In this document: piece by piece, positions 1-64,000 of the stretch | Position numbering within the stretch: the stretch's first letter is position 1 | Layout of the letters: each line of letters starts with the position of its first letter | Assembly (NCBI GenBank): GCA_903932145.1 | Contig: CAIZFE010000048.1 | Span: 62,001 to 126,000, forward strand | Direction: 5' to 3' | Length of the DNA stretch: 64,000 bases | Origin: an uncultured Rhodopila sp. | Lineage (GTDB): Bacteria > Pseudomonadota > Alphaproteobacteria > Acetobacterales > Acetobacteraceae | Notes under the pieces: generated by a model | The model's input: the letters and a program-made list of their open reading frames with translations, nothing else | What the model was told of the DNA's origin: nothing | The model's database searches: none | Program-made: the position numbers and the translations under genes

Positions 1-860
1 TGCTGTATCCGGTGTTCCTGATGCGCGTGCTGTGCGCGGCGTTGTTCGCTTGCGCCTTCAACCTGATGATCGGGTATGTGGGGCTGCTGTCGTTCGGCCA
101 TGCGGCGTTCTTCGGCATGGGTAGCTACGTGGCTGCCTGGACGATGAAGGTGTGGCACGTCGATGCCTCGATCGCCGTGATCTTTGGCGCCCTGACTGGC
201 GCGGTACTCGGGTTGGTGCTGGGTTATCTGGCGATCCGGCGGTCGGGCATCTACTTTGCCATGATCACCCTGGCGCTGGCGCAGATGGTTTACTTCTTCT
301 GCCTGGAAGCGCCGTTCACCGGCGGTGAGGACGGTATCCAGCAGGTGCCGCGCGGCCATCTGTTCGGGTTCATCGACCTGTCCAACGACATGACGATGTA
401 CTGGGTGGTGGCGGCGATATTCCTGGGCGGCTTCCTGTTGGTCCACCGGATCATTCACTCGCCGTTCGGCCAGGTGCTGAAAGGCATCCGCGAAAACGAA
501 CCCCGCGCCACGTCGCTGGGGTACCGGACGGACGACTACAAGCTGATCGCGTTCGTGCTGTCCTGCATGATCGCCGGTGCGGCCGGTGGCACCAAGGCGT
601 TGGTGTTCGGCATCGCGACGCTGACGGACGTGCATTACTCGACATCCGGAGAAGTCGTGCTGACGACGCTGCTGGGCGGGTTGGGCACGGTGTTCGGGCC
701 GGCCATGGGCGCGCTGGTGGTGACGTCGATGGAAAACTACCTGGCACAGTTCGGCGCATGGGTGACGGTTACGCAGGGCGTGATCTTCATGATCTGCGTG
801 CTGGCCTTCCGGCGCGGGATCATCGGCGAGATTGGGGCGTTTCTGAAGATTTCGCTGTAG
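1..860 (+). CDS. livM: Branched-chain amino acid ABC transporter permease (LivM type), 5' end cut by window edge
   Basis: This is an inner-membrane permease of a high-affinity branched-chain amino acid (or related amide/urea) ABC importer. The reading frame is open to the first base, so the N-terminus lies outside the window; the first in-frame GTG at 12 is probably internal. The visible part has repeated hydrophobic helices, an N-terminal segment with LMIGYVGLLSFGHAAFFGMG, which is the hallmark start of the LivM/LivH fold, and the EAA-like loop GIRENEPRATSLGY that contacts the ATPase. The C-terminus ends in a final helix and a short tail. Partner genes (LivH, LivG, LivF, binding protein) must lie to the left. 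Substrate cannot be fixed from the permease alone. Confidence 0.9.
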   Translation, partial: LYPVFLMRVLCAALFACAFNLMIGYVGLLSFGHAAFFGMGSYVAAWTMKVWHVDASIAVIFGALTGAVLGLVLGYLAIRRSGIYFAMITLALAQMVYFFCLEAPFTGGEDGIQQVPRGHLFGFIDLSNDMTMYWVVAAIFLGGFLLVHRIIHSPFGQVLKGIRENEPRATSLGYRTDDYKLIAFVLSCMIAGAAGGTKALVFGIATLTDVHYSTSGEVVLTTLLGGLGTVFGPAMGALVVTSMENYLAQFGAWVTVTQGVIFMICVLAFRRGIIGEIGAFLKISL

Positions 861-1444
861 GGGATGGCGCCCGATAGGGCGGCCGATTTGGCCGCCCCGG
901 TGATCGCCTGTGACGGGAAACCGCAATGCGCACCAAGTTTATGTAAGGCATAAGCGACTGACTTGGTTACGCTGTTTTGGCATCAGAAAATTCCTGGATT
1001 GTGAAACCGACGCGGCTGCGGCGTGCTCGCCTCGTTCCTCGACCTTGGCAGGGCCGACTCGGAACCCGGACCGCGCTACCACTCGACCATCCTCAGACGG
1101 CTGTTCTGGCTCGCATATCGACCTCGCGCTTACCCCTCCCCCCTCAGACCTGAAAGATATTTCCGGTCGCTCGATCATTATCAAAATATTGCGACTGTAT
1201 TATTATTCTCCTGGCAATCGGGCTTGGAATGTTTGGTTGGGGATAGGACGCATGGCTCAAAAAACCATATAAGGCAAAGATTACACCGGCTGTCGGTGGC
1301 CATGGCATTGAGGTAACCGTTCCGGCAAACGACTACTTTCGAGCGAAGAAAATAACCGAATCTCAGTATGGCCCCGTAAAAACGTGGTGGTCTAACCCTA
1401 CCGAAGTTCGTTAGATTGCACCGCAGACGGGAAGTAAACACCAT
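861..1444. other. Non-coding or degraded stretch after livM, locally AT-rich
   Basis: No convincing intact gene is seen. The part from about 1150 to 1415 is clearly less GC-rich than the surroundings and holds an interrupted reading frame described separately. Several overlapping open frames here have incompatible, low-quality translations. The stretch sits directly before a decayed toxin-antitoxin copy, so it looks like the edge of a small acquired and decaying insert. Confidence 0.5.
1154..1414 (+). pseudogene. Remnant of a small membrane-anchored protein interrupted by an in-frame TAG
   Basis: One frame reads a hydrophobic helix (IIILLAIGLGMFGWG), then TAG at 1244-1246, then 55 further codons with a well-mixed, soluble-looking composition (KKPYKAKITPAVGGHGIEV and onward) to a stop at 1412-1414. 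The continuity of a membrane anchor followed by a soluble tail in the same frame suggests one gene broken by a nonsense change. There is no good start codon upstream within the frame (a TGA lies at 1151), so the 5' end is also missing or altered. The family is not recognised, and the reading could be chance. Confidence 0.3.
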
Positions 1445-1641
1445 GACCAAGTCGCTTCCCGTGCTGGCCGCCTTGATGAAAAGTCATTATCCGTGCGGGA
1501 CGGGAGTCGCGCCGCCCCGACCGTGAATCCGCCGACGTCATCCCGAAGCGGGAAGACACATGGCGCCGGTTCAGTCGCGTCACCGGAACCTTGCCCTATG
1601 CCGCCCGGATCGAGGGCATTGTGATTTATGAGCGAGAGTAA
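1445..1641 (+). pseudogene. Decayed MNT-type nucleotidyltransferase (3' part only)
   Basis: The translation aligns with the last third of the intact nucleotidyltransferase at 1954-2277: DVIPKREDTWRRFSRV then GTLPYAARIEGIVIYERE against GTLAYEAEIDGIAVYERN. Upstream the match jumps to another frame (DEKSLSVRDG against QDKLTLRAGW), and the catalytic GSx10DxD part is absent. It ends at TAA 1639-1641, overlapping the following HEPN start exactly as the intact pair does, with the same TATGAGCG junction. It is therefore a diverged, truncated and frameshifted second copy of the module. Confidence 0.65.
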
Positions 1642-1837
1642 CGACCACGCCCTGGTCGCCCGCCGATGGTTCCTCGTTGCCCATCGCAATATGTTAGCGG
1701 CGTGCGCCTTCTTCGACGCGTCGGAATCCGTTCTGCAAACCGCAGTGTATCACTGTCAGCACGCGGTCGAAAAACTGGTGAAAGGGCGGCCGCCCGGGGT
1801 TGCCGGCCTGCCATTGCGGGTCTCGCAGAGGCTCTGA
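1628..1837 (+). pseudogene. Truncated HEPN-domain protein, partner of the decayed nucleotidyltransferase
   Basis: The N-terminal 55 or so codons match the HEPN protein at 2264-2674: ARRWFLVAHRNMLAACAFF followed by AVYHCQHAVEKLVK, against AYHVQQAAEKLIKALL in the intact copy. After VEKLVK the frame changes and the sequence becomes Arg/Pro-rich nonsense ending at 1837. The helices that carry the HEPN catalytic region are missing, so the product should be inactive. Its ATG overlaps the preceding remnant by 14 bases, the same geometry as the intact pair. Confidence 0.65.
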
Positions 1838-1953
1838 AGGAGCCATGGTTTTATCAGCCCAGACGTGTTATAAGCACTTCAACGGTCGCACGGTTTCATC
1901 CACCCGCTACGGCACTGGCAGAATCGCCGCCCCGGCCAACAGGATACCACGCA

Positions 1954-2277
1954 ATGCGCCAGACTCCTCTGGTACCGCCAGAGCTATTGAAACGGGTCGT
2001 GGACTACTTCCAGCCGCGCCGCGTCATGCTGTTTGGCTCATGGGCGCGTGGCGAGGCCGGACCTGACAGCGACATTGATCTTCTGGTCATCCTCGACGAT
2101 GACGCGCCCCAGGATAAGCTGACCTTGCGGGCCGGCTGGGAATCGCGGCGTGGTTACGACCATCCCGTGGATGTGGTCCCGGTTAGGGATGCCGTCTATC
2201 GCCGCCGGGCAAAAATCGCCGGGACCCTGGCCTATGAAGCAGAAATCGACGGGATCGCGGTCTATGAGCGGAACTGA
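1954..2277 (+). CDS. MNT-type minimal nucleotidyltransferase (antitoxin of a HEPN/MNT pair)
   Basis: A 107-residue minimal nucleotidyltransferase. It shows the polymerase-beta fold signature GS at residues 28-29 (LFGSWARGE), the metal ligands D40 and D42 in DSDIDLLV, and the third acidic residue D73 in VDVVPV. In known HEPN/MNT toxin-antitoxin pairs the MNT enzyme neutralises the HEPN RNase, in characterised cases by adding AMP groups to it. The ATG at 1954 was chosen because it fits the family length; the frame is open farther upstream but that part is unlike the family. It overlaps the HEPN gene by 14 bases, implying translational coupling. All catalytic residues are present. Confidence 0.85.
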   Translation: MRQTPLVPPELLKRVVDYFQPRRVMLFGSWARGEAGPDSDIDLLVILDDDAPQDKLTLRAGWESRRGYDHPVDVVPVRDAVYRRRAKIAGTLAYEAEIDGIAVYERN

Positions 2278-2674
2278 CCGCCAGATTGAGGCTAGGCGAT
2301 GGCTGTTGATCGTTGAGGAAGATATCGATGTCGCGGCTGCCGCCGCCGGTCGGTCGCGTCTGGGAGCCAGCGCCTATCACGTTCAGCAAGCCGCCGAAAA
2401 ACTGATCAAGGCCCTGCTGGTGCTGGCGGGCGAACCGTTCCGCCGCACTCACGATCTGGACGATCTCGCGTCGCGGCTTGTGCCGGTTTATCCGCAATTC
2501 TCCCAGCAGGCCGATGCCGTTCGGCATCTTTCGGTCTGGGGTATCGCTTACCGCTACCCCGGCCTGGAGGACGCGCCGGAGCCATTGCCGGACATCGACG
2601 AACTGAAACGCATGATCGTTACCTTGACGGCATTCGCGGCCGATGTGAGCGCTCTCATAGAAGGAGAAAACTGA
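2264..2674 (+). CDS. HEPN-domain protein (probable toxin of the HEPN/MNT pair)
   Basis: A 136-residue alpha-helical HEPN protein. The N-terminal EARRWLLIVEEDIDVAAAA helix and the AYHVQQAAEKLIKALLVLAG helix are typical, followed by the FRRTHDLDDLA segment that contains the conserved Arg and His region, and AYRYPG near residue 100. HEPN proteins of this kind act as RNases or as regulatory partners of MNT enzymes. The ATG at 2264 lies inside the end of the nucleotidyltransferase gene, so the two are one operon. A decayed copy of the same two genes lies immediately upstream. Confidence 0.85.
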   Translation: MSGTDRQIEARRWLLIVEEDIDVAAAAAGRSRLGASAYHVQQAAEKLIKALLVLAGEPFRRTHDLDDLASRLVPVYPQFSQQADAVRHLSVWGIAYRYPGLEDAPEPLPDIDELKRMIVTLTAFAADVSALIEGEN

Positions 2675-2705
2675 GCGTTAAATCTCGAGCGTATCGAGCC
2701 CGTGC

Positions 2706-3173
2706 TCAAAAACGTTCCCCGCTCCGCCGCTCCGGCCAGAAATCCGGATCGGTGCTTTGCTCGAACGACCACGGGCACCCGGGCGGAAAAGTCGTTTCCA
2801 GCAAACCCGTCTCCCGCTCCGCGATCAGCAGGGCATCGCCGTAGGCATCCTGCAGAACGGCGCTGAATTCGGGTTGGAGGCCAGGGCTCTGCGACATGAT
2901 CCGGGCGATCCGCCGGCGTTGCTCACGAACGGTCAGGTGCCAGCTATTGTCCCGGAGCGTCGGCTGAAACTGCCATTTCAGCAAATGGGCAAGCAGCACC
3001 GCGAGACGGTTAAGCAAGTGATTGCGTTCGCTTTTGCCCATGCTCTCGATTTCCTCGGCGATGTGGCCAATGTCCGCCTCGGACAGACGCCCGGCGCGCA
3101 GCAATCCGGCCTGTTCGTTGGCCCAACCATAAAAATCCCGGTCGTATTGTCGCGGCGAGCTGCTCATCTCCAA
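2706..3173 (-). CDS. DUF29 domain-containing protein
   Basis: A 155-residue protein with the classic DUF29 pattern: YDRDFYGWANEQAGLLRAG near the start, then IGHIAEEIESMGKSERNHL, LLAHLLKWQFQP and a C-terminal YGDALLIAERETGL followed by CPWSFEQ. The function of DUF29 is unknown; the family is common in cyanobacteria and alphaproteobacteria and often found in several copies near toxin-antitoxin genes. The ATG at 3173 is used; an internal ATG two codons on (MSSSPRQYD) is an equally good start. It is convergent with the HEPN gene. Confidence 0.85.
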   Translation of the reverse strand: MEMSSSPRQYDRDFYGWANEQAGLLRAGRLSEADIGHIAEEIESMGKSERNHLLNRLAVLLAHLLKWQFQPTLRDNSWHLTVREQRRRIARIMSQSPGLQPEFSAVLQDAYGDALLIAERETGLLETTFPPGCPWSFEQSTDPDFWPERRSGERF

Positions 3174-3360
3174 ATCCTCGTTCCGTGAATGGCACCATCC
3201 ACGGCGTCACCATAGCCCCTGGCGCGGCCCCAATCCAGCCAGCGCTCCCGCGGATCGTGCGTGGAAAGGTCCGGTGAAACAAGCCCGGCCAGCATGGTGC
3301 CTTCGGCCTCGCGCCATCCGGACGAGTTCGATAATGGCTTTGGTTGGACCTCTGGTGTTG

Positions 3361-3387
3361 TGCCATCGTGCCATCGTGCCATCGTGC
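3361..3387. repeat. Octanucleotide tandem repeat TGCCATCG, 3.4 copies
   Basis: Three perfect head-to-tail copies of TGCCATCG plus TGC lie 21 bases upstream of the start of the small gene at 3408. Copy-number change by slippage would alter the promoter or leader spacing of that gene. Confidence 0.85.
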
Positions 3388-3407
3388 AGATATGGAAAGG
3401 ACACGGC

Positions 3408-3710
3408 ATGGGCGCACCAATTTCAACCCATGGTAGGATTAAGACGATTGGTGCGAACGGCCAAATATCCCTCGGCAAGCATTTGGCGGGCCGGCAGGTG
3501 CTGGTGGAGGAGCCGGAACCCGGCGTCTGGTTGATCCGAACGGCGACCGTCGTGCCGGATAACGAACGTTGGCTTCAGTCTCCGCAAACTGCAAACGATC
3601 TCGAACGGGCTTTAGCCGATTACGCAATCCAGGCGCGCGACAGCCTATCGGGATGGCAATTTCATACGGCTACTGACCATCTCGCCCGACCACGACGCCA
3701 CCTACGGTAA
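3408..3710 (+). CDS. Small antitoxin-like protein of unknown family
   Basis: A 100-residue product beginning with IKTIGANGQISLGKHLAGRQ and continuing VLVEEPEPGVWLIRTATVVP and DNERWL. The first 45 residues resemble a short swapped-hairpin (AbrB-like) DNA-binding fold, as in antitoxins, with the tail giving a helix (ANDLERALADYAIQA); this is an inference. The last 15 residues (HTATDHLARPRRHLR) are unlike the rest, so a late frameshift may have replaced the original end. No toxin gene follows in the same direction. The ATG at 3408 has a GGAAAGGA-like ribosome site just upstream. Confidence 0.6.
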   Translation: MGAPISTHGRIKTIGANGQISLGKHLAGRQVLVEEPEPGVWLIRTATVVPDNERWLQSPQTANDLERALADYAIQARDSLSGWQFHTATDHLARPRRHLR

Positions 3711-3726
3711 GAAATAGCGGCGGCCG

Positions 3727-4545
3727 CTACGTCACCAGCGCCCCAACCCCCTCGGTCACCTTCTCCCAATCATCCACGTTCCGGTCCTGCGGCGCCACCA
3801 GCAGATGCTGCACCCCGATCGCCGCATAGCTATCGACCAGCGCCCGCAGCACGCCGCGATCCGAGCCATCCCACTGCACTCGCATGGAGATCGTGAAGTC
3901 CGGCCCGGGCCGAGCCTCGCGGAGCCGGCGCACGATGGGGGCGGCTTCATCGGGCGTCAGGCTGCTGCCGTGCCAACCATCGCCGAGGCGGATCGTCCGT
4001 TTCAACGCCGCCTCCGCCTTGCCGCCGAACCACAGCGGGATCGGGCTGACCGGCATTGGCGCCATCGTCATGCCCTCGATCACGGCGGGAATATAGCGGC
4101 TATTGAACGTTACCGGGTCCTCGGACCAGACCGCGCGCATCATCGCGATGCCTTCGTCCAGCCGCCGGCCGCGTTCCTCGAACGGCACGCCCAACGCCGC
4201 GAACTCTTCCTTCAGCCAGCCCGATCCGGCGCCCAGGATCAGCCGCCCCTCGGAGAAATTGTGCAGCGTGGCGAGTTCCTTGGCCAACGGCAGCGGATGC
4301 CGCATCGGCAGCACCAGCACGGTGGTTCCCAGCTTGACCCGCTTGGTCACGGCGGCGGCCCAGGTCAGCGACAGCACCGGATCGAAGAACAGCGGCGAGC
4401 GAGGGAATTTATCGCGCGGCACGATGATGTGCTCACTGACCCAGACATCTTCCAAGCCCAGGTCCTCGGCCCGTTCGGCGTGGCGGCGGATCAGTTGCGG
4501 TGTCGCCTGCTCGCCCGCATGAGGTAAATGAATACCGTATTTCAT
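3727..4545 (-). CDS. LLM-class flavin-dependent oxidoreductase (TIGR03619-like)
   Basis: A 272-residue luciferase-like monooxygenase-fold protein, a TIM barrel that binds FMN or F420. Typical features are MKYGIHLPHAGEQATPQLI at the start, DVWVSEHIIVP, VKLGTTVLVLPMRHPLPLAK (the strand-loop that contacts flavin), the GRLILGAGSGWLKEEFAALG motif and PIPLWFGGKAEAALKR. The substrate is not predictable. The start at 4545 is preferred over one 18 codons upstream because GGAAGGAC precedes it at good spacing. It is divergent from the GST gene. Confidence 0.85.
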   Translation of the reverse strand: MKYGIHLPHAGEQATPQLIRRHAERAEDLGLEDVWVSEHIIVPRDKFPRSPLFFDPVLSLTWAAAVTKRVKLGTTVLVLPMRHPLPLAKELATLHNFSEGRLILGAGSGWLKEEFAALGVPFEERGRRLDEGIAMMRAVWSEDPVTFNSRYIPAVIEGMTMAPMPVSPIPLWFGGKAEAALKRTIRLGDGWHGSSLTPDEAAPIVRRLREARPGPDFTISMRVQWDGSDRGVLRALVDSYAAIGVQHLLVAPQDRNVDDWEKVTEGVGALVT

Positions 4546-4773
4546 CACGCATGTCCTTCCCTGATGCGGCTTCAGGACCCGATCCGAACGGACCGGCAAT
4601 CCAGTGAGGCCGTGAATCGAACCGTTAACGTCCGATCAGGGAAGCACAACGGCAAACCGCTGCCAAACCGGCCTGCGATTGACGCGCGGCCTGTAGCGAC
4701 AGACTGTCGCCCCTCATGCGGACCTCACAAGAATCGCTCGCCAACGCGATATGTCCGCCAAAGGGTTCGACGA

Positions 4774-5388
4774 ATGATGAAACTCTATATCACACCCGGT
4801 TCACCCTACGCGCGGATGGCCCGGATCATGGTGCTGGAAAAGGGGCTGGAACATCGGGTCGGGATAGAACTGGCGCAGACACGGTCAACTGACAGTCCCT
4901 ACTACCGCATCAATCCCTCCGGCCGTGTCCCCTGGCTGGTGCGCGACGACGGCCCGGGATTGGAAGAATCCGCTGTCATTTGCCGCTATCTGGACCATCT
5001 CGACGGAACGCCGGACTTCGATCTGCCCGCCGGCGACGAGGCGTGGGAAGCCTTACGGCTCGGTGCTCTCGCCAGCAGCCTGATGGATGGAGTGGCTGTG
5101 TGGGGCCGCGAGACCCGGCGTCCGCAAAACGAGCAATCGCCAACCATAATCCGCCACGAAAGGGATCGCGCCGCGCGGATGATCGACCGTTGGGAGACGG
5201 AGATCGACCATCCCGCCATGCAGGGCCGGTTCAACCTGGTGCAGGTGGCCCTGGTCTGCGCGCTTGAACTCGAGACGCAATACCCCGACTTTCAATGGCG
5301 TGAGGGACACGAGAAGCTTTCCAAGTGGCTCACCTGCGTGTCCGCACGTCCGTCGGTCAGAAAAACGGCTCTCCCCGCGAGCCGTTGA
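4774..5388 (+). CDS. Glutathione S-transferase family protein
   Basis: About 204 residues: an N-terminal thioredoxin-like domain beginning MKLYITPGSPYARMARIMVL, in which SPYARM is the usual active-site turn, with the cis-Pro loop GRVPWLV and the EES(A)VICRYLD helix for gamma-glutamyl binding, followed by an all-helical C-terminal domain. It is likely a cytosolic glutathione-conjugating or peroxidase enzyme. Two adjacent ATG codons (4774, 4777) can start it. The longer open frame upstream to 4528 has no domain content. Confidence 0.85.
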   Translation: MMKLYITPGSPYARMARIMVLEKGLEHRVGIELAQTRSTDSPYYRINPSGRVPWLVRDDGPGLEESAVICRYLDHLDGTPDFDLPAGDEAWEALRLGALASSLMDGVAVWGRETRRPQNEQSPTIIRHERDRAARMIDRWETEIDHPAMQGRFNLVQVALVCALELETQYPDFQWREGHEKLSKWLTCVSARPSVRKTALPASR

Positions 5389-5512
5389 CCGCGGGACGAT
5401 GGGAATGCCGGAGAAGCGAGCCAAGTTCGCGCCTTCGCCGCACCATATTGGCAGGTTCGACCCACGAGCGCGGTGACCCGAGGCTGGCGAGCCCTCCCGG
5501 CCCTCCTCGGTG

Positions 5513-5779
5513 CTACATCCCGAGCGCGCGGCGGTAGATGTCGAGCATGGTTTCCTGTTCCTCGACCTCTGCGGCTTCCTGCTTACGGATGCGAATGAGC
5601 TGCTTCAGCACCTTGGGGTCGAACCCCGCGGACTTGGCCTCGCCATAAATATCCTTGATGTCGCTGCTGAGCGCCTTGCGCTCTTCCTCAAGGCGCTCGA
5701 TGCGCTCCACCAGGCTGCGCAGGCGATCGACCGCGACCCCGCCGGACTTGATTTCTTCTTCACTTACCGACTTGGCCAT
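5513..5779 (-). CDS. gapR: GapR-family nucleoid-associated DNA-binding protein (UPF0335/DUF2312)
   Basis: An 88-residue protein with the full UPF0335 signature: LRSLVERIERLEEERKALSS coiled-coil, then DIKDIYGEAKSAGFDPKVLK, QLIRIRKQ, and a C-terminal ETMLDIYRRALG. In Caulobacter the family member GapR clamps around overtwisted AT-rich DNA ahead of forks and RNA polymerase and stimulates gyrase and topoisomerase IV. The family is largely confined to alphaproteobacteria. The start is a plain ATG with AGAAGT upstream. It is a single-gene unit, convergent with the GST gene. Confidence 0.9.
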   Translation of the reverse strand: MAKSVSEEEIKSGGVAVDRLRSLVERIERLEEERKALSSDIKDIYGEAKSAGFDPKVLKQLIRIRKQEAAEVEEQETMLDIYRRALGM

Positions 5780-6323
5780 TCAGTACTTCTCCGCTCAGAC
5801 AGGGCCGGGGGGGATAGCTTCGGGGGGCGTCGCGGTCAATGGGAAACGAATGACGGCAGATGGCATCAGATCACGCCAGCCAAGATCGGGAACCATTTTT
5901 GCCTGTTGTCACCCGTAGCGATCGCTATCCTGCGCATGTCTGCATACAGTCGGTCACCCGCGGGTACACCCATTTAGCGCCAAAACACCCGGTGAATTTA
6001 AACCTTAATTCCGATCTGAGTGATCAACGCCGTACTGGCGTCGGTAATCTTTCGACGCATGTCGAGCAACCCATGGCGGCCGATCTTCACCTGCGGCAGT
6101 CCAGAGCTGAAGGCGGCCAGCGCCGAACGGAGCAGGCGCTCGACCCCTCCGCGGCGCTTTACGGGGAAAACGGGAGCCTCTCCGGGGAGATGCAAACCCC
6201 GTAACCCCGGGTGCCCGGTTCAGTGTCCGCGACGGCCGACTGGACAACGGCCCGTCAAACACCGACGCGGGTCCGTCCGCACGGCTCGTCAGACGGCGAT
6301 GCAGTTTTCCCGGCCTGGCGAGA
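5780..6323. other. Intergenic stretch between gapR and the DUF1244 gene
   Basis: No supported gene. One minus-strand frame (5998-6195) gives 65 residues ending in KITDASTALITQIGIKV, but with no recognised family and a basic, Arg/Pro-rich start it is not convincing. The first 100 bases upstream of gapR should hold its promoter; a CG-rich run GGGCCGGGGGGG lies at about 5802-5813. The rest shows nothing I can name. Confidence 0.4.
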
Positions 6324-6635
6324 TCAGTGCCCCGGATTTGCCTTGGCGAAGGCCGTTTTCTGGTCGGCGCTCGCCTCGACCTGGTACTTCGCCTGCCATT
6401 GCTTATACGGCATGCCGTAAACGATCTCCCGCGCATCGGGATCGGCGATCGTCACCCCCTTGATAGCGGCTTCCTCGCGATACCAGCGGCTGAGGCAATT
6501 CCGGCAGAACCCGGCCAAATTCATCATATCGATGTTCTGCACGTCGGTGCGCTCTTGCAGGTGCGCCACCAGCCGGCGGAAGGCGGCGGCTTCCAGTTCG
6601 GTGCGGGTTGCCGTGTCGAGTTCTGGTGCGGACAT
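6324..6635 (-). CDS. DUF1244 domain-containing protein
   Basis: A 103-residue protein of the conserved proteobacterial DUF1244 family: AAAFRRLVAHLQERTDVQNI, DMMNLAGFCRNCLSRWYREE, and IVYGMPYKQWQAKYQ near the C-terminus. The structure family is small and helical; the conserved Cys pair in FCRNCLSRWY may bind metal, but the function is unknown. The start ATG at 6635 is preceded by GGAGA. It is divergent from the glycerate kinase gene. Confidence 0.9.
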   Translation of the reverse strand: MSAPELDTATRTELEAAAFRRLVAHLQERTDVQNIDMMNLAGFCRNCLSRWYREEAAIKGVTIADPDAREIVYGMPYKQWQAKYQVEASADQKTAFAKANPGH

Positions 6636-6726
6636 CTCGGTCTCCTGTTTCAGTTACCAGGAACATGGCGCGCTTTGCCCGGGTCCGCCATACTCCCCCG
6701 GCCGCAAAAAATGAGGAAGCCGTCTA

Positions 6727-8016
6727 ATGACCGGGGAAACCACCTGGAACGACACCACCGCCCGCGCCGCGTTGCGCACCCTGTTCGACACCGCCGTCGC
6801 GGCAGCCGACCCGCGCGCCGTGCTGGCCGCTCACCTGCCGCCAAAGCCGACCAAAGGGCGCTGCATCGTCGTGGGTGGCGGCAAGTCGGCCGCGGTGATG
6901 GCGGCGGCGCTGGAGGACGCATGGCCGGATGTCGCGCTGGAGGGCACCGTCGTCACCCGCTACGGCCACGCGGTGCCGACCCGGCATATCCAGGTGATCG
7001 AGGCGTCCCACCCCGTCCCCGACGACAACAGCCAGCGCGGCGCGTTGCGATTGTTGGAGCGCGTGCGGGGTCTGACCAAGGACGATCTGGTGATCGCATT
7101 GATGTCCGGCGGCGCCTCAGCGTTGCTCGCCGCTCCGGTGGCCGGCCTGACCCTGACCGACAAACAGGCAATCAACCGGGCGCTGCTGGCATGCGGGGCG
7201 AATATTACCGAGATGAATGCCGTCCGAAAACATCTGTCGGCGATCAAGGGCGGACGCCTGGCCGCGGCCGCCGCTCCGGCGCGTGTCGTGACGCTGGCGA
7301 TCAGCGACGTGCCGGGTGACGATCCGGCGGTGATCGGCTCCGGCCCCACCGTCCCGGACGCCACGACATTCGCCGATGCCCGGGCCTTGATCACGCGGTA
7401 CGGCATCACGCCCTCCCCTGCGGTCGCCGCCCGGCTGGCACAGGACAAGGACGAGACACCGAAACCCGGTAGTCTGCCGAACGCGGAGTTCCGCATGATC
7501 GCGACGCCGATGATGGCGCTGGACGCGATGGCGGCTAAGGCCCGATCGATGGGGCTCACGCCGTTGATCCTGGGCGACGCGTTGGAGGGCGAGGCCAGCC
7601 AGATGGGCATTCTGATGGCCGGTATCGCGCGGTCGGTCCGCACCCACGGTCAACCGCTGAAACCCCCGGCCATCCTGCTGTCGGGCGGTGAAACAACCGT
7701 GACAATGTCCGGCAAACCATCCGGTGCCGGCGGCCGCAACACCACTTTCCTGCTCGGTTTGGCCATCGCGCTGGACGGTGCGCCCGGCATCTGGGCGACC
7801 TCGGGCGATACCGACGGCATCGACGGCATGGATGACATCGCCGGTGCGCTGCTGACTCCCGATACGCTGAGCCGAGCACGAGCCAAGGGACTGGATGCGC
7901 GCGCCATGCTGGCCGCCCATGACAGCCATGGCTTCTTTGGCGCGTTAGGGGACTTGATCATCACCGGCCCGACGCTCACCAATGTTAACGATATCAGGGC
8001 AATCCTGATCGCCTAA
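6727..8016 (+). CDS. ttuD: Glycerate 2-kinase (GckA/TtuD, MOFRL family)
   Basis: A 429-residue enzyme that phosphorylates D-glycerate to 2-phosphoglycerate; older annotation calls it hydroxypyruvate reductase TtuD. Visible features are the N-terminal GCKA domain with CIVVGGGKSAAVMAAAL, EASHPVPDDNSQRGALRLLE, IALMSGGASALLAAPVAG, and a C-terminal MOFRL domain with LLSGGETTVTMSGKPSGAGG and ATSGDTDGIDGMDD. It is 18 bases ahead of pyruvate kinase, so 2-phosphoglycerate can be fed to pyruvate by linked genes; the same order is seen in many proteobacteria that use tartrate, glyoxylate or the serine cycle. Start ATG at 6727. Confidence 0.9.
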   Translation: MTGETTWNDTTARAALRTLFDTAVAAADPRAVLAAHLPPKPTKGRCIVVGGGKSAAVMAAALEDAWPDVALEGTVVTRYGHAVPTRHIQVIEASHPVPDDNSQRGALRLLERVRGLTKDDLVIALMSGGASALLAAPVAGLTLTDKQAINRALLACGANITEMNAVRKHLSAIKGGRLAAAAAPARVVTLAISDVPGDDPAVIGSGPTVPDATTFADARALITRYGITPSPAVAARLAQDKDETPKPGSLPNAEFRMIATPMMALDAMAAKARSMGLTPLILGDALEGEASQMGILMAGIARSVRTHGQPLKPPAILLSGGETTVTMSGKPSGAGGRNTTFLLGLAIALDGAPGIWATSGDTDGIDGMDDIAGALLTPDTLSRARAKGLDARAMLAAHDSHGFFGALGDLIITGPTLTNVNDIRAILIA

Positions 8017-8034
8017 AAAATAAAGGAATCGTCC

Positions 8035-9468
8035 ATGGCAGTTCGCCCCAAGATGCGCCGCCGCCGCCGCACCAAGATCATCGCCACACTCGGACCGGCC
8101 AGTTCCACGATGGAGGTGATGACCCGCCTGTTCCAGGCCGGCGCCGACGTGTTCCGGCTGAATTTCTCGCACGGCACGCATGAGGATCACGCCCTCCGCT
8201 TCGCCATGATCCGTGAACTGGAGGCAAAATTCGACCGCCCGATCGGCATCCTGGCCGACGTGCAGGGTCCGAAATTGCGGGTCGGCACCTTTGGCGGCGG
8301 GCGGGTGCATTTGCAAACCGGGCAGACGTTCCGATTGGACCTCAACCCGACACCGGGCAACGCCCAGCGCGTCAACCTACCGCATCCGGAGATTATCGAG
8401 GCCGCCTCGATCGGGTCCTCGCTGCTGCTGGACGATGGCAAACTGCGGCTGCGGGTGGTTCACAAGCGCGCCGACGCGCTGGAAACCGAGGTCGTGGTGG
8501 GCGGTCCGCTGTCCGACCGCAAGGGCGTCAACGTCCCCGATGTCGTGCTGCCGATCCCGGCGTTGACCGAGAAGGACCGCGCCGATCTGGAATTTGCCGT
8601 GTCGCACGGGGCCAACTACATCGGCCTGTCGTTCGTGCAGCGGCCGGAGGACGTGATCGAGGCGCAACGCCTGATCGCCGGACGCTGCTGGGTGATGGTG
8701 AAGCTGGAGAAACCGCAGGCGCTGGATAACCTGGAGGAAATCCTGGCGCTGACCGACGCGGTGATGGTTGCGCGCGGTGACCTCGGCGTCGAACTGCCCC
8801 CCGAGGAAGTCCCGCTCGCCCAAAAGCGCATCGTCCGCCTGGCTCGGGCGTTGGGCAAACCGGTGGTGGTGGCGACGCAGATGCTGGAAAGCATGATCAG
8901 CGCCCCTGCCCCAACCCGAGCCGAGGCGTCGGATGTGGCGACAGCGGTGTTCGATGGGGCGGATGCGGTGATGCTGTCGGGCGAAACAGCCGCCGGCCAA
9001 TATCCCTACGAGTCGGTCAACATGATGGATCGCATTGTCGCGCGGGTTGAGCAGGATGCCGGGTGGCGCGAACTGATCGATGCCTCCAGGCCGCCGCCGG
9101 AGAAGAACGCGGCGGACGCGATTGCGGCAGCATCGGCTCAGGTCGCGAACACGATCGGTGCGAAGGCCATTGTCGCATTTACCGCCTCGGGCGGCACGGC
9201 ATTGCGTGTAGCGCGCGAACGTCCCGCCGCGCCTGTGATCGGCCTGACGCCCAACCAGGACACGGCCCGGAAACTGGCCGTGGTTTGGGGCGTGCATGCG
9301 GTGGTGACGCCGGATGTGCACTCGATGACCGAGGCTGTGACGCGGGCCGGCCGGGTCGCGCTGACCGAGGGGTTCGCCGAACACGGCGAAGAGATCGTAG
9401 TGACGGCCGGCGTGCCGTTTGGTCAGGCGGGAACCACGAACGCGCTGCGGGTGGCGGTGGTGAAATAG
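8035..9468 (+). CDS. pyk: Pyruvate kinase
   Basis: A 477-residue pyruvate kinase converting phosphoenolpyruvate and ADP to pyruvate and ATP. It has RRRTKIIATLGPASS at the start, FRLNFSHGTHEDH, the K+/Mg2+ region VMVKLEKPQALDNLEEIL, the signature AVMVARGDLGVELP, the MLSGETAAGQYPYESV loop and a complete C-terminal regulatory domain. AGGAATCG just before the ATG serves as ribosome site. It is in one operon with the glycerate kinase. Confidence 0.95.
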   Translation: MAVRPKMRRRRRTKIIATLGPASSTMEVMTRLFQAGADVFRLNFSHGTHEDHALRFAMIRELEAKFDRPIGILADVQGPKLRVGTFGGGRVHLQTGQTFRLDLNPTPGNAQRVNLPHPEIIEAASIGSSLLLDDGKLRLRVVHKRADALETEVVVGGPLSDRKGVNVPDVVLPIPALTEKDRADLEFAVSHGANYIGLSFVQRPEDVIEAQRLIAGRCWVMVKLEKPQALDNLEEILALTDAVMVARGDLGVELPPEEVPLAQKRIVRLARALGKPVVVATQMLESMISAPAPTRAEASDVATAVFDGADAVMLSGETAAGQYPYESVNMMDRIVARVEQDAGWRELIDASRPPPEKNAADAIAAASAQVANTIGAKAIVAFTASGGTALRVARERPAAPVIGLTPNQDTARKLAVVWGVHAVVTPDVHSMTEAVTRAGRVALTEGFAEHGEEIVVTAGVPFGQAGTTNALRVAVVK

Positions 9469-9472
9469 CGGG

Positions 9473-9806
9473 TCAGCCGCAGGCGTTGCCGCGCAGGCTG
9501 AATGCGCGGACGACGCCTCCGCCGACCGTGAAGGTGGTGTCGCAGACAAGGTTCAGGGCGGTTGGGGGAAATCCGCCGCCCCAGTAGTAGGGCGAACCAG
9601 GGACGAGTTCGAGACGCCGGTCTTCGTAGGTCAGGAATTTCATGCCGGCGGTTTCGTAGCTGCGTGACGGAGCGCCCATGGCGCCGACCAGATCGGTTTC
9701 AGGCCGCCCGACCCAAAGCGCCAGCTCAGCCTGACGCTGAGCCAGCCCGTTGGTGCAGCCTGCGACGAACAGAGCCAAACCTATTACTGTAAGCCAGCGA
9801 TCCATT
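9473..9806 (-). CDS. Small secreted lipoprotein of unknown function
   Basis: About 110 residues. The N-terminus MDRWLTVIGLALFVAGCTNG is a lipoprotein signal peptide with lipobox VAGC, so the mature protein begins at Cys and is probably held in a membrane facing the periplasm. The mature part, with GRPETDLVGAMGAPSRSYE, KFLTYEDRR and NLVCDTTFTVGGGVVRAFSL, resembles small SmpA/OmlA-like domains in which a GxPxxxL segment recurs; this is inference only. The ATG at 9806 has GGGAAC upstream; an ATG four codons earlier (9818) is possible. It is convergent with pyk, with only 4 bases between. Confidence 0.7.
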
Positions 9807-9913
9807 AGCGTTCCCATGCCGCTCACATAAGATAGGCGGACGGCAGTCGCAACATGTGTCCGATTTTGTGAACTCCTTGGGTGGTCAGGCCGATCCGTCG
9901 AAGCCGACGGCAA

Positions 9914-10274
9914 TGCCGTGTTCCGAAAAATGAAACGCCGGTTAATGCCAGTCCGCTTTGAGACTGACGTACGTCTATTCCAATGCCGTCGTGGCCCGCT
10001 TTGTCCGGGCTACCTGTGCCCTGACGGTGCCGCGAGAGTTGGCCCGGACAAGCCGGGCCATCACGGTGGGGCGAGGGTCGACATCAACGCGGGCTGGTAT
10101 AAGGCGATATTCCCCCAATCGCACAACGTCGTTACTTCGACGAGCGCAGACCTACGCGTTTCGTTGTGACAAGATCAAAGAACGAGGAGCGCAATTCGGC
10201 TGTTGATCTGGATCAAACTCGCAGCGGCATGCTGGCATTCATGCTGGGTTTGTCATCAACTCGGGACATCAACG
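9914..10274. other. Intergenic stretch holding a palindromic repeat
   Basis: No supported gene. It holds one dispersed inverted repeat (9988-10064, separate entry). The 110 bases before 10275 should contain the promoter of the next gene, but no clear box could be picked. Confidence 0.5.
9988..10064. repeat. Dispersed palindromic element, type C (complete copy)
   Basis: Two arms pair as an imperfect hairpin: GTCGTGGCCCGCTTTGTCCG from 9988 and GGCCCGGACAAGCCGGGCC at 10041-10059 with flanks. A one-armed relative lies at 47311-47358, in which the spacer CCCTGACGGTGCCGCG (10019-10034) appears as its exact reverse complement. Confidence 0.75.
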
Positions 10275-10910
10275 ATGCTGCTCCAAACGCTCAGCTATCC
10301 GCAGGTTGTCGAAGAAATCTGCGATCTCAGATGGTCGGACCTGAGCCGCGACGATCTGCTCGCGGTATCGGAAGCCTATTACTATTTCTCGGTTCAGTTT
10401 CGCGAGGCCGTTGAAATCGCATGCGAAACCTATCCCGGAGACCACAAACTCACCGAGTTGCGCGACGGTGAATGCGACACGAACAACCTGTCGCCCTATC
10501 CGGGTGTGGCCGAACCGAAGGAAAAGATGAACCATGACGAGTTCATGCGCCGTGTTCTTGCCATGTCGAGTATCGATCCGAACGTCCGAGCGAAGTTGAA
10601 AAAGCTCGGCGCTGCCTATCTCGCGCAGGTTCGTCAGACCGATCCCGCAACGTTGATCATGAGCCTGCCCAGCTATGAGGATGGCGGCCTTGAGAGGGTC
10701 TTCAGCGCAATGCTCCTGGCCCGCGACTGGGAAGAACCGTCCCTAAAGGCATTCCAACACTTTCTGGTCGGGCATGTCCGCCTGGACAGCGATCCTGATG
10801 CCGGACATGGCGCTTTGTGCCGGCATCTGGTGCCGGACGATCGGATTCTGCCGTTATGGAACGCGTTCCGGGATATCCTCGTTGAGGCTGCACCGATATT
10901 GGCCAACTGA
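10275..10910 (+). CDS. Protein of unknown function
   Basis: A 211-residue, mainly alpha-helical, soluble-looking protein that I do not recognise. The beginning TLSYPQVVEEICDLRWSDLS and AYYYFSVQFREAVEIACETY suggest a helical bundle, followed by a loop with DGECDTNNLSPYPGVAEPKE and KMNHDEFMRRVLAMSS. His and Glu residues recur in these helices as in haem-oxygenase-like or ferritin-like metal proteins, but that is speculation. The ATG at 10275 was chosen over an earlier open frame that is Cys/Trp-rich and not domain-like. A short relic of a second copy of its 3' end lies at 11411-11482. Confidence 0.7.
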   Translation: MLLQTLSYPQVVEEICDLRWSDLSRDDLLAVSEAYYYFSVQFREAVEIACETYPGDHKLTELRDGECDTNNLSPYPGVAEPKEKMNHDEFMRRVLAMSSIDPNVRAKLKKLGAAYLAQVRQTDPATLIMSLPSYEDGGLERVFSAMLLARDWEEPSLKAFQHFLVGHVRLDSDPDAGHGALCRHLVPDDRILPLWNAFRDILVEAAPILAN

Positions 10911-11052
10911 CCAGAGGCGCATGGCTCTTTCACCGAAGGGCGTGGGACGGATGATGCCGACAGGACATCACTATCGGCATCATCTATGGTAGTTTCGATG
11001 CGGCTTTTACAGAACCTATTCCCGGTGATCAGCGATCTGCTATGATGACTGC

Positions 11053-11292
11053 ATGAGCGATGACCCAAACAATCTGGTGTTAAATCTCCTGCGCGCCATG
11101 CGTGGCGACATCGGCGACATCAAGGCCGACATGGCCGAGGTGAAGCAGCGGCTTACGACTGTGGAAATTCAGGTCAGCAACCTTGCCGCCACCGAGGCCA
11201 GTCATTACGGACAGACCATGCAGCGGCTGGACCGAATTGGTAGCGACGTGGATCGGATCAAGCGGCGGCTCGACCTGGTGGACGCGTCCTAA
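11053..11292 (+). CDS. Small coiled-coil protein
   Basis: A 79-residue protein made almost entirely of heptad-type helix: LVLNLLRAMRGDIGDIKADM, AEVKQRLTTVEIQVSNLAAT, TMQRLDRIGSDVDRIKRRLD. Similar short coiled-coil proteins beginning with LLRAIR-DI are common in alphaproteobacteria next to toxin genes and mobile DNA, but no function is known. The GTG/ATG choice is clear here (ATG, with GATGACTGC before it rather than a strong ribosome site). Confidence 0.75.
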   Translation: MSDDPNNLVLNLLRAMRGDIGDIKADMAEVKQRLTTVEIQVSNLAATEASHYGQTMQRLDRIGSDVDRIKRRLDLVDAS

Positions 11293-11410
11293 TCCGACCT
11301 ATCCCGGTTGTTGAAAGCGAGATGACGCCTTATTCAAGGGCGGGCGCTCAACCCGGCTTTGAGCGATTGAACCCGCCGATCTCGATTGGATTCTTCCAGC
11401 GCGGAGCAAG

Positions 11411-11482
11411 TTCCGGGACATCCTCGTGGACGCGGCCCGGCGTTGGGTAAGTGACCATCCGCGCATGAGAGCAGGCAATTAA
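11411..11482 (+). pseudogene. 3' fragment of a second copy of the 10275-10910 gene
   Basis: Twenty-four codons ending at TAA 11480-11482 read FRDILVDAARRWVSDHPRMR and a few more residues. The first 9 match the end of the upstream gene (FRDILVEAAP), with close DNA identity (TTCCGGGAcATCCTCGTgGA). Nothing else of the copy remains, so it is a relic of duplication or recombination. Confidence 0.55.
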
Positions 11483-12486
11483 CCGAGATCGGCTGACGGC
11501 AGCCACAACACCTGCCCGATCCTGTGCGCACCCGAGACGATCATCGCCAGCCGGTCAAACCCCAGGGCAATTCCGGCACTCGGAGGCATCCCGTGTTCCA
11601 GCGCGGCGAGGAAGTCCTCGTCCAGATCCCAATCGGGGCCGTGCATCGCGTGGCGGCGTTGGCGTTCGACCAGGAAGCGAGCGCGCTGTTCCGCCGGATC
11701 GGTCAGTTCGACGAATGCGTTCGCCAGTTCGATGCCACACACATACAGTTCAAACCGTTCGGCGACGCGCGGATCAGTCGGATCGCGACGGGCGAGCGCG
11801 GCCTGGGCGGCGGGCCAATGGGTCAGGAAGGTGGGGTGTTCGCGGCCGATCACCGGCTCGATCCGCTCCAGCAGCAGGCGGAAGAACAGGTCCTCCCAGT
11901 TTTCGTTATCGCGCAGCCTGACCCCGGCGGCGGCTGCCAGGGCGGCAGCATCCTCTCCGATCGCCAGCAGATCGACGCCGACGTAGCCGGTGAAGGCGTC
12001 CGCGACAGTCAGGCGTTCGAACCGTGACAGGTCGGTGGTGACGCCGCGACAATGAACGACCGGGGGTAACACCGACCGCAACAGCTCGGTGGTTTCCTCG
12101 ATCAGCGAGTCCATGCCGGCGCCGGGGCGATACCATTCCAGCATGGTGAACTCGGGCGCGTGCAACGCGCTGGCCTCGCCGTTACGCCAGACCCGGGCGA
12201 ACTGGAAGATCGGCCCCGCCTCGGCCACCAACAGGCGCTTCATGGCAAATTCCGGGCTGGTGTGCAGCCACAGATTCTCCCGGGTTCCGTCCGGATGTTC
12301 GCGAGTGGTGGCGAATGCGCGCAGGTGGACTTCCTCCCCGGGTGCCGGGACGGCGTAGGGCGTCTCAACCTCCGTGTAGGACCGGTCGTGGAAAAATGCC
12401 CTTACGGTTCGGGTCAATGCCGCGCGCCGGTGCAGGAACGGCATGCGGGCGGCGAGGCTTTCAGGATGCCAAACGGGAAGGGTCAT
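11479..12486 (-). CDS. epmA: Elongation factor P (R)-beta-lysine ligase
   Basis: A 335-residue class II aminoacyl-tRNA synthetase paralogue (EpmA/GenX/PoxA) that attaches (R)-beta-lysine to a conserved lysine of EF-P. It lacks the tRNA-anticodon domain of LysRS and has class II motif 2 (FARVWRNGEASALHAPEFTM) and motif 3 (AGIALGFDRLAMIV). Other visible parts are HTSPEFAMKRLL, FELYVCGIELANAF and the HRIGQVLWLP end. The partner genes for lysine 2,3-aminomutase (EpmB) and EF-P are not next to it. The ATG at 12486 begins MTLPVWHPESLAARMPFLHR. Confidence 0.93.
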   Translation of the reverse strand: MTLPVWHPESLAARMPFLHRRAALTRTVRAFFHDRSYTEVETPYAVPAPGEEVHLRAFATTREHPDGTRENLWLHTSPEFAMKRLLVAEAGPIFQFARVWRNGEASALHAPEFTMLEWYRPGAGMDSLIEETTELLRSVLPPVVHCRGVTTDLSRFERLTVADAFTGYVGVDLLAIGEDAAALAAAAGVRLRDNENWEDLFFRLLLERIEPVIGREHPTFLTHWPAAQAALARRDPTDPRVAERFELYVCGIELANAFVELTDPAEQRARFLVERQRRHAMHGPDWDLDEDFLAALEHGMPPSAGIALGFDRLAMIVSGAHRIGQVLWLPSADLG

Positions 12487-12617
12487 GCCGGGGGTAACAT
12501 ACAGAAAGAGTTCATATCGCGATATTTACCGCCACCATTGGGCTTCCGCCACGTTGTCATACGAACGACATAACCGCGTTCCGGCGGTGTGGATGTCACA
12601 ACCGAAAGGCGCACCCG

Positions 12618-12791
12618 ATGGGCTTGATTCTGCTGATTGTCATCCTTTTCCTGCTGTTCGGCGGAGGCGGCTACTATGGCTATCGATCCGGTTACTACGG
12701 CGGCGCCCATTATGGCGGCGGCCTGACGCTGGTGATCGTAATCATCGTGCTGTTTTTATTGTTCGGCGGTGGTGCAGGCTACTACCACTAG
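12618..12791 (+). CDS. 57-residue membrane mini-protein with two similar hydrophobic segments
   Basis: A very short gene with an ATG at 12618 and TAG at 12789-12791. It encodes two nearly identical membrane segments, ILLIVILFLLFGGGGYYGY at the N-terminus and VIVIIVLFLLFGGGAGYYH at the C-terminus, joined by a Gly/Tyr-rich linker. This resembles small DUF3309-type membrane proteins of proteobacteria, known mainly from stress-induced loci, though the match is by composition only. GAAAGGCGC before the ATG is a fair ribosome site. It is divergent from epmA. Confidence 0.75.
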   Translation: MGLILLIVILFLLFGGGGYYGYRSGYYGGAHYGGGLTLVIVIIVLFLLFGGGAGYYH

Positions 12792-12866
12792 TTAGGCCGG
12801 GCCTGCATGGTCCGCCACCTGTACCGGCTAGGGACAGATGGCGGACCGTCGTTTAGCAGAGGCCGA

Positions 12867-13577
12867 TCAGACGGCCGCGAACTGGCCACGCCCGAAGACT
12901 TTGTCCAGCGTAACCGCCTCTGCCTTGTCGAAGGCTGTGGTACGGGCGCGCACGGCGTCCACCTCGGCCAGGGCCTTCTTCACCGCCGGCCGCTCGTCGA
13001 TCTGCTTCACCCAACGGGAGATGTTCGGCAACCTGGCCATGGTCTCCGCGCCAAGGATCGCGGGGATGGCGCGCATCCAGGGGTAGGTGGCGATGTCGGC
13101 CATCGAGTATTCGGCGCCGGCAAGGTACTCCGTCGCACCAAGCCGCTGCTCGATGACCTCGCAGACGCGCCAAGTCTGGGTGTAGTAGCGGCTTTTCGAA
13201 TAGTCGTTGCCGGCCGGTGCGAAGCGCAGGAAATGCACGAACTGGCCGAACATCGGGCCGACCGTGGACATTTGCGTCATGAGCCACTGAATGGCGTCGA
13301 ACTTTGCCGCCTTGTCCGAGGGTAGCAGCGTGCCGGTCTTGTCCGCGAGATACAGCAGGATCGCGCCCGATTCGAAGCAGGTGTACGAACCGCCGGGGCC
13401 TTCCGAATCGACGATGACCGGCACCTTGGCATTCGGATTCAGCTTCAGGAAATCCGCGTCGAACTGCTTGCCGGTGAACACATCGACCGGGGCGACGGTG
13501 TAGGGCAGGCCGAGTTCCTCAAGCGCGATAAAGACCTTAACAACATTCGGGCTGCCCATTCCGTACAGGGTGATCAT
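12867..13577 (-). CDS. Glutathione S-transferase (nu-class-like, YfcG/YghU type)
   Basis: A 236-residue GST. The N-terminal thioredoxin-fold half has ITLYGMGSPNVVKVFIALEE, the long loop DVFTGKQFDADFLKLNPNAK, PVIVDSEGP and the SGAILLYLADKTG helix; the C-terminal half has QWLMTQMSTVGPMFGQFVHF, characteristic of the disulfide-bond reductase GSTs YfcG and YghU, which act on glutathione and organic hydroperoxides. The ATG at 13577 follows GAGGAACACACC. It is a single-gene unit. Confidence 0.88.
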   Translation of the reverse strand: MITLYGMGSPNVVKVFIALEELGLPYTVAPVDVFTGKQFDADFLKLNPNAKVPVIVDSEGPGGSYTCFESGAILLYLADKTGTLLPSDKAAKFDAIQWLMTQMSTVGPMFGQFVHFLRFAPAGNDYSKSRYYTQTWRVCEVIEQRLGATEYLAGAEYSMADIATYPWMRAIPAILGAETMARLPNISRWVKQIDERPAVKKALAEVDAVRARTTAFDKAEAVTLDKVFGRGQFAAV

Positions 13578-13902
13578 GGTGTGTTCCTCGGTGTGTTGAA
13601 GCCCCTATTCTCGCACGGGCGGCGGTAACGGGGAAGGCAGGGCCGCGCCCGTGGTCCGCCACACACCTGTCGGACACATTGAAAAAGCGCGATGGTTTAC
13701 CCCGGCTTCGTGCCACGCGCGGTAAAGAGGGTGCCGCGCGGTCCAGAGATGTGGTCATCCCTTGTCGCGGTCATCAAAAAAACCTTATGCTGCGGTGCGA
13801 CAGCATCATTGCCATTTGTTCACCCAGCGGGCAAAAGAGACTCTTGCGTGAATTCACGCACCCCGGACGGCAGTTTACGCTACGCCAAGGAAAGTTGTGT
13901 CT
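13578..13902. other. Divergent intergenic region upstream of gltB
   Basis: This region carries the divergent promoters of the GST gene and gltB. No boxes can be fixed with certainty. AAGGAAAG at 13887-13894 is the ribosome site for gltB. No gene is supported here. Confidence 0.4.
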
Positions 13903-18540
<4,638 letters not shown>

Positions 18541-18552
18541 ACGGACTCTAAA

Positions 18553-18647
18553 CCCGTCATGGCCGGGCTTGGCCCGGCCACCCGGGACTTTGCTTGGCGT
18601 CGGATACAAAGTCCCGTCATGGCCGGGCCAAGCCCGGCCATGACGGG
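18553..18647. repeat. Dispersed palindromic element, type A, between gltB and gltD
   Basis: A 27-base left arm (18553-18579, beginning CCCGTCATGGCCGGGCTTGG) is perfectly complementary to the right arm (18621-18647). Inside, GGGACTTTG (18584-18592) pairs with CAAAGTCCC (18607-18615). The transcript would fold into a very stable hairpin between the two glutamate synthase cistrons, which could lower gltD expression or protect gltB mRNA. Relatives lie at 32936-33150 and 45731-45820. Confidence 0.9.
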
Positions 18648-18750
18648 ATGGGCCGTGACGACGGGCCACGACGAGATGGGCCACGACGACGGGACATATG
18701 GACGCAGCGCCCGAATCGCTGCCTGACTGATACGCTTTCTGGAGACCACC

Positions 18751-20202
18751 ATGGGTAAGATCACCGGCTTCCTCGAAATCGAACGCCACGACCGCGGTTA
18801 CGAAAAGACCGAGTCTCGGTTGAAAACGTACAAGGAATTCGTCAAGCCGCTGGCGGCGAAAGAGCTGAACGATCAGGCGGCGCGCTGCATGGATTGCGGC
18901 ATTCCGTTCTGTCACAACGGCTGTCCGGTCAACAACCAGATCCCCGACTGGAACAATCTGGTCTATAAGGAGCAGTGGCAGCAGGCGTCGATCAACCTGC
19001 ACTCCACCAACAATTTCCCGGAATTCACCGGCCGCGTCTGCCCGGCCCCGTGCGAGGCCTCCTGCACGCTAAACATCGACGACAGCCCGGTCACGATCAA
19101 GACGATCGAGTGCGCCATCGTCGATCGCGCCTGGGACGAAGGCTGGCTGGTGCCGATCCCGGCAGCCGTGAAGACCGGCAAGGCGGTCGCCGTGGTTGGA
19201 TCGGGACCCGCCGGCATGGCGTGCGCCCAGCAGTTGGCCCGCGCCGGTCATGCGGTGACATTGATAGAAAAGCAGGATCGCATCGGCGGGCTGCTGCGCT
19301 ACGGCATCCCTGACTTCAAAATGGAAAAGCATCTGATCGACCGCCGCGTCGATCAGATGGCGGCCGAGGGCGTGACCTACCGCACCAATTGCGAGGTCGG
19401 CACCGACGTCTCGATCGACCAGTTGCTGGCGGATTTCCACGCCGTCGTGCTGTCCGGCGGGGCCGAGTGGCCCCGCAATCTGGATGTCACCGGGCGTGAG
19501 CTGGATGGTATCCATTACGCGATGGACTTCCTGACGCAGCAGAACAAGCGCGACGCCGGGTATGACGAAGCAACGGCCGCCCCGACCGGGACGCTGAGCG
19601 CCAAGGGCAAGCATGTCGTTGTTGTCGGCGGCGGTGACACCGGGTCCGACTGCATCGGCACCTCGGCGCGCCAGGGCGCGGCCTCGATCATCCAGATCGA
19701 AATCATGCCGAAGCCGCCGGTGAAAGAGGACAAAGCGATGGTCTGGCCGGATTGGCCGGTCAAGCTGCGGTCCTCGCACGCCCACGACGAAGGCGTCGAG
19801 CGGGATTGGTCGGTGCTGACGAAGCACGCCGTGGGTGTCGATGGCCGCGTTGTTGGATTGGATTGCGTGCGCGTCGAGTGGGAACGCTCGCCCGACGGCC
19901 GTATGTCGATGAAGGAAATTCCGGGCAGCGAATTCCAGCTCAAGGCCGATCTGGTGCTGCTGGCGATGGGCTTCCTGGGGCCGAAGCGCGGTGCGCTGCT
20001 GGATGGGGCCGGTGTCGAACTGGATCAGCGCGGCAATGTGCTGGCGAACACGGTGCAGTACCGGACGTCTCGGGATGGCCTGTTCGCCGCCGGCGATATG
20101 CGCCGCGGGCAGTCGCTGGTGGTGTGGGCGATCCGCGAGGGGCGTCAATGCGCCCGTTCGGTGGACCAGTTCCTGATGGGCACGACCACACTACCCCGGT
20201 AA
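18751..20202 (+). CDS. gltD: Glutamate synthase [NADPH], small (beta) subunit
   Basis: A 483-residue flavoprotein that oxidises NADPH and passes electrons to the large subunit through Fe-S clusters. The N-terminal cysteines [20 protein letters not shown] and CPAPCEASC bind 4Fe-4S clusters. The FAD-binding Rossmann motif is [19 protein letters not shown], the NADPH site is [20 protein letters not shown], and the C-terminal [20 protein letters not shown] contacts FAD. ATG 18751 follows CTGGAGACC. It is almost certainly cotranscribed with gltB. Confidence 0.96.
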
Positions 20203-20483
20203 AGCCTAATGACACGAGACGGCGCTGCTTCAGAGCAGCCCCGTCCTGGTTCGCGGCGTTGTCAACGCAGTGCGGCCGTATTTCGAACTTCGGTGCATCC
20301 GACGGGCTGCCCATCGGGCGTAGCGTCCTGCCCCCGGCACAGTTGGCGGGTGCAAACTCTGATAATAGACTCTCCAGAATGCAATCACGGTGCCTAGAAA
20401 CGGTGCGCCTGGCATTGAGCATGGTCGCCACGGCGCCGGCACAAATGCCGACCCGGGCCAATTTCAGTCAGGTCCGCAAGACT

Positions 20484-21788
20484 CTATTCCGCGGCAACTG
20501 GTATCAGCATCCCCGCTTCGCGGCCGCCGGAAAGCGCCGGAATTGCACAGATGATCGCAACGTTCACCATCGTGCGTACCATGTTCGCGATCGGTTCGAG
20601 GATAATGATCAGCGGCACCGCGAGTTCGTAGGACAGACCGAACTGCCGAAGCACGGGCGCTAACGGCGCCAACGCCGCAAGCCCGGACGCGCCCAGTGTG
20701 GCAAAGGACGCCATCGTTGACAGCGCGGCGACCAAGGCCAGGTCGAGGACACTGAATTCCCGGCCGATCAGGGCGCCCATGAACAAGGTCACGACGATGA
20801 AATAGAGAATCGTTCCGCATCTCAGTGTCGCCATGCCGACCGGGATGAACAAATCACATGGACCGGCCGATGTCTTGAGCTCGTCTTTCATCGTTTCCAG
20901 AGTTTGCGGAATGCAGATCAAGGAACTGCCCGTGGCGGCGCCGAGCATGATCGGTTTGAGTAAGATCGGAAACACGAAGCGTGGCGAGTGGCGCAACGAG
21001 ACCATGACGGCGACGAACGTGGCGATCAGCACGGCCACGCTGGAAGCCAGAAAGGCATAGGCCAGCATTGCCAGGACGGCGAATACCTCAGAACCCATCA
21101 CAGCGACGCGGGGCGCGATCAACGCAATGATTCCGATCGGCACCAGGATATTGAACCGGTCGAAGATACGGATGCAGACCAACTGGATGTGACGCATGGC
21201 TCCGAACACCGACTGTCCTGACTGACGTTCGGCCAGCACCATCTCAATGCCAAAGATCGCCACGAATACCAGAACACGGAGACTGTCGTTATTGGACAGC
21301 GCCGCGAAAATATTGGTTGGCACGATAGCGAGCAATCCGGTTCCCGACGTGAGATCCGCGCCGCCGGCGTGTGGCTGCGCAAATGAGAACGCAACGTCAT
21401 TCAAATTCGCCGAATTTCCGACCAGTGCACCAATACGGGCAATAGTACCTTCATCGACGGCGGATAAGTGGAAGATGATCGTGGGTAACACCAGAGCAGT
21501 GATCGCAACTCCGCCGGTGACGATACCGACCCAAATCAGCAACTTCCGGATCACGTCGCCGCCGGTTCCACTGGTCATGGCAGACCGAACCGCAAGCGGA
21601 ATCGTCGTCAGCAGAAACGGCAGCACACACATCTGCAGCAACCCGACATACAGGTCGCCAACCGGACGCAAGTATTGCACAAACGGAACCCGCATCACGC
21701 CTAATATCAAGGCAAGTCCCACGGCGGAGAGCGTGACGGCGGGCTTATTGGCCAGTCGCGATAGGGCGAGGACAGATATTCCGGCCAT
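20484..21788 (-). CDS. Dicarboxylate/amino acid:cation symporter (DAACS/SDF family)
   Basis: An inner-membrane secondary carrier of about 434 residues with the GltPh fold. Eight or so hydrophobic helices are visible, along with the first re-entrant hairpin (ATGSSLICIPQTLETM), TM7 region (GMATLRCGTILYF, where the family has NMDGT) and the C-terminal LEPIANMVRTMVNVAIICAI, whose R-T--N triad matches the substrate and Na+ site. The substitution around NMDGT suggests a different substrate from classical glutamate or succinate carriers. ATG 21788 is preferred to a TTG start at 21842. It follows a periplasmic binding protein gene by about 105 bases in the same direction. Confidence 0.85.
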   Translation of the reverse strand: MAGISVLALSRLANKPAVTLSAVGLALILGVMRVPFVQYLRPVGDLYVGLLQMCVLPFLLTTIPLAVRSAMTSGTGGDVIRKLLIWVGIVTGGVAITALVLPTIIFHLSAVDEGTIARIGALVGNSANLNDVAFSFAQPHAGGADLTSGTGLLAIVPTNIFAALSNNDSLRVLVFVAIFGIEMVLAERQSGQSVFGAMRHIQLVCIRIFDRFNILVPIGIIALIAPRVAVMGSEVFAVLAMLAYAFLASSVAVLIATFVAVMVSLRHSPRFVFPILLKPIMLGAATGSSLICIPQTLETMKDELKTSAGPCDLFIPVGMATLRCGTILYFIVVTLFMGALIGREFSVLDLALVAALSTMASFATLGASGLAALAPLAPVLRQFGLSYELAVPLIIILEPIANMVRTMVNVAIICAIPALSGGREAGMLIPVAAE

Positions 21789-21893
21789 TACATCAAGGGC
21801 TTCCAGGTGGTTCGATTGGACACAATACCGTCTTGTTCGCAACGCCGCGGCACGCTCTGGATGTGTTCCCGGGGCGCCATCGTCTGGCCCCGC

Positions 21894-22751
21894 TCACCGG
21901 TCCCGCAGATCGGATGCCAGCAGACTTTGCATCGTAAACATGTCCTGTGCCTGGCTAATATGATAGTTAACGATTGCCTGTAGCATTGGGCACATCTTGC
22001 AGATCGCGATGGACAGAAAGTCGTTTTGGTCGGTTGCCACCGCGACGCCGAATTCCACATTGAGTGCCGGATGGTTCTTCAGAACCCTGCGGATTTCGAA
22101 CTCATCACGATAAATCGCATCGACACGATGAGCGAGAAGATCCGCGGTCGCCGCATTCCAATCGGCCGCCTCGACCAAAGTCGCACCGGGGAACTTTCTC
22201 TTTCCGAAATCGACGTAGGCACTCCGCTGGATCACGCCGATTCGGCCCTGGAAGATCCGGATGACGTCTTCAGGCGGACGTCCGTTCGAGTTCAGCGACA
22301 CCGCCCGGCGTTCAAACAGCAATCCATGCCGCAGAGTGATATAGGGGGTGGAAAACAACACCCGCGTCAGTCGCGAATAGGTTTGTGACAACTTACTGAT
22401 GCCAATATCCGCCGTACCGGCCACCACCGCATCAATGACGCCGTTGAACGAGATTGGATCCTCGACGAACTCGATTTTGAGACCAAGCGCATTGGCGATC
22501 TGGCTGGCGAATTCAATTTCCGGCCCCTTCAGGGTGCCGTTCTCGTGCCAATGAAACGCCGGCAAATCGAAGTGAGTGACCGCGACGCGTAGGACGCCAC
22601 CATGAATGATGGCCTCAAGGTCACGCGCCGGGGCACGCTCCTCCGCCGCTTTTGCAGGCAAGGCGGCGGCAACGAGCGCCAATGCGACGAACAGCCGACG
22701 CCAATGGTTACTCATAACATTCGTAACCAGCTTGACCCAGGATGCGGTCAT
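21894..22751 (-). CDS. Periplasmic solute-binding protein (family 3)
   Basis: A 285-residue binding protein, probably for amino acids or dicarboxylates. A signal peptide ends near LALVAAALPAKA; the mature part has the cluster 3/4 pattern GVLRVAVTHFDLPAFHW, KGPEIEFASQIANALGLKIE, the ligand-closing segment DAVVAGTADIGISKLSQTYS, RVLFSTPYITLRHGLLF and RIGVIQRSAYVDF. The start at 22751 has GAGGAAA at good spacing. No ABC permease or ATPase is linked; the only partner is the DAACS symporter downstream, which suggests it delivers substrate to that carrier or acts as a sensor. Confidence 0.88.
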   Translation of the reverse strand: MTASWVKLVTNVMSNHWRRLFVALALVAAALPAKAAEERAPARDLEAIIHGGVLRVAVTHFDLPAFHWHENGTLKGPEIEFASQIANALGLKIEFVEDPISFNGVIDAVVAGTADIGISKLSQTYSRLTRVLFSTPYITLRHGLLFERRAVSLNSNGRPPEDVIRIFQGRIGVIQRSAYVDFGKRKFPGATLVEAADWNAATADLLAHRVDAIYRDEFEIRRVLKNHPALNVEFGVAVATDQNDFLSIAICKMCPMLQAIVNYHISQAQDMFTMQSLLASDLRDR

Positions 22752-23050
22752 GGCTTTGTGATTTCCTCGGTCGGAGCGGAGCCCCGAACAATGGCCCGGA
22801 CCTGACATGTAAGCAAGGTCTATTGCGTATCGAAGATAATGACGGTTTTGACCACCTCACGCCACGGCATAGCGCTCCGCATCGCCGATGGTTGCTTCAT
22901 TAGTTGGATCTGTCAGGCGAAAGACCGGCCTCCCCGCTCGACTGGTGTATTTACAGACGCCGGCCGGATCGAACGTAATGACGCGGCCGGCGCCGTTGGC
23001 CAGGCTGCCGGCGGGGGCCGCGTCTTGCGGGGGGCCGGCCCCCCTTGACC

Positions 23051-23977
23051 TCAGAACCCGACGCGATCCCCGCCCTTCAGCTTCAGGATTTCCCGAGCCT
23101 CGGCCGGTGTCGCGATTTCGATGCTCAGATCCTCCAAAATCCGCCGGATCTTCGACACCTGTTCGGCGTTGGTCTTCGCGAGCTGGCCCTTGCCGATATA
23201 CAGACTGTCCTCCAGCCCGACGCGCACGTTGCCGCCGTTGATGCCGGCCATCGTGGTGAACGCCATCTGGTGCCGCCCCGCCGCCAGCACCGACCACACG
23301 TACTGGTCCCCAAACAAACGATCCGCAGTCTCTTTAGCGAACAGCAGATTGCGCGGTTCGGCGCCAATCCCGCCGGTGATGCCGAAGATCGACTGCACGA
23401 ACAACGGCGGCTCGACGATGCCGCGATCCAGGCAGTACGCCAGATTATACAGATGCCCGATGTCGTAACATTCGAACTCGAACCGCGTGCCGTGACCTTT
23501 GCCGAGTTTCTCGACGATGCCCTCAATGTCCTTGAAGGTATTGCGGAAAATGAAGTTGTCGGTGGCGTCCAGGTACGGCTTCTCCCACGGGAACTTCCAG
23601 TCGGTGATCTTGTCGCCGGCCCGTGAAATATTGAAGTTCATGCTGCCCATGTTCAGGCTGCACATCTCGGGTTTCGCCATCAGTGGCGCGGCGAGGCGTT
23701 CTTCCAGCGTCATCGTCAGGCCGCCGCCGGTGGTGATGTTGATCACCGCGTCGGTGCTCTGCTTGATCGTCGGCAGGAACTGCATGAACACCGCCGGATC
23801 GGGCGTCGGCGAGCCATCGACCGGGTTGCGGGCATGCAGATGAATGATCGCCGCCCCCGCCTCGGCCGCCTCGATGGAAGACCGAGCGATCTCCTCCGGC
23901 GTGATTGGCAGGTACGGCGACATGCTGGGGGTGTGGATGGCACCGGTGACGGCGCAACTGATGATGACCTTGGCCAT
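23051..23977 (-). CDS. 3-keto-5-aminohexanoate cleavage enzyme-like (BKACE family, DUF849)
   Basis: A 308-residue TIM-barrel beta-keto acid cleavage enzyme, a Zn2+-dependent protein that condenses a beta-keto acid with acetyl-CoA to give acetoacetate and a new CoA ester. It shows VIISCAVTGAIHTPSMSPYL, the metal-binding HLHARNP (His-x-His), NITTGGG, RFEFECYDIGHLYNLAY and the C-terminal NVRVGLEDSLYIGKGQLAK typical of BKACE. The specific substrate (carnitine dehydro-product, 3-keto-5-aminohexanoate, others) cannot be read from sequence alone. The ATG at 23977 follows GAAGGGAAACGCC. It is not in an obvious lysine-fermentation cluster. Confidence 0.9.
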   Translation of the reverse strand: MAKVIISCAVTGAIHTPSMSPYLPITPEEIARSSIEAAEAGAAIIHLHARNPVDGSPTPDPAVFMQFLPTIKQSTDAVINITTGGGLTMTLEERLAAPLMAKPEMCSLNMGSMNFNISRAGDKITDWKFPWEKPYLDATDNFIFRNTFKDIEGIVEKLGKGHGTRFEFECYDIGHLYNLAYCLDRGIVEPPLFVQSIFGITGGIGAEPRNLLFAKETADRLFGDQYVWSVLAAGRHQMAFTTMAGINGGNVRVGLEDSLYIGKGQLAKTNAEQVSKIRRILEDLSIEIATPAEAREILKLKGGDRVGF

Positions 23978-24046
23978 GGCGTTTCCCTTCTCGATTCTCG
24001 ACTGCGGCGGACATTGCCGCAGTCGGACCAGAAGGACCAGAGGCGG

Positions 24047-25537
24047 TCAGACTTTCATCGCTGCCTTAGCCGGTTGCGCGGGCACTTTCTGCGTCAGGTC
24101 GATCTCAATCACGCGCCCGCCCCAACCACGCACCATTTCGGCGCCGGGGTCGTCCTCGACGGCACCATTCGGTCTGATGATCAGGACGTCAGGCCGCAAT
24201 GCCGCGATCAGCGTTTCCGGGGCATCTTCCTCGAACAGGCACACCTGATCGACGCAGGCGAAGCTGGCGAGCACCGCGCCGCGGGCGGCTTCGGGCTGCA
24301 CCGGATGCGGCGCGCCCTTCTGGCGACGGACGCTGAGGTCCGAATTCAAACCGACGATCAGGCGGTCGCAAGCGCCTCGTGCTTGCTCCAGCAGCGCGAT
24401 ATGGCCGGGATGCAGCAGGTCGAAGAATCCGTTGGTGAACCCGACTCTCCAACCGCGATGGCGCCAGCGTTCGGCTTGCTCGACCGCTTCCTCACGGGTG
24501 ACGATTTTTCGAAGCGCGCTGTGCTGCGGTGTCAGCGCGGCGAGGAAGTCGGCCTCCCGCACCACCGACGCGCCAACCTTGCCCACCGATATGCCGGCCG
24601 CGAGATTGGCGAGCCGCACCGCGACCGCCAACGGAAGCTGCGCTGCCAGGGCCGCGCCAAGGGCTGCCAGGGCGGTGTCGCCGGCGCCGGAGGTGTCGAA
24701 TACGTCAGCCGCCTCGGCGGGAAAATGCTGTGATCCTGTGACATCGACCAATGTCATACCGTCATTGCCGCGGGTCACCACCACCGCGCCGAAACCGTGC
24801 GCGGTGCGCAGGTGTTGGGCGGCCGCCACGATCGCCGCCTCGGTATCCACCGGCATGTGGGTGGCCGCCGAGAGTTCCTGCCGGTTCGGCATGACCACAT
24901 CGGCACCGGCATAACGGGAGAAATCGCTGCCGCGCGGATCGACAATCAGTTTGCGGCCGATTTTGCGCGCCGCTTCCACCAGCTTCGCCGGCACCCCGGC
25001 GGACAACACGCCCTTGCCGTAATCAGACAGCACGGTGACGCTGGTCGCCGCCATCGCGTCCACAGCGATCCGCAGCAGGCGGTCGGCCAGTTTCGGATGA
25101 ATGGGATCGGTCTGCTCCCGGTCCGCGCGCAACAGATGCTGGCCGGCGGCGATCAAACGGGTTTTCAGCGTCGTGGTCCGGCCGCCCTGGACCAGCAACC
25201 ACGGCTCGACATTCGGCTGACCGCCGACCAGCCCGGTCAGATCCGATCCGGCCTGATCGTCGCCAACCACCGAGATGAACGCTGTCGCCGCACCCAGCGC
25301 CGTCAGATTGCGCACCACATTGCCGGCGCCTCCGGGCAACGCGACCTCTCGTTCAATCGTCAGAACCGGGACCGGAGCCTCCTGGCTGATTCGCGTGACC
25401 TCACCATAGGTGTAGCGGTCCAGCATCACGTCGCCGATCACCAGAACGTTGGTGTGCGCCAGCTTACGAACCGCAGCGGCGAGATCAGGCTGTGGCTCAT
25501 CCGGGCGCTGAGCGGAGCCGGGCATTATCTGATTCAT
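24047..25537 (-). CDS. hldE: Bifunctional heptose 7-phosphate kinase / heptose 1-phosphate adenylyltransferase
   Basis: A 496-residue fusion that makes ADP-heptose for the LPS core. The N-terminal ribokinase-like domain has NVLVIGDVMLDRYTYGEVTR, LPGGAGNVVRNLTALGAATA, the catalytic loop FDTSGAGDTALAALGAALA and NLAAGISVGKVG. The C-terminal nucleotidyltransferase domain has FTNGFFDLLHPGHIALLEQA and LIVGLNSDLSVRRQKG. Both active sites look intact. The start ATG at 25537 gives MNQIMPGSAQ; ATG four codons in is possible. HldE needs GmhA and GmhB, not seen here. Confidence 0.95.
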   Translation of the reverse strand: MNQIMPGSAQRPDEPQPDLAAAVRKLAHTNVLVIGDVMLDRYTYGEVTRISQEAPVPVLTIEREVALPGGAGNVVRNLTALGAATAFISVVGDDQAGSDLTGLVGGQPNVEPWLLVQGGRTTTLKTRLIAAGQHLLRADREQTDPIHPKLADRLLRIAVDAMAATSVTVLSDYGKGVLSAGVPAKLVEAARKIGRKLIVDPRGSDFSRYAGADVVMPNRQELSAATHMPVDTEAAIVAAAQHLRTAHGFGAVVVTRGNDGMTLVDVTGSQHFPAEAADVFDTSGAGDTALAALGAALAAQLPLAVAVRLANLAAGISVGKVGASVVREADFLAALTPQHSALRKIVTREEAVEQAERWRHRGWRVGFTNGFFDLLHPGHIALLEQARGACDRLIVGLNSDLSVRRQKGAPHPVQPEAARGAVLASFACVDQVCLFEEDAPETLIAALRPDVLIIRPNGAVEDDPGAEMVRGWGGRVIEIDLTQKVPAQPAKAAMKV

Positions 25538-25645
25538 TCAACCTGCCGTAACTAAACTGTCGCGAAGGTGCAACCCATCTTCGCGTGCGGGTATCAGAAG
25601 AAGCAAGCGCCGATCGTTCGTTCCGGCCAATTTCCTGCGAGCCCG

Positions 25646-26368
25646 TTAGCTTTGCAGAAAGCCCAGAGTGTCCCGTTCCAGCACAACGCACGTCAACGAC
25701 CCGCCCAGTACCGCGCCGGTATCGATCGCGATACGGTTGGGTAGCACAATTGGCTCCCGCTTCGGTGTATGTCCATGTACGATAACGGCACCGTGATCAC
25801 TGCGGGACGACAAGAACGGTTCCCGTATCCACAACAGGTCCTGTCTGGTTTGCTGGGCCAATGGCACACCCGGACGCACACCGGCGTGCACGAACAGATA
25901 GGGACCGATCCGGTGGCTGACCACGAGATCGCGCAGGAAGATCAGGTGTTGGCGCGGAATGCGGCTGGCCCATTCCGCTGGTGGCACGGTGCGCGAAATC
26001 CCCCAGCTCAACAGGGAGTCCGCGCCGCCGTTGGTCAGCCACAGTCCGGGCGCGTCCTTGTCCGCCCCGGCGACGGCCGACAACATCATGTGTTCGTGAT
26101 TGCCCATCAGATTGATGGTTGCGTCCGCCGGGACCGGCGGCTGGTTGATCAGCCAGTCAATCACCTGGGCACTGTCGGCACCGCGATCCACGTAATCGCC
26201 CAGATGGATCAACGTCGTGTGTTCGACCGGGCGGGCCGCGATGTCCTCGGCGATCATTTCGTGCATGGCGACCAGCCGGTCCATGCAGCCATGAATATCG
26301 CCGATGGCGTAAACGCGGACACCGTGGGGCAAGGTCGCGGGAGCAGCAGAAAATTCGATCATGATCAT
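25646..26368 (-). CDS. Metallophosphoesterase (serine/threonine protein phosphatase or ApaH-like)
   Basis: A 240-residue calcineurin-like phosphoesterase with all metal motifs: GDIHGC (RVYAIGDIHGCMDRLV), GDYVDRG (HLGDYVDRGADS), GNHE (NLMGNHEHMM), H in VHAGVRP and the final GHTP (VIVHGHTPKREPI). These residues bind two metals and cleave phosphomonoesters or diadenosine polyphosphates; bacterial PrpA-like enzymes with this pattern dephosphorylate proteins. The double start MIMIEF is used at 26368. It is divergent from the ABC exporter and tail-to-head with hldE. Confidence 0.88.
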   Translation of the reverse strand: MIMIEFSAAPATLPHGVRVYAIGDIHGCMDRLVAMHEMIAEDIAARPVEHTTLIHLGDYVDRGADSAQVIDWLINQPPVPADATINLMGNHEHMMLSAVAGADKDAPGLWLTNGGADSLLSWGISRTVPPAEWASRIPRQHLIFLRDLVVSHRIGPYLFVHAGVRPGVPLAQQTRQDLLWIREPFLSSRSDHGAVIVHGHTPKREPIVLPNRIAIDTGAVLGGSLTCVVLERDTLGFLQS

Positions 26369-26501
26369 CCAGGATAAAGCCGACCGGGGGCGCAAGCCAA
26401 TCGTGTTTTAGCACGCTGTGGCCGATCGCATCCGAACGCCCGGCCCGATGACAACCAATTGTCTCTTGGCGGATCGGCACCGGCGCCTTATCCGGACGGG
26501 C

Positions 26502-27242
26502 ATGAACGCGATCCAGGTGGAGACTTTATCGAAGCGGTATGGCGACGTGCTGGCCGTGGACAGCATCAGCTTCGCCGCGCCGTCCGGTTCGACCATCGGG
26601 CTGCTCGGCGGCAACGGTGCCGGCAAGACAACGACCATCGCCATGTTGCTTGGCCTGCTGGTGCCGTCGTCCGGACGGATCACCGTCCTCGGGCATGACA
26701 TCGCGACGGACCGGTTCGCGGCGCTGGCGCGGATGAATTTCTCCTCGCCGTATGTCGCCCTGCCCTCGCGGCTGACGGTGATGGAGAACATGATGGTGTA
26801 TGGCCATCTCTATAACGTGGTGGACGTGAAGCAGAGGATCGCCACCCTGGCGCGGGAACTCGACCTGGGGGAGATCCTGAATCGTCCCGCCGGACAGCTA
26901 TCCGCTGGCCAAAAGACCCGCGTCGCGCTGGCCAAGGCGTTGATCAACCGGCCGGAGGTGCTGCTGCTGGACGAACCCACCGCCAGCCTGGACCCGGACA
27001 CCGGCGATCTGGTGCGGACGTGGCTGGAACAATACCGAGCGGACAGCGGCTGCACGATTTTGCTGGCGAGCCATAACATGGCGGAGGTGGAGCGCCTGTG
27101 CTCGCACGTTGTGATGCTGAAAAAGGGCCAGGTCGTGGATCGCGGCAGCCCGGACGAACTGTTGGCGCGCTACGGCCGCGACGATCTGGAGGCGGTTTTT
27201 CTGGACATCGCGCGTGATCGCAGGCAGGCGATACCGGTATGA
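26502..27242 (+). CDS. ABC transporter ATP-binding protein (ABC-2 export system)
   Basis: A 246-residue ATPase with Walker A GGNGAGKTTTIAM, the Q-loop region replaced by NFSSPYVALPSRLTV, signature LSAGQKTRVALAKAL, Walker B LLLDEPTASLDPDT and the switch His in LASHNMAEVERLC. It belongs to the drug/polysaccharide-type exporters (CcmA/NodI-like). The ATG at 26502 is used; upstream codons encode no domain. It overlaps the permease gene by 4 bases (ATGA), so they form one transporter; the following histidine phosphatase is coupled too. The exported substrate is unknown. Confidence 0.92.
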   Translation: MNAIQVETLSKRYGDVLAVDSISFAAPSGSTIGLLGGNGAGKTTTIAMLLGLLVPSSGRITVLGHDIATDRFAALARMNFSSPYVALPSRLTVMENMMVYGHLYNVVDVKQRIATLARELDLGEILNRPAGQLSAGQKTRVALAKALINRPEVLLLDEPTASLDPDTGDLVRTWLEQYRADSGCTILLASHNMAEVERLCSHVVMLKKGQVVDRGSPDELLARYGRDDLEAVFLDIARDRRQAIPV

Positions 27243-28039
27243 AACCGATGTTCCGCCGTATCTGGGGCCTGATGTACCGGCACCTCGCGCTATACCGCCG
27301 GTCGTGGCCGCGGTTGTTGGAGCTATGCTACTGGCCGATCCTGCAAATGTGCATCTGGGGTTTTACCGCGCGCTTCCTGGCCGCCCGAATGGGCAATCCC
27401 GGTTTGATGGCCGGCGCGACGCTGCTGGGCGGCGTGCTGCTGTGGGAAGTGACGCTACGCAGCCAGATGGGGATGTCGATCTCGTTCCTGGAGGAAATGT
27501 GGTCGCGCAACCTCGGCCACGTGTTCGTCAGTCCGCTGCGGCCGTTCGAGATGATCGCCGCGCTGATCGCCATGTCGGTCATCCGGATGTTGCTGGGGGT
27601 GGTGCCGGCGATCCTGCTGGCGTGGGGGCTGTACGCGTTCAACCTGTTCAGTCTGGGTCCGGTGCTGATCCTGTTCTTCATCAACCTGATGATCATGGGC
27701 TGGTCGGTGGCGCTGGGCGTCGTGTCGCTGGTGTTGCGCCATGGCGCGGGCGCGGAGCCGTTGGCCTGGGGCGTGCTGTTCGGGTTGGCTCCGTTCTCCG
27801 CCGTGTTCTATCCGGTGTCGGTACTGCCGACGTTCCTGCATCCCATTGCCTACGCGCTGCCATCGACACATGTGTTTGAGGGCATGCGGGCCGGATTGCT
27901 GTTGGGCGAAATCCGCTGGGACCATTTGGCCGCGGCGTTCGCTTTGAATGGTGTATGGCTTCTGGCTGCCTCGTATCTGTTTGCCCGGCAATTCCACGCG
28001 GCCCGCGTCAGCGGCGCCCTGATCAGTATTGGTGAATGA
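27239..28039 (+). CDS. ABC-2 type transporter permease
   Basis: A 266-residue inner-membrane protein with six predicted helices and the ABC-2 (NodJ-like) pattern: RSWPRLLELCYWPILQMCIW, VLLWEVTLRSQMGMSISFLE, HVFVSPLRPFEMIAALIAMS and a final FAPFSAVFYPVSVLP-like loop (LAPFSAVFYPVSVLPTF). It dimerises to form the export channel for the ATPase encoded just upstream. Start and stop are both overlapped (ATGA at each junction), so the three genes are translationally coupled. Confidence 0.92.
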   Translation: MKPMFRRIWGLMYRHLALYRRSWPRLLELCYWPILQMCIWGFTARFLAARMGNPGLMAGATLLGGVLLWEVTLRSQMGMSISFLEEMWSRNLGHVFVSPLRPFEMIAALIAMSVIRMLLGVVPAILLAWGLYAFNLFSLGPVLILFFINLMIMGWSVALGVVSLVLRHGAGAEPLAWGVLFGLAPFSAVFYPVSVLPTFLHPIAYALPSTHVFEGMRAGLLLGEIRWDHLAAAFALNGVWLLAASYLFARQFHAARVSGALISIGE

Positions 28040-28656
28040 TGGACACTTCGTTTTGGCTGATCCGCCACGCCCTGGTGGCGGAAAACGCCCGCGCCGTGTT
28101 GTACGGCGTGATGGATGTGCCGCTGTGCGAGCCGACGCTGCTGGAGCAGGCGCCGATGTATCGCTCCCTGGCCGCCAGGTTGCCGCGTCCGGCGGATTGG
28201 CTGGTGACGCCGTTATCCCGCACCCGGCGGACGGCGGAGACGATTTTTGCGCATGGGTATCCTCGCGCAGAACTGGGCGTCGAACCGGGGCTGATCGAGC
28301 AGTCCCTTGGTGAATGGCAAGGTCTGCCGCATGCGGACCTGCCCGCGAAACTGGCGCAGCCGGCGCACGCATTCTGGCCCCTGGCCGGCGATGAAAAGCC
28401 TCCCGGTGGCGAGAGCATGGCCGAGGTCATTACGCGGGTTGGAACGGCTATGGAGCGGCTGGCGGAGGTTCACGCCGGTCGGGACGTGGTGATCGTCAGC
28501 CACGGTGGTGCGATCCGCGGGGCGATTGCCCATGCGCTGCGCATCGGGCCGGATAATGCTCTGCATATGTCTGTTCAGAACCTGTCGCTAACGCGGTTGC
28601 AGCGGACGCCGGACGGCTGGCGGGTGCAGTGTGTGAACGAGATGCCGGGGTATTAA
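28039..28656 (+). CDS. Histidine phosphatase family protein (phosphoglycerate mutase-like)
   Basis: A 205-residue phosphatase with the catalytic His in FWLIRHALVAENARAVLYG (RHA in place of the commoner RHG), Arg in LVTPLSRTRRTAET, Glu in LGEWQGLPHADL and the second His in VIVSHGGAIRGAIAHAL. All four core catalytic residues are present. The substrate is unknown; such enzymes act on alpha-ribazole phosphate, sugar phosphates or phosphoproteins. The ATG overlaps the permease stop (ATGATG at 28036-28041; the second is a start equally well placed). Confidence 0.88.
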   Translation: MDTSFWLIRHALVAENARAVLYGVMDVPLCEPTLLEQAPMYRSLAARLPRPADWLVTPLSRTRRTAETIFAHGYPRAELGVEPGLIEQSLGEWQGLPHADLPAKLAQPAHAFWPLAGDEKPPGGESMAEVITRVGTAMERLAEVHAGRDVVIVSHGGAIRGAIAHALRIGPDNALHMSVQNLSLTRLQRTPDGWRVQCVNEMPGY

Positions 28657-28889
28657 TCGCTGGATGTCACGCCATCAGCCCCGCTGGCGGTTTTGTAACC
28701 TCGGACGATCGATTGCCAGCGCAAGGTAGAAATGTCACGCCACGGCTAAAGTCGAGATGACGCAGCGCCTGATCGGTCACAGGAACACACTTCGGTAACA
28801 AAGCGCCTCCTCCCCGATTATGTGACTCAAGGATCGGTCTATTCGGCGACGCCCGATCCCCGGATCGGTCCGGCAGTCGCGGTGATCGC

Positions 28890-31800
28890 CTACGACAGGC
28901 CGTCGAATGCCTTCAGGCATCGGGCCAGTGCATCCGGGTCGGATCGGTGGCTGAACCCTTTCAGCACATGTTCGTATTGCTGCCGCTCCAACCCATAACC
29001 ACGCGCCACTGTCGCATCGATCTCGGCGCGAAGCCTCGGGTCAGGGTCACCGCCCGACAACCGCAACGCCCCGCGTGCAAGGAAACGCTGCGCCTCGGCG
29101 CCTAACGATGGAACCGGTAGCGCGTCGAGTAGATACAGGCTGAGGTGCGTCGCCGCCTTCAACCGGACCAGCCAGTCGAACGGGAACGAATTGAACAGCG
29201 CACACAGCGCAAACGCATCCTCGGCTTTGCGTGCGTGCGGCGCTTTCTCGACCGTCGCGGTGTGGCCGAATACGACACCGGGGGGCGCCATACAGGCGAT
29301 CATCGTGCGCTCATCGTTCGAACGGGCGATGTCGCGAAAAACCAGCCGCACATGCCGGGACGCCTCCGCGATGGCGGGTTTCAGGGATGCGATGCCGACG
29401 CTGTAGCGCGGCTTGGAGTCCCGGGAGTCGACATATTGGTGGAAGGTTTTTCCCTCGTGCAGAAGCAGATCCCCTGCCCCGGCCGGCCGGAAAATCCCGG
29501 CGTCGGCGGTCATATGCAGGTCGCAGCCGAAACGGATTATTCTGCTATCGCACCACGCATTCAATCGCTCCGGATTAGAGAACATCGCTTCCGCGACTCT
29601 CATGTCGGCGTTGCCACGCAGTTCCAGCGGTGTGTGGCTGTCCCCGCCGGTTCGGTTCAGAAATGCCATGTCGTAACGTATGATCTTGTCTGGATCGGAA
29701 GCGTCCTCGATACGCTCCAGGTAGAACCCGCAGCGCCAGGATCGGGTCGGACCGGGACGCCGGGCGACGATCAGATCGAACTTGAAGCGGCTGTCGATGT
29801 CGAAGATGCGACGGCGATTTTCGAACGACAGACACCAGGTCAGGTTCGCATTCTGTAGATACAATCGCCTGATGGCGGTTGTACCCTCATTGGCATGAAA
29901 GGCCGATGGCATCAGCACGCCGATCGATCCATCCACCGCCGTCAGGTCCATATTGCGTTCCGCGAACAGACGGAACAGGTCGAGGTTGCCGGCTGTCGCC
30001 CGGGCGCGCTGATGGCGATAGATCCGCGCAGCGATGCGCTTCATGTGGTCGAAGCCCGCGCGGTAATCTTCGAAGACAGCCGCCACGCCGGGACGAGCCA
30101 GCACCGCCTGTTCGATGGACGCGCGCTGGTTGCGTGTCGGTGCATCCAGGACAGACGGATCGTAGTCGGCAACGAAATCCTTGGTATTGGGCAGCACCAC
30201 ATCCCACGGCGGATTGCCCAGCACGACGGAAAATCCGGTAGGAAAAACCTCCGGGAAGGTCAGGTCCCAGGCGACCGCATCCGCCCCGGCGGCCAGCAAC
30301 GCGGCCTGGCGTTTGGTCAGAGTGTCCGGCCAGAGTCCCGTTGTCGCAACACGATCGGCCATCGCCAGCCACACATCGTCGCCGTCCCGGTCTCGCAACA
30401 TCGCCGCCCCGCTCCAGGCGCGCGCGAGTTGGCGCAGCGGATACAATACCGCGTCGAGACGAGCTTTTGTGGCTTGTTTTGTCTCCAGATCGGCCATGTC
30501 CCGGCCGATGGATGCGTTCAGTTCCGCGGTCAGGCTTCGCGCCAGACGCAGGCTGTTTTGCAGCCGTTCCGCAACGCCTTGCGCCAGTAACGGGTCCAGC
30601 GGACCACCGGTCACCGGCAAAGTGGACAGCGCATCGAAGAACGGCCCGGTCAGCGCGTCGCCATGCACCAACCGATGGTCAAGAAACGTCAGTGGCAGGC
30701 CTTCCGCGTAGGATTCGAGCCATAGCGAGACCTTCGCCAGCTCCAACGCCAACTTGTTGCGATCGCAACCATACAGGCAATGCACCGCCACCAACCGCCG
30801 GCAAATCGCCCGCGCGCGGCCTTCCGAATAGCCACGGCTGGGGAGATATGGGGCGATCGTGTTGTCCGGATCGGGCAGCGCGGCGATGCGGTCATGCCAG
30901 CCCCGCTCATCGCAAGTGCGGCAGGCAGTCAGCAGTGCCTCGCCCAGATAACGACAGGTCTCGACAAGGAAATGGCCGCTGCCGGTCGAGGGATCGACGA
31001 TCTTCAGCGTCAGCAATTTCGCTGGGTTGGGGTCATCGGGTGGGCTGAGGGCGGCTATTTTCGGGTCCAGTGTCTCGCGCACCAGAAAACGAACGAATTC
31101 GTGTGGCGTGTAGAACGATCCCGTCGCTTTTCGACCTGGGCCCGAGCGTAGGAAAAACTGTCCTGGCGCGATGTCCGCCGGTTGCCCACAGGCGGGTAAC
31201 ACGGTTTCCAGCTTGCCGCGCCGCAAGCGTATCAGCGGTTCCGTTGCGATGTCGGGTTCTTGCTCCAACAAACCTTCATAGACGCTGCCAAGATCTTCCA
31301 CATCCAGCGAGCCGAAATGCACACGCGCACGCTGGGCCTTATCGGCGGAAATCCAGATCAACCGGTCGAGCAGGATCGCCACCGCTCGATCGCCCCATTC
31401 AATCCGGTCCAACACTGGTGTCGTATCCGCCCCGAACAGAGCGCCGCCCAGGGGCGCGATACGCAACTCCGAACACGCCAGGCCGTCTCGGAACAGTGCG
31501 AACAGCGACCGCAAACCGGTTTCCAGCATCCGGCCGGTATCTTGTCCGTGGTCCAGATGCCGCCGCACCAGCGGCCCCAGCGCTCGGTTTGGCGACAGCG
31601 CCGCGCGCCACAGGCGAGAGGAGGCGAAACTGAACCCGGCCCCCGGTTCGGTGGGGCTTTCCAATTTTAGAATGAACAACAGCCGATAGACCAGCACCAG
31701 ACCTTCGTGCCACAGCGCCGCCGCGTCCAGACCTGTCCGATCCGGTAATGCATTGATGAAGCCGGTGATCGCCTCCCGCGCCTGACGGCGCAGTTCGGTG

Positions 31801-32399
31801 GTGACTCGTACCTGGTGCAGACGGGCTGCTTCCAGCACGCTGGGCAGGCGCGGCAGACCGCGGGCGCCGGCCAGCGTCATCATAACGCGAAACGAGTCCG
31901 GGGGCACCGGGCTTTCCCGCCAACCACTGACCGGGATCGACAGGTGACTGTCGGACCGCGCAGGGTCGCACAGCAACAAACGCAACGTATCGCCGTTGGT
32001 CAGCAATCCGGCCCGCTCGCCGCGTGACAGCAGCACGCGCTGGGCAATGCGGGTGGGACTCAAGCGCGCCGCCAACGGCGACACCGCGTCCAGATCGGTA
32101 TCGCTGGCGATCGACCACGCGCGCAAACGGGTTCCGTTGTTGGCCTGCAACAGCCAGCCTCCATCCTCGGCACCTTCGCGGGTGGAAACCGGTTCCTGCC
32201 GGCTCGGCCGGCCGTAGCCGAACGCGCCGGCCAATTTCGCCGTCACATGTTGATGGACGCGTTCTGCTCCACCACTTCGCAACGATCTCCGAAAGGCGTC
32301 CCAGCCGAGGGCCACATCCTGCGGCAACACCAACCCGTCCCTCAGGAACGGCGCCGTCATCGCCGATCCGCTCAACACGCAGTCTTCCAGGTCGAGCAT
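28890..32399 (-). CDS. Large Eco57I-like adenine DNA methyltransferase (DrmMI/type IIG-like)
   Basis: A 1169-residue protein. A long N-terminal region without a clear nuclease motif is followed by an N6-adenine methyltransferase core: TGSFYTPHEFVRFLVRETLD, AdoMet motif I KIVDPSTGSGHFLVE, the CLYGCDRNKLALELAKVSLW segment and catalytic motif IV VVLGNPPWDVVLP. A target-recognition and C-terminal region follows (LYLQNANLTWCLSFENRRRI and onward). In DISARM the equivalent methyltransferase modifies host DNA while the partner helicase acts against unmodified phage DNA. The ATG at 32399 overlaps the helicase stop (TGATG), so the genes are coupled. Confidence 0.88.
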   Translation of the reverse strand: MLDLEDCVLSGSAMTAPFLRDGLVLPQDVALGWDAFRRSLRSGGAERVHQHVTAKLAGAFGYGRPSRQEPVSTREGAEDGGWLLQANNGTRLRAWSIASDTDLDAVSPLAARLSPTRIAQRVLLSRGERAGLLTNGDTLRLLLCDPARSDSHLSIPVSGWRESPVPPDSFRVMMTLAGARGLPRLPSVLEAARLHQVRVTTELRRQAREAITGFINALPDRTGLDAAALWHEGLVLVYRLLFILKLESPTEPGAGFSFASSRLWRAALSPNRALGPLVRRHLDHGQDTGRMLETGLRSLFALFRDGLACSELRIAPLGGALFGADTTPVLDRIEWGDRAVAILLDRLIWISADKAQRARVHFGSLDVEDLGSVYEGLLEQEPDIATEPLIRLRRGKLETVLPACGQPADIAPGQFFLRSGPGRKATGSFYTPHEFVRFLVRETLDPKIAALSPPDDPNPAKLLTLKIVDPSTGSGHFLVETCRYLGEALLTACRTCDERGWHDRIAALPDPDNTIAPYLPSRGYSEGRARAICRRLVAVHCLYGCDRNKLALELAKVSLWLESYAEGLPLTFLDHRLVHGDALTGPFFDALSTLPVTGGPLDPLLAQGVAERLQNSLRLARSLTAELNASIGRDMADLETKQATKARLDAVLYPLRQLARAWSGAAMLRDRDGDDVWLAMADRVATTGLWPDTLTKRQAALLAAGADAVAWDLTFPEVFPTGFSVVLGNPPWDVVLPNTKDFVADYDPSVLDAPTRNQRASIEQAVLARPGVAAVFEDYRAGFDHMKRIAARIYRHQRARATAGNLDLFRLFAERNMDLTAVDGSIGVLMPSAFHANEGTTAIRRLYLQNANLTWCLSFENRRRIFDIDSRFKFDLIVARRPGPTRSWRCGFYLERIEDASDPDKIIRYDMAFLNRTGGDSHTPLELRGNADMRVAEAMFSNPERLNAWCDSRIIRFGCDLHMTADAGIFRPAGAGDLLLHEGKTFHQYVDSRDSKPRYSVGIASLKPAIAEASRHVRLVFRDIARSNDERTMIACMAPPGVVFGHTATVEKAPHARKAEDAFALCALFNSFPFDWLVRLKAATHLSLYLLDALPVPSLGAEAQRFLARGALRLSGGDPDPRLRAEIDATVARGYGLERQQYEHVLKGFSHRSDPDALARCLKAFDGLS

Positions 32400-35300
32400 C
32401 AGGGCACCAGCATCAATAAACCGAGTTTCCGTAGCGATCGCGGCGGTAACGGTCCGCGATCCGGCGACATCTCCCGGAACGCGGACAGCACCTCTCCGGC
32501 CTGACGCCGTTGCGACGGCGTTTGCAACGGATCGGCGGCGAACCGGGCAAGGCGTTGTTCCGGGACCGCACACGAACGCCAATCACCGGCTGATGGTTCG
32601 GTATCAAACAGATCACCGGCCACGACCGGGCCACAGAGTTCCTGTGTCCGGCTCTCCAGCCAGATGCGGACGGATCTGGTTTCCTGCGCGATCCGTTCTT
32701 GGTGAGCGATCGAAAAGTCCGAAACAATCGCGTCCGCAATAACCGCCGCCCGGGACTCAGCCGCCGCTTGCCAACTGGCAAACGAATCACCATCGCAGAA
32801 CAGTGATATTGGATTGTTAAAGTGATGATATATTCCAATCTTCTCACCCGCGTCATGGTCCGGCTTGGCCCCATGGGCATCAGGATCAGCCGCGGCTACA
32901 GAAAACTCTTTCCCCGGACGTGGCTTTCCACTCTCCGTCATGGCCGGGCTTGGCCCGGCCACCCACGACTTTGCTGGCGGCGGCTCAGAAAGGCGTGGGT
33001 GGCCGGGCCCAGCCCGGCCATGACGAATGGGCAAATTCTCCCCATCAGACGTTTTATCCTGATGCCCATGGGGCTTGGCCCGGCCACCCCGGTCTTGCTC
33101 TGCTGGTGCTGCAAAAGTCGGGCGGGGCCGAGCCAAACCCTGCCATGACGATTGGGTAGAATCCGCCCTGTCATCGTCACCCGTTTGGCCTGTGCCACGG
33201 GTCGCCTGCTCCTGCGCCAGGGACAGAAAATCCGGCTGCTCCACAACTGCCCCGTCCGGAAACACCCGCAGCGCAAAGACTTTGCGCAGCAACGACCCGA
33301 CTTCGACCGAGTACGTCACCAGCAAGGACAGAGCATCACCCCGAGCCACGCTCACCCGGCCGCTTCGAACCGAGGCAATGGCGCGCCGGGTCAGCGGATG
33401 CGAGCGGCCGGGATACAGCAGCGTCCGGCCGTTTTCGTCCCGTAGTCGTTCCGGATCGCCGGTCAGGCGGACCATACCGCGGTCGAACCCCGGAAGCCCT
33501 TCCAAATCAGAAACCCAGCCCGCCGGAACCCGGTATCCGTCGCCCTCCGGTGTCAGGACGGAGGCAACGAACGCCGGCAGATCGATATCGGCCAGATCGT
33601 CAGCCGGCGCATCAACCGGCACCGGCCCGCCCGATAACCACCCGTGCCGAACAGCCATACGATCGAATCCCTGGAACGCCCGGTCGATCTCCCGCAGCAG
33701 GTCTCGATACGCCTCGCTGCCGGTATCCTCGGCCGCCAAATCCAGCGAGTGAATCGGCCGCGGCATCCCGCTCAGCAGGTCCTCGGCAAATCCCGCAAAC
33801 AGCGGCTCGTGCAAACTGGCCGGATCGGCGCTGACACCCAGCGTGTTCGGCATGAACGACAGGCAAGACCGAGCTTTTTCGTATTTGGCGATCAGGCGCA
33901 GCAGCAGGCGTTCCTCGAACGTGCCGGCCAGAAACAAATACCGTATCTCCGGGTCGTTACGCTGCCCATAGCGATCGATACGGCCGTTGCGCTGTTCCAG
34001 CCGGTTCGGATTGTACGGCAAATCCAGATGGATCAGGTGAAAGCAGCGCCGGTGCAGGTTCAGGCCTTCGGCCAGGGAGTCGGTGCTGACCAGGATAATT
34101 CCGTCCTCTTCGGCGCATCGTTCGGCGGCCCGCGTTCGTTCGCCTTCAGGATCGGCACCGCTGATGGTCAGGACGCCGCCGATTGCCGCCAAAGCCTCCA
34201 CGGCGGCGCGCTGGCTGTCGGCATACTCCGTATAGACAAGGATATTGGCGTTCGGATGACGCAACCGAATCAACCGGATCTCCAGCACCAGCGCCGCGAG
34301 TTTGGGGTCGTGGCGCAGTGCCGCCTCGCCCAACCGGATCAGGGCCTGTAGTTCGGCGGCCGTCGCTTCCCCCGCCAACGACGCCGCCATTTCCTCCGCC
34401 TCCAGTTCGGCGATATCGTCCTCGTCCGCCGCCCCCAACACCCCGAAGCGAGCCATCCGGCGGCGATAGGCGAGCAAGGCGCGCTGCCGTTCACGCAACG
34501 GCTTGATCCCGTATCGGTCCGCCACAACGCGCAACGTGGCCACGCAGGCAGCGATCGTTGACATCGATCGTTTCAACAGACTGACGAAGGCCAGCGCGTC
34601 GGTCAGTCCCGCGCGGTCGTGCGAGCGTTGCAACCGCGGCGCCACCAATGCCGACAGCGCCTTATGAAAATCGCTGACGGGGGGGGCATCCGACACATCC
34701 ACCCGAACCGGGATAACAATCCGCTCGCGGAACAGCGGCGCGCCGGACGCCGAACGGATGTGCGATTTCAGCCGCCGGACAATGTGGCGGCGATAGGCGG
34801 ATCCGACCAGCCGCCCTGCCCCATCGACCAGACTCGGGTCCAGCAGGGCGATCAGCGAGGCGAAATGCGGGTCGTGCCCGTCATGCGGCGTGGCCGTCAG
34901 CAGCAGCAAACCGTCGGACTGCCGCGCCAGCACCTCCGCCAACCGGCGCCGCTGGTTTTCATCGCCGACGCAGTGATGCGCTTCGTCGATAATCACCAAA
35001 TCCCAGGCCACGCGCTCCAGTTCCGCCAGGACCCGGTCCGCCTTGGCGAAATCGATCGAGGTCAAACACAGCGCTGTCGCATCGAACGGGTTGCCGCCCA
35101 GTTCCAAGCCGCGCCGCGCCGCCAACAGGCTGGCGCTATCGACAATCGCGGTGAAACGCAGCCCGAAACGGACGCGCATTTCTTGCTCCCACTGCCGCAG
35201 CAATGGACCGGGAGGGCACACGATCAGAATCCGATGCGCTCGGCGCCGGGCCAGCAGTTCGGCGGCGATCAGGCCGGCCTGGATGGTCTTGCCCAATCCG

Positions 35301-35659
35301 ACACCGTCCGCCAGCAGCAACCTGGGCCGCACCATGTCCAATGCGCGCATTAGCGGAACGCGTTGATACGCCTCGATCGCCACCCGGCCGGGCGACACCG
35401 CCGGACCGGGAATTTGCTCCAACAGGCGCGCGATATGGTAACGCCGCCAATCCGCCAGCGACCCCGCATCTTCAAGCCGCGGATCAGTGGACAGAACTGA
35501 CAGCGCCTCCGCCGGATACAGCACGTCCCATTCCAGCCCGGCCAAATCGCCGCCAGTGCAGGCCAATCGCACGCGTTGCTGGGCGCCGAGTGGCTCCACT
35601 TCGGTCACATCCCATTCCAGCCCGCGCGCCGCGACCTTGATCCCGACCGACACTTCCAT
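32399..35659 (-). CDS. SNF2-family helicase (DrmD-like) with in-frame repeat insertion
   Basis: A 1086-residue SF2 helicase. Visible motifs: I LLADGVGLGKTIQAGLIAAE, Ia ILIVCPPGPLLRQWEQEM, II LVIIDEAHHCVGDE, III LLLLTATPHDGHDPHFA, then in the second RecA domain VYTEYADSQRAAVEALA, STDSLAEGLNLHRRC and VI NPNRLEQRNGRIDRYGQ. N-terminal GLEWDVTEVEPL and GLEWDVLYPAE repeats precede the ATPase. Residues about 827-942 are a low-complexity insert whose DNA is a double palindromic repeat, after which a normal-looking tail resumes (SFASWQAAAESRAAVIADAI). The ATG at 35659 has a weak ribosome site. It is divergent from the SDR gene, and no further defence gene lies upstream. Confidence 0.9.
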   Translation of the reverse strand: MEVSVGIKVAARGLEWDVTEVEPLGAQQRVRLACTGGDLAGLEWDVLYPAEALSVLSTDPRLEDAGSLADWRRYHIARLLEQIPGPAVSPGRVAIEAYQRVPLMRALDMVRPRLLLADGVGLGKTIQAGLIAAELLARRRAHRILIVCPPGPLLRQWEQEMRVRFGLRFTAIVDSASLLAARRGLELGGNPFDATALCLTSIDFAKADRVLAELERVAWDLVIIDEAHHCVGDENQRRRLAEVLARQSDGLLLLTATPHDGHDPHFASLIALLDPSLVDGAGRLVGSAYRRHIVRRLKSHIRSASGAPLFRERIVIPVRVDVSDAPPVSDFHKALSALVAPRLQRSHDRAGLTDALAFVSLLKRSMSTIAACVATLRVVADRYGIKPLRERQRALLAYRRRMARFGVLGAADEDDIAELEAEEMAASLAGEATAAELQALIRLGEAALRHDPKLAALVLEIRLIRLRHPNANILVYTEYADSQRAAVEALAAIGGVLTISGADPEGERTRAAERCAEEDGIILVSTDSLAEGLNLHRRCFHLIHLDLPYNPNRLEQRNGRIDRYGQRNDPEIRYLFLAGTFEERLLLRLIAKYEKARSCLSFMPNTLGVSADPASLHEPLFAGFAEDLLSGMPRPIHSLDLAAEDTGSEAYRDLLREIDRAFQGFDRMAVRHGWLSGGPVPVDAPADDLADIDLPAFVASVLTPEGDGYRVPAGWVSDLEGLPGFDRGMVRLTGDPERLRDENGRTLLYPGRSHPLTRRAIASVRSGRVSVARGDALSLLVTYSVEVGSLLRKVFALRVFPDGAVVEQPDFLSLAQEQATRGTGQTGDDDRADSTQSSWQGLARPRPTFAAPAEQDRGGRAKPHGHQDKTSDGENLPIRHGRAGPGHPRLSEPPPAKSWVAGPSPAMTESGKPRPGKEFSVAAADPDAHGAKPDHDAGEKIGIYHHFNNPISLFCDGDSFASWQAAAESRAAVIADAIVSDFSIAHQERIAQETRSVRIWLESRTQELCGPVVAGDLFDTEPSAGDWRSCAVPEQRLARFAADPLQTPSQRRQAGEVLSAFREMSPDRGPLPPRSLRKLGLLMLVP
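32858..33150. repeat. Two nested palindromic elements (type A) inserted inside the helicase gene
   Basis: Copy 1 (about 32936-33024) has arms TCATGGCCGGGCTTGGCCCG and its complement; copy 2 (about 33066-33150) starts GGGGCTTGGCCCGGCCACCC and ends in TGCCATGACG. They sit between two inverted flanks: CCCATGGGCATCAGGAT at about 32868 and ATCCTGATGCCCATGGGG at about 33057. Translation in the helicase frame gives RHGRAGPGHPRL and WVAGPSPAMT, as also seen from the copy at 45731-45820, so the frame is kept. Confidence 0.85.
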
Positions 35660-35730
35660 GCACTTTGTCCCGTGAAACGCCGACACGGAACCACGAAGAA
35701 GTTGCTAAATCGTTAACGGAGGCCAAGAAA

Positions 35731-36525
35731 ATGCAAATAACCGACCGGTTCGCCGGAAAAGTCGCGGTGGTAACCGGCGCTGCCTCCGGCATCGGGCGCG
35801 CGATTGCCACCCGCCTGCTGGCCGAGGGCGCCAAGGTCGTCGGGTCCGACCTGCACGCCATCGATGACCTCGGCGAGGGGTTTGTCGGCATCACCGGCGA
35901 TGTCACCAAGGAAGCCGCGGCCGAGGAACTGGTCGCCACCGCGGTTGACCGGTTCGGTGCCGTCCATGCCGCCTTCAACGTGGCAGGCGGCGCTCGCGCC
36001 GGCTACATCGTCGATCTGGCTGAATCGGACTGGGACTTCACTGTCGATCTCTGCCTGAAGGGCGTCTTCCTCGGCATGAAGCATCAGGGCCGGCAAATGA
36101 TGCGGCAAGGCAGTGGCAGCATCGTCAATATCGCCTCGCTGAACGCGCATGTCCCGATGCACGCCGGGTCCGCCTACGTCGCCGCCAAGGCTGGCGTGGA
36201 GATGCTGTCGCGCAACGGCGCCCTGGAATTGGCGGAATTCGGCATCCGGGTGAACGCCATCCTGCCCGGCCTGGTGCAAACGCCTTTGACCCGCCGGCAT
36301 TTCGACAACCCGGACGCCCTCGCCGCCTTTGAAAAGCGCATCCCGATGGGCCGCCCCGCCCAACCCGAGGAAATCGCCGCGCCCGCGCTCTACCTCGCCA
36401 GCGATGACGCGACCTACGTCAACGGCGCCAGCCTGCTGGTCGATGGCGCCTGGGCGGTCAGCGGCTACCCCGACATGAGACCATTCCGTGGCCCGATCGG
36501 CTGGAACCAAAGGACAGAAGCATGA
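35731..36525 (+). CDS. Short-chain dehydrogenase/reductase (SDR family)
   Basis: A 264-residue NAD(P)-dependent oxidoreductase with the Rossmann motif TGAASGIGRAIATRLLAEG, the acidic residue D in VVGSDLHA that favours NAD(H), NVAGG, and the catalytic Ser-Tyr-Lys arrangement (IASLNAHVPMHAGSAYVAAK). C-terminal NGASLLVDGAWAVSGYP is typical of the classical family. Start ATG 35731 follows GGAGG at ideal spacing; an upstream frame start (35665) is not favoured. It overlaps the enoyl-CoA hydratase gene by 4 bases, suggesting a shared acyl-CoA or hydroxy-acid pathway. Confidence 0.92.
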   Translation: MQITDRFAGKVAVVTGAASGIGRAIATRLLAEGAKVVGSDLHAIDDLGEGFVGITGDVTKEAAAEELVATAVDRFGAVHAAFNVAGGARAGYIVDLAESDWDFTVDLCLKGVFLGMKHQGRQMMRQGSGSIVNIASLNAHVPMHAGSAYVAAKAGVEMLSRNGALELAEFGIRVNAILPGLVQTPLTRRHFDNPDALAAFEKRIPMGRPAQPEEIAAPALYLASDDATYVNGASLLVDGAWAVSGYPDMRPFRGPIGWNQRTEA

Positions 36526-37292
36526 ACGACGTTCTGATTCGCCGCGACGGCGGTGTGGCCACGATATCGATCAACAATGCGGCCCGGCTGAACTGCCTAG
36601 GCGTGGCCCAGATCACAGCGTTTATCGATGCTGTCACAGCCCTGGCTGACGATCCCGACCTGCGCGTACTGATCGTGACCGGCGAGGGCGACCGCGCCTT
36701 CATGGGCGGCGCCAACCTGTTGGAACTCGGCGAACTGAACCCGCCACGGGCCCGCGATTTTCTGATCCTGATCCACCGCATGTGCAAAGTCCTGCGCGAT
36801 CTGCCGGTCCCCACCATCGCCAGGGTCAACGGGTTCTGCCTGGGCGCGGGGCTGGAGGTGATGGCCGCCTGCGACATGCACATCGCCAGCGACAACGCGG
36901 TGTTCGGCATGCCCGAGGTGAAGATCGGCCTGCCGTCGGTCGTCGAAGCGGCACTGTTGCCGCAACTGATTGGCTGGGGGCGGACGCGCCTGCTGCTGTT
37001 CACCGGCGATAACATCGACGCCAGGACCGCGCTGGAATGGGGCCTGGTGGAAAAAGTCGTCCCCGCCGCCGAACTGGACTCGGCGCTGGGTCAGTGGGTG
37101 CATTCGATCGTGGAATCCGGCCCGAAAGCGATCCGCTTACAAAAGGAACTGATGCGCGAATGGGAGTCGATGCCGATCAACGAAGCCGTCGAAGCCGGCA
37201 TCCGTTGTATTTATCGGGCATACCAGTCGGAGGAGCCAAAACGGATGGTCGGCGAGGCGATCCAACGCCTGAAGGACCGCAAGCGCGGGTAA
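36522..37292 (+). CDS. Enoyl-CoA hydratase/isomerase family protein
   Basis: A 256-residue crotonase-fold enzyme. The oxyanion-hole and CoA motifs AFMGGANLLELGELN, PTIARVNGFCLGAGLEVMAA and MHIASDNAVFGMPEVKIGLP are present; the last holds the conserved Glu used for water addition. It hydrates trans-2-enoyl-CoA or acts on related CoA esters. ATGA overlap with the upstream SDR gene and a following MFS carrier 65 bases on suggest a small catabolic operon for an unknown organic acid. Confidence 0.92.
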   Translation: MNDVLIRRDGGVATISINNAARLNCLGVAQITAFIDAVTALADDPDLRVLIVTGEGDRAFMGGANLLELGELNPPRARDFLILIHRMCKVLRDLPVPTIARVNGFCLGAGLEVMAACDMHIASDNAVFGMPEVKIGLPSVVEAALLPQLIGWGRTRLLLFTGDNIDARTALEWGLVEKVVPAAELDSALGQWVHSIVESGPKAIRLQKELMREWESMPINEAVEAGIRCIYRAYQSEEPKRMVGEAIQRLKDRKRG

Positions 37293-37356
37293 CGCATCGC
37301 CACCCTTGACCGGCCGAAAATTCCAGGCACGCTGACCACAAAACAGGAGGCGTCCA

Positions 37357-38577
37357 ATGGCGGACATAGTTCGGCTGCCGAAGCCGGTGATGATTCTCGC
37401 CGGTGCGGCGGCGATGATGAGCATTGGCATGGGCATGCGGCAAAGCCTCGGCCTGTTCCTGCCGCCGGTCACTCACGACCTCGCCCTGAAGGCAGCCGAC
37501 TTCACCTTTGCCGTCGCGGTGCAGAATATCGCGTGGGGTCTGTTTCAGGCCCCGATCGGCGCTGTTGCCGACAAATGGGGCCTGCGTCCGGCGATGCTCG
37601 CGGGCGGCGTCATCTACATCATCGGCATGCTGGTGATGCTGACGGCAACCGGCGCAACCGGGCTGGTGGTGTCAGGCGGCTTGGTCGGCATGGCGCTGGC
37701 CTGCACCGCGTCCTCCATCGCCATGACCGCCGCCGCCCGATCGGTGTCACCGGAAAGGCGCAGTCAGATCCTGGGAGTCGTCGGCGCCTGTTCGTCGCTG
37801 GGAACCTTGATCATCGCCCCGTCGCTGCAATTCATGCTGGCCCGCTGGGACTGGCACGTGGGAGTCGTGTTCTTTCTGTGCCTCGCCGCCGCCATGCTGC
37901 CCGCCGCCTATATGGCCGGCGCGGTGGACCGCATGCCCAAACGCGAGGAAACCCGCGCCACCATGCGCGAGGTCCTGGGCACCGCTTTCCGCAGCCGTCG
38001 CTATCTGGTGATGACCGGCGCCTATTTCGTGTGCGGCCTGCAACTGATCTTCCTGACCACCCACTTGCCGAACTACCTGACCATCTGCGGTCAGGACCCG
38101 ATGCTGGGCGCTACCGCCCTGGCCACAATCGGAGGCGTCAACATCTTCGGCTCCTGGTTCGCCGGCTGGCTCGGTGGCCGTTTTCCGAAATATATCCTGC
38201 TCGGGATACTCTACATTTCGCGCTCGTTCGTGCTGACGCTGTTTTTCATGACCCCGCCAACCCCGACCAGCACGCTGGTCTTCGCCGCCGCGATGGGAAT
38301 GCTTTGGCTGGGTGTCATCCCGCTGGTATCCGGTTACGTCGCCGAGTTGTTCGGCACACGGTATATGGCGACGATCCTCGGCATCTCGTTCGTGGTGCAC
38401 CAAATGGGATCGGTTATCGGCGCCTGGGGCGGCGGCCTGATCTACGATGCATTCGGCTCGTATGACCGAGCCTGGCAGTTTGGCGTCATTGTCGGCACCA
38501 TGGCCGGCGTCTCACAAATCCTGTTTGGCGGCCCCGCCCGGCCCGGATTGAGCACACGGCCAGCGCTGGTCACCTGA
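37357..38577 (+). CDS. MFS transporter (monocarboxylate/oxalate-formate type)
   Basis: A 406-residue inner-membrane carrier with about 12 hydrophobic helices. N-terminal MILAGAAAMMSIGMGMRQSL, the loop motif GAVADKWGLRPAM between helices 2 and 3, the RSVSPERRSQILGVVGACSS segment and the second-half GGRFPKYILLGILY are typical of the family. MFS members of this type move small organic anions with protons. ATG 37357 follows AGGAGG (AACAGGAGGCG). It probably imports the substrate handled by the SDR and hydratase. Confidence 0.9.
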   Translation: MADIVRLPKPVMILAGAAAMMSIGMGMRQSLGLFLPPVTHDLALKAADFTFAVAVQNIAWGLFQAPIGAVADKWGLRPAMLAGGVIYIIGMLVMLTATGATGLVVSGGLVGMALACTASSIAMTAAARSVSPERRSQILGVVGACSSLGTLIIAPSLQFMLARWDWHVGVVFFLCLAAAMLPAAYMAGAVDRMPKREETRATMREVLGTAFRSRRYLVMTGAYFVCGLQLIFLTTHLPNYLTICGQDPMLGATALATIGGVNIFGSWFAGWLGGRFPKYILLGILYISRSFVLTLFFMTPPTPTSTLVFAAAMGMLWLGVIPLVSGYVAELFGTRYMATILGISFVVHQMGSVIGAWGGGLIYDAFGSYDRAWQFGVIVGTMAGVSQILFGGPARPGLSTRPALVT

Positions 38578-38632
38578 CCATTGAAGTCGGTTTCCAAACC
38601 CTGACATAAGGGCGACCAGGAGGTTGCTCATT

Positions 38633-39007
38633 GTGCCTGCAACAGTCGATGACGATTCTACCGCGTCCTCATCCGCCGCCAGCGTTGAACGGTTGCGCCA
38701 ATTGGCATGGCTGATCGACAACGCTTTCAGACTGCCCGGAACGCGATTCCGGTTCGGTCTGAACAGCATCATTGGCCTGCTTCCCGTGGGCGGCGACGCC
38801 GTCCTGGGCGTCATCTCCCTCTACATCGTTTACGAAGCCACCAAGCTTGGACTGCCACGATCCAAAATCAAACGCATGCTGACCAATATCAGCATCGAGG
38901 TGATCGGCGGCAGCGTTCCCATCGTCGGCGATCTGTTGGATATGGCGCTACAGGCGAACGTTAGGAATCTGGCGATCATAGACGAGCACGTCGCGGGCCA
39001 GAGGTAA
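38633..39007 (+). CDS. DUF4112 domain-containing protein
   Basis: A 124-residue membrane-associated protein with the DUF4112 pattern: RLAWLIDNAFRLPGTRFRFG-like start (LRQLAWLIDNAFRLPG), GLNSIIGLLPVGGDAVLGVI, SLYIVYEATKLGLPRSKIKR and SVPIVGDLLDMALQANVRN. Two hydrophobic stretches fit a hairpin anchor. The GTG at 38633 is chosen because AGGAGG (38618-38623) lies 9 bases ahead; a TTG just after that box would be too close. Function unknown. Confidence 0.85.
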   Translation: MPATVDDDSTASSSAASVERLRQLAWLIDNAFRLPGTRFRFGLNSIIGLLPVGGDAVLGVISLYIVYEATKLGLPRSKIKRMLTNISIEVIGGSVPIVGDLLDMALQANVRNLAIIDEHVAGQR

Positions 39008-39022
39008 CAAGCCAATGGGGCC

Positions 39023-39439
39023 TTAGCCGGCGCCACGCCCGGCGTGGTTCTCCCCATAGCGCATTCCCTCCAGCTTCATTCCATCCGGATCGAGGAAGAA
39101 CACCGCGTAATAATCGTCGTAATACTCCCCGGCGGGATCGACGATGGTGGCTTTCAGTTCATCCCGCACGAATGCGTCCAGGTCATCGACATCTTTGCGG
39201 CTGCGCAGACGGAACGCGTAATGATGAAATCCGGCGTCGCCGGCATGGTATTTCCGGCCCTTGGGGTCCGCCTGCCCGATCCAGAACAGCGTGTGACCGT
39301 TGCTCCATCCCATCGTACCGCGATATTCGGCCTCCACCTTGAAACCGAGGAACGCAAACAGCCGGCTGTAGAAATCCTTCGATTTTTCGTAGTCGCACAC
39401 CCGTATCGACAGGTGATCGATGCCGACGACCCGAACCAT
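39023..39439 (-). CDS. VOC-superfamily protein (glyoxalase/extradiol dioxygenase fold)
   Basis: A 138-residue single-domain vicinal oxygen chelate protein with VVGIDHLSIRVCDYEKSKDF at the start (first metal His), HHYAFRLRSRKDVDDLDAFV in the middle and a C-terminal AVFFLDPDGMKLEGMRY (Glu ligand). It is likely a metal-dependent lyase, isomerase or resistance protein; substrate unknown. The ATG at 39439 with GGGAGG before it was chosen over longer upstream frames. It is the last gene of the UGSC unit on the minus strand. Confidence 0.88.
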   Translation of the reverse strand: MVRVVGIDHLSIRVCDYEKSKDFYSRLFAFLGFKVEAEYRGTMGWSNGHTLFWIGQADPKGRKYHAGDAGFHHYAFRLRSRKDVDDLDAFVRDELKATIVDPAGEYYDDYYAVFFLDPDGMKLEGMRYGENHAGRGAG

Positions 39440-39452
39440 ACCAGCCTCCCCG

Positions 39453-39977
39453 CTAACCCAGCCCCAGCAACCCCCGCATCTGCTCGATCGTTGCCCGCGC
39501 CATCTCCCGCAGACCGTCATCCGTCGCACTACTCACCGGATGATCAATCACCGCGAAGGCAAACCCTGGCATCCCCAGCACGCGACTCATCAATTCAGCC
39601 GCGCTGACGAACCGCGTCGTCATCACCGCGACCGCGGGAACGCCCAGACGCTCAGCCACAATGGAGTCATGCAGACTGCACGACGAGCAACTGCCTCAGT
39701 CGCCGATCCCGGTGACGATCGCATCCCAGTTGGCGATTTCACCAACGATCCAGCCATCCGCCGGGGCGCTATAGTTTGACTTGGTGCGGTTCACGACCGA
39801 CGCGACGCCGAAGTCCTCGCGCAGCATCCGATCCAGATGGGCGAAATAACCCTTCGTCCCCTCTTTACCGTTGGAGATGAAGCCGACGGTCTTCCCGCGC
39901 AACGACCCCGGCCGGGGCGCAAGCTGGCCCAACGGCGGCGCCATTTCATTGGTCGGATCGAGAACCTGAAAACCCAT
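39453..39977 (-). CDS. UGSC-family selenoprotein (in-frame UGA = selenocysteine)
   Basis: Read through one in-frame TGA (39696-39698) this gene gives 174 residues. The first part (MGFQVLDPTNEMAPPLGQLA, then LRGKTVGFISNGKEGTKGYF) runs to AIVTGIGD, then UGA, then GSCSSCSLHDSIVAERLGVP, AVAVMTTRFVSAAELMSRVL and a normal C-terminus at 39453. Both halves are coherent, with no frame change, and the residues around the UGA are U-G-S-C, the motif that names the UGSC (seleno)protein family known from genome annotation. A hairpin fitting a bacterial SECIS lies just after the UGA. GGAGGG precedes the ATG. Selenium-dependent redox chemistry is expected; the exact reaction is unknown. Automated callers will split it in two. 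Confidence 0.85.
39666..39698 (-). promoter_or_regulatory. SECIS-like hairpin directly after the UGA codon
   Basis: On the minus strand UGA (39698-39696) is followed by 11 bases and then an 8-base-pair stem, GUCGUGCA with UGCAUGAC (one G-U pair), closed by a GUC loop at 39676-39674. The loop begins 20 bases after the UGA and carries G-U, as in known bacterial SECIS elements that bind SelB. Confidence 0.7.
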
Positions 39978-40004
39978 CGCCGCCCTCCGTGCGCCCGGTA
40001 AGCT

Positions 40005-41060
40005 TCAACCCGATACAGGCCCACAGTCAACACACGCCCCGATCGCCATCGTCACCGCCTGGCTTTTGTGTCCCAGCCAGGGCGGGATGATGGCGCCAAA
40101 TCCGCCCGCCGGGCCGCCAGCCGCGACCACCAGCAAATGTTCGGGTGATTCCAGCGCTGGATAAATACTGTCGCCGCGATCCCGCACCACCGCCCCTTTG
40201 CCCACATCGGCCCATTCCCGGCGAGGAATCCGAGCCCGTTCATGAATAAACGCCGCGATATCGGTCTTGCTCCAACCCGCCGAAATCAGATGTTCCCGCA
40301 ACTGCTTTGGGATTACCAGGGCGTAGTTGCCGGCGTGCAACGAGTAGTGCCGCAGGTTGGCGCGCATTTCCGCGGCGAATGTTTCCAGGATTTCCTTCGG
40401 CTCCGTCGTCCATTCGTTCATGATCTGCCGAGGCGACCCGGCTGCCATCACCGTGACGGCCGACACCTCCTTCGGCATGCCGCGCTGTTCGGCGAGCGAG
40501 AGCCACGCGCTGTCTTCTTCATCCTCGGCGACACAAAAAGTGAATTTTCCGGGGTGCCCCAGCGTCGAACGATCAATTCCGCCCGGCCGCACTTCCAGGA
40601 TATTGATCAGCGCCAGCCGCAACGCCCGCCCGATCACCGCGGTGGCGCGATCGGAGTTCCCCAATGCATTAAACGACCCCGACGCCCCGATCTCCCGCCG
40701 GATCGGTCCGTTCAGAACCACAAAAATCGCGCATCCGCCCGTGCTCGCGGTGGCTCCGTGCAGTAGAAATTCGGGTTGCAACATCGCCGTGAAAGCCGTG
40801 AGCACGGCGGGGAAATGCATCGGCAGACAGCCGGCCATCACCGCGTTGATGGCCAGCTTTTCAGCGGTCACCGCCAGCGCCCGCACCGGTTCTATCCCCA
40901 GAAGCTGATCCGGAGGGGTCATCGCCCAGTCGAGACACGCTTCCACCGCATCGCGCGTCGGCGGCACAATCGGCAAGCCGTCGGTCCAGCCGTTGGAATG
41001 GTACAGTTCCTGAACCGCCGCGATATCGCCGGCGTCATATATCCTGGAGGTCAGATGCAC
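40005..41060 (-). CDS. UGSC-linked protein of unknown function
   Basis: A 351-residue protein 27 bases upstream of the selenoprotein gene in the same direction. It opens with ELYHSNGWTDGLPIVPPTRD, then GCLPMHFPAVLTAFTAML, GATASTGGCAIFVVLNGPIR, a long central part, and ends in AIGACVDCGPVSG. It has several Cys residues and no membrane segment. As I recall, longer UGSC proteins in other bacteria start with a similar WTDGLPVVPPT segment, so this may be the N-terminal half of a protein that is fused elsewhere and split here; that is inference. ATG at 41060. Confidence 0.7.
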   Translation of the reverse strand: MHLTSRIYDAGDIAAVQELYHSNGWTDGLPIVPPTRDAVEACLDWAMTPPDQLLGIEPVRALAVTAEKLAINAVMAGCLPMHFPAVLTAFTAMLQPEFLLHGATASTGGCAIFVVLNGPIRREIGASGSFNALGNSDRATAVIGRALRLALINILEVRPGGIDRSTLGHPGKFTFCVAEDEEDSAWLSLAEQRGMPKEVSAVTVMAAGSPRQIMNEWTTEPKEILETFAAEMRANLRHYSLHAGNYALVIPKQLREHLISAGWSKTDIAAFIHERARIPRREWADVGKGAVVRDRGDSIYPALESPEHLLVVAAGGPAGGFGAIIPPWLGHKSQAVTMAIGACVDCGPVSG

Positions 41061-41214
41061 TTGCCTGTTCCGGTTCGATGTCTGGACGTCCGCAGCAAAC
41101 TAAGCATGCGGCGGCGACGGTGTCACCCAATCGGCTCACGATCGCAACCCCGCCCGATGAACCATCATCGCGCGACAACAACGATCACGCTAACCCCCGA
41201 ACACTTCGAGACTC

Positions 41215-41242
41215 ACCTTTCCTCGCTCAGGCGAGGAAAGGT
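41215..41242. terminator. Strong 12-bp hairpin between hpf and the UGSC-linked gene
   Basis: ACCTTTCCTCGC pairs perfectly with GCGAGGAAAGGT around a 4-base loop. It lies 16 bases after the end of hpf on the minus strand. There is no U-run after it, so it may be a Rho-assisted terminator or an mRNA-stabilising hairpin. Confidence 0.6.
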
Positions 41243-41258
41243 TACTCTGCCCTGGCGA

Positions 41259-41861
41259 CTACGCCGCCACCGCTTCCGTTCCGGGGTCGATCCAGCCAAT
41301 ATTACCGTCGCCACGCCGATAGACGACGTTCAGCACGCCATTAACGCTGTTACGAAACATCATCGCCGGTTGATCGGCCAGATCCATCCGCATGACGGCC
41401 TCGCCCACTGACAAAACCGCAATCTCTGTCTGCGTCTCCGCGATCACGGTCGCGTAGGCCTCATCCAACGTACGGCTATCAACGGCCGCCGCGTCCAGCC
41501 CATTTTCCTCCTCTTTCAGGATATACTGTGTCGCCGCCTCGGGCCGCGCCCGAACTGACAGGTCGCGGTGATGGTCGTTGACGCGCCGGCGATAGCGGCG
41601 GAGACGTTTCGCTATATGTTCGGCCGCATCGTCAAAAGCCGTGTTGGCATCAGCCGCTTCGCCTTCACCGCGTAACTGCAGACCTCGTCCTGCGTGCACA
41701 TTGATGTCGCATGTGAAGAAACTTCGGGCTCGACTAAATGTAACGTGCGCTTCCAACGCATGATCAAAATACTTGCCAGCGATAGTGTCCATTTGGGTGG
41801 ACACACGAGTTCGCAACGCGTCCGACAAATCAACTTGTTTGCCGGCAACCGTGATCTGCAT
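41259..41861 (-). CDS. hpf: Ribosome hibernation promoting factor, long form
   Basis: A 200-residue long-type Hpf. The N-terminal HPF/RaiA domain (MQITVAGKQVDLSDALRTRV, then ALEAHVTFSRARSFFTCDIN, AFDDAAEHIAKRLRRYRRRV) binds the decoding centre; the C-terminal dimerisation domain (AVMRMDLADQPAMMFRNSVN, NVVYRRGDGNIGWIDP) joins two 70S ribosomes into 100S dimers in stationary phase. Upstream, 41892-41960 holds two short inverted repeats (CCGGGAC with GTCCCGG; TGGACAC-GCAG with CTGC-GCTGTCCA) that may shape the leader. ATG 41861 with GAGAGAACG upstream. Confidence 0.93.
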   Translation of the reverse strand: MQITVAGKQVDLSDALRTRVSTQMDTIAGKYFDHALEAHVTFSRARSFFTCDINVHAGRGLQLRGEGEAADANTAFDDAAEHIAKRLRRYRRRVNDHHRDLSVRARPEAATQYILKEEENGLDAAAVDSRTLDEAYATVIAETQTEIAVLSVGEAVMRMDLADQPAMMFRNSVNGVLNVVYRRGDGNIGWIDPGTEAVAA

Positions 41862-42029
41862 CGTTCTCTCCCGACCAGTTCCGCTCGCCGCCCGGGACGA
41901 AACACAATTGCGTGTCCCGGCGGCTGCGACATTTGGACACGCAGTTGGCTGCGCTGTCCACTAGGTATTATCCCTTAGCCCGCTTTTTTCGTTCCGCTAC
42001 CCGGAGACACTGTCGAAATGGGCAAACCG

Positions 42030-42665
42030 TTAGCGCATTTCAACATCGGACGCCGGATGCCGGCCGAATAACCGCCATACGCTACTCGCGGCGGCCGTGG
42101 CCCTCTGCCGAGCCTCGTCCTCGGTGGGCGCGTCCGCGACGCGCATCAACATCCGGATATGGATACCGCCTCCCATCAGCACGGCGTTGAACAGAAACGC
42201 CATTTCTCCGGGTTCGGCTCCCGCCAACAAGCCGCGCTCGCACGCCGCCTGGAACAATCCGGTCAAGGCGGCGGTCGCCTCTGTTCGGCCGAGCCGGTCC
42301 AGGGTCGATCCGACATCCGGCGCGGTCTCGGCGTTCATGATGGCCAAACGAAAGGTTGCCAGAACTTCCGGCTGGCTGAGTTCACGCACCACGCCCATGC
42401 CATACTGAACCAACGTCTCGTGCAAACCGACCCGGTCAGTTGGCGGCGGCAACCGCAACGGGCGCCGCATCCGTTCGGCGCGTTCCGTCACGCAGGCGGC
42501 CAACATCGCTTGTTTAGCCGGAAACAGCGCATACAGGTCACGTTTGGAAACCTTCGCCAGACGCGCGATCTCGGCCGTGCTCGCCCCTTCGTAGCCGGAG
42601 CGCATGAATGCGGTGAAGGCTGCGTCGAGGATGCGGCTGCGGAGGGGCGACGGCGCGTCTGACAT
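42030..42665 (-). CDS. TetR/AcrR-family transcriptional regulator
   Basis: A 211-residue repressor with an N-terminal helix-turn-helix (SRILDAAFTAFMRSGYEGAS, TAEIARLAKVSKRDLYALFP) and a C-terminal ligand-binding domain of the TetR_C type (FLFNAVLMGGGIHIRMLM and SVWRLFGRHPA). ATG 42665 has AAGGAG at ideal spacing. It is divergent from the ABC export operon starting at 42744 and is the likely repressor of it and of itself, through the GGTACC-type repeats between them. Confidence 0.88.
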   Translation of the reverse strand: MSDAPSPLRSRILDAAFTAFMRSGYEGASTAEIARLAKVSKRDLYALFPAKQAMLAACVTERAERMRRPLRLPPPTDRVGLHETLVQYGMGVVRELSQPEVLATFRLAIMNAETAPDVGSTLDRLGRTEATAALTGLFQAACERGLLAGAEPGEMAFLFNAVLMGGGIHIRMLMRVADAPTEDEARQRATAAASSVWRLFGRHPASDVEMR

Positions 42666-42673
42666 AAAGCTCC

Positions 42674-42728
42674 TTGACATGGTACGCACGGGTACCGTAA
42701 ATCGGCACCATCGGTACCAGACAGTACC
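42674..42728 (+). promoter_or_regulatory. Promoter of the ABC operon with overlapping TetR operator
   Basis: TTGACA (42674-42679) and GTAAAT (42697-42702) at 17-base spacing form a candidate sigma-70 promoter. GGTAC half-sites recur at 42681, 42691, 42713 and 42724 (as AGTACC), and GGCACC at 42704, forming palindromes such as GGTACGCACGGGTACC across the promoter. A TetR dimer bound here would block the polymerase. Confidence 0.55.
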
Positions 42729-42743
42729 AAAGGATCGCGCCAA

Positions 42744-43421
42744 ATGAAAGACCCTGTCGTCCGGCTCCAGCACGTCGCCCGCGCCTACAGAACCGGAGCG
42801 GTCACGATCCCGGCCATTCGCGACATCAGCCTGGACATTGCGCCGCGTGTGTTCACCGTCATCGTCGGCCCGTCCGGCAGCGGCAAGACGACATTGCTGA
42901 ACATGGTCGGCTGCATCGACCTGCCCGACAGCGGCCAGATCGCGGTCAGCGGTCAGGACGTGTTGGCGCTGTCCGACAACACCCTGGCCGATTTTCGCGC
43001 CCGCCACATCGGCTACGTGTTTCAGGCGTTCAACCTGATCCCCGTCCTGTCGGCGTTCGAAAACGTCGAATATCCGTTGCTGCTGTTGGACATCCCGGCC
43101 GCCGAACGGCGCCGAAAGGTACTGGCGATGCTGGCCGCCGTCGGGCTGGAGGCGCAGGCCAACCAACGGCCCAACGAACTGTCCGGCGGTCAAAAGCAAC
43201 GCGTGGCCATCGCGCGGGCTCTGGTCAAGGAACCCGCTTTGGTGCTGGCGGACGAGCCAACCGCCAACCTGGACAGCGTCACCGGCGCCGCGATCATCGC
43301 CCTGATGCGCCAGATGCAGGAAAGCTTCCACACCAGCTTCATCTTCAGCACGCATGATGAGCGGCTGATGAAAGAAGCCGATCAGACCTTTACAATCCGC
43401 GATGGGATGCTGGTGCCATGA
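42744..43421 (+). CDS. ABC transporter ATP-binding protein (LolD/MacB type)
   Basis: A 225-residue ATPase of the lipoprotein/macrolide-export class with Walker A VGPSGSGKTTLLNMVGC, Q-loop YVFQAFNLIPVLSAFENVEY, signature LSGGQKQRVAIARAL, Walker B LVLADEPTANLDSVTGA and the switch His in FIFSTHDERLM. These ATPases power mechanotransmission through an FtsX-like permease rather than a channel. It overlaps the permease gene by 4 bases (ATGA). Confidence 0.93.
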   Translation: MKDPVVRLQHVARAYRTGAVTIPAIRDISLDIAPRVFTVIVGPSGSGKTTLLNMVGCIDLPDSGQIAVSGQDVLALSDNTLADFRARHIGYVFQAFNLIPVLSAFENVEYPLLLLDIPAAERRRKVLAMLAAVGLEAQANQRPNELSGGQKQRVAIARALVKEPALVLADEPTANLDSVTGAAIIALMRQMQESFHTSFIFSTHDERLMKEADQTFTIRDGMLVP

Positions 43422-44815
43422 TGGTTCGCCTGGCTGTCCGCAATATTTTCCGCAATCGTCGGCGTTCGCTGATGACGGCCGCGCTGGTCGCCATGGGGTC
43501 CCTTGCGCTGCTGGTGTTCGGCGGTTTTGTCACCAACATCTTTGCCGGCCTGGAAACCGGAATCGTCCAGAACGGCGGTCATCTGACCGTGTACCGTTCG
43601 GGGTACTTCCTGTTTGGTCCTGGCAATCCCGCCGCCTACGGCATCGACGACCATGAAACCCTCATGCATGAGATCGAAGCCGACCCGGTGCTGCATGGCA
43701 TGACCCGGGTCATCACGACCTCACAATCGCTGGTCGGCATCGCCGGCAATTTCTCCGGCGGCACCAGCGCGTCGAAGACGTTCTTCGGCGTCGGCCTGAT
43801 CGGCGCCGACCGGGAGCGTATGCACACCTGGAACGACTATGGCGCCGGCCGGGTTTACCCTCCTGACGACCGCTTGCTGGACCCCACAGCCGCCCGTGGC
43901 GTCATCGGCCGCGGCGTTGCCCGCATGCTCGGTCTGTGCGCCCAACTGCACGTGCCCAACTGCCCGGCGCCGGAGGCCAGACCCGCCCCGGAGGGCGCCG
44001 CCGCCCCGCTGGACCCGGGCCTGGCCGAGCTGGCACTTGGCGAACAAGGCCCGGCTCCGGACGCCAACGCAGCGCCGCGCATCGACCTGCTGTCCGCTAC
44101 CGCGAACGGCGCGCCCAACATCGTCGGGTTAGAGGTCGCCGGAGTTGATATCCAATCAGTGAAAGAAATCGACGACAACTATATCGCGATGCCGTTGGCC
44201 CTGGCGCAGCAACTGGTTTACGGCCGGGGCACGCACAAAGTCACCGCCATAACCCTACAGCTTACCCATACCGCCGACTTGCCGGCCGCCAGGGCGCGCC
44301 TGACGGCGTTGATCGCCGAGAAACAACTGCCGCTGGAGGTCCGGGACTTCAAGGAAATGAACCCGTTCTTCACCCAGGTCGTCGGCATGTTCAGCGTGAT
44401 CTTCCTGTTCCTGACCATCATCATGGGTGTGATCGTGCTGTTCGCCGTCGTCAACACGATGACCATGAACGTCATGGAACGCACGAACGAGATCGGCACG
44501 GTGCGCGCCATGGGCGTACGCCGGTCGGGCATCCGCCGCTTGTTTCTGCTTGAAGGCGCTTTACTGGGAGGCATGGGTGCGACGTTCGGCGTCGTGCTGG
44601 CATTTCTGGCAATCTGGGCGATCAACCATGGCGGCTTCGTCTGGACGCCGCCAGGCAATACCGATCCGGTGCCGTTCCTGCTCGCATGGCCGACACGGCC
44701 CGGCCTGCTGTTCGGCAGTTGGTTCGGCCTGGTGCTGGTGGCGACGCTGGCAACCGTTCCGCCGTCAAACCGCGCGGCCAAGAGCCGCATCGTGGATGCG
44801 CTGCGTCATGTTTGA
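43418..44815 (+). CDS. FtsX/LolE-type ABC transporter permease
   Basis: A 465-residue permease of the MacB/LolC type: one N-terminal helix (RRRSLMTAALVAMGSLALLV), a large periplasmic domain of about 270 residues (MacB_PCD-like, including a Pro/Ala-rich stretch PEARPAPEGAAAPLDPGLAE), and three C-terminal helices of the FtsX core (FSVIFLFLTIIMGVIVLFAV, then EIGTVRAMGVRRSGIRRLFL). With the ATPase it should extract a lipid or lipoprotein from the inner membrane and pass it to the LolA-like protein encoded next. Confidence 0.92.
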   Translation: MMVRLAVRNIFRNRRRSLMTAALVAMGSLALLVFGGFVTNIFAGLETGIVQNGGHLTVYRSGYFLFGPGNPAAYGIDDHETLMHEIEADPVLHGMTRVITTSQSLVGIAGNFSGGTSASKTFFGVGLIGADRERMHTWNDYGAGRVYPPDDRLLDPTAARGVIGRGVARMLGLCAQLHVPNCPAPEARPAPEGAAAPLDPGLAELALGEQGPAPDANAAPRIDLLSATANGAPNIVGLEVAGVDIQSVKEIDDNYIAMPLALAQQLVYGRGTHKVTAITLQLTHTADLPAARARLTALIAEKQLPLEVRDFKEMNPFFTQVVGMFSVIFLFLTIIMGVIVLFAVVNTMTMNVMERTNEIGTVRAMGVRRSGIRRLFLLEGALLGGMGATFGVVLAFLAIWAINHGGFVWTPPGNTDPVPFLLAWPTRPGLLFGSWFGLVLVATLATVPPSNRAAKSRIVDALRHV

Positions 44816-44882
44816 CGAGTGCCCGTCACCCACGCCTTTTCGCACGAACCGTCACGCCACATCTTGGTCAACAGGAACTGCC

Positions 44883-45650
44883 ATGTTGAAGTTCGGTGCC
44901 GCCCTGCTCGTCTTGCTGGCATTCGCCGGCACGGCCGGCGCACAATCCGCGCACGATATCATCGCCGGGGCCGACCGGGTGCGAAACCCGTCGGAACCGT
45001 TTCGCACGACAACCACACTGACCGAATACGTGCGCAGCCAGCCGAAGGACCAGACAATCCTGGTGGTCTATTCGAAGGAAGACAAAGTAAGCGGCCAGTT
45101 TCGCAATCTGGTTCGCTATGTGGAACCTCCTCGTGACGCCGGAAAAATGGCGCTGCTGGATGGACAGAACCTGTGGTTCTACGATCCGGCGGCGAAATCG
45201 AGCGTCCGTATCTCCACCCAGCAACGACTGGTCGGTCAGGCAGCGATCGGCGACGTGCTGACGGTTAATTTCGCGGTCGATTACAACGGCACCATGCTGG
45301 CGGATGAAACGATCACCGACGCTGACAGAAAATCCAGGGATTGCTGGCATATGGATTTGCGGGCCGCGACGCCGACCGCCGTGTACAGCCGAGCGGAATA
45401 CTGGGTCGAGAAAGGAACGTACCGTCCAATCAAGACGAAGTTCTGGTCCGATAGCGGGCGGGTTCTGAAGGCGCTTTACTATCGCGATTTCTCTCAACGA
45501 CTGGGTGCCGACCGGCCCGGTTCCGCCGTCATCATCGATGCGGTGGATTCCACGCTGGTCACGACGGTGCGGTTCGGCGACGCTGCGTTCCAGGCGGTTC
45601 CGGATTTCTGGTTCCAACGCGACTATTTGCCCTGCCTGCGGCCTGAGTGA
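44883..45650 (+). CDS. LolA-like outer-membrane lipoprotein-sorting protein
   Basis: A 255-residue periplasmic carrier. The signal peptide is MLKFGAALLVLLAFAGTAGA. The mature part matches the LolA-like beta-sheet fold used with RND or ABC exporters: DQTILVVYSKEDKVSGQFRN, LVRYVEPPRDAGKMALLDGQ, NLWFYDPAAKSSVRISTQQR, LVGQAAIGDVL and YWVEKGTYRPIKTKFWSDSG. It likely shuttles a lipid or lipoprotein across the periplasm. It stands about 67 bases after the permease gene. Confidence 0.88.
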   Translation: MLKFGAALLVLLAFAGTAGAQSAHDIIAGADRVRNPSEPFRTTTTLTEYVRSQPKDQTILVVYSKEDKVSGQFRNLVRYVEPPRDAGKMALLDGQNLWFYDPAAKSSVRISTQQRLVGQAAIGDVLTVNFAVDYNGTMLADETITDADRKSRDCWHMDLRAATPTAVYSRAEYWVEKGTYRPIKTKFWSDSGRVLKALYYRDFSQRLGADRPGSAVIIDAVDSTLVTTVRFGDAAFQAVPDFWFQRDYLPCLRPE

Positions 45651-45730
45651 TGGCGGCCTGCTTAGCTTCCCGGGCCGGACAAGCCGCATATGCATCAGCT
45701 TAAGCGGTGGACGGGGAGGATTTACCTATT

Positions 45731-45820
45731 CGTCATGGCTGGGCTTGGCCCGGCCACCCGGGACTTCCTGAGACGCCCCAAGCACAGTCCCGGGTGACCG
45801 GGCCGAGCCCGGTCATAACG
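45731..45820. repeat. Dispersed palindromic element, type A
   Basis: Arms CGTCATGGCTGGGCTTGGCC and the imperfect complement ending CCCGGTCATAACGG enclose a stem with ACCCGGGACTT and AGTCCCGGGT. Matching flanks extend to about 45870 (AAAGCCACGTCCGGGGATAA), shared with the reverse complement of the helicase copy, so the whole unit is about 150 bases. It lies upstream of the outer-membrane protein gene. Confidence 0.85.
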
Positions 45821-45922
45821 GAGCGTGGAAAGCCACGTCCGGGGATAAATATTCCCGGCCGTCCAATTAAATTGATGTCTATGCGGAAAAGCCCGGTTAT
45901 GACGAAAAAGGAACGTATTGGG

Positions 45923-47308
45923 ATGATGTCCGGTAAAATCACCCTGCTGCTGGCCGGTCTGCTCATCACACCGGCCCTGGCGGATGATGACACCGACCTG
46001 GATCGGATTCCGACAGAAACAACCGTGGCAGCGGCCCCGACATCGTCGAAGAACGTCAATTATCTGGGCGATGCATTCCAGGCTTCCGGGCTGCGCAACA
46101 GTCTTCCGGTCGCGCTGCCGCCGCCCTCGCCGGCCAGTTGGGAGAATTGGCTGTTCCTCGACACACGCGACGAATGGCGCCTCGGCGACGATTGGCGGCT
46201 GAACTACAGTGGGCGGCTAAATGTCCGCACCGCCAACACGCTGCCATTTCCAGACCATGACAACGTCATCAACGAACTGCGCGAACTGTTCGTAGAATGG
46301 CAGCCGAACGAGAGCACCTGGGTCGAGGCCGGCCGCATCAACATCCGCAACGGCGTCGCCCTGGGCTTCAACCCGACCGACTTCTTCCGCCCCCGCACCG
46401 TCATCGATCCCCTCACCGCCGACCCCTCCGTCCTCCGAGAGGACCGGCTCGGTACCCTCATGATCTCCACCCAGACGCTATGGCGCTACGGTTCCGCGAT
46501 GATGGCGTACGCGCCCAGGGTCACCCTGCCGACCGCGATCTACCTGCCGGCCAATGAACCGAGCTTCGATCCGGGACTGGACCGCACGAATGCGCAGGAC
46601 CGGTTCCTGGCAAAAACCAGCCTGAATATTTCCGACGCCTTCAATCCGGAGCTGCTGTTCACCCATGCCGGCACGCGCAGCCAAATCGGCGCCAACCTGA
46701 CCGCTCCGGCGGGCCATGATACGGTGCTGTACCTGGAATGGGCGGGCGGGGTGCGATCCGATCTGATCGCCGACGCTTTCCACTATGGCCGGACAACCGG
46801 CAGCCTGCCCGCATCGGTCAGTGCCTTGCTGCCAAACGATCCCGATGCCCGCTTCATGAATGACCTCTCGGCCGGATTGTCCTATGCGACTGAGAATCGC
46901 ATGACGATCAACCTGGAATATCATTACCATCAGGCCGGATTTTCCTCCGCCGACTGGCACAACTGGTTTGCCGCCTCCGCCCGCCGCGGGTTCATCCCGG
47001 GGGTGAGTGCGGCACTCTGGTACATCCGCTCCTACGCGCAGGATCAGCAGGAGCCGATCGGCCAACATTCGGCGTTCCTGCGGCTGGACTGGCAGGATGC
47101 TTTCGTGAAGGATCTGGAACTGACCGCCCTGGCATCGATCGACCTGCAGGACGGCTCCGGCTTCATGCAGGCGAGCGCGGCATACAATCTGTCACGGGCC
47201 TGGACCCTCAGCGCACTGGCCAGCGCCAGCTACGGTGCCAGGGAATCGAACTACGGCACGCTGCCGGTGGCGGAGACCGTGCTGGTTCGGGCGATGCGCT
47301 ATTTCTGA
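45923..47308 (+). CDS. Outer-membrane beta-barrel protein of the ABC/LolA-like cluster
   Basis: A 461-residue secreted protein with signal peptide MMSGKITLLLAGLLITPALA. The mature part has alternating amphipathic strands and many aromatic-belt residues (ENWLFLDTRDEWRLGDDWRL, NYSGRLNVRTANTLPF, ELFVEWQPNESTWVEAGRIN, LEYHYHQAGFSSADWHNWFA) and ends in VLVRAMRYF, with the terminal Phe required by BamA. The architecture resembles DUF1302-like porins. It probably completes the export route in the outer membrane. ATG 45923 is preferred for the signal peptide; upstream codons are repeat-derived. Confidence 0.85.
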   Translation: MMSGKITLLLAGLLITPALADDDTDLDRIPTETTVAAAPTSSKNVNYLGDAFQASGLRNSLPVALPPPSPASWENWLFLDTRDEWRLGDDWRLNYSGRLNVRTANTLPFPDHDNVINELRELFVEWQPNESTWVEAGRINIRNGVALGFNPTDFFRPRTVIDPLTADPSVLREDRLGTLMISTQTLWRYGSAMMAYAPRVTLPTAIYLPANEPSFDPGLDRTNAQDRFLAKTSLNISDAFNPELLFTHAGTRSQIGANLTAPAGHDTVLYLEWAGGVRSDLIADAFHYGRTTGSLPASVSALLPNDPDARFMNDLSAGLSYATENRMTINLEYHYHQAGFSSADWHNWFAASARRGFIPGVSAALWYIRSYAQDQQEPIGQHSAFLRLDWQDAFVKDLELTALASIDLQDGSGFMQASAAYNLSRAWTLSALASASYGARESNYGTLPVAETVLVRAMRYF

Positions 47309-47310
47309 GC

Positions 47311-47358
47311 CGCGGCACCGTCAGGGCATAGTTGGCCCGGACAAGCCGGTCCATGACG
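47311..47358. repeat. Dispersed palindromic element, type C (one arm)
   Basis: GTTGGCCCGGACAAGCCGG (47331-47349) matches the right arm of the copy at 9988-10064. The preceding CGCGGCACCGTCAGGG (47311-47326) is the exact reverse complement of that copy's spacer. The left arm is missing. Confidence 0.7.
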
Positions 47359-47581
47359 ATGAGGGGCGAGCGTCTGCATCAACAGCGGTTGGCACTAGAT
47401 AGAGAGCCCGTCGGCTGCGCGGCGCATCCGCGTTCATTCCGATTATCCGTGTTCATCTGCCTTCAAAAATACGTCCTTCCAACGTTTCACCGCCCGCTAA
47501 GTCCATCAAAAAAAGGCGATCGCCCCGCGGGGCCTGCGCGCCAAACTTGACACAAACTAACTATAATGTTAGCAAAAAGAC

Positions 47582-48415
47582 ATGGAGCAAACGGCGCCAA
47601 CCATGACCCGGCCTACCCCGCCCGATCCCGCACAGGACCGGGCCGGCCGCACCATCCCGAAGCGTCTTGCCGCCGTGCTGCATGTCGTGCGTGTCCTGCT
47701 CGGCCACGGCCGCCGTCTCGTTGTGACCGTCCCGAACCGCGCCGCCAACGTAGAATTCGCCATCCTGGCCGGGGTCTGCGGCACTTACACAGTGCCGACC
47801 ATCCTCGCCCGGTTACAGCGCGGCATCCTGCGCGCCATGGCGTTGGAGCGTTACCTGCTCGCCCGCGCCGCAAAAGGCCGCGAGATTGGTTTCGTGTACC
47901 AGCGGGAGCGCCCGCCGGCCAAGCCGCCAGCCGAACCGCCAGACGGGCCGGCCGCTTCCGAGAAAGTGGCAAGCAAAGTCCCGGGTGAAAGACCCAAGCC
48001 GGGCGATCCCGGGGATGACGAAAGGGCGCCCAAGCGCCCCGCGTTCGATCCGGACGATCTGCGCATACCCACTCCCGAAGAACTCGACGCCGAGGTGCGC
48101 CGCCGGCCGGTCGGCCGCACCATTCTCTCGATCTGTATGGACCTCGCGGTCATTCCCGGCTTCTGCACCGGCGCCTTCTGGAACCAGATATCCAACACGC
48201 TCATCAACTATGGTGGCAGCTTCGCCACGCTGTTTAAAATGCGGGAACACCGCGAGACATCGTTTCAGAAAGAGCGGGACAAGAAGCCGGACACCTGGAA
48301 CTTTGCCTGGAGGCATCCGGGGCCGGAGACGGTTCGCCAGGTGCTGGGATACATGATTGGCGAGGCGCTGATTTCGGACCCGTTCGATCCGTTACTGGCC
48401 ACCGCTCCACCCTGA
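47582..48415 (+). CDS. Hypothetical protein with a repeat-derived linker
   Basis: A 277-residue protein I do not recognise. The N-terminal third is helical and basic (RRLVVTVPNRAANVEFAILA, LARLQRGILRAMALERYLLA), the C-terminal third is ordered (TILSICMDLAVIPGFCTGAF, FWNQISNTLINYGGSFATLF, RQVLGYMIGEALISDPFDPL). Between them lies a Pro/Lys/Asp-rich linker (KVASKVPGERPKPGDPGDDE) whose DNA at 47964-48025 matches, on the other strand, the type A palindromic element. An AT-rich CTAAC-TATAAT-GTTAG palindrome at 47556-47572 precedes it and may be an operator. ATG at 47582 or 47603. Confidence 0.65.
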   Translation: MEQTAPTMTRPTPPDPAQDRAGRTIPKRLAAVLHVVRVLLGHGRRLVVTVPNRAANVEFAILAGVCGTYTVPTILARLQRGILRAMALERYLLARAAKGREIGFVYQRERPPAKPPAEPPDGPAASEKVASKVPGERPKPGDPGDDERAPKRPAFDPDDLRIPTPEELDAEVRRRPVGRTILSICMDLAVIPGFCTGAFWNQISNTLINYGGSFATLFKMREHRETSFQKERDKKPDTWNFAWRHPGPETVRQVLGYMIGEALISDPFDPLLATAPP

Positions 48416-48594
48416 CTGTCATCCTCCCGGACTTGCGTCGCACCCTCGGATTCCGGGGGCGCATGCGCGCGCCCGAGCCTAATCGGGATCAGGCGCGGTG
48501 ATAGGCAGACCGTTTCGCGGTTTCACTCGATTGCCTCGTGACCCGCAACCGCCGGTATTCCATTTCCCCCACAAACCACTATAAGACATCCCTG

Positions 48595-48960
48595 ATGTCG
48601 GGCCACCGGTTCCACCTGTCCGGGCTGTTCGCGGTGCTGCTGGCGCTGATGGCGCAGCTTGGAGCCGGCGCCAGCGTGCCGCGGTTCGATCCGGTCGGCA
48701 TCGCCGGCGTTCTCTGCCACAGCGACGACGACAGTCCCGGCATGCCTTCGCAGACCCCCGCCCACACAGCGGACTGTCCGTTATGCCCACTCTGCATCAC
48801 GTCGCACGTCCAGGCCACCGCGCTGCTGGCCGTCCCACCGGTCCTGATACCCCCGGCGGTCCTGGCTCTCGCACGCCCCGAACTGCCGCCGCCCGCCACC
48901 GCGCCGCCGGCCGCCCATCGCTCGCCCGGTCAGCCAAGGGCACCCCCGATCTACTCCTGA
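48595..48960 (+). CDS. DUF2946-like protein of the copper cluster
   Basis: A 121-residue protein with an N-terminal hydrophobic segment (LSGLFAVLLALMAQLGAGAS), a GVLCHSDDD segment and the HTADCPLCPLCITSH cysteine box characteristic of DUF2946 proteins, ending in a Pro/Ala-rich tail. The Cys pair could bind copper or a haem-like ligand. DUF2946 genes usually stand beside copper-handling genes, as here. ATG 48595 was chosen to give the signal-like N-terminus. Confidence 0.7.
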   Translation: MSGHRFHLSGLFAVLLALMAQLGAGASVPRFDPVGIAGVLCHSDDDSPGMPSQTPAHTADCPLCPLCITSHVQATALLAVPPVLIPPAVLALARPELPPPATAPPAAHRSPGQPRAPPIYS

Positions 48961-49018
48961 GCATATCCGCCGGTTCGTCCCGCACGAGCCGATTTATATC
49001 TGCTTCAGGAGTTCCTCC

Positions 49019-49966
49019 ATGAAATCGCAATACCTGCTTGCCACGCTTGCCGCCGGCTCGATGGCGCTGACCCACCACGCCTATGCGCACGGCTTCGCCG
49101 GCGACCACATGTTCATCAGCACCCTGTTGATCGACGATCCCAACGTCGCCGATGAGGCGAGCATCCCAACGTTCCAGTTCCTGCCTCAGGATGCCGGCGG
49201 CGGGGCAACATCCTATAATTACAGTATGGGTTTCGAGTTCGATAAGCGCATCACCGAGAACTTTGGTTTCGCCATCAATGACGGATATTCCTGGTTGACT
49301 CAGCCGGGTGCGAAGACCGCGAACGGCTGGAACAACATCGAAATCACATTGAAATACAAACCCTACGTCAGCGCGGAACACGAATTCATGCTCTCGGTTG
49401 GTGTGACACGAGAACTGGCGCGATCCGGTGCGAATGGGAGCAACGGCGCGGCGCTGGGCAACGACGACAGCGGCACGACCAGTCCGACGATCTACTTCGG
49501 CAAGGGTTTCGGTGATCTGCCCATCGCGCCATTGCGCCCACTCGCCCTGACCGGAGAGCTTTCCTATGGCATTGCCGACAAAGGACTGAAGGTGGATCCG
49601 ACCGGCACGCCCCTGAACAACGGCAACGCCAACGCCTGGAGCGGTGGGCTGTCGCTACAATACAGTTTGCGGTACCTGTCGTCGCAGGTGAAGGACTACG
49701 GCCTGCCCGACTTCGTCAACAAACTAACGCCGGTCGTGGAGTTGGCATGGTCCTCATCGGCCACCAAACCGAACCAAAGCCAAACGCAGTATTTGTGGGG
49801 GGTGGGGTTGAACTACACGGCCACCACGTACGCCTTCGGGCTGGAGGCCTTGGTTCCCGGCAACAGCGCCACGGGGACCCATTTGGGGGTGATCGCTCAG
49901 TTCCATCTATACTTCGATGACCTGTATCCGCACAGCCTTGGCAAACCGGTCGCCGAATGGTTCTGA
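49019..49966 (+). CDS. Outer-membrane beta-barrel protein of the copper cluster
   Basis: A 315-residue secreted protein (signal peptide MKSQYLLATLAAGSMALTHH with AYAH after it). The mature part is rich in alternating strand patterns (TSYNYSMGFEFDKRITENFG, NGWNNIEITLKYKPYVSAEH, LSLQYSLRYLSSQVKDYGLP, LWGVGLNYTATTYAFGLEAL) and ends in ...KPVAEWF, with a terminal Phe. I know homologues only as hypothetical proteins beside copC/copD. A passive channel for copper is possible but unproven. GGAGTTCCTCC precedes the ATG. Confidence 0.8.
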   Translation: MKSQYLLATLAAGSMALTHHAYAHGFAGDHMFISTLLIDDPNVADEASIPTFQFLPQDAGGGATSYNYSMGFEFDKRITENFGFAINDGYSWLTQPGAKTANGWNNIEITLKYKPYVSAEHEFMLSVGVTRELARSGANGSNGAALGNDDSGTTSPTIYFGKGFGDLPIAPLRPLALTGELSYGIADKGLKVDPTGTPLNNGNANAWSGGLSLQYSLRYLSSQVKDYGLPDFVNKLTPVVELAWSSSATKPNQSQTQYLWGVGLNYTATTYAFGLEALVPGNSATGTHLGVIAQFHLYFDDLYPHSLGKPVAEWF

Positions 49967-49968
49967 CC

Positions 49969-50322
49969 ATGAGGACAATGCTGCTTTTGAGCGCCGCCGC
50001 CTGCCTGATCGGGCAGGCGGCGTTTGCCCATGCGTTCCTGGAGCGAGCGTCGCCAGCGGTGGGGTCGGAGGTGTCAGGATCTCCGCCGGCGTTGAACCTG
50101 ACTTATACCGAACCTGTGGAGCCGTTGTTCAGCACCATCCGGGTCACCGATTCCAGCGGCATTCGCGTTGATGAGGGCAAACCGGCGACACAGGCCGACG
50201 GACTCGTCTTGTCGGTTAAACTGAAGCCGCTGCCTGCCGGTGTTTACGCGGTGGAGTGGCACGTCACCTCGGTCGATACCCACAAGACGGACGGGCACTT
50301 CACCTTCACGGTGAGGCCCTGA
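49969..50322 (+). CDS. copC: Copper resistance/uptake protein CopC
   Basis: A 117-residue periplasmic copper-binding protein. The signal peptide MRTMLLLSAAACLIGQAAFA is cleaved before HAFLERASPAVGSEV, which supplies the N-terminal His ligand; further ligands are Asp and His in the C-terminal VEWHVTSVDTHKTDGHFTF. This is the Cu(II)-binding CopC core without the Met-rich Cu(I) site. It delivers copper to CopD encoded immediately downstream (0-base gap). Confidence 0.92.
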   Translation: MRTMLLLSAAACLIGQAAFAHAFLERASPAVGSEVSGSPPALNLTYTEPVEPLFSTIRVTDSSGIRVDEGKPATQADGLVLSVKLKPLPAGVYAVEWHVTSVDTHKTDGHFTFTVRP

Positions 50323-52323
50323 ATGAACACGGTCGCGACATGGATGCCGTTGGTGCGCGGGCTGCATCTGGCCGCGACGATTTCTCTGCTGGGGACGGTC
50401 GGTTTCCTCGTTTGGATGCTGCCGGCGACAGTTGCCGTGCCGGCCCTGTTGCACCGCAGGCTGATCCGGTTGTGGTGGGGCAGTGGGATCATTGCGATGG
50501 TCGCGGGGGCCGCGTGGTTCACGCTGCAAGCCGCGGCCATCGCCGGTTCGGACAGCATACCGGAGGCGTTGAGCGCACTGCCTCTCGTCGCCGCGCACAC
50601 GCGATATGGCATGGCGATGATGATCCGGTTGGGGTTGCTGTTGGTTGCAACGGGGGCGGCATATCTTTCTGTTATGGCGATCGGAATCCCATCCCACCCC
50701 GTCCTGCCGGGCGAAGGACCATCACACCCCGTCATGGCGGGCGAAGGCCCGGCATCCACGCCTGTCTTCCGCCCGTCCTCGACGGCAAAAAGACTCCTTC
50801 CACCCATCCTGGCTCTCGTCCTCACCGCCGTCGCCCTCGGTCTCCAGGGCATGATCGGGCATGCCGGAGCCACCGAGGGCATCACCGGAGAGGGCCTGGT
50901 CCTCTCCGAATCTCTCCATTTGTTCGCCGCCGGCCTCTGGCTCGGGGCCCTGCTTCCTCTTTGGCTCAGCGTGCGCGCCCTGCCCCCGACGGGAGCCGCC
51001 GCCATCTGCGAACGCTTCTCTCCGATCGGGCTGGCCTGCGTGCTGATCCTCGCCGGAACCGGCTTCGCCCAGGCGCTCCAGTTGATCGCCGGTGTGCCGG
51101 CCCTGTTCGGCACCCCGTATGGCCACATCGCGCTGCTGAAGATCGCTCTGTTCCTGCTCGCGCTAACCTTGGCCGCGATCAACCGCCTCGGCCTGACCGA
51201 TCGCCTTGCGGCGCAAAGCCCGAACGCCCGCCGGGTCCTTCTCGCGTCGGTCGGCATCGAGACCAGTATCGGCCTGGCGCTGATCACCGCCGCCGCGTTC
51301 ATGGCTTCCTCGGTCCCCGCCGCACACAGCACACCGGTTTGGCCGTTTTCCTGGCAATTCAGCCTGGTCACAGTGACCGAGGACGCTGATTTCCGGCAGG
51401 ACGTCGTGGTCAGCCTGATCGCCATCGGCGCCGCAATCGTCATCCTGGCCGCCGCATTGCTGCGACAACGGTTGCGCCTGATCGCACTCGCCGTCCTGAC
51501 GCTGGCGGTCGTGGTGCGCGGCGCCTCGCTGTCGCTGCTGACAGTGCCGGCCTACCCGACCAGCTTCCAGACATCGCCGACCGGTTTCGCCGCCACCGCG
51601 ATCACCCGTGGCCAGGCCGTGTTCAACGCGAACTGTGTCGCCTGTCACGGCCCGAACGGCGACGGACACGGTCCCGCCGGCGCCGCGCTGCGGATCAAGC
51701 CCGCCGACCTGACCCTGCCGCATCTCTGGGAACACACCGACGGCGAGATGTTCTGGTGGCTGACGCACGGCATCGATGATCCTGACGGCGGCGTGGCGAT
51801 GCCCGGCTTCGGTACCGTCCTGTCGCCGGATGATCGCTGGGCGCTGATCGACTATGTCCGAGCGCATAATGCCGGCGTGGCGATGCAGCAGGAAACGGGG
51901 TTCGATGGGCCGGTGCGGGCTCCCGCTTTTCCGGTGACCTGCAACGGAATCGGTGCGTCCAGTATGGCGGATCTGCAAGGCCAGCCGGTGCATGTCGTGA
52001 CCAGCAATGCCGCCGAACCATCGGTGTCCCGGCGCTATGCGATCACGCTCGACCTGAACGACCGCGACACGCCCGCCACCGGGACCTGTGCCGCGGCGAA
52101 TCAGGAGGCCCGGGCAGCCTTTGCGATTCTGGAAGGCGCGCCGCCGGACGCCCTTGCGGGATCGGATTTTTTGGTCGATCCCAACGGCTGGCTGCGCGCC
52201 GTCCACCGCGCCGGCACCCCCGGTGGATGGCCAACAGCCGATGCACTGATCGCCGCGATCGCCGTCATTCGCGCCCACCCGCTCAAGCAACTTACCGAGG
52301 GCCATCATGACCACCACCACTGA
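50323..52323 (+). CDS. copD: CopD copper-transport membrane protein fused to cytochrome c
   Basis: A 666-residue fusion. Residues 1 to about 410 are a multi-helix CopD membrane domain (MPLVRGLHLAATISLLGTVG, ESLHLFAAGLWLGALLPLWL). Then a cytochrome c domain with haem site CVACH at residues 438-442 and an axial Met near VAMPGFGTVLSPDDRW, and a C-terminal thioredoxin-like or carrier segment (LIAAIAVIRAHPLKQLTEG) ending in HHDHHH, a metal-chelating tail. Residues about 124-150 (HPVLPGEGPSHPVMAGEGPA) are encoded by a palindromic repeat. It overlaps the sco gene by 17 bases. Confidence 0.88.
   Translation: MNTVATWMPLVRGLHLAATISLLGTVGFLVWMLPATVAVPALLHRRLIRLWWGSGIIAMVAGAAWFTLQAAAIAGSDSIPEALSALPLVAAHTRYGMAMMIRLGLLLVATGAAYLSVMAIGIPSHPVLPGEGPSHPVMAGEGPASTPVFRPSSTAKRLLPPILALVLTAVALGLQGMIGHAGATEGITGEGLVLSESLHLFAAGLWLGALLPLWLSVRALPPTGAAAICERFSPIGLACVLILAGTGFAQALQLIAGVPALFGTPYGHIALLKIALFLLALTLAAINRLGLTDRLAAQSPNARRVLLASVGIETSIGLALITAAAFMASSVPAAHSTPVWPFSWQFSLVTVTEDADFRQDVVVSLIAIGAAIVILAAALLRQRLRLIALAVLTLAVVVRGASLSLLTVPAYPTSFQTSPTGFAATAITRGQAVFNANCVACHGPNGDGHGPAGAALRIKPADLTLPHLWEHTDGEMFWWLTHGIDDPDGGVAMPGFGTVLSPDDRWALIDYVRAHNAGVAMQQETGFDGPVRAPAFPVTCNGIGASSMADLQGQPVHVVTSNAAEPSVSRRYAITLDLNDRDTPATGTCAAANQEARAAFAILEGAPPDALAGSDFLVDPNGWLRAVHRAGTPGGWPTADALIAAIAVIRAHPLKQLTEGHHDHHH
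50690..50765. repeat. Palindromic element, type B, inside copD
   Basis: Two tandem near-copies of CACCCCGTC-TGCCGGGCGAAGG-CC occur at about 50694-50728 and 50734-50765 (CCGTCATGGCGGGCGAAGGC). The frame is kept. The same core occurs at 58293-58325 and a related one at 62114-62141. Confidence 0.75.
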
Positions 52324-52924
52324 TCCGAAAACCCCTTCGCCCCGCGTGCTGTATGCGACGCTGGGCCTGCTGCTCGCGGTCCTGCTGATCGGCGCGGGCG
52401 CCTTCATGTGGCTCGGCGGCAATGGCGGCAACGGCGCGCTGAGCATCGGCGGACCGTTCACGCTGGAGGACGGCGACGGCAAACCCGTCACCGACCGCGA
52501 TTACCGGGGCAAGTACATGTTGGTTTATTTCGGCTACACTTTCTGCCCGGACGTCTGCCCGACGACGCTGAATGCGGTCGCCGACGCGATGGACAAGCTG
52601 GGTCCTGAAGCGGCCCGGGTGCAGCCGCTGTTCATCACCGTCGATCCGAAGCGGGACACGCCTGCCGTGGTCAAGCAATACGCCGCCGCGTTCGGTCCGA
52701 AGGTCCTGGGCCTGACAGGAACGGACGCCGAAATCGCCAAGGTGGCGAAGGAATACCGAGTCTATTACGCCGAACACCGCACCGGACCCGGCCCGAACGA
52801 CTACTCGATGGATCACAGTTCGGTGCTGTACTTCATGAGTCCCAACGGCGGATTCATGGCGCCAATCCGAGCGGACCAGTCCGGCGAAGAGATTGCGGCG
52901 AGCCTGAGGAAACTGATGGGATGA
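52307..52924 (+). CDS. sco: SCO1/SenC family copper chaperone
   Basis: A 205-residue membrane-anchored thioredoxin-fold protein. One N-terminal helix (LYATLGLLLAVLLIGAGAFM) anchors it to the inner membrane. The copper site is CPDVC (GYTFCPDVCPTTLNAVADAM) with the His in DYSMDHSSVLYFMSPNGG. It matures the CuA centre of cytochrome oxidase or reduces its thiols. Its start lies inside copD, so it is cotranslated with the copper importer, linking copper supply to oxidase assembly. Confidence 0.93.
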   Translation: MTTTTDPKTPSPRVLYATLGLLLAVLLIGAGAFMWLGGNGGNGALSIGGPFTLEDGDGKPVTDRDYRGKYMLVYFGYTFCPDVCPTTLNAVADAMDKLGPEAARVQPLFITVDPKRDTPAVVKQYAAAFGPKVLGLTGTDAEIAKVAKEYRVYYAEHRTGPGPNDYSMDHSSVLYFMSPNGGFMAPIRADQSGEEIAASLRKLMG

Positions 52925-52998
52925 CGATCTGAGGTGTTATCGGCTCACCAATCCGGGTCCTACTTTAACGATGCCCCCGCATACCTTGCTACGATCTG

Positions 52999-54483
52999 TT
53001 ATTGCCGGTGAGGTTGCGAACTCGCGGCCGTTCCAACATTGGGAGATTGCGAAGGCGCGAACATCAGCCGCGACACGTTCACGCGCCCAACGCAGAGGGT
53101 AACCCAACGCGTATTGGTCTTGCTGCGAACCAGGACGGGGACGAGTTCTTCACCCTCGTGGTTACCGCGTTTCAGCTGTTCTTGTACCTGTTGAGGCGTC
53201 GTCGCTGCATTGTCACCGACTCGCTCGATCACGTCGCCTGCCTTCAATTCCGCGCTTTCGGCCTGCGATCCTTCGGCGACTTCGTAGATCAGGACGCCGG
53301 CTTCGTCGCCCAAACCAAACTGCCGACGGCTTTCAGGGGTAATGTCCGCAAGCAGCATACCTGTGCCTTGGGCCTCGGCACGCTCTACGGCTGCCGGATC
53401 AGCCAGAAACTCGTTTCTAAGCATGGCCAAATTCGGCCATTGTTGACCAGTCACGGTCACGTCATGCTTGGCCCCCCCGCGCAAGATAGACAACGTCGCT
53501 GGCTGGCCAAGAGGTTTAACCACTAACTCCCGCAGGATGGCACGGGAATCGGACAATGCGTGCCCGTCAACCGCGGCGATGATGTCGCCCGGCGCGATCG
53601 ACGCCAGGGCGGCCGGGCTGCCCCGATCCGTCGCGGTTACGACGGCGCCTCCGACATCCCGCTGGTGGAAGGCGGCGGCCAGGGACGGCGTCATGTCCTG
53701 TAGTTGCAGTCCGAACCAGTCCGGTGAGTCGGTTTCTGGATGACGCAGCCTTCCCCCGACGTAACTCACAACGTTGGACGGTATGGCGAAGCCAATGCCG
53801 ATGGAACCCAACGCCTTGTTGTTGGAGGCCAGCGCGGTATTGATGCCCACGATGTCCCCGGCGCAATCCAGCAGCGGCCCGCCGGAATTCCCTGGATTGA
53901 TCGCGGCATCCGTTTGAATGAGATTGTCCACCGGGCTGCGCATGAAGTCGCGGTTGACCGCACTTACGACGCCAGTCGTGACAGACGTGCCGATCCCGAA
54001 AGGATTACCCACCGCTACCACCGGCTGTCCGACCCGCAGCGAATCGCTATCAGCGAACCGGAGCGCCGGCAAGGGTCGACCGATGTCAACTTGGAGTAAG
54101 GCGAGATCCACGAGAACCGATGCCTGGATCAATTGCGCCGCCACCTCTGACCGATCGCTGAAATCGACCCGGATCTCGGCGGCACTCTGAATGACATGCC
54201 TGTTCGTGACGATGATTCCAGAGGGGTCGATGATCACGCCGGAGCCATCATTGATCTCCAGATGCTCTTTTCTGGAGCCGTCGTCACCGGTCTTTGTGAC
54301 TACCTGGATGACGGAAATGTTAACGACTGCAGGAAGATTACGTGCAACAACACCCGCGGCGTCGCATCCATCGGGAGGGGCCGCGGCCCACGCTTCCGAA
54401 GCGATGATCGTTGCCTTGGCGATCATACCGGCCATGGCAAAAACCGAAGCCATAAATCGGGTGTGCCGTGGTTTTTCGGACAC
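52999..54483 (-). CDS. Periplasmic serine protease, DegP/HtrA family
   Basis: A 494-residue trypsin-like protease with two PDZ domains. Signal region is near the N-terminus (FMASVFAMAGMIAKATIIAS). Catalytic triad: His in GIIVTNRHVIQSAAEIRVDF, Asp in LVDLALLQVD, Ser in TDAAINPGNSGGPLLDCAGD. PDZ1 begins near WFGLQLQDMTPSL and PDZ2 near RQFGLGDEAGVLIYEV. It degrades or refolds damaged periplasmic proteins, often as a hexamer or larger cage. Start at 54483 (MSEKPRHTRF); a nearer ATG exists (MASVFAMAG). Confidence 0.92.
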   Translation of the reverse strand: MSEKPRHTRFMASVFAMAGMIAKATIIASEAWAAAPPDGCDAAGVVARNLPAVVNISVIQVVTKTGDDGSRKEHLEINDGSGVIIDPSGIIVTNRHVIQSAAEIRVDFSDRSEVAAQLIQASVLVDLALLQVDIGRPLPALRFADSDSLRVGQPVVAVGNPFGIGTSVTTGVVSAVNRDFMRSPVDNLIQTDAAINPGNSGGPLLDCAGDIVGINTALASNNKALGSIGIGFAIPSNVVSYVGGRLRHPETDSPDWFGLQLQDMTPSLAAAFHQRDVGGAVVTATDRGSPAALASIAPGDIIAAVDGHALSDSRAILRELVVKPLGQPATLSILRGGAKHDVTVTGQQWPNLAMLRNEFLADPAAVERAEAQGTGMLLADITPESRRQFGLGDEAGVLIYEVAEGSQAESAELKAGDVIERVGDNAATTPQQVQEQLKRGNHEGEELVPVLVRSKTNTRWVTLCVGRVNVSRLMFAPSQSPNVGTAASSQPHRQ

Positions 54484-54612
54484 TCCAGCCCCCTTTCACT
54501 GGCGATGCAGGTTTGGTCATCAACACCGATCAGCCACAGATCTCGTATTAGTCCTGCTTACGCTACCCAATACCGCGCGTGGCCCGGCAATCCGCCAGGC
54601 CACGCGACGCGT

Positions 54613-54906
54613 TTATTGCTGCTTCTGCGAGCCTGTGCTCGCATTGCCGCCCTGGCGCTGGTCGGGGTGAGCCGACCCACCGCCGCCCATCAGACCGGGA
54701 CCATTCGACGTAGTAGCAGACCCTGATTGGTATTGATTCGGCTGTGACGACCCTCCGCCGCCCATCAAACCGGGTGAGTACTGCTGCGATTTCGGCGGCT
54801 GCTGGGTCTGTTGGGCGATCACCATGTTGGTATCTGTGGACGCGGCCCAAGTCGCACCGGAGCCAAGGGCCAGCACGGCCGCGGTCGCAAGCATCAATGT
54901 TTTCAT
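54613..54906 (-). CDS. Small secreted repeat protein (PGLMGGGGS repeats)
   Basis: A 97-residue protein with a signal peptide (MKTLMLATAAVLALGSGATWA cut to 20 residues: MKTLMLATAAVLALGSGATW) and a mature part rich in Gln, Ser and Gly with two copies of PGLMGGGGS(S/A), about 24 residues apart. It has no predicted enzyme fold and may be a disordered periplasmic or cell-surface protein. AAGGAGAG precedes the ATG at 54906. It stands alone, upstream of the DegP-like gene on the same strand. Confidence 0.75.
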   Translation of the reverse strand: MKTLMLATAAVLALGSGATWAASTDTNMVIAQQTQQPPKSQQYSPGLMGGGGSSQPNQYQSGSATTSNGPGLMGGGGSAHPDQRQGGNASTGSQKQQ

Positions 54907-55474
54907 AACTTCTCTCCTTGCAGTACGGGGAGCGTCGCTATTTCCTCCGCCGTACAGTTCCATCCTGCACGCTAGCATCGGGAAGCGAGTTTCAAATGGG
55001 CGCGGGAGGTCATGTTTCAACCGTTGAATGTGTGACCGGACCATCAGGCAATCCCACACGCCAGCAATGGAATTTTAATGGAACACAAACGATTCCTCAC
55101 AATCTTGGAAGGAACGCACTGTGTACGAGGCGGGCGGAATTTCGTCTCCGCCCCCGGTTCGGCTTCAATCATGATTACAACCCGTGGGCAATTCGACCTG
55201 TAAACGCCGGGTTGATATAACCGCCGCGCGACCCGTGACGATCGACGACTGGACGCGATACCGACAGAAGCGCGCGCAACCAAGCCTGCCTCTCCATGCA
55301 CCTTCGTGTTCCTTTCTGACGCTCCGTGTTAGAACTTGGCTTGCTTCCTTCACTTCCCCGCGAACCCACCGCCGCCACCAGACAGCAAGCCAACTCGGCT
55401 CCGACGACTCTAATGGCTTTCCGGACGCCGCCATTAAGCTCTAGAACGCCCGCCTCCGTTCAAGGAAGAATCCC
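54907..55474. other. Intergenic stretch, nothing recognised
   Basis: Every open frame here has poor composition. The part nearest 55475 should carry the promoter and ribosome site (CAAGGAAGAATCCC at about 55459-55472) of the following enzyme; no clear -35/-10 pair was picked. Confidence 0.4.
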
Positions 55475-56599
55475 ATGCTGCAAATGCCCCCCGCCGCTCC
55501 CGGCATGCGTGAAGACGAGATCGACACCCCTGCCCTGGTCATTGACCTGGATGCATTCGAGTCGAACCTCGACACCATGGCCGCCTTGCTGGCGCCGACC
55601 GGGGTGAAACTGCGCGCCCACGCCAAAACCCATAAATCCCCGATCATCGCCAGGATGCAGATGGCGCGCGGCGCCGTCGGCAACTGCGTGCAGAAGGTGA
55701 CGGAGGCGGAAATCCTCGCCTGGGGCGGCATTCCCGACATCCTGGTCAGCAACGAAATCGTCGGCGCCGCCAAACTGGCTCGGCTGTGCGCGTTGTCCCG
55801 GATCGCCAAGGTCGCACTGTGCGCCGACGATGCCGGCCAGGTTGCCGCGATCGAGGCGGCCGCCGCCGATGCCGGTATCCGCATGAACGTGCTGGTGGAG
55901 ATCGATGTCGGCGCCGCCCGCTGCGGCGTGCAGCCCGGCCCGGACGCGGTGGCGCTGGCGAAGCGGATCGCCGGCTCGAAGCACCTGATTTTCGGCGGTT
56001 TGCAGGCGTACCAGGGCAGCGCCCAGCACAAACGCACGCCGGTGGAACGGCGCACCCTGATCGGCAACGCGATCGATGCCTCCCGCCGCACCGTCGAGCA
56101 ACTGAAGCAGCAAGGCCTGGAATGCGCCATCGTCGGCGGTGCCGGCACGGGAACGTTCCAGATCGAGTCGCACTCCGGCGTCTATACAGAGATGCAGGCG
56201 GGCAGCTACGTGTTCATGGACGCCGACTATGCCCGCAACCTGGATGAGGCCGGCCATTTCGTCAGCACCTTCCGCCACGCGTTGTTCGTGCTGTCTACGG
56301 TGATGAGCCAGGCGCAAACCGGCGTCGCCGCGCTGGACGCCGGGCACAAGGCGGTGGCGGTCGATTCCGGCATGCCGACGGTGTGGCAGCGGCCGGATCT
56401 GCGGTACACGGGCGCGTCGGACGAGCATGGCAAGCTGGAGTTCGGCAGTGAAACGATGGTGCCGAAGGTTGGCGAAAAGCTGCGGCTGGTGCCGGGACAT
56501 TGCGATCCGACGGTGGACAAATTCGACTGGTATGTTGGCGTCCGTAACGGCCGCGTCGAATGCCTGTGGCCCGTCGCCGCTCGGGGTGGATTGAGCTAG
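55475..56599 (+). CDS. DSD1-family PLP-dependent enzyme (D-serine dehydratase / D-threonine aldolase-like)
   Basis: A 374-residue fold-type III PLP enzyme. The N-terminal barrel has TPALVIDLDAFESNLDTMAA and the PLP lysine in RAHAKTHKSPIIARMQ; phosphate-binding is by the GGAGTGTFQ loop. The metal-binding His-Cys of the C-terminal domain is visible in LVPGHCDPTVDKFDWYVGVR. Members cleave D-threo-3-hydroxyaspartate, D-threonine or D-serine with a divalent metal. The exact substrate cannot be read here. AGGAAGAATCCC precedes the ATG at 55475. The gene stands alone. Confidence 0.88.
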   Translation: MLQMPPAAPGMREDEIDTPALVIDLDAFESNLDTMAALLAPTGVKLRAHAKTHKSPIIARMQMARGAVGNCVQKVTEAEILAWGGIPDILVSNEIVGAAKLARLCALSRIAKVALCADDAGQVAAIEAAAADAGIRMNVLVEIDVGAARCGVQPGPDAVALAKRIAGSKHLIFGGLQAYQGSAQHKRTPVERRTLIGNAIDASRRTVEQLKQQGLECAIVGGAGTGTFQIESHSGVYTEMQAGSYVFMDADYARNLDEAGHFVSTFRHALFVLSTVMSQAQTGVAALDAGHKAVAVDSGMPTVWQRPDLRYTGASDEHGKLEFGSETMVPKVGEKLRLVPGHCDPTVDKFDWYVGVRNGRVECLWPVAARGGLS

Positions 56600-56660
56600 G
56601 CGGCGGCCGATCCATTTCGGCCGCCGGGGATCGACTGGACGGTCTGGCAGGAGGCGAGAG

Positions 56661-57275
56661 ATGAGCGAGGCTGCGCATCATAAACTGACCGCCGAAGCGT
56701 TTTATCAGTGGCTGTTGACCCGGAGCGAGGGCCGGTATGAGCTCGTGGACGGCGAACCAGTGATGATGGCTGGCGCTAACAACCGACATGATCGCATCGT
56801 GCGCAACGCCAGCCGTCACTTCGGCAACCACCTCGACGGACATCGCTGCCAGCCGTTTACCGCCGACATCTACGTTGCCATTCCAGCGGGGAACCGCCGC
56901 CAGTCCGATATGGGCGTCGATTGCGGCACGCCTGACGACATGTCGGTGGAGGCATCCGCACCCACACTTGTTCTGGAGGTGTTGTCTCCGACCACCCGAG
57001 CCATAGATCTCAACGAGAAGCTGGAAGAATACAAGACAGTCCCAACGTTGGAATACATCGTGCTGGTGGATACGGACCATCCGTTCGTTCGCGTTTATCG
57101 CCGCGCGCCAGACCGTGGCTGGACTGGCGATAAAGTGGCCGGGATGGACGCGACCCTCGATTTGCCGCTGTTCGACTTCCGCCTGCCGCTCTCCGATCTG
57201 TACGCGGGCCTGACGTTCCGTCCACGTCCCCGGCTGGTCGATCCGGAAGATACCGAGACGAAATCCTCTCTCTGA
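56661..57275 (+). CDS. Uma2-family endonuclease-like protein (DUF820)
   Basis: A 204-residue PD-(D/E)XK-fold protein with LTAEAFYQWLLTRSEGRYEL, VDGEPVMMAGANNRHDRIVR, DIYVAIPAGNRRQSDMGVDC and PTLVLEVLSPTTRAIDLNEK. The D (SDMGV) and E-x-L (LVLEVLS) residues form the usual restriction-like metal site. The family is abundant in cyanobacteria and some alphaproteobacteria; its role is unknown but it is often called a putative restriction endonuclease. AGGAGGCG precedes the ATG. A second member lies at 58447. Confidence 0.88.
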   Translation: MSEAAHHKLTAEAFYQWLLTRSEGRYELVDGEPVMMAGANNRHDRIVRNASRHFGNHLDGHRCQPFTADIYVAIPAGNRRQSDMGVDCGTPDDMSVEASAPTLVLEVLSPTTRAIDLNEKLEEYKTVPTLEYIVLVDTDHPFVRVYRRAPDRGWTGDKVAGMDATLDLPLFDFRLPLSDLYAGLTFRPRPRLVDPEDTETKSSL

Positions 57276-57478
57276 GTAAGGCCTGGCGCGGAGCGGCCCG
57301 CGGCTTTCTATGGGGAGTACACACCGATGGCTGGCCTGCCGGACTGCGCGAACATTCGGACACCAACGGGCGTTGACGGTGACACACATCGACCGGCTCT
57401 GCGTCGTCTTGGTGCGCGAAGAAGGCGCACGATCCACGTCTTCATTTCAACCATAACGGACGCGCACAGACTGCCCGG

Positions 57479-58192
57479 CTACCCCGCCCTGGCACTCTCG
57501 CGACCCTCCGCGGCCGATGCCCGCCCCACCGCAAGCGCTCTGGCCAAAAACAATCCGGCCATATCCCCGGACGGACCCGTTGCCCCCGATCCTCCAGCCT
57601 CGGGGTGCCGAGCGCGCGCGCTCATCCGCGTCTCAAAAGCCACGCCCTGAGAATTCGTCCCATCCATCGAGACATCCTCCTCAATCTCCGCCGCCCCATC
57701 CGGCGCCGCCGCGGGCCGAACCGCCTCTGCCGGTTTGACGCGTGCATCAGCCACCGCCAGCATCAACCGCTCGTTCAAAAACTGAGTCCACGAATCCGCC
57801 TTCGCCGCGGCCTCGCTGGTTTCCCGCTTCTGGCGGATCGACTGCACCCGCATCAGGCGTCCGTGCACCGACAGCGAGGTCCGCAGCATCGACCCGTACT
57901 GAGCATTCAGCCGGATCACCAACCCGACGTCGCCCTCGTGTTCACGGACCAGCCGCAACATCTCCTCGGCCTGCGCCCGCGCGGCGATGCAGTGGGCGGC
58001 GAGATCGATCTCATTCGCGCCCACCGGCAGCAGTGCCGCCGCTTTGGCAATGGCGGCATGATCGCGGGCGCGGAGTGCCTCGGGCGAGCCATTCAGCGGC
58101 GGCGGCAACAGGCCCACCAGCGTATAAATGAGCTGGTGATACAGGAACGGGAAGGGATCGTCGGCCGGGTGCGGTGGGGGTGAGGTTTCCAT
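57479..58192 (-). CDS. Hypothetical protein of accessory island
   Basis: A 237-residue (from ATG 58192) soluble, helix-rich protein with Asp/His motifs (RARDHAAIAKAAALLPVGAN, EIDLAAHCIAARAQAEEMLR, YGSMLRTSLSVHGRLMRVQS) and an Ala/Glu/Gly-rich disordered tail from about residue 165. I do not recognise a domain; the layout of a compact helical part followed by a disordered tail resembles DNA-bound accessory proteins of Acetobacteraceae, but that is a guess. A consensus promoter lies so close that the ATG would be nearly at the transcript start. A start at 58234 is also possible. Confidence 0.65.
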   Translation of the reverse strand: METSPPPHPADDPFPFLYHQLIYTLVGLLPPPLNGSPEALRARDHAAIAKAAALLPVGANEIDLAAHCIAARAQAEEMLRLVREHEGDVGLVIRLNAQYGSMLRTSLSVHGRLMRVQSIRQKRETSEAAAKADSWTQFLNERLMLAVADARVKPAEAVRPAAAPDGAAEIEEDVSMDGTNSQGVAFETRMSARARHPEAGGSGATGPSGDMAGLFLARALAVGRASAAEGRESARAG

Positions 58193-58198
58193 TCCTCT

Positions 58199-58227
58199 AT
58201 GGTAAATTAATTTAGGAAACAAGTCAA
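58199..58227 (-). promoter_or_regulatory. Candidate sigma-70 promoter for the 57479-58192 gene
   Basis: On the minus strand TTGACT (58227-58222) and TACCAT (58204-58199) stand 17 bases apart in a locally AT-rich stretch. Transcription would start near 58192, the proposed ATG, giving an almost leaderless mRNA. Confidence 0.5.
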
Positions 58228-58259
58228 GAATCATTGCTGCGCTTGCCACCACCGTCTCG

Positions 58260-58325
58260 CCACTCCCGTCATGCCACTCCCGTCATGCCACTCCCGTCAT
58301 GGCGGGCGAAGGCCCGCCATCCACG
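58260..58325. repeat. Tandem 14-base repeat followed by palindromic element, type B
   Basis: CCACTCCCGTCATG is present three times in a row (58260-58301). It is followed by GCGGGCGAAGGCCCGCCATC, a small palindrome shared with the copD element. Confidence 0.85.
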
Positions 58326-58446
58326 TCTTTTTGTAGTCCGGCCCCCCCAGACCCCGCCTGCCCAATCGAGAACCGCCACACCAACTCAATGGCGAATGAC
58401 CGGCCCGTCCGCTTATGATACCATCAACCGGTCCTGGAGGACTCCC

Positions 58447-58959
58447 ATGCACCGCGCGGCCCCCGGCACGGACGGTTACTACTCTCGCGAGGCGTTCAGG
58501 CGCTGGTACGACGCCCAACCGAGCGGCCGTTACGAACGCGTGGATGGCCGGATCGTGGGGATGGCACCCGAACGCGGCGCGCACCTGCGCGTGAAGGGAG
58601 CGATCTACAAAGCGCTGGACCGCGCGGTGACCCTCGCTGGCGTGCCGTGCCAGGCACTGCCCGATGGCGCGACGGTCGAAACCGGCGACAGCGACTACGA
58701 ACCCGACGCCCTGGTGAATTGCGGGGCGCCTATGGCCGACGACGCGGTCGCGGCCCCCTGCCCCGTGATCATTGTCGAGGTCCTCTCGCCCGGCACGGCA
58801 TCGACCGATACTGGCGGCAAGCTGGCCGATTATTTTCGGATTCCATCCGTCGCGCACTATCTGATTGTGCATCCGACCCGGCGGACGGTCACCCATCACC
58901 GCAGGACGGACGCCGGATCGTCTCAGCCGTGTCTTCAGCGAATACACGACCGATTCTGA
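58447..58959 (+). CDS. Uma2-family endonuclease-like protein, second copy, altered C-terminus
   Basis: A 170-residue product. The first 150 residues are a normal Uma2 protein: FRRWYDAQPSGRYERVDGRI, VGMAPERGAHLRVKGAIYKA, DYEPDALVNCGAPM and CPVIIVEVLSPGTASTDTGG, with the D and E-x-L metal-site residues. The last 20 residues (GSSQPCLQRIHDRF) do not fit the family, and a different frame continues with plausible coding from about 58905, so a late frameshift or a recombination junction is likely. The ATG at 58447 follows GGAGGACTCCC. Confidence 0.8.
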   Translation: MHRAAPGTDGYYSREAFRRWYDAQPSGRYERVDGRIVGMAPERGAHLRVKGAIYKALDRAVTLAGVPCQALPDGATVETGDSDYEPDALVNCGAPMADDAVAAPCPVIIVEVLSPGTASTDTGGKLADYFRIPSVAHYLIVHPTRRTVTHHRRTDAGSSQPCLQRIHDRF

Positions 58960-58987
58960 CGGACGCGACGCGTTGCTGCTGACGATC

Positions 58988-59161
58988 ATGCTGCGCACCG
59001 ACAAGGCGAAAGAGGTCAACGGCGACTCCGCATTGGACACCATCGTCCGGGTCCACAACGATCTCGAGCGTGCCGGCGAAGAGCAAGCGGTGATTACCGA
59101 ATTTGCCACCGAAGCCGAATTGGAGGACGAACTGGAAGCGGATGCCGATTCTGAATCCTGA
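58988..59161 (+). CDS. Small acidic protein overlapping the frameshifted HEPN-like gene
   Basis: A 57-residue frame starting MLRTDKAKEVNGDSALDTIV and ending in an acidic tail (EAELEDELEADADSES). Its frame extends upstream without a stop to about 58865, so it may be the 3' end of a larger gene truncated by the Uma2 junction. The stop at 59159-59161 overlaps the following gene start at 59141, a normal operon overlap. No family recognised. Confidence 0.45.
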   Translation: MLRTDKAKEVNGDSALDTIVRVHNDLERAGEEQAVITEFATEAELEDELEADADSES

Positions 59162-59651
59162 TCATCTGTTCGATCAGGCCGACAGATTGGCCGCCGCACC
59201 CGCGTCGGGCCGGCCCAGGCAGGTTGATTTGCGGCGCGCGATTTCGAAGTGCCTGGTACGGCGTCTTCCATTTCACAATGGCCGCTCTGGCCGACGAAGT
59301 CGTCGGTGTCAGCCCACGCTCCAGCAGCCGGTACGGGCTGGTTTACCGCAGCTCGACCATCGGACTTTGAGGAATATCCGCGGCGATATCGCGAAACAAA
59401 CCCCGCCCCGGCGATTGGCTCCCTACCTGCCACTCGATGGCTTCGGGGCCGACATCCAGGCATTTGCGAGGACCACGATCGACCTTCAGGAGAAGCGGCA
59501 CCGAGCGGACTATAATCCGGAGCCGCGATACCGTTCGTCTGAGGCGACGCTGGCGATTGGCTATGCCCGAAGCGCGGTCCGGCATTTCGGCCGAGCCAGC
59601 CAGGAGCGGAAGAAAGCCTTTCTGACCCTCCTGCTTTGCCCGCCGCGGTAG
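59141..59651 (+). pseudogene. Frameshifted HEPN-like helical protein gene
   Basis: The frame begins MPILNPDHLFDQADRLAA and RQVDLRRAIS, a HEPN-type first helix that should continue AYYG or WYGVFHF. That continuation is in another frame (WYGVFHFTMAALADEVVGV, then RYGLVYRS), after which the first frame resumes with GFGADIQAFARTTIDLQEKR and a helix ending RKAFLTLLLCPPR. Two compensating shifts near 59251 and 59340 therefore break an otherwise complete gene of about 170 codons. The family is inferred from the helix pattern. Confidence 0.6.
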
Positions 59652-59791
59652 CGACGGTTACGCGCGACGGCTACGGTTTTACCAGGCCTAAGCGCGCTGG
59701 CGTTTGAAGCGATGTTTGTGCTGTTACCGGGCTGGACCGGCGGGGTGGCGAGGCGACATGAATGGGGTTAGGCGGCGTTTCGGACGATCCA

Positions 59792-59833
59792 TTGACAGAT
59801 TCGCGTAAAATGCGTAAAATACGCCTTTAGGAG
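59792..59833 (+). promoter_or_regulatory. Promoter, operator-like repeat and ribosome site of the Phd/PemK-like operon
   Basis: TTGACA (59792-59797) and TAAAAT (59815-59820) stand 17 bases apart, nearly consensus. The -10 sits in a direct repeat GCGTAAAAT GCGTAAAAT (59803-59820) whose second copy runs into TACGC, forming GCGTAAAATACGC, a likely site for antitoxin self-repression. AGGAG (59829-59833) is the ribosome site. Confidence 0.7.
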
Positions 59834-59839
59834 AATGTT

Positions 59840-60109
59840 ATGCGTGAAGTCCCAGCGACAGAATTCACTCGCAACTTCGGCCAGTATCGGGAAATCGCTC
59901 AGCGCGAGCCGATCGCTGTGACCAGTCATGGACGGGCTACGGGGTATTTCATATCCACCGTGGAATATGAGGCGTTGCAGCGCCTCAAGGGGTTCGGCCG
60001 GCGAAGCAGGGCGGTGGCCGATATGACGGGAGACGAAATCGAGCAAATGGCGGCTGGCCGCATGTCTCCCGAACACGATCACCTCAATAGCCTGCTGGAT
60101 CAGGAATAA
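59840..60109 (+). CDS. Phd/YefM-family antitoxin
   Basis: An 89-residue antitoxin with the YefM/Phd DNA-binding N-terminus: REVPATEFTRNFGQYREIAQ, REPIAVTSHGRATGYFISTV, EYEALQRLKGF. The C-terminus (ADMTGDEIEQMAAGRMSPEH) would be disordered and bind the toxin. It pairs with the PemK-like gene 80 bases downstream; Phd-type antitoxins usually pair with Doc or RelE, so the combination is mixed but not unique. A strong promoter with an operator-like repeat precedes it. Confidence 0.88.
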   Translation: MREVPATEFTRNFGQYREIAQREPIAVTSHGRATGYFISTVEYEALQRLKGFGRRSRAVADMTGDEIEQMAAGRMSPEHDHLNSLLDQE

Positions 60110-60189
60110 CGCGTCTGTTGCAAAAATCCCGTAATAGTCGCCTGATCCGCTAAAGGTCCCGCTAACAGTGGTCAGTTACGTGATGATGT

Positions 60190-60624
60190 ATGTCCATACC
60201 TGACCCCCAGCTTGGCCTGGTCCTTTCCTATTCCTATCTCTGGCATCACGAACATCGCGCCGGTCGGGAAGAGGGCGTGAAAAACCGCCCGTGCGTCATC
60301 GTGCTTGCCGTGCTGCGTCCTGATGGCGGCAACACCATAGTCAGGGTGGCGCCCGTGACCCATAGCGCGCCCGATAACCTGGCAACAGCATTTGAATTGC
60401 CCGCGGCGGTCAAGCGGCATCTCGGCCTGGACGGGGAGCGGTCGTGGGTCATCCTCGACGAGGTGAACGAATTTGGCTGGCCCGGTTTCGACCTCCAGCC
60501 TGTTCCGCGTTTACCGAACAGCTTTGCCTACGGCTTCCTGCCACCCCGCCTGTTCGACCAGCTTCTGGCGAAGCTCACGGGCGTCTGGACCCTCGGGCTG
60601 GGCAAAGCCACACCGCGAGACTGA
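60190..60624 (+). CDS. PemK/MazF-like toxin or growth inhibitor protein
   Basis: A 144-residue protein with the SH3-like PemK layout: LGLVLSYSYLWHHEHRAGRE, EEGVKNRPCVIVLAVLRPDG (the K-x-RPCVI strand with catalytic Arg), VRVAPVTHSAPDN and SWVILDEVNEFGWPGFDLQP. Family members cleave mRNA or inhibit gyrase. It is larger than classic MazF and belongs to the class annotated as plasmid maintenance toxin/growth inhibitor. It stands just downstream of the Phd-type antitoxin and probably forms its toxin. Confidence 0.75.
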   Translation: MSIPDPQLGLVLSYSYLWHHEHRAGREEGVKNRPCVIVLAVLRPDGGNTIVRVAPVTHSAPDNLATAFELPAAVKRHLGLDGERSWVILDEVNEFGWPGFDLQPVPRLPNSFAYGFLPPRLFDQLLAKLTGVWTLGLGKATPRD

Positions 60625-60779
60625 AACTACGCCCGAGTTTCGGTTGTATCTTGCGGGAATTCCAAGCCGTTGATTTCGCTGGATCCATCCGGAACCGTCA
60701 AAGTCTTGAATTACGGAACATGAAACCGCGCCACCCGCGGTGTGGTTTCCGCCGCGCGAGGGGGCGCTATCCATAACGC

Positions 60780-61902
60780 TCATGCCTCAACGTCGCCACG
60801 CAGCAGCGCGTCGATAAAGCCGCCCTCAAATGTCCCGTTGGCCCGCATGGTTTCAACCGGCGTCACAAGCGTTGGCTCCAGATGGCTTCGCCTGGACAGG
60901 TACCGGGTATTGGCCTCCGAGAAACGCCGTATCGCTTCAGGATTGTGCGACGTGACGATCAGTTGCCCGCTGTCCGCGAACGCCTTCCGCAGAGCCGTAA
61001 CGGAATGCCCGACCTCGTCAGGCGCCAGGAAATTGTCGGGCTCATCCCAATAGCAAAGCACCGGCCCATGCGCCGTATTCGCCGCGATCGTCAGGGCAAA
61101 TATGACGAAACATTTCTCCCCGTCCGAGAGATTTTCAAGAGCAAGCCTCGCACTGCGGCGGTCTTTCCGGAAATGGAATTCCAGGCTCCTGATCTCCCGG
61201 CCGAAACTCTTATTCGTTATTTCCTTGAAATCAGGCATCACCTGAACAAGATAGTCGCTGATCCGCGTATAGCTTTGCGGGGAGGCCGTCACCATGTCCG
61301 AAAACCACGCGCCGATGTTCGTCACCTGAGGATCCGGCCCATTGGTGTGCGTCGTCGCCGGTTCCGAATGGCCTGTCGCAAGGCTCGGTACCGGCCGGAG
61401 GATCAACATCGTCGCAAGCCACCGCTTGAAAACGGCCAACGGGTCATCGTGACTCAGTTCCTGGATGATCGGCAGGGCGACAAGGTGCCAATCGATCCGA
61501 AACGCGGTGTCCGCGGCCAGCCCGGTGCGCGCGAGCCGCACCTCCGCCAACGACCGCGTAAAGATCGCCTCTCCATCCACGGCCAGTGTCTCTTCGCAGA
61601 CGCGCAGTTCCCGCCATCCCGCCGGGAAATCAAAGGCCACCGCATAGGTATAGTTTCTGCCGGCCAATGTCACCTCGACTTCGAACCGCACCGGCACATC
61701 CGCGCGCCAGATCCGATGGTTTGACGAGGTCTCCGACGCGGTTCGCACCCCGCGCGAGGCCCTGCAAGACTTCCAGTGCCGTCCCGACGGTCGTTTTGCC
61801 CGCGCCATTGCGGCCGATCAGAAGGACGGACGAAAGTCCTCCGAGCAGCAGCTCAAAATTTTCGAAGCAGCGGAAATTGTTGACATACAGTCGATTGAGC
61901 AT
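60780..61902 (-). pseudogene. AAA-family ATPase (OLD/AbiEii-like) with a single frameshift
   Basis: The first part (from ATG 61902) reads MLNRLYVNNFRCFENFELLL and GLSSVLLIGRNGAGKTTVGT (Walker A) up to DLVKPSDLAR. The frame then shifts near 61706-61712, in a GCGCGC run, to a second frame (ADVPVRFEVEVTLAGRNYTY onward) that continues with ALENLSDGEKCFVIFALTIA (signature), HGPVLCYWDEPDNFLAPDE (Walker B) and LIVTSHNPEAIRRFSEANTR (switch His). Each piece is typical of SMC-like ATPases of abortive-infection or DNA-repair systems. One extra base in the run would explain the break: true mutation, sequencing error or programmed shift are all possible. Confidence 0.75.
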
Positions 61903-62113
61903 GGGCCTGCTATAGCACGTTTGCCCGCTCCCCACCAATAACAGTCAGTCCGACCAAAGTCCGCTCCACGCGAGGCCCGGCCCGACCGGTCACCCCGCCA
62001 ACCGCATCGGCAACATCAGACGGCTGTTCTGGTTTGTGCCGCCCGAAGTCAATGCCAACGCGAACTGGTATGACTTTCAGCGGAGACGGGGTTTTCTCCG
62101 GGCGTTCGCTGAG

Positions 62114-62141
62114 GTCATGGCGGGCGATTGCCCGCCATGAC
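62114..62141. repeat. Small palindromic element, type B-like hairpin
   Basis: GTCATGGCGGGC and GCCCGCCATGAC form an 11-12 base-pair hairpin with a GATT loop, just downstream of the TonB receptor gene on the minus strand. It may act as a terminator there; it also shares its core with the copD and 58.3 kb elements. Confidence 0.7.
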
Positions 62142-62153
62142 AAGCCGATAGAA

Positions 62154-64000
62154 TTACAACTTAACCCTTACCCCCGCCAGCACAGTCGGCCCCGGCGTTT
62201 GGAAACCATTCACCGGTTCAAACCGCGAGTCGAAAATATTCCATCCGTTCGCATACAGCTCAATCCGCGGCGTCACAGTATAACTGGCACCGACATTGGC
62301 GATCAGCCCGTGCTGGCCAATCCCGTAACCGATCCCATTACCGCTGTTGTCATACAGATAGTCATGCGCCGAACCTGTATAGATAATCGTCCCGACGAAC
62401 CGCAACCCGGCCATCGGACGGATCGTCACGTCGAACGAAGCCTCGTTCTGCGGCCGGCGCAGCAGTTGTGAGCCCTCCGAGGCCGGCTGACCGACCGAGG
62501 TCGTATCCAGCACAGTATAGGCCGCACGCAGGTCCAGCCATTGCGCCGGACGCACCGTCGCCTCGGTTTCCACGCCATGCACATGCGCCGAACCGAGGTT
62601 GATCTCTGTATCGACCGGTGAATAGATACCGGCGATCAGGTTGCGGACGCGCTGATCGAAATACGTGGCGCCGACGGTGGCGAAATCGGCCCGCTCCGCC
62701 GCCGGGATGTCGGTCGTGAATCCGGCCTCCCAACCCTGCGATTGTTCCGGCTTCAGGTTGGGATTGCCAACATAGCCGAATGAATCCACTCCGTAGCGAT
62801 CGAACAGGGACGGTGCCCGGTATCCGGTTCCATAGGACAGTTTCAGATGGGTCGCGATCTCCTTCAGATCGTAAACCCCACCCAGACGCCAGGTCGCCGG
62901 GGCATTGTTGTCCACCCAGTCCTGCCGGACCTGCCCGGTCACGGCCAGACGCTGCAGCACCGTCGTCTGCAATCCGGCAAAGACCGCCTGATCGGTCATC
63001 GAGGCGGCGGCGGACTCCGCGAACGGAAACCCGCCGTAATTGTCGTTGGTGCGGACTTTGATCGTATCGCCGGTGTATTCGTAGCCGAATGTCATAGCGC
63101 TGTCGGACAGCCCCGGGACGGTGATCCATTTGTCCAAATGCAGGGTATTGTTCCACTGCGCATCGGTTCGATACGAATGATACCGGTCATCGGACGACGT
63201 CTGGTTCGGATCGGCTGCCGCCAGCGGCTCCTGATAGCGCCGGTCGTCCTGCAACTGGCCAACGAAGACGCTGCTCTCCAACTGACCGTCGAACAGATGC
63301 GTCGTGCCACCGATCCGCCCGAGCAGGGAGGCGGTCCGGCCGTTGGAGTTGGATTCGTCGAAGGTCGGGGTGCCCAAGGTATTGTAGCCGAAATCGGCCG
63401 TGTTTGCCCGAGCGAACAGCGACAGCCGGGTTCCCTCCACCGGCGTGTAACCCAGGTTCAGGGTGATGATCCGGTCACGAAACCCTTCGCGGACACCGGT
63501 ATAGGACCCCTCGCGCTGCGGATTGGCATCGTAGCCGCGCTGCGACTGCGATTCGGCGGTCAACGCATAATCGATCGGCCCCTGCATGCCGCTGGCGGTG
63601 ACGCTGCCGCGGATCAAGGCCGGATAGCCGCCGGCCAGATCGCCGCTCCAATGCAATCCGGGTTCGGTGCCGCGGCGAGAAATCAGGTTGATCACGCCGC
63701 CGATCGCGCCGGAGCCGTAGAGGGCGGCCATCGGACCACGCACGATCTCAATCCGGTCGATGTCCGACAGCGTGTCAGTGCCGAAATTGAAGGCACCCGT
63801 GGCTTCCGAGGCATCGGTAACCGGCATGCCGTCGCGCAAGACAAGGACGTGGTCCGAATTGGTGCCACGAATGAACACGCTCGCCTGACCGCCGGGACCG
63901 CCGGATTGACTGACATGCACGCCCGGGACATCGGACAGCGCCTGGGTCAGGGTGTTGTAGCCGTGCTCCTCGATCGCCGCTCGGTCGATCACCGTGACCC
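62154..64000 (-). CDS. TonB-dependent outer-membrane receptor (BtuB-like), N-terminus cut
   Basis: About 615 residues are visible, open to the right edge (the GTG at 63992 is internal to the frame). The plug domain has TQALSDVPGVHVSQSGGPGG, QASVFIRGTNSDHVLVLRDG, MPVTDASEATGAFNFG, RIEIVRGPMAALYGSGAIGG and VINLISRR, strongly BtuB-like. The barrel follows (LAATDPN repeats are absent; strands such as TLNLGYTPVEGTRLSLFARA) and ends in LAGVRVKL. It imports cobalamin or another chelate with energy from TonB. A cobalamin riboswitch, if present, would lie outside the window to the right. Confidence 0.9.
   Translation of the reverse strand, partial: VTVIDRAAIEEHGYNTLTQALSDVPGVHVSQSGGPGGQASVFIRGTNSDHVLVLRDGMPVTDASEATGAFNFGTDTLSDIDRIEIVRGPMAALYGSGAIGGVINLISRRGTEPGLHWSGDLAGGYPALIRGSVTASGMQGPIDYALTAESQSQRGYDANPQREGSYTGVREGFRDRIITLNLGYTPVEGTRLSLFARANTADFGYNTLGTPTFDESNSNGRTASLLGRIGGTTHLFDGQLESSVFVGQLQDDRRYQEPLAAADPNQTSSDDRYHSYRTDAQWNNTLHLDKWITVPGLSDSAMTFGYEYTGDTIKVRTNDNYGGFPFAESAAASMTDQAVFAGLQTTVLQRLAVTGQVRQDWVDNNAPATWRLGGVYDLKEIATHLKLSYGTGYRAPSLFDRYGVDSFGYVGNPNLKPEQSQGWEAGFTTDIPAAERADFATVGATYFDQRVRNLIAGIYSPVDTEINLGSAHVHGVETEATVRPAQWLDLRAAYTVLDTTSVGQPASEGSQLLRRPQNEASFDVTIRPMAGLRFVGTIIYTGSAHDYLYDNSGNGIGYGIGQHGLIANVGASYTVTPRIELYANGWNIFDSRFEPVNGFQTPGPTVLAGVRVKL

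Follow-up and report, generated by a model that had tools for sequence, protein, structure and literature searches.

The locus described here raises the question of whether two adjoining minus-strand reading frames, separated by a single TGA, encode one selenoprotein and, if they do, in which kind of reaction that protein may take part. They lie in a window of 64,000 nucleotides, the whole stretch of DNA that we analysed, from the genome of an uncultured Rhodopila sp. Our analysis predicts, with close to complete confidence, that they form a functional gene for a UGSC-family selenoprotein; taking this identity together with the proposal that its product works in an obligate complex with the protein encoded next to it, we give this main reading a probability of about 0.87.

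The gene is a fresh member of an already known selenoprotein family. According to excerpts of the Global Ocean Sampling survey of 2008, a 'UGSC-containing protein' was found there in 255 Sec and 21 Cys forms and also fused to a domain named Unknown_1, and the same excerpts describe no regular neighbour gene (PMC2398784). Parts of a 2021 survey put UGSC at 8.2% of selenoprotein genes, and by both surveys it ranks among the most abundant selenoproteins of aquatic metagenomes; the relevant section of a 2026 review lists it among families of largely uncharacterised function (PMC13188914). Neither a partner as regular neighbour nor kinship to GrdB/PrdB is mentioned in the portions at hand of those main texts (supplements apart) that name UGSC, within a literature set comprising PMC2398784, PMC13188914, PMC9312934, PMC5029168, PMC5330540, PMC7539508, PMC9402790 and PMC10838667. 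What our findings add to earlier knowledge are a co-inherited partner that has no family model and a probable kinship to PrdB/GrdB which, along with natural fusions of the two proteins and a flavoprotein at some loci, point to a two-protein reductase that can be put to the test.

The UGSC gene and its in-frame UGA

On the minus strand from 39977 to 39453, the sequence runs from ATG through GIGD-UGA-GSCSSC to TAG, a frame of 174 codons whose sole interruption is one TGA (39453..39977, encoding 174 aa), and GGAGGG at 39983..39988 on the same strand is a likely ribosome-binding site for its start codon. The sequence-only reading had joined both frames across this TGA, which our data bear out, save that it let the second half begin at 39693: since the UGA occupies 39696..39698 (minus strand), the actual start is 39695. 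The UGA is the predicted Sec codon for residue 94, giving the motif U-G-S-C-S-S-C, and the relatives read at this column carry TGA or a Cys codon in its place. The joined protein matches the Pfam family PF24696 "UGSC" over positions 1-170 of 172 (E 1.4e-46, 159.2 bits), well above the gathering cut-off of 25 bits, so that the family assignment made from the motif holds for the protein in full length. When the halves are matched separately, the part upstream of the UGA covers profile positions 1-92 (E 3.7e-13) and the part downstream positions 95-170 of 172 (E 1.7e-23), i.e. consecutive ranges. Sec (or Cys) followed by G-S-C, as looked for in members of the family, is found in the window gene. 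Hence, the whole-length match, the U-G-S-C motif and Sec/Cys at one column are shared with the UGSC family (PF24696, NF041046); the window protein differs in staying under the cut-off of NCBIfam NF041046 (112.8 bits over positions 2-145 of 147, against an equivalog cut-off of 125 bits), as do the second and third UGSC copies of the host (117.0 and 106.3 bits).

Homologues were checked for the residue at the UGA column, and this is Sec or Cys with conservation on both flanks. A profile search of the host's class yielded 99 UGSC matches in 38 of 385 genomes. Of these matches, 94 contain a single TGA and the other five none; copy numbers per genome are lower bounds (up to eight UGSC and five partner candidates were scored) and one genome of the class has at least eight UGSC matches. 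For 63 of the 99 matches (63 sites at 61 loci) we fetched the context, and the motif column reads TGA in 59 and a Cys codon (TGC/TGT) in four; the fifth match free of TGA spans profile positions 2-77 only. Loci that had been gathered with the partner protein as query, the best 80 of 266 relatives (hereafter named loci), have TGA in this column at all of their 81 sites. In a sample of the phylum, UGSC occurs in five of 398 genomes, all within the host's class, and three of these are additional to the class sample: one with Sec (G666), one with Cys (G506) and one with Cys in a broken frame (G635), each with a partner match on the same stretch as UGSC. The UGSC relative of G635 (C6:12789-13246, locus L115) combines Cys in the motif with a stray TGA elsewhere, which teaches that a single TGA inside a match does not by itself place that TGA at the motif. 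At every site read, the motif column is Sec or Cys.

Translation across the UGA is also reflected in substitution rates, for which 40 relatives that passed a divergence filter (taken from named loci L121-L160) served as comparison. In the part preceding the UGA, the rates at codon positions 1/2/3 are.152/.170/.486, and in the part following it.173/.149/.484. These near-equal values on both sides argue that both halves evolve as translated sequence. If this is so, any gene caller that treats UGA as a stop would split off one half and leave the other stranded as an isolated hypothetical protein.

SECIS hairpin and selenocysteine machinery

A hairpin just 3' of the UGA (39666..39684, minus strand) had been proposed as a bacterial SECIS element with an 8-bp stem and a GUC loop, and this is what we find: the stem GTCGTGCA/TGCATGAC with loop GTC starts 11 bases past the UGA, its loop begins at the 20th base past it, and the hairpin is conserved across copies. 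We aligned 46 of the 52 non-redundant copies; of the 368 cells that their eight stem positions make up, 91.6% are paired. The six copies left out are UGSCTPAV/UGACTPAV fusions, a divergent clade whose hairpin differs. The covariation score is 0.182, whereas shuffles give 0.099 and slid partners no more than 0.104, and the clearest case is a swap of C-G to G-C in seven of the 46 copies, which at the protein level turns C-S-L into W-S-F in four and C-C-M into W-C-I in three. By simpler counts the controls come close, with 11 two-sided cells in the slid control -1 versus 10 in the hairpin, and a tie between slid control +3 and the hairpin at three pairs with two-sided change and seven pair types. 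Compared with synonymous recodings, the energy of the window hairpin is unremarkable when taken alone (z -0.64), and the 52 non-redundant copies average z -1.26, with 28 of the 52 below -1. With energies no more than moderately low, the hairpin could not have been established from its stability by itself; the evidence for it lies in its fixed place and in covariation across copies. Thus, a SECIS hairpin at a fixed distance past the UGA, as is looked for in selenoprotein genes, is found here, albeit weakly when the window copy is judged by itself.

The proposal made from the window alone that the organism makes selenocysteine gains support from the host genome (6.66 Mb, 115 contigs, 100% complete), where selA (C4:61623, 554.8 bits) directly adjoins the gene for tRNA-Sec (selC; C4:62977, 71.8 bits, called by ARAGORN as SeC(tca) with a UCA anticodon) and where selB (C2:12841, 409.5 bits) and selD (C86:269266-270138, 300.4 bits) are present, too, as are two further UGSC copies with one TGA each. 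SelB and tRNA-Sec(UCA) would then be expected to decode the UGA with the aid of the hairpin. The selD match is part of an open frame of 706 residues (L021) with an oxidoreductase-like N-terminal part, probably an oxidoreductase-SelD fusion. Across the class sample, selA scores above its cut-off in 35 of the 38 genomes with UGSC versus 21 of the 347 others (raw counts, uncorrected for kinship). Two of the three UGSC genomes that lack it (G326, G363) have Cys-UGSC only; the third (G011), which is 77% complete, does have TGA copies.

Could the locus instead be a split pseudogene, i.e. a once Cys- or other-coding gene hit by a nonsense mutation or a sequencing error? The frame is, after all, interrupted by a stop codon, and the relative in G635 does look broken. 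Such decay is at odds with the placement of TGA in the motif column at nearly all examined sites of the class and at every site of the named loci, with the fact that 94 of the 99 class matches contain a single TGA, with equal codon constraint before and after the UGA and with a genome that holds the complete Sec machinery. We therefore consider a split pseudogene to have next to no chance, and go on with the window gene as a selenoprotein gene.

The partner protein

The gene 27 bases upstream of UGSC (40005..41060, minus strand) encodes 351 aa and belongs to a family that is co-inherited with UGSC. At E <= 0.01, neither Pfam nor NCBIfam has a family that matches this partner or any of 35 diverse relatives; the named sequences closest to it come from Rhodopila and Acidisphaera. 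Among the 63 sites selected by UGSC, 60 have the partner on the same strand within 400 nt, upstream or downstream, and at 10 of these 60 it is naturally fused to UGSC. The three exceptions are L072, where 12.8 kb of sequence contain no partner, L074 with a distance of 935 nt and L095 with a partner fragment at a contig end. All four Cys-UGSC sites have the partner as well. Seen from the other side, one scan with the partner as sole query returned 266 relatives, the best 80 of which (74-93% identical) were kept, and all of these 80 loci carry a TGA-UGSC gene, with 80 of their 81 UGSC sites within 400 nt of the partner and the remaining one (L128, the locus of Rhodopila globiformis DSM 161, which thus has the pair) at 843 nt. 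A partner profile hits 38 of the 385 class genomes, and this set is identical to that of the UGSC genomes. Moreover, over 69 non-redundant pairs the distance matrices of UGSC and partner correlate with r 0.96, and none of 999 permutations exceeds 0.23; the nearest neighbour agrees between the two in only 31 of the 69 pairs.

In AlphaFold2 models, a natural UGSC-partner fusion reaches pLDDT 92.9 and pTM 0.92, and the window pair, modelled as one chain by reading across the stop codon of the partner, reaches pLDDT 87.4 and pTM 0.85 with a linker below 50. These joint models suggest that the two proteins may form a defined complex. Based on co-inheritance, occasional fusion and confident joint models, UGSC very probably works as an obligate complex with the 351-aa partner.

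Conserved motifs of the partner are G-W-[ST]-D-G-L-P, V-M-A-G-C, N-G-P and I-G-R-A, with only one nearly invariant Cys; in the numbering of the window partner, D27, C78, R145 and E179 are among its conserved residues. As the nearly invariant Cys is missing in some members, a universal Cys-derived pyruvoyl group is unlikely, and a role of the partner as the pyruvoyl subunit of glycine/proline reductase found no match by family profiles. Equally, the partner could not be linked to UGSC itself (hhalign score 19.3, probability 0.9). Searched by sequence against solved structures, neither the window UGSC nor the window partner nor a joint profile brought up a match at E <= 1; the UGSC profile on its own gave rows only at E 0.088 or worse and the partner profile only at 0.3. 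At several loci (L055, L097, L099, L105, L111, L113, L087, L100, L106, L107, L108), a single UGSC gene is accompanied by two distinct partner paralogues, which suggests a three-subunit version.

Probable kinship to PrdB/GrdB and possible chemistry

When an alignment of UGSC (A7; 30 of 144 sites, picked for diversity) was compared by hhalign with one of PrdB-like proteins (A6; 21 of 31 loci of the same class with PF07355 matches), the resulting match, which spans 59 columns only and places Sec column on Sec column, scored 41.9 (E 5.7e-6, probability 85.5). Sixty column shuffles reached no more than 23.0 and two reversals 13.8 and 13.1; with all Cys masked, the score was still 33.7 versus at most 19.7 in 40 shuffles. 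The ten loci outside the PrdB-like alignment comprise six without an in-frame U-x-x-C and four PrdB-like ones that were not used. Shared between UGSC and PrdB/GrdB are the UxxC motif and a strand-U-helix-G-[IV]-P pattern, and the UxxCxxC motif given for GrdB in the available part of a review (PMC13188914) has its counterpart in U-x-x-C-x-x-C of the window UGSC. In Pfam at E <= 1e-3 the window UGSC matches PF24696 only and not PF07355, and in NCBIfam NF041046 only and not TIGR04483; the missing PF07355 match makes UGSC a remote relative of that family rather than a member. From these profile comparisons we judge a distant relationship between UGSC and the PrdB/GrdB selenoproteins to be likely. 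The two systems differ in that the UGSC partner, by family profiles, is a protein other than the pyruvoyl proprotein GrdE/PrdA. The host also has a gene of the PrdB-like set with an in-frame TGA (C98:121466-121870, L209; motif VUPLC), which matches TIGR04483 PrdB at E 1.9e-24 (86.4 bits; model cut-off 300 bits) and is probably split in annotation, since its PF07355 match stops just before the TGA.

The kinship to PrdB/GrdB and the pairing with the partner lead us to the reading that UGSC and partner most likely are a two-protein seleno-reductase. In such an enzyme, the partner would bind an organic-acid-like substrate, the UGSC selenolate would attack the bound acid, and the ensuing Se-S or Se-C state would be resolved by Cys97, attack and resolution both being modelled on glycine and proline reductase; a flavoprotein of the thioredoxin-reductase type, which adjoins some loci, would reset the enzyme. 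Glycine and proline reductase are the established model for selenolate attack and reductive cleavage chemistry. The analogy also draws on parts of the 2026 review (PMC13188914), and a fluoroacetate-reducing, GrdB-like operon of Synergistota, to judge by its description in the sections at hand (PMC10838667), is akin in putting a GrdB-related protein to work on a C-X substrate that is not an amino acid. By this analogy, one may tentatively envisage that the enzyme reductively cleaves a C-N, C-O, C-S or C-halogen bond. With the same reserve, UGSC and partner might form an unrecognised branch of the glycine/proline reductases, with paralogous copies in relatives of Rhodopila and Reyranella, differing catabolic neighbourhoods and Se-dependent cleavage of such bonds in organic acids.

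Two other functions have to be weighed against a seleno-reductase. A thioredoxin fold was guessed for UGSC in the 2008 survey, as far as its available text goes (PMC2398784), and the protein could accordingly be a thiol oxidoreductase acting on protein disulfides or peroxides with the partner as scaffold or client, for which the UxxC motif and the CAxC flavoprotein adjoining eight of 61 loci may speak. Yet no thioredoxin is among the matches listed by Foldseek (50 per two-protein model, all rows weak), those that by size would fit UGSC being flavodoxin- or lumazine-synthase-like, and the profile match is to PrdB/GrdB, so we hold this function to be unlikely. More improbable still, to our minds, is that the pair is an alpha/beta hydro-lyase of the class I fumarase type rather than a reductase, with Sec/Cys as metal or cluster ligand. 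Foldseek does rank a Leishmania fumarate hydratase (6uq8, E 8.4e-6, 547 columns) first for the window pair, the subunit sizes of class I fumarases would presumably fit, and MmgE/PrpD and enoyl-CoA hydratase genes are neighbours at some loci. However, 6uq8 is absent from the 50 matches listed for the natural-fusion model, and the partner has no Pfam match and only the one nearly invariant Cys that some members lack; since the window pair does not superpose on 6uq8 (TM-score 0.19, 18 A rmsd, 8% identity), we set this match aside.

For the two-protein seleno-reductase, the gene neighbourhood offers some context. Neighbours were counted by phmmer with 16 chosen neighbour proteins, because picking ORFs in GC-rich DNA had yielded shadow ORFs. 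Beyond the partner, no shared neighbourhood was seen, and neighbours differ from locus to locus, which would fit a catabolic reductase of changing substrates. A thioredoxin-reductase-like flavoprotein lies within 240 nt of UGSC at eight of the 61 class loci, with CAxC in all eight, and adjoins UGSC of two motif types, the host's third copy among them; its gene at L100 runs on the opposite strand. It was not found near the other 53 class loci nor near any of the 80 named loci. CoA-transferase III occurs within 3 kb at nine of the 61 class and seven of the 80 named loci, and other varying neighbours include TRAP and tripartite carboxylate transporters and PEP-mutase-like, MmgE/PrpD, enoyl-CoA hydratase and hydantoinase B proteins. 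Directly downstream of the window UGSC, profile matching identifies a gene of the VOC/glyoxalase superfamily (39023..39439, minus strand); homologues within 3 kb are found at one of 61 class loci, the window locus itself, and at seven of 80 named loci, and this rarity argues against a core role.

In the host, the third UGSC copy (motif UGSCSSW; C111:65000-80500, L055) comes with two partner genes and stands in a row with a CAxC thioredoxin-reductase-like protein, a luciferase-like monooxygenase, CoA-transferase III, a Zn-alcohol dehydrogenase and a TPP enzyme. Elsewhere in the window (28890-35686, minus strand), two long overlapping frames of 1230 and 1095 aa have their best PADLOC matches in DrmMI (2.8e-87) and DrmD (3.8e-101), with further matches to type IIG restriction-methyltransferase and BrxH models; by these profile matches they may represent a DISARM- or restriction-like defence pair.
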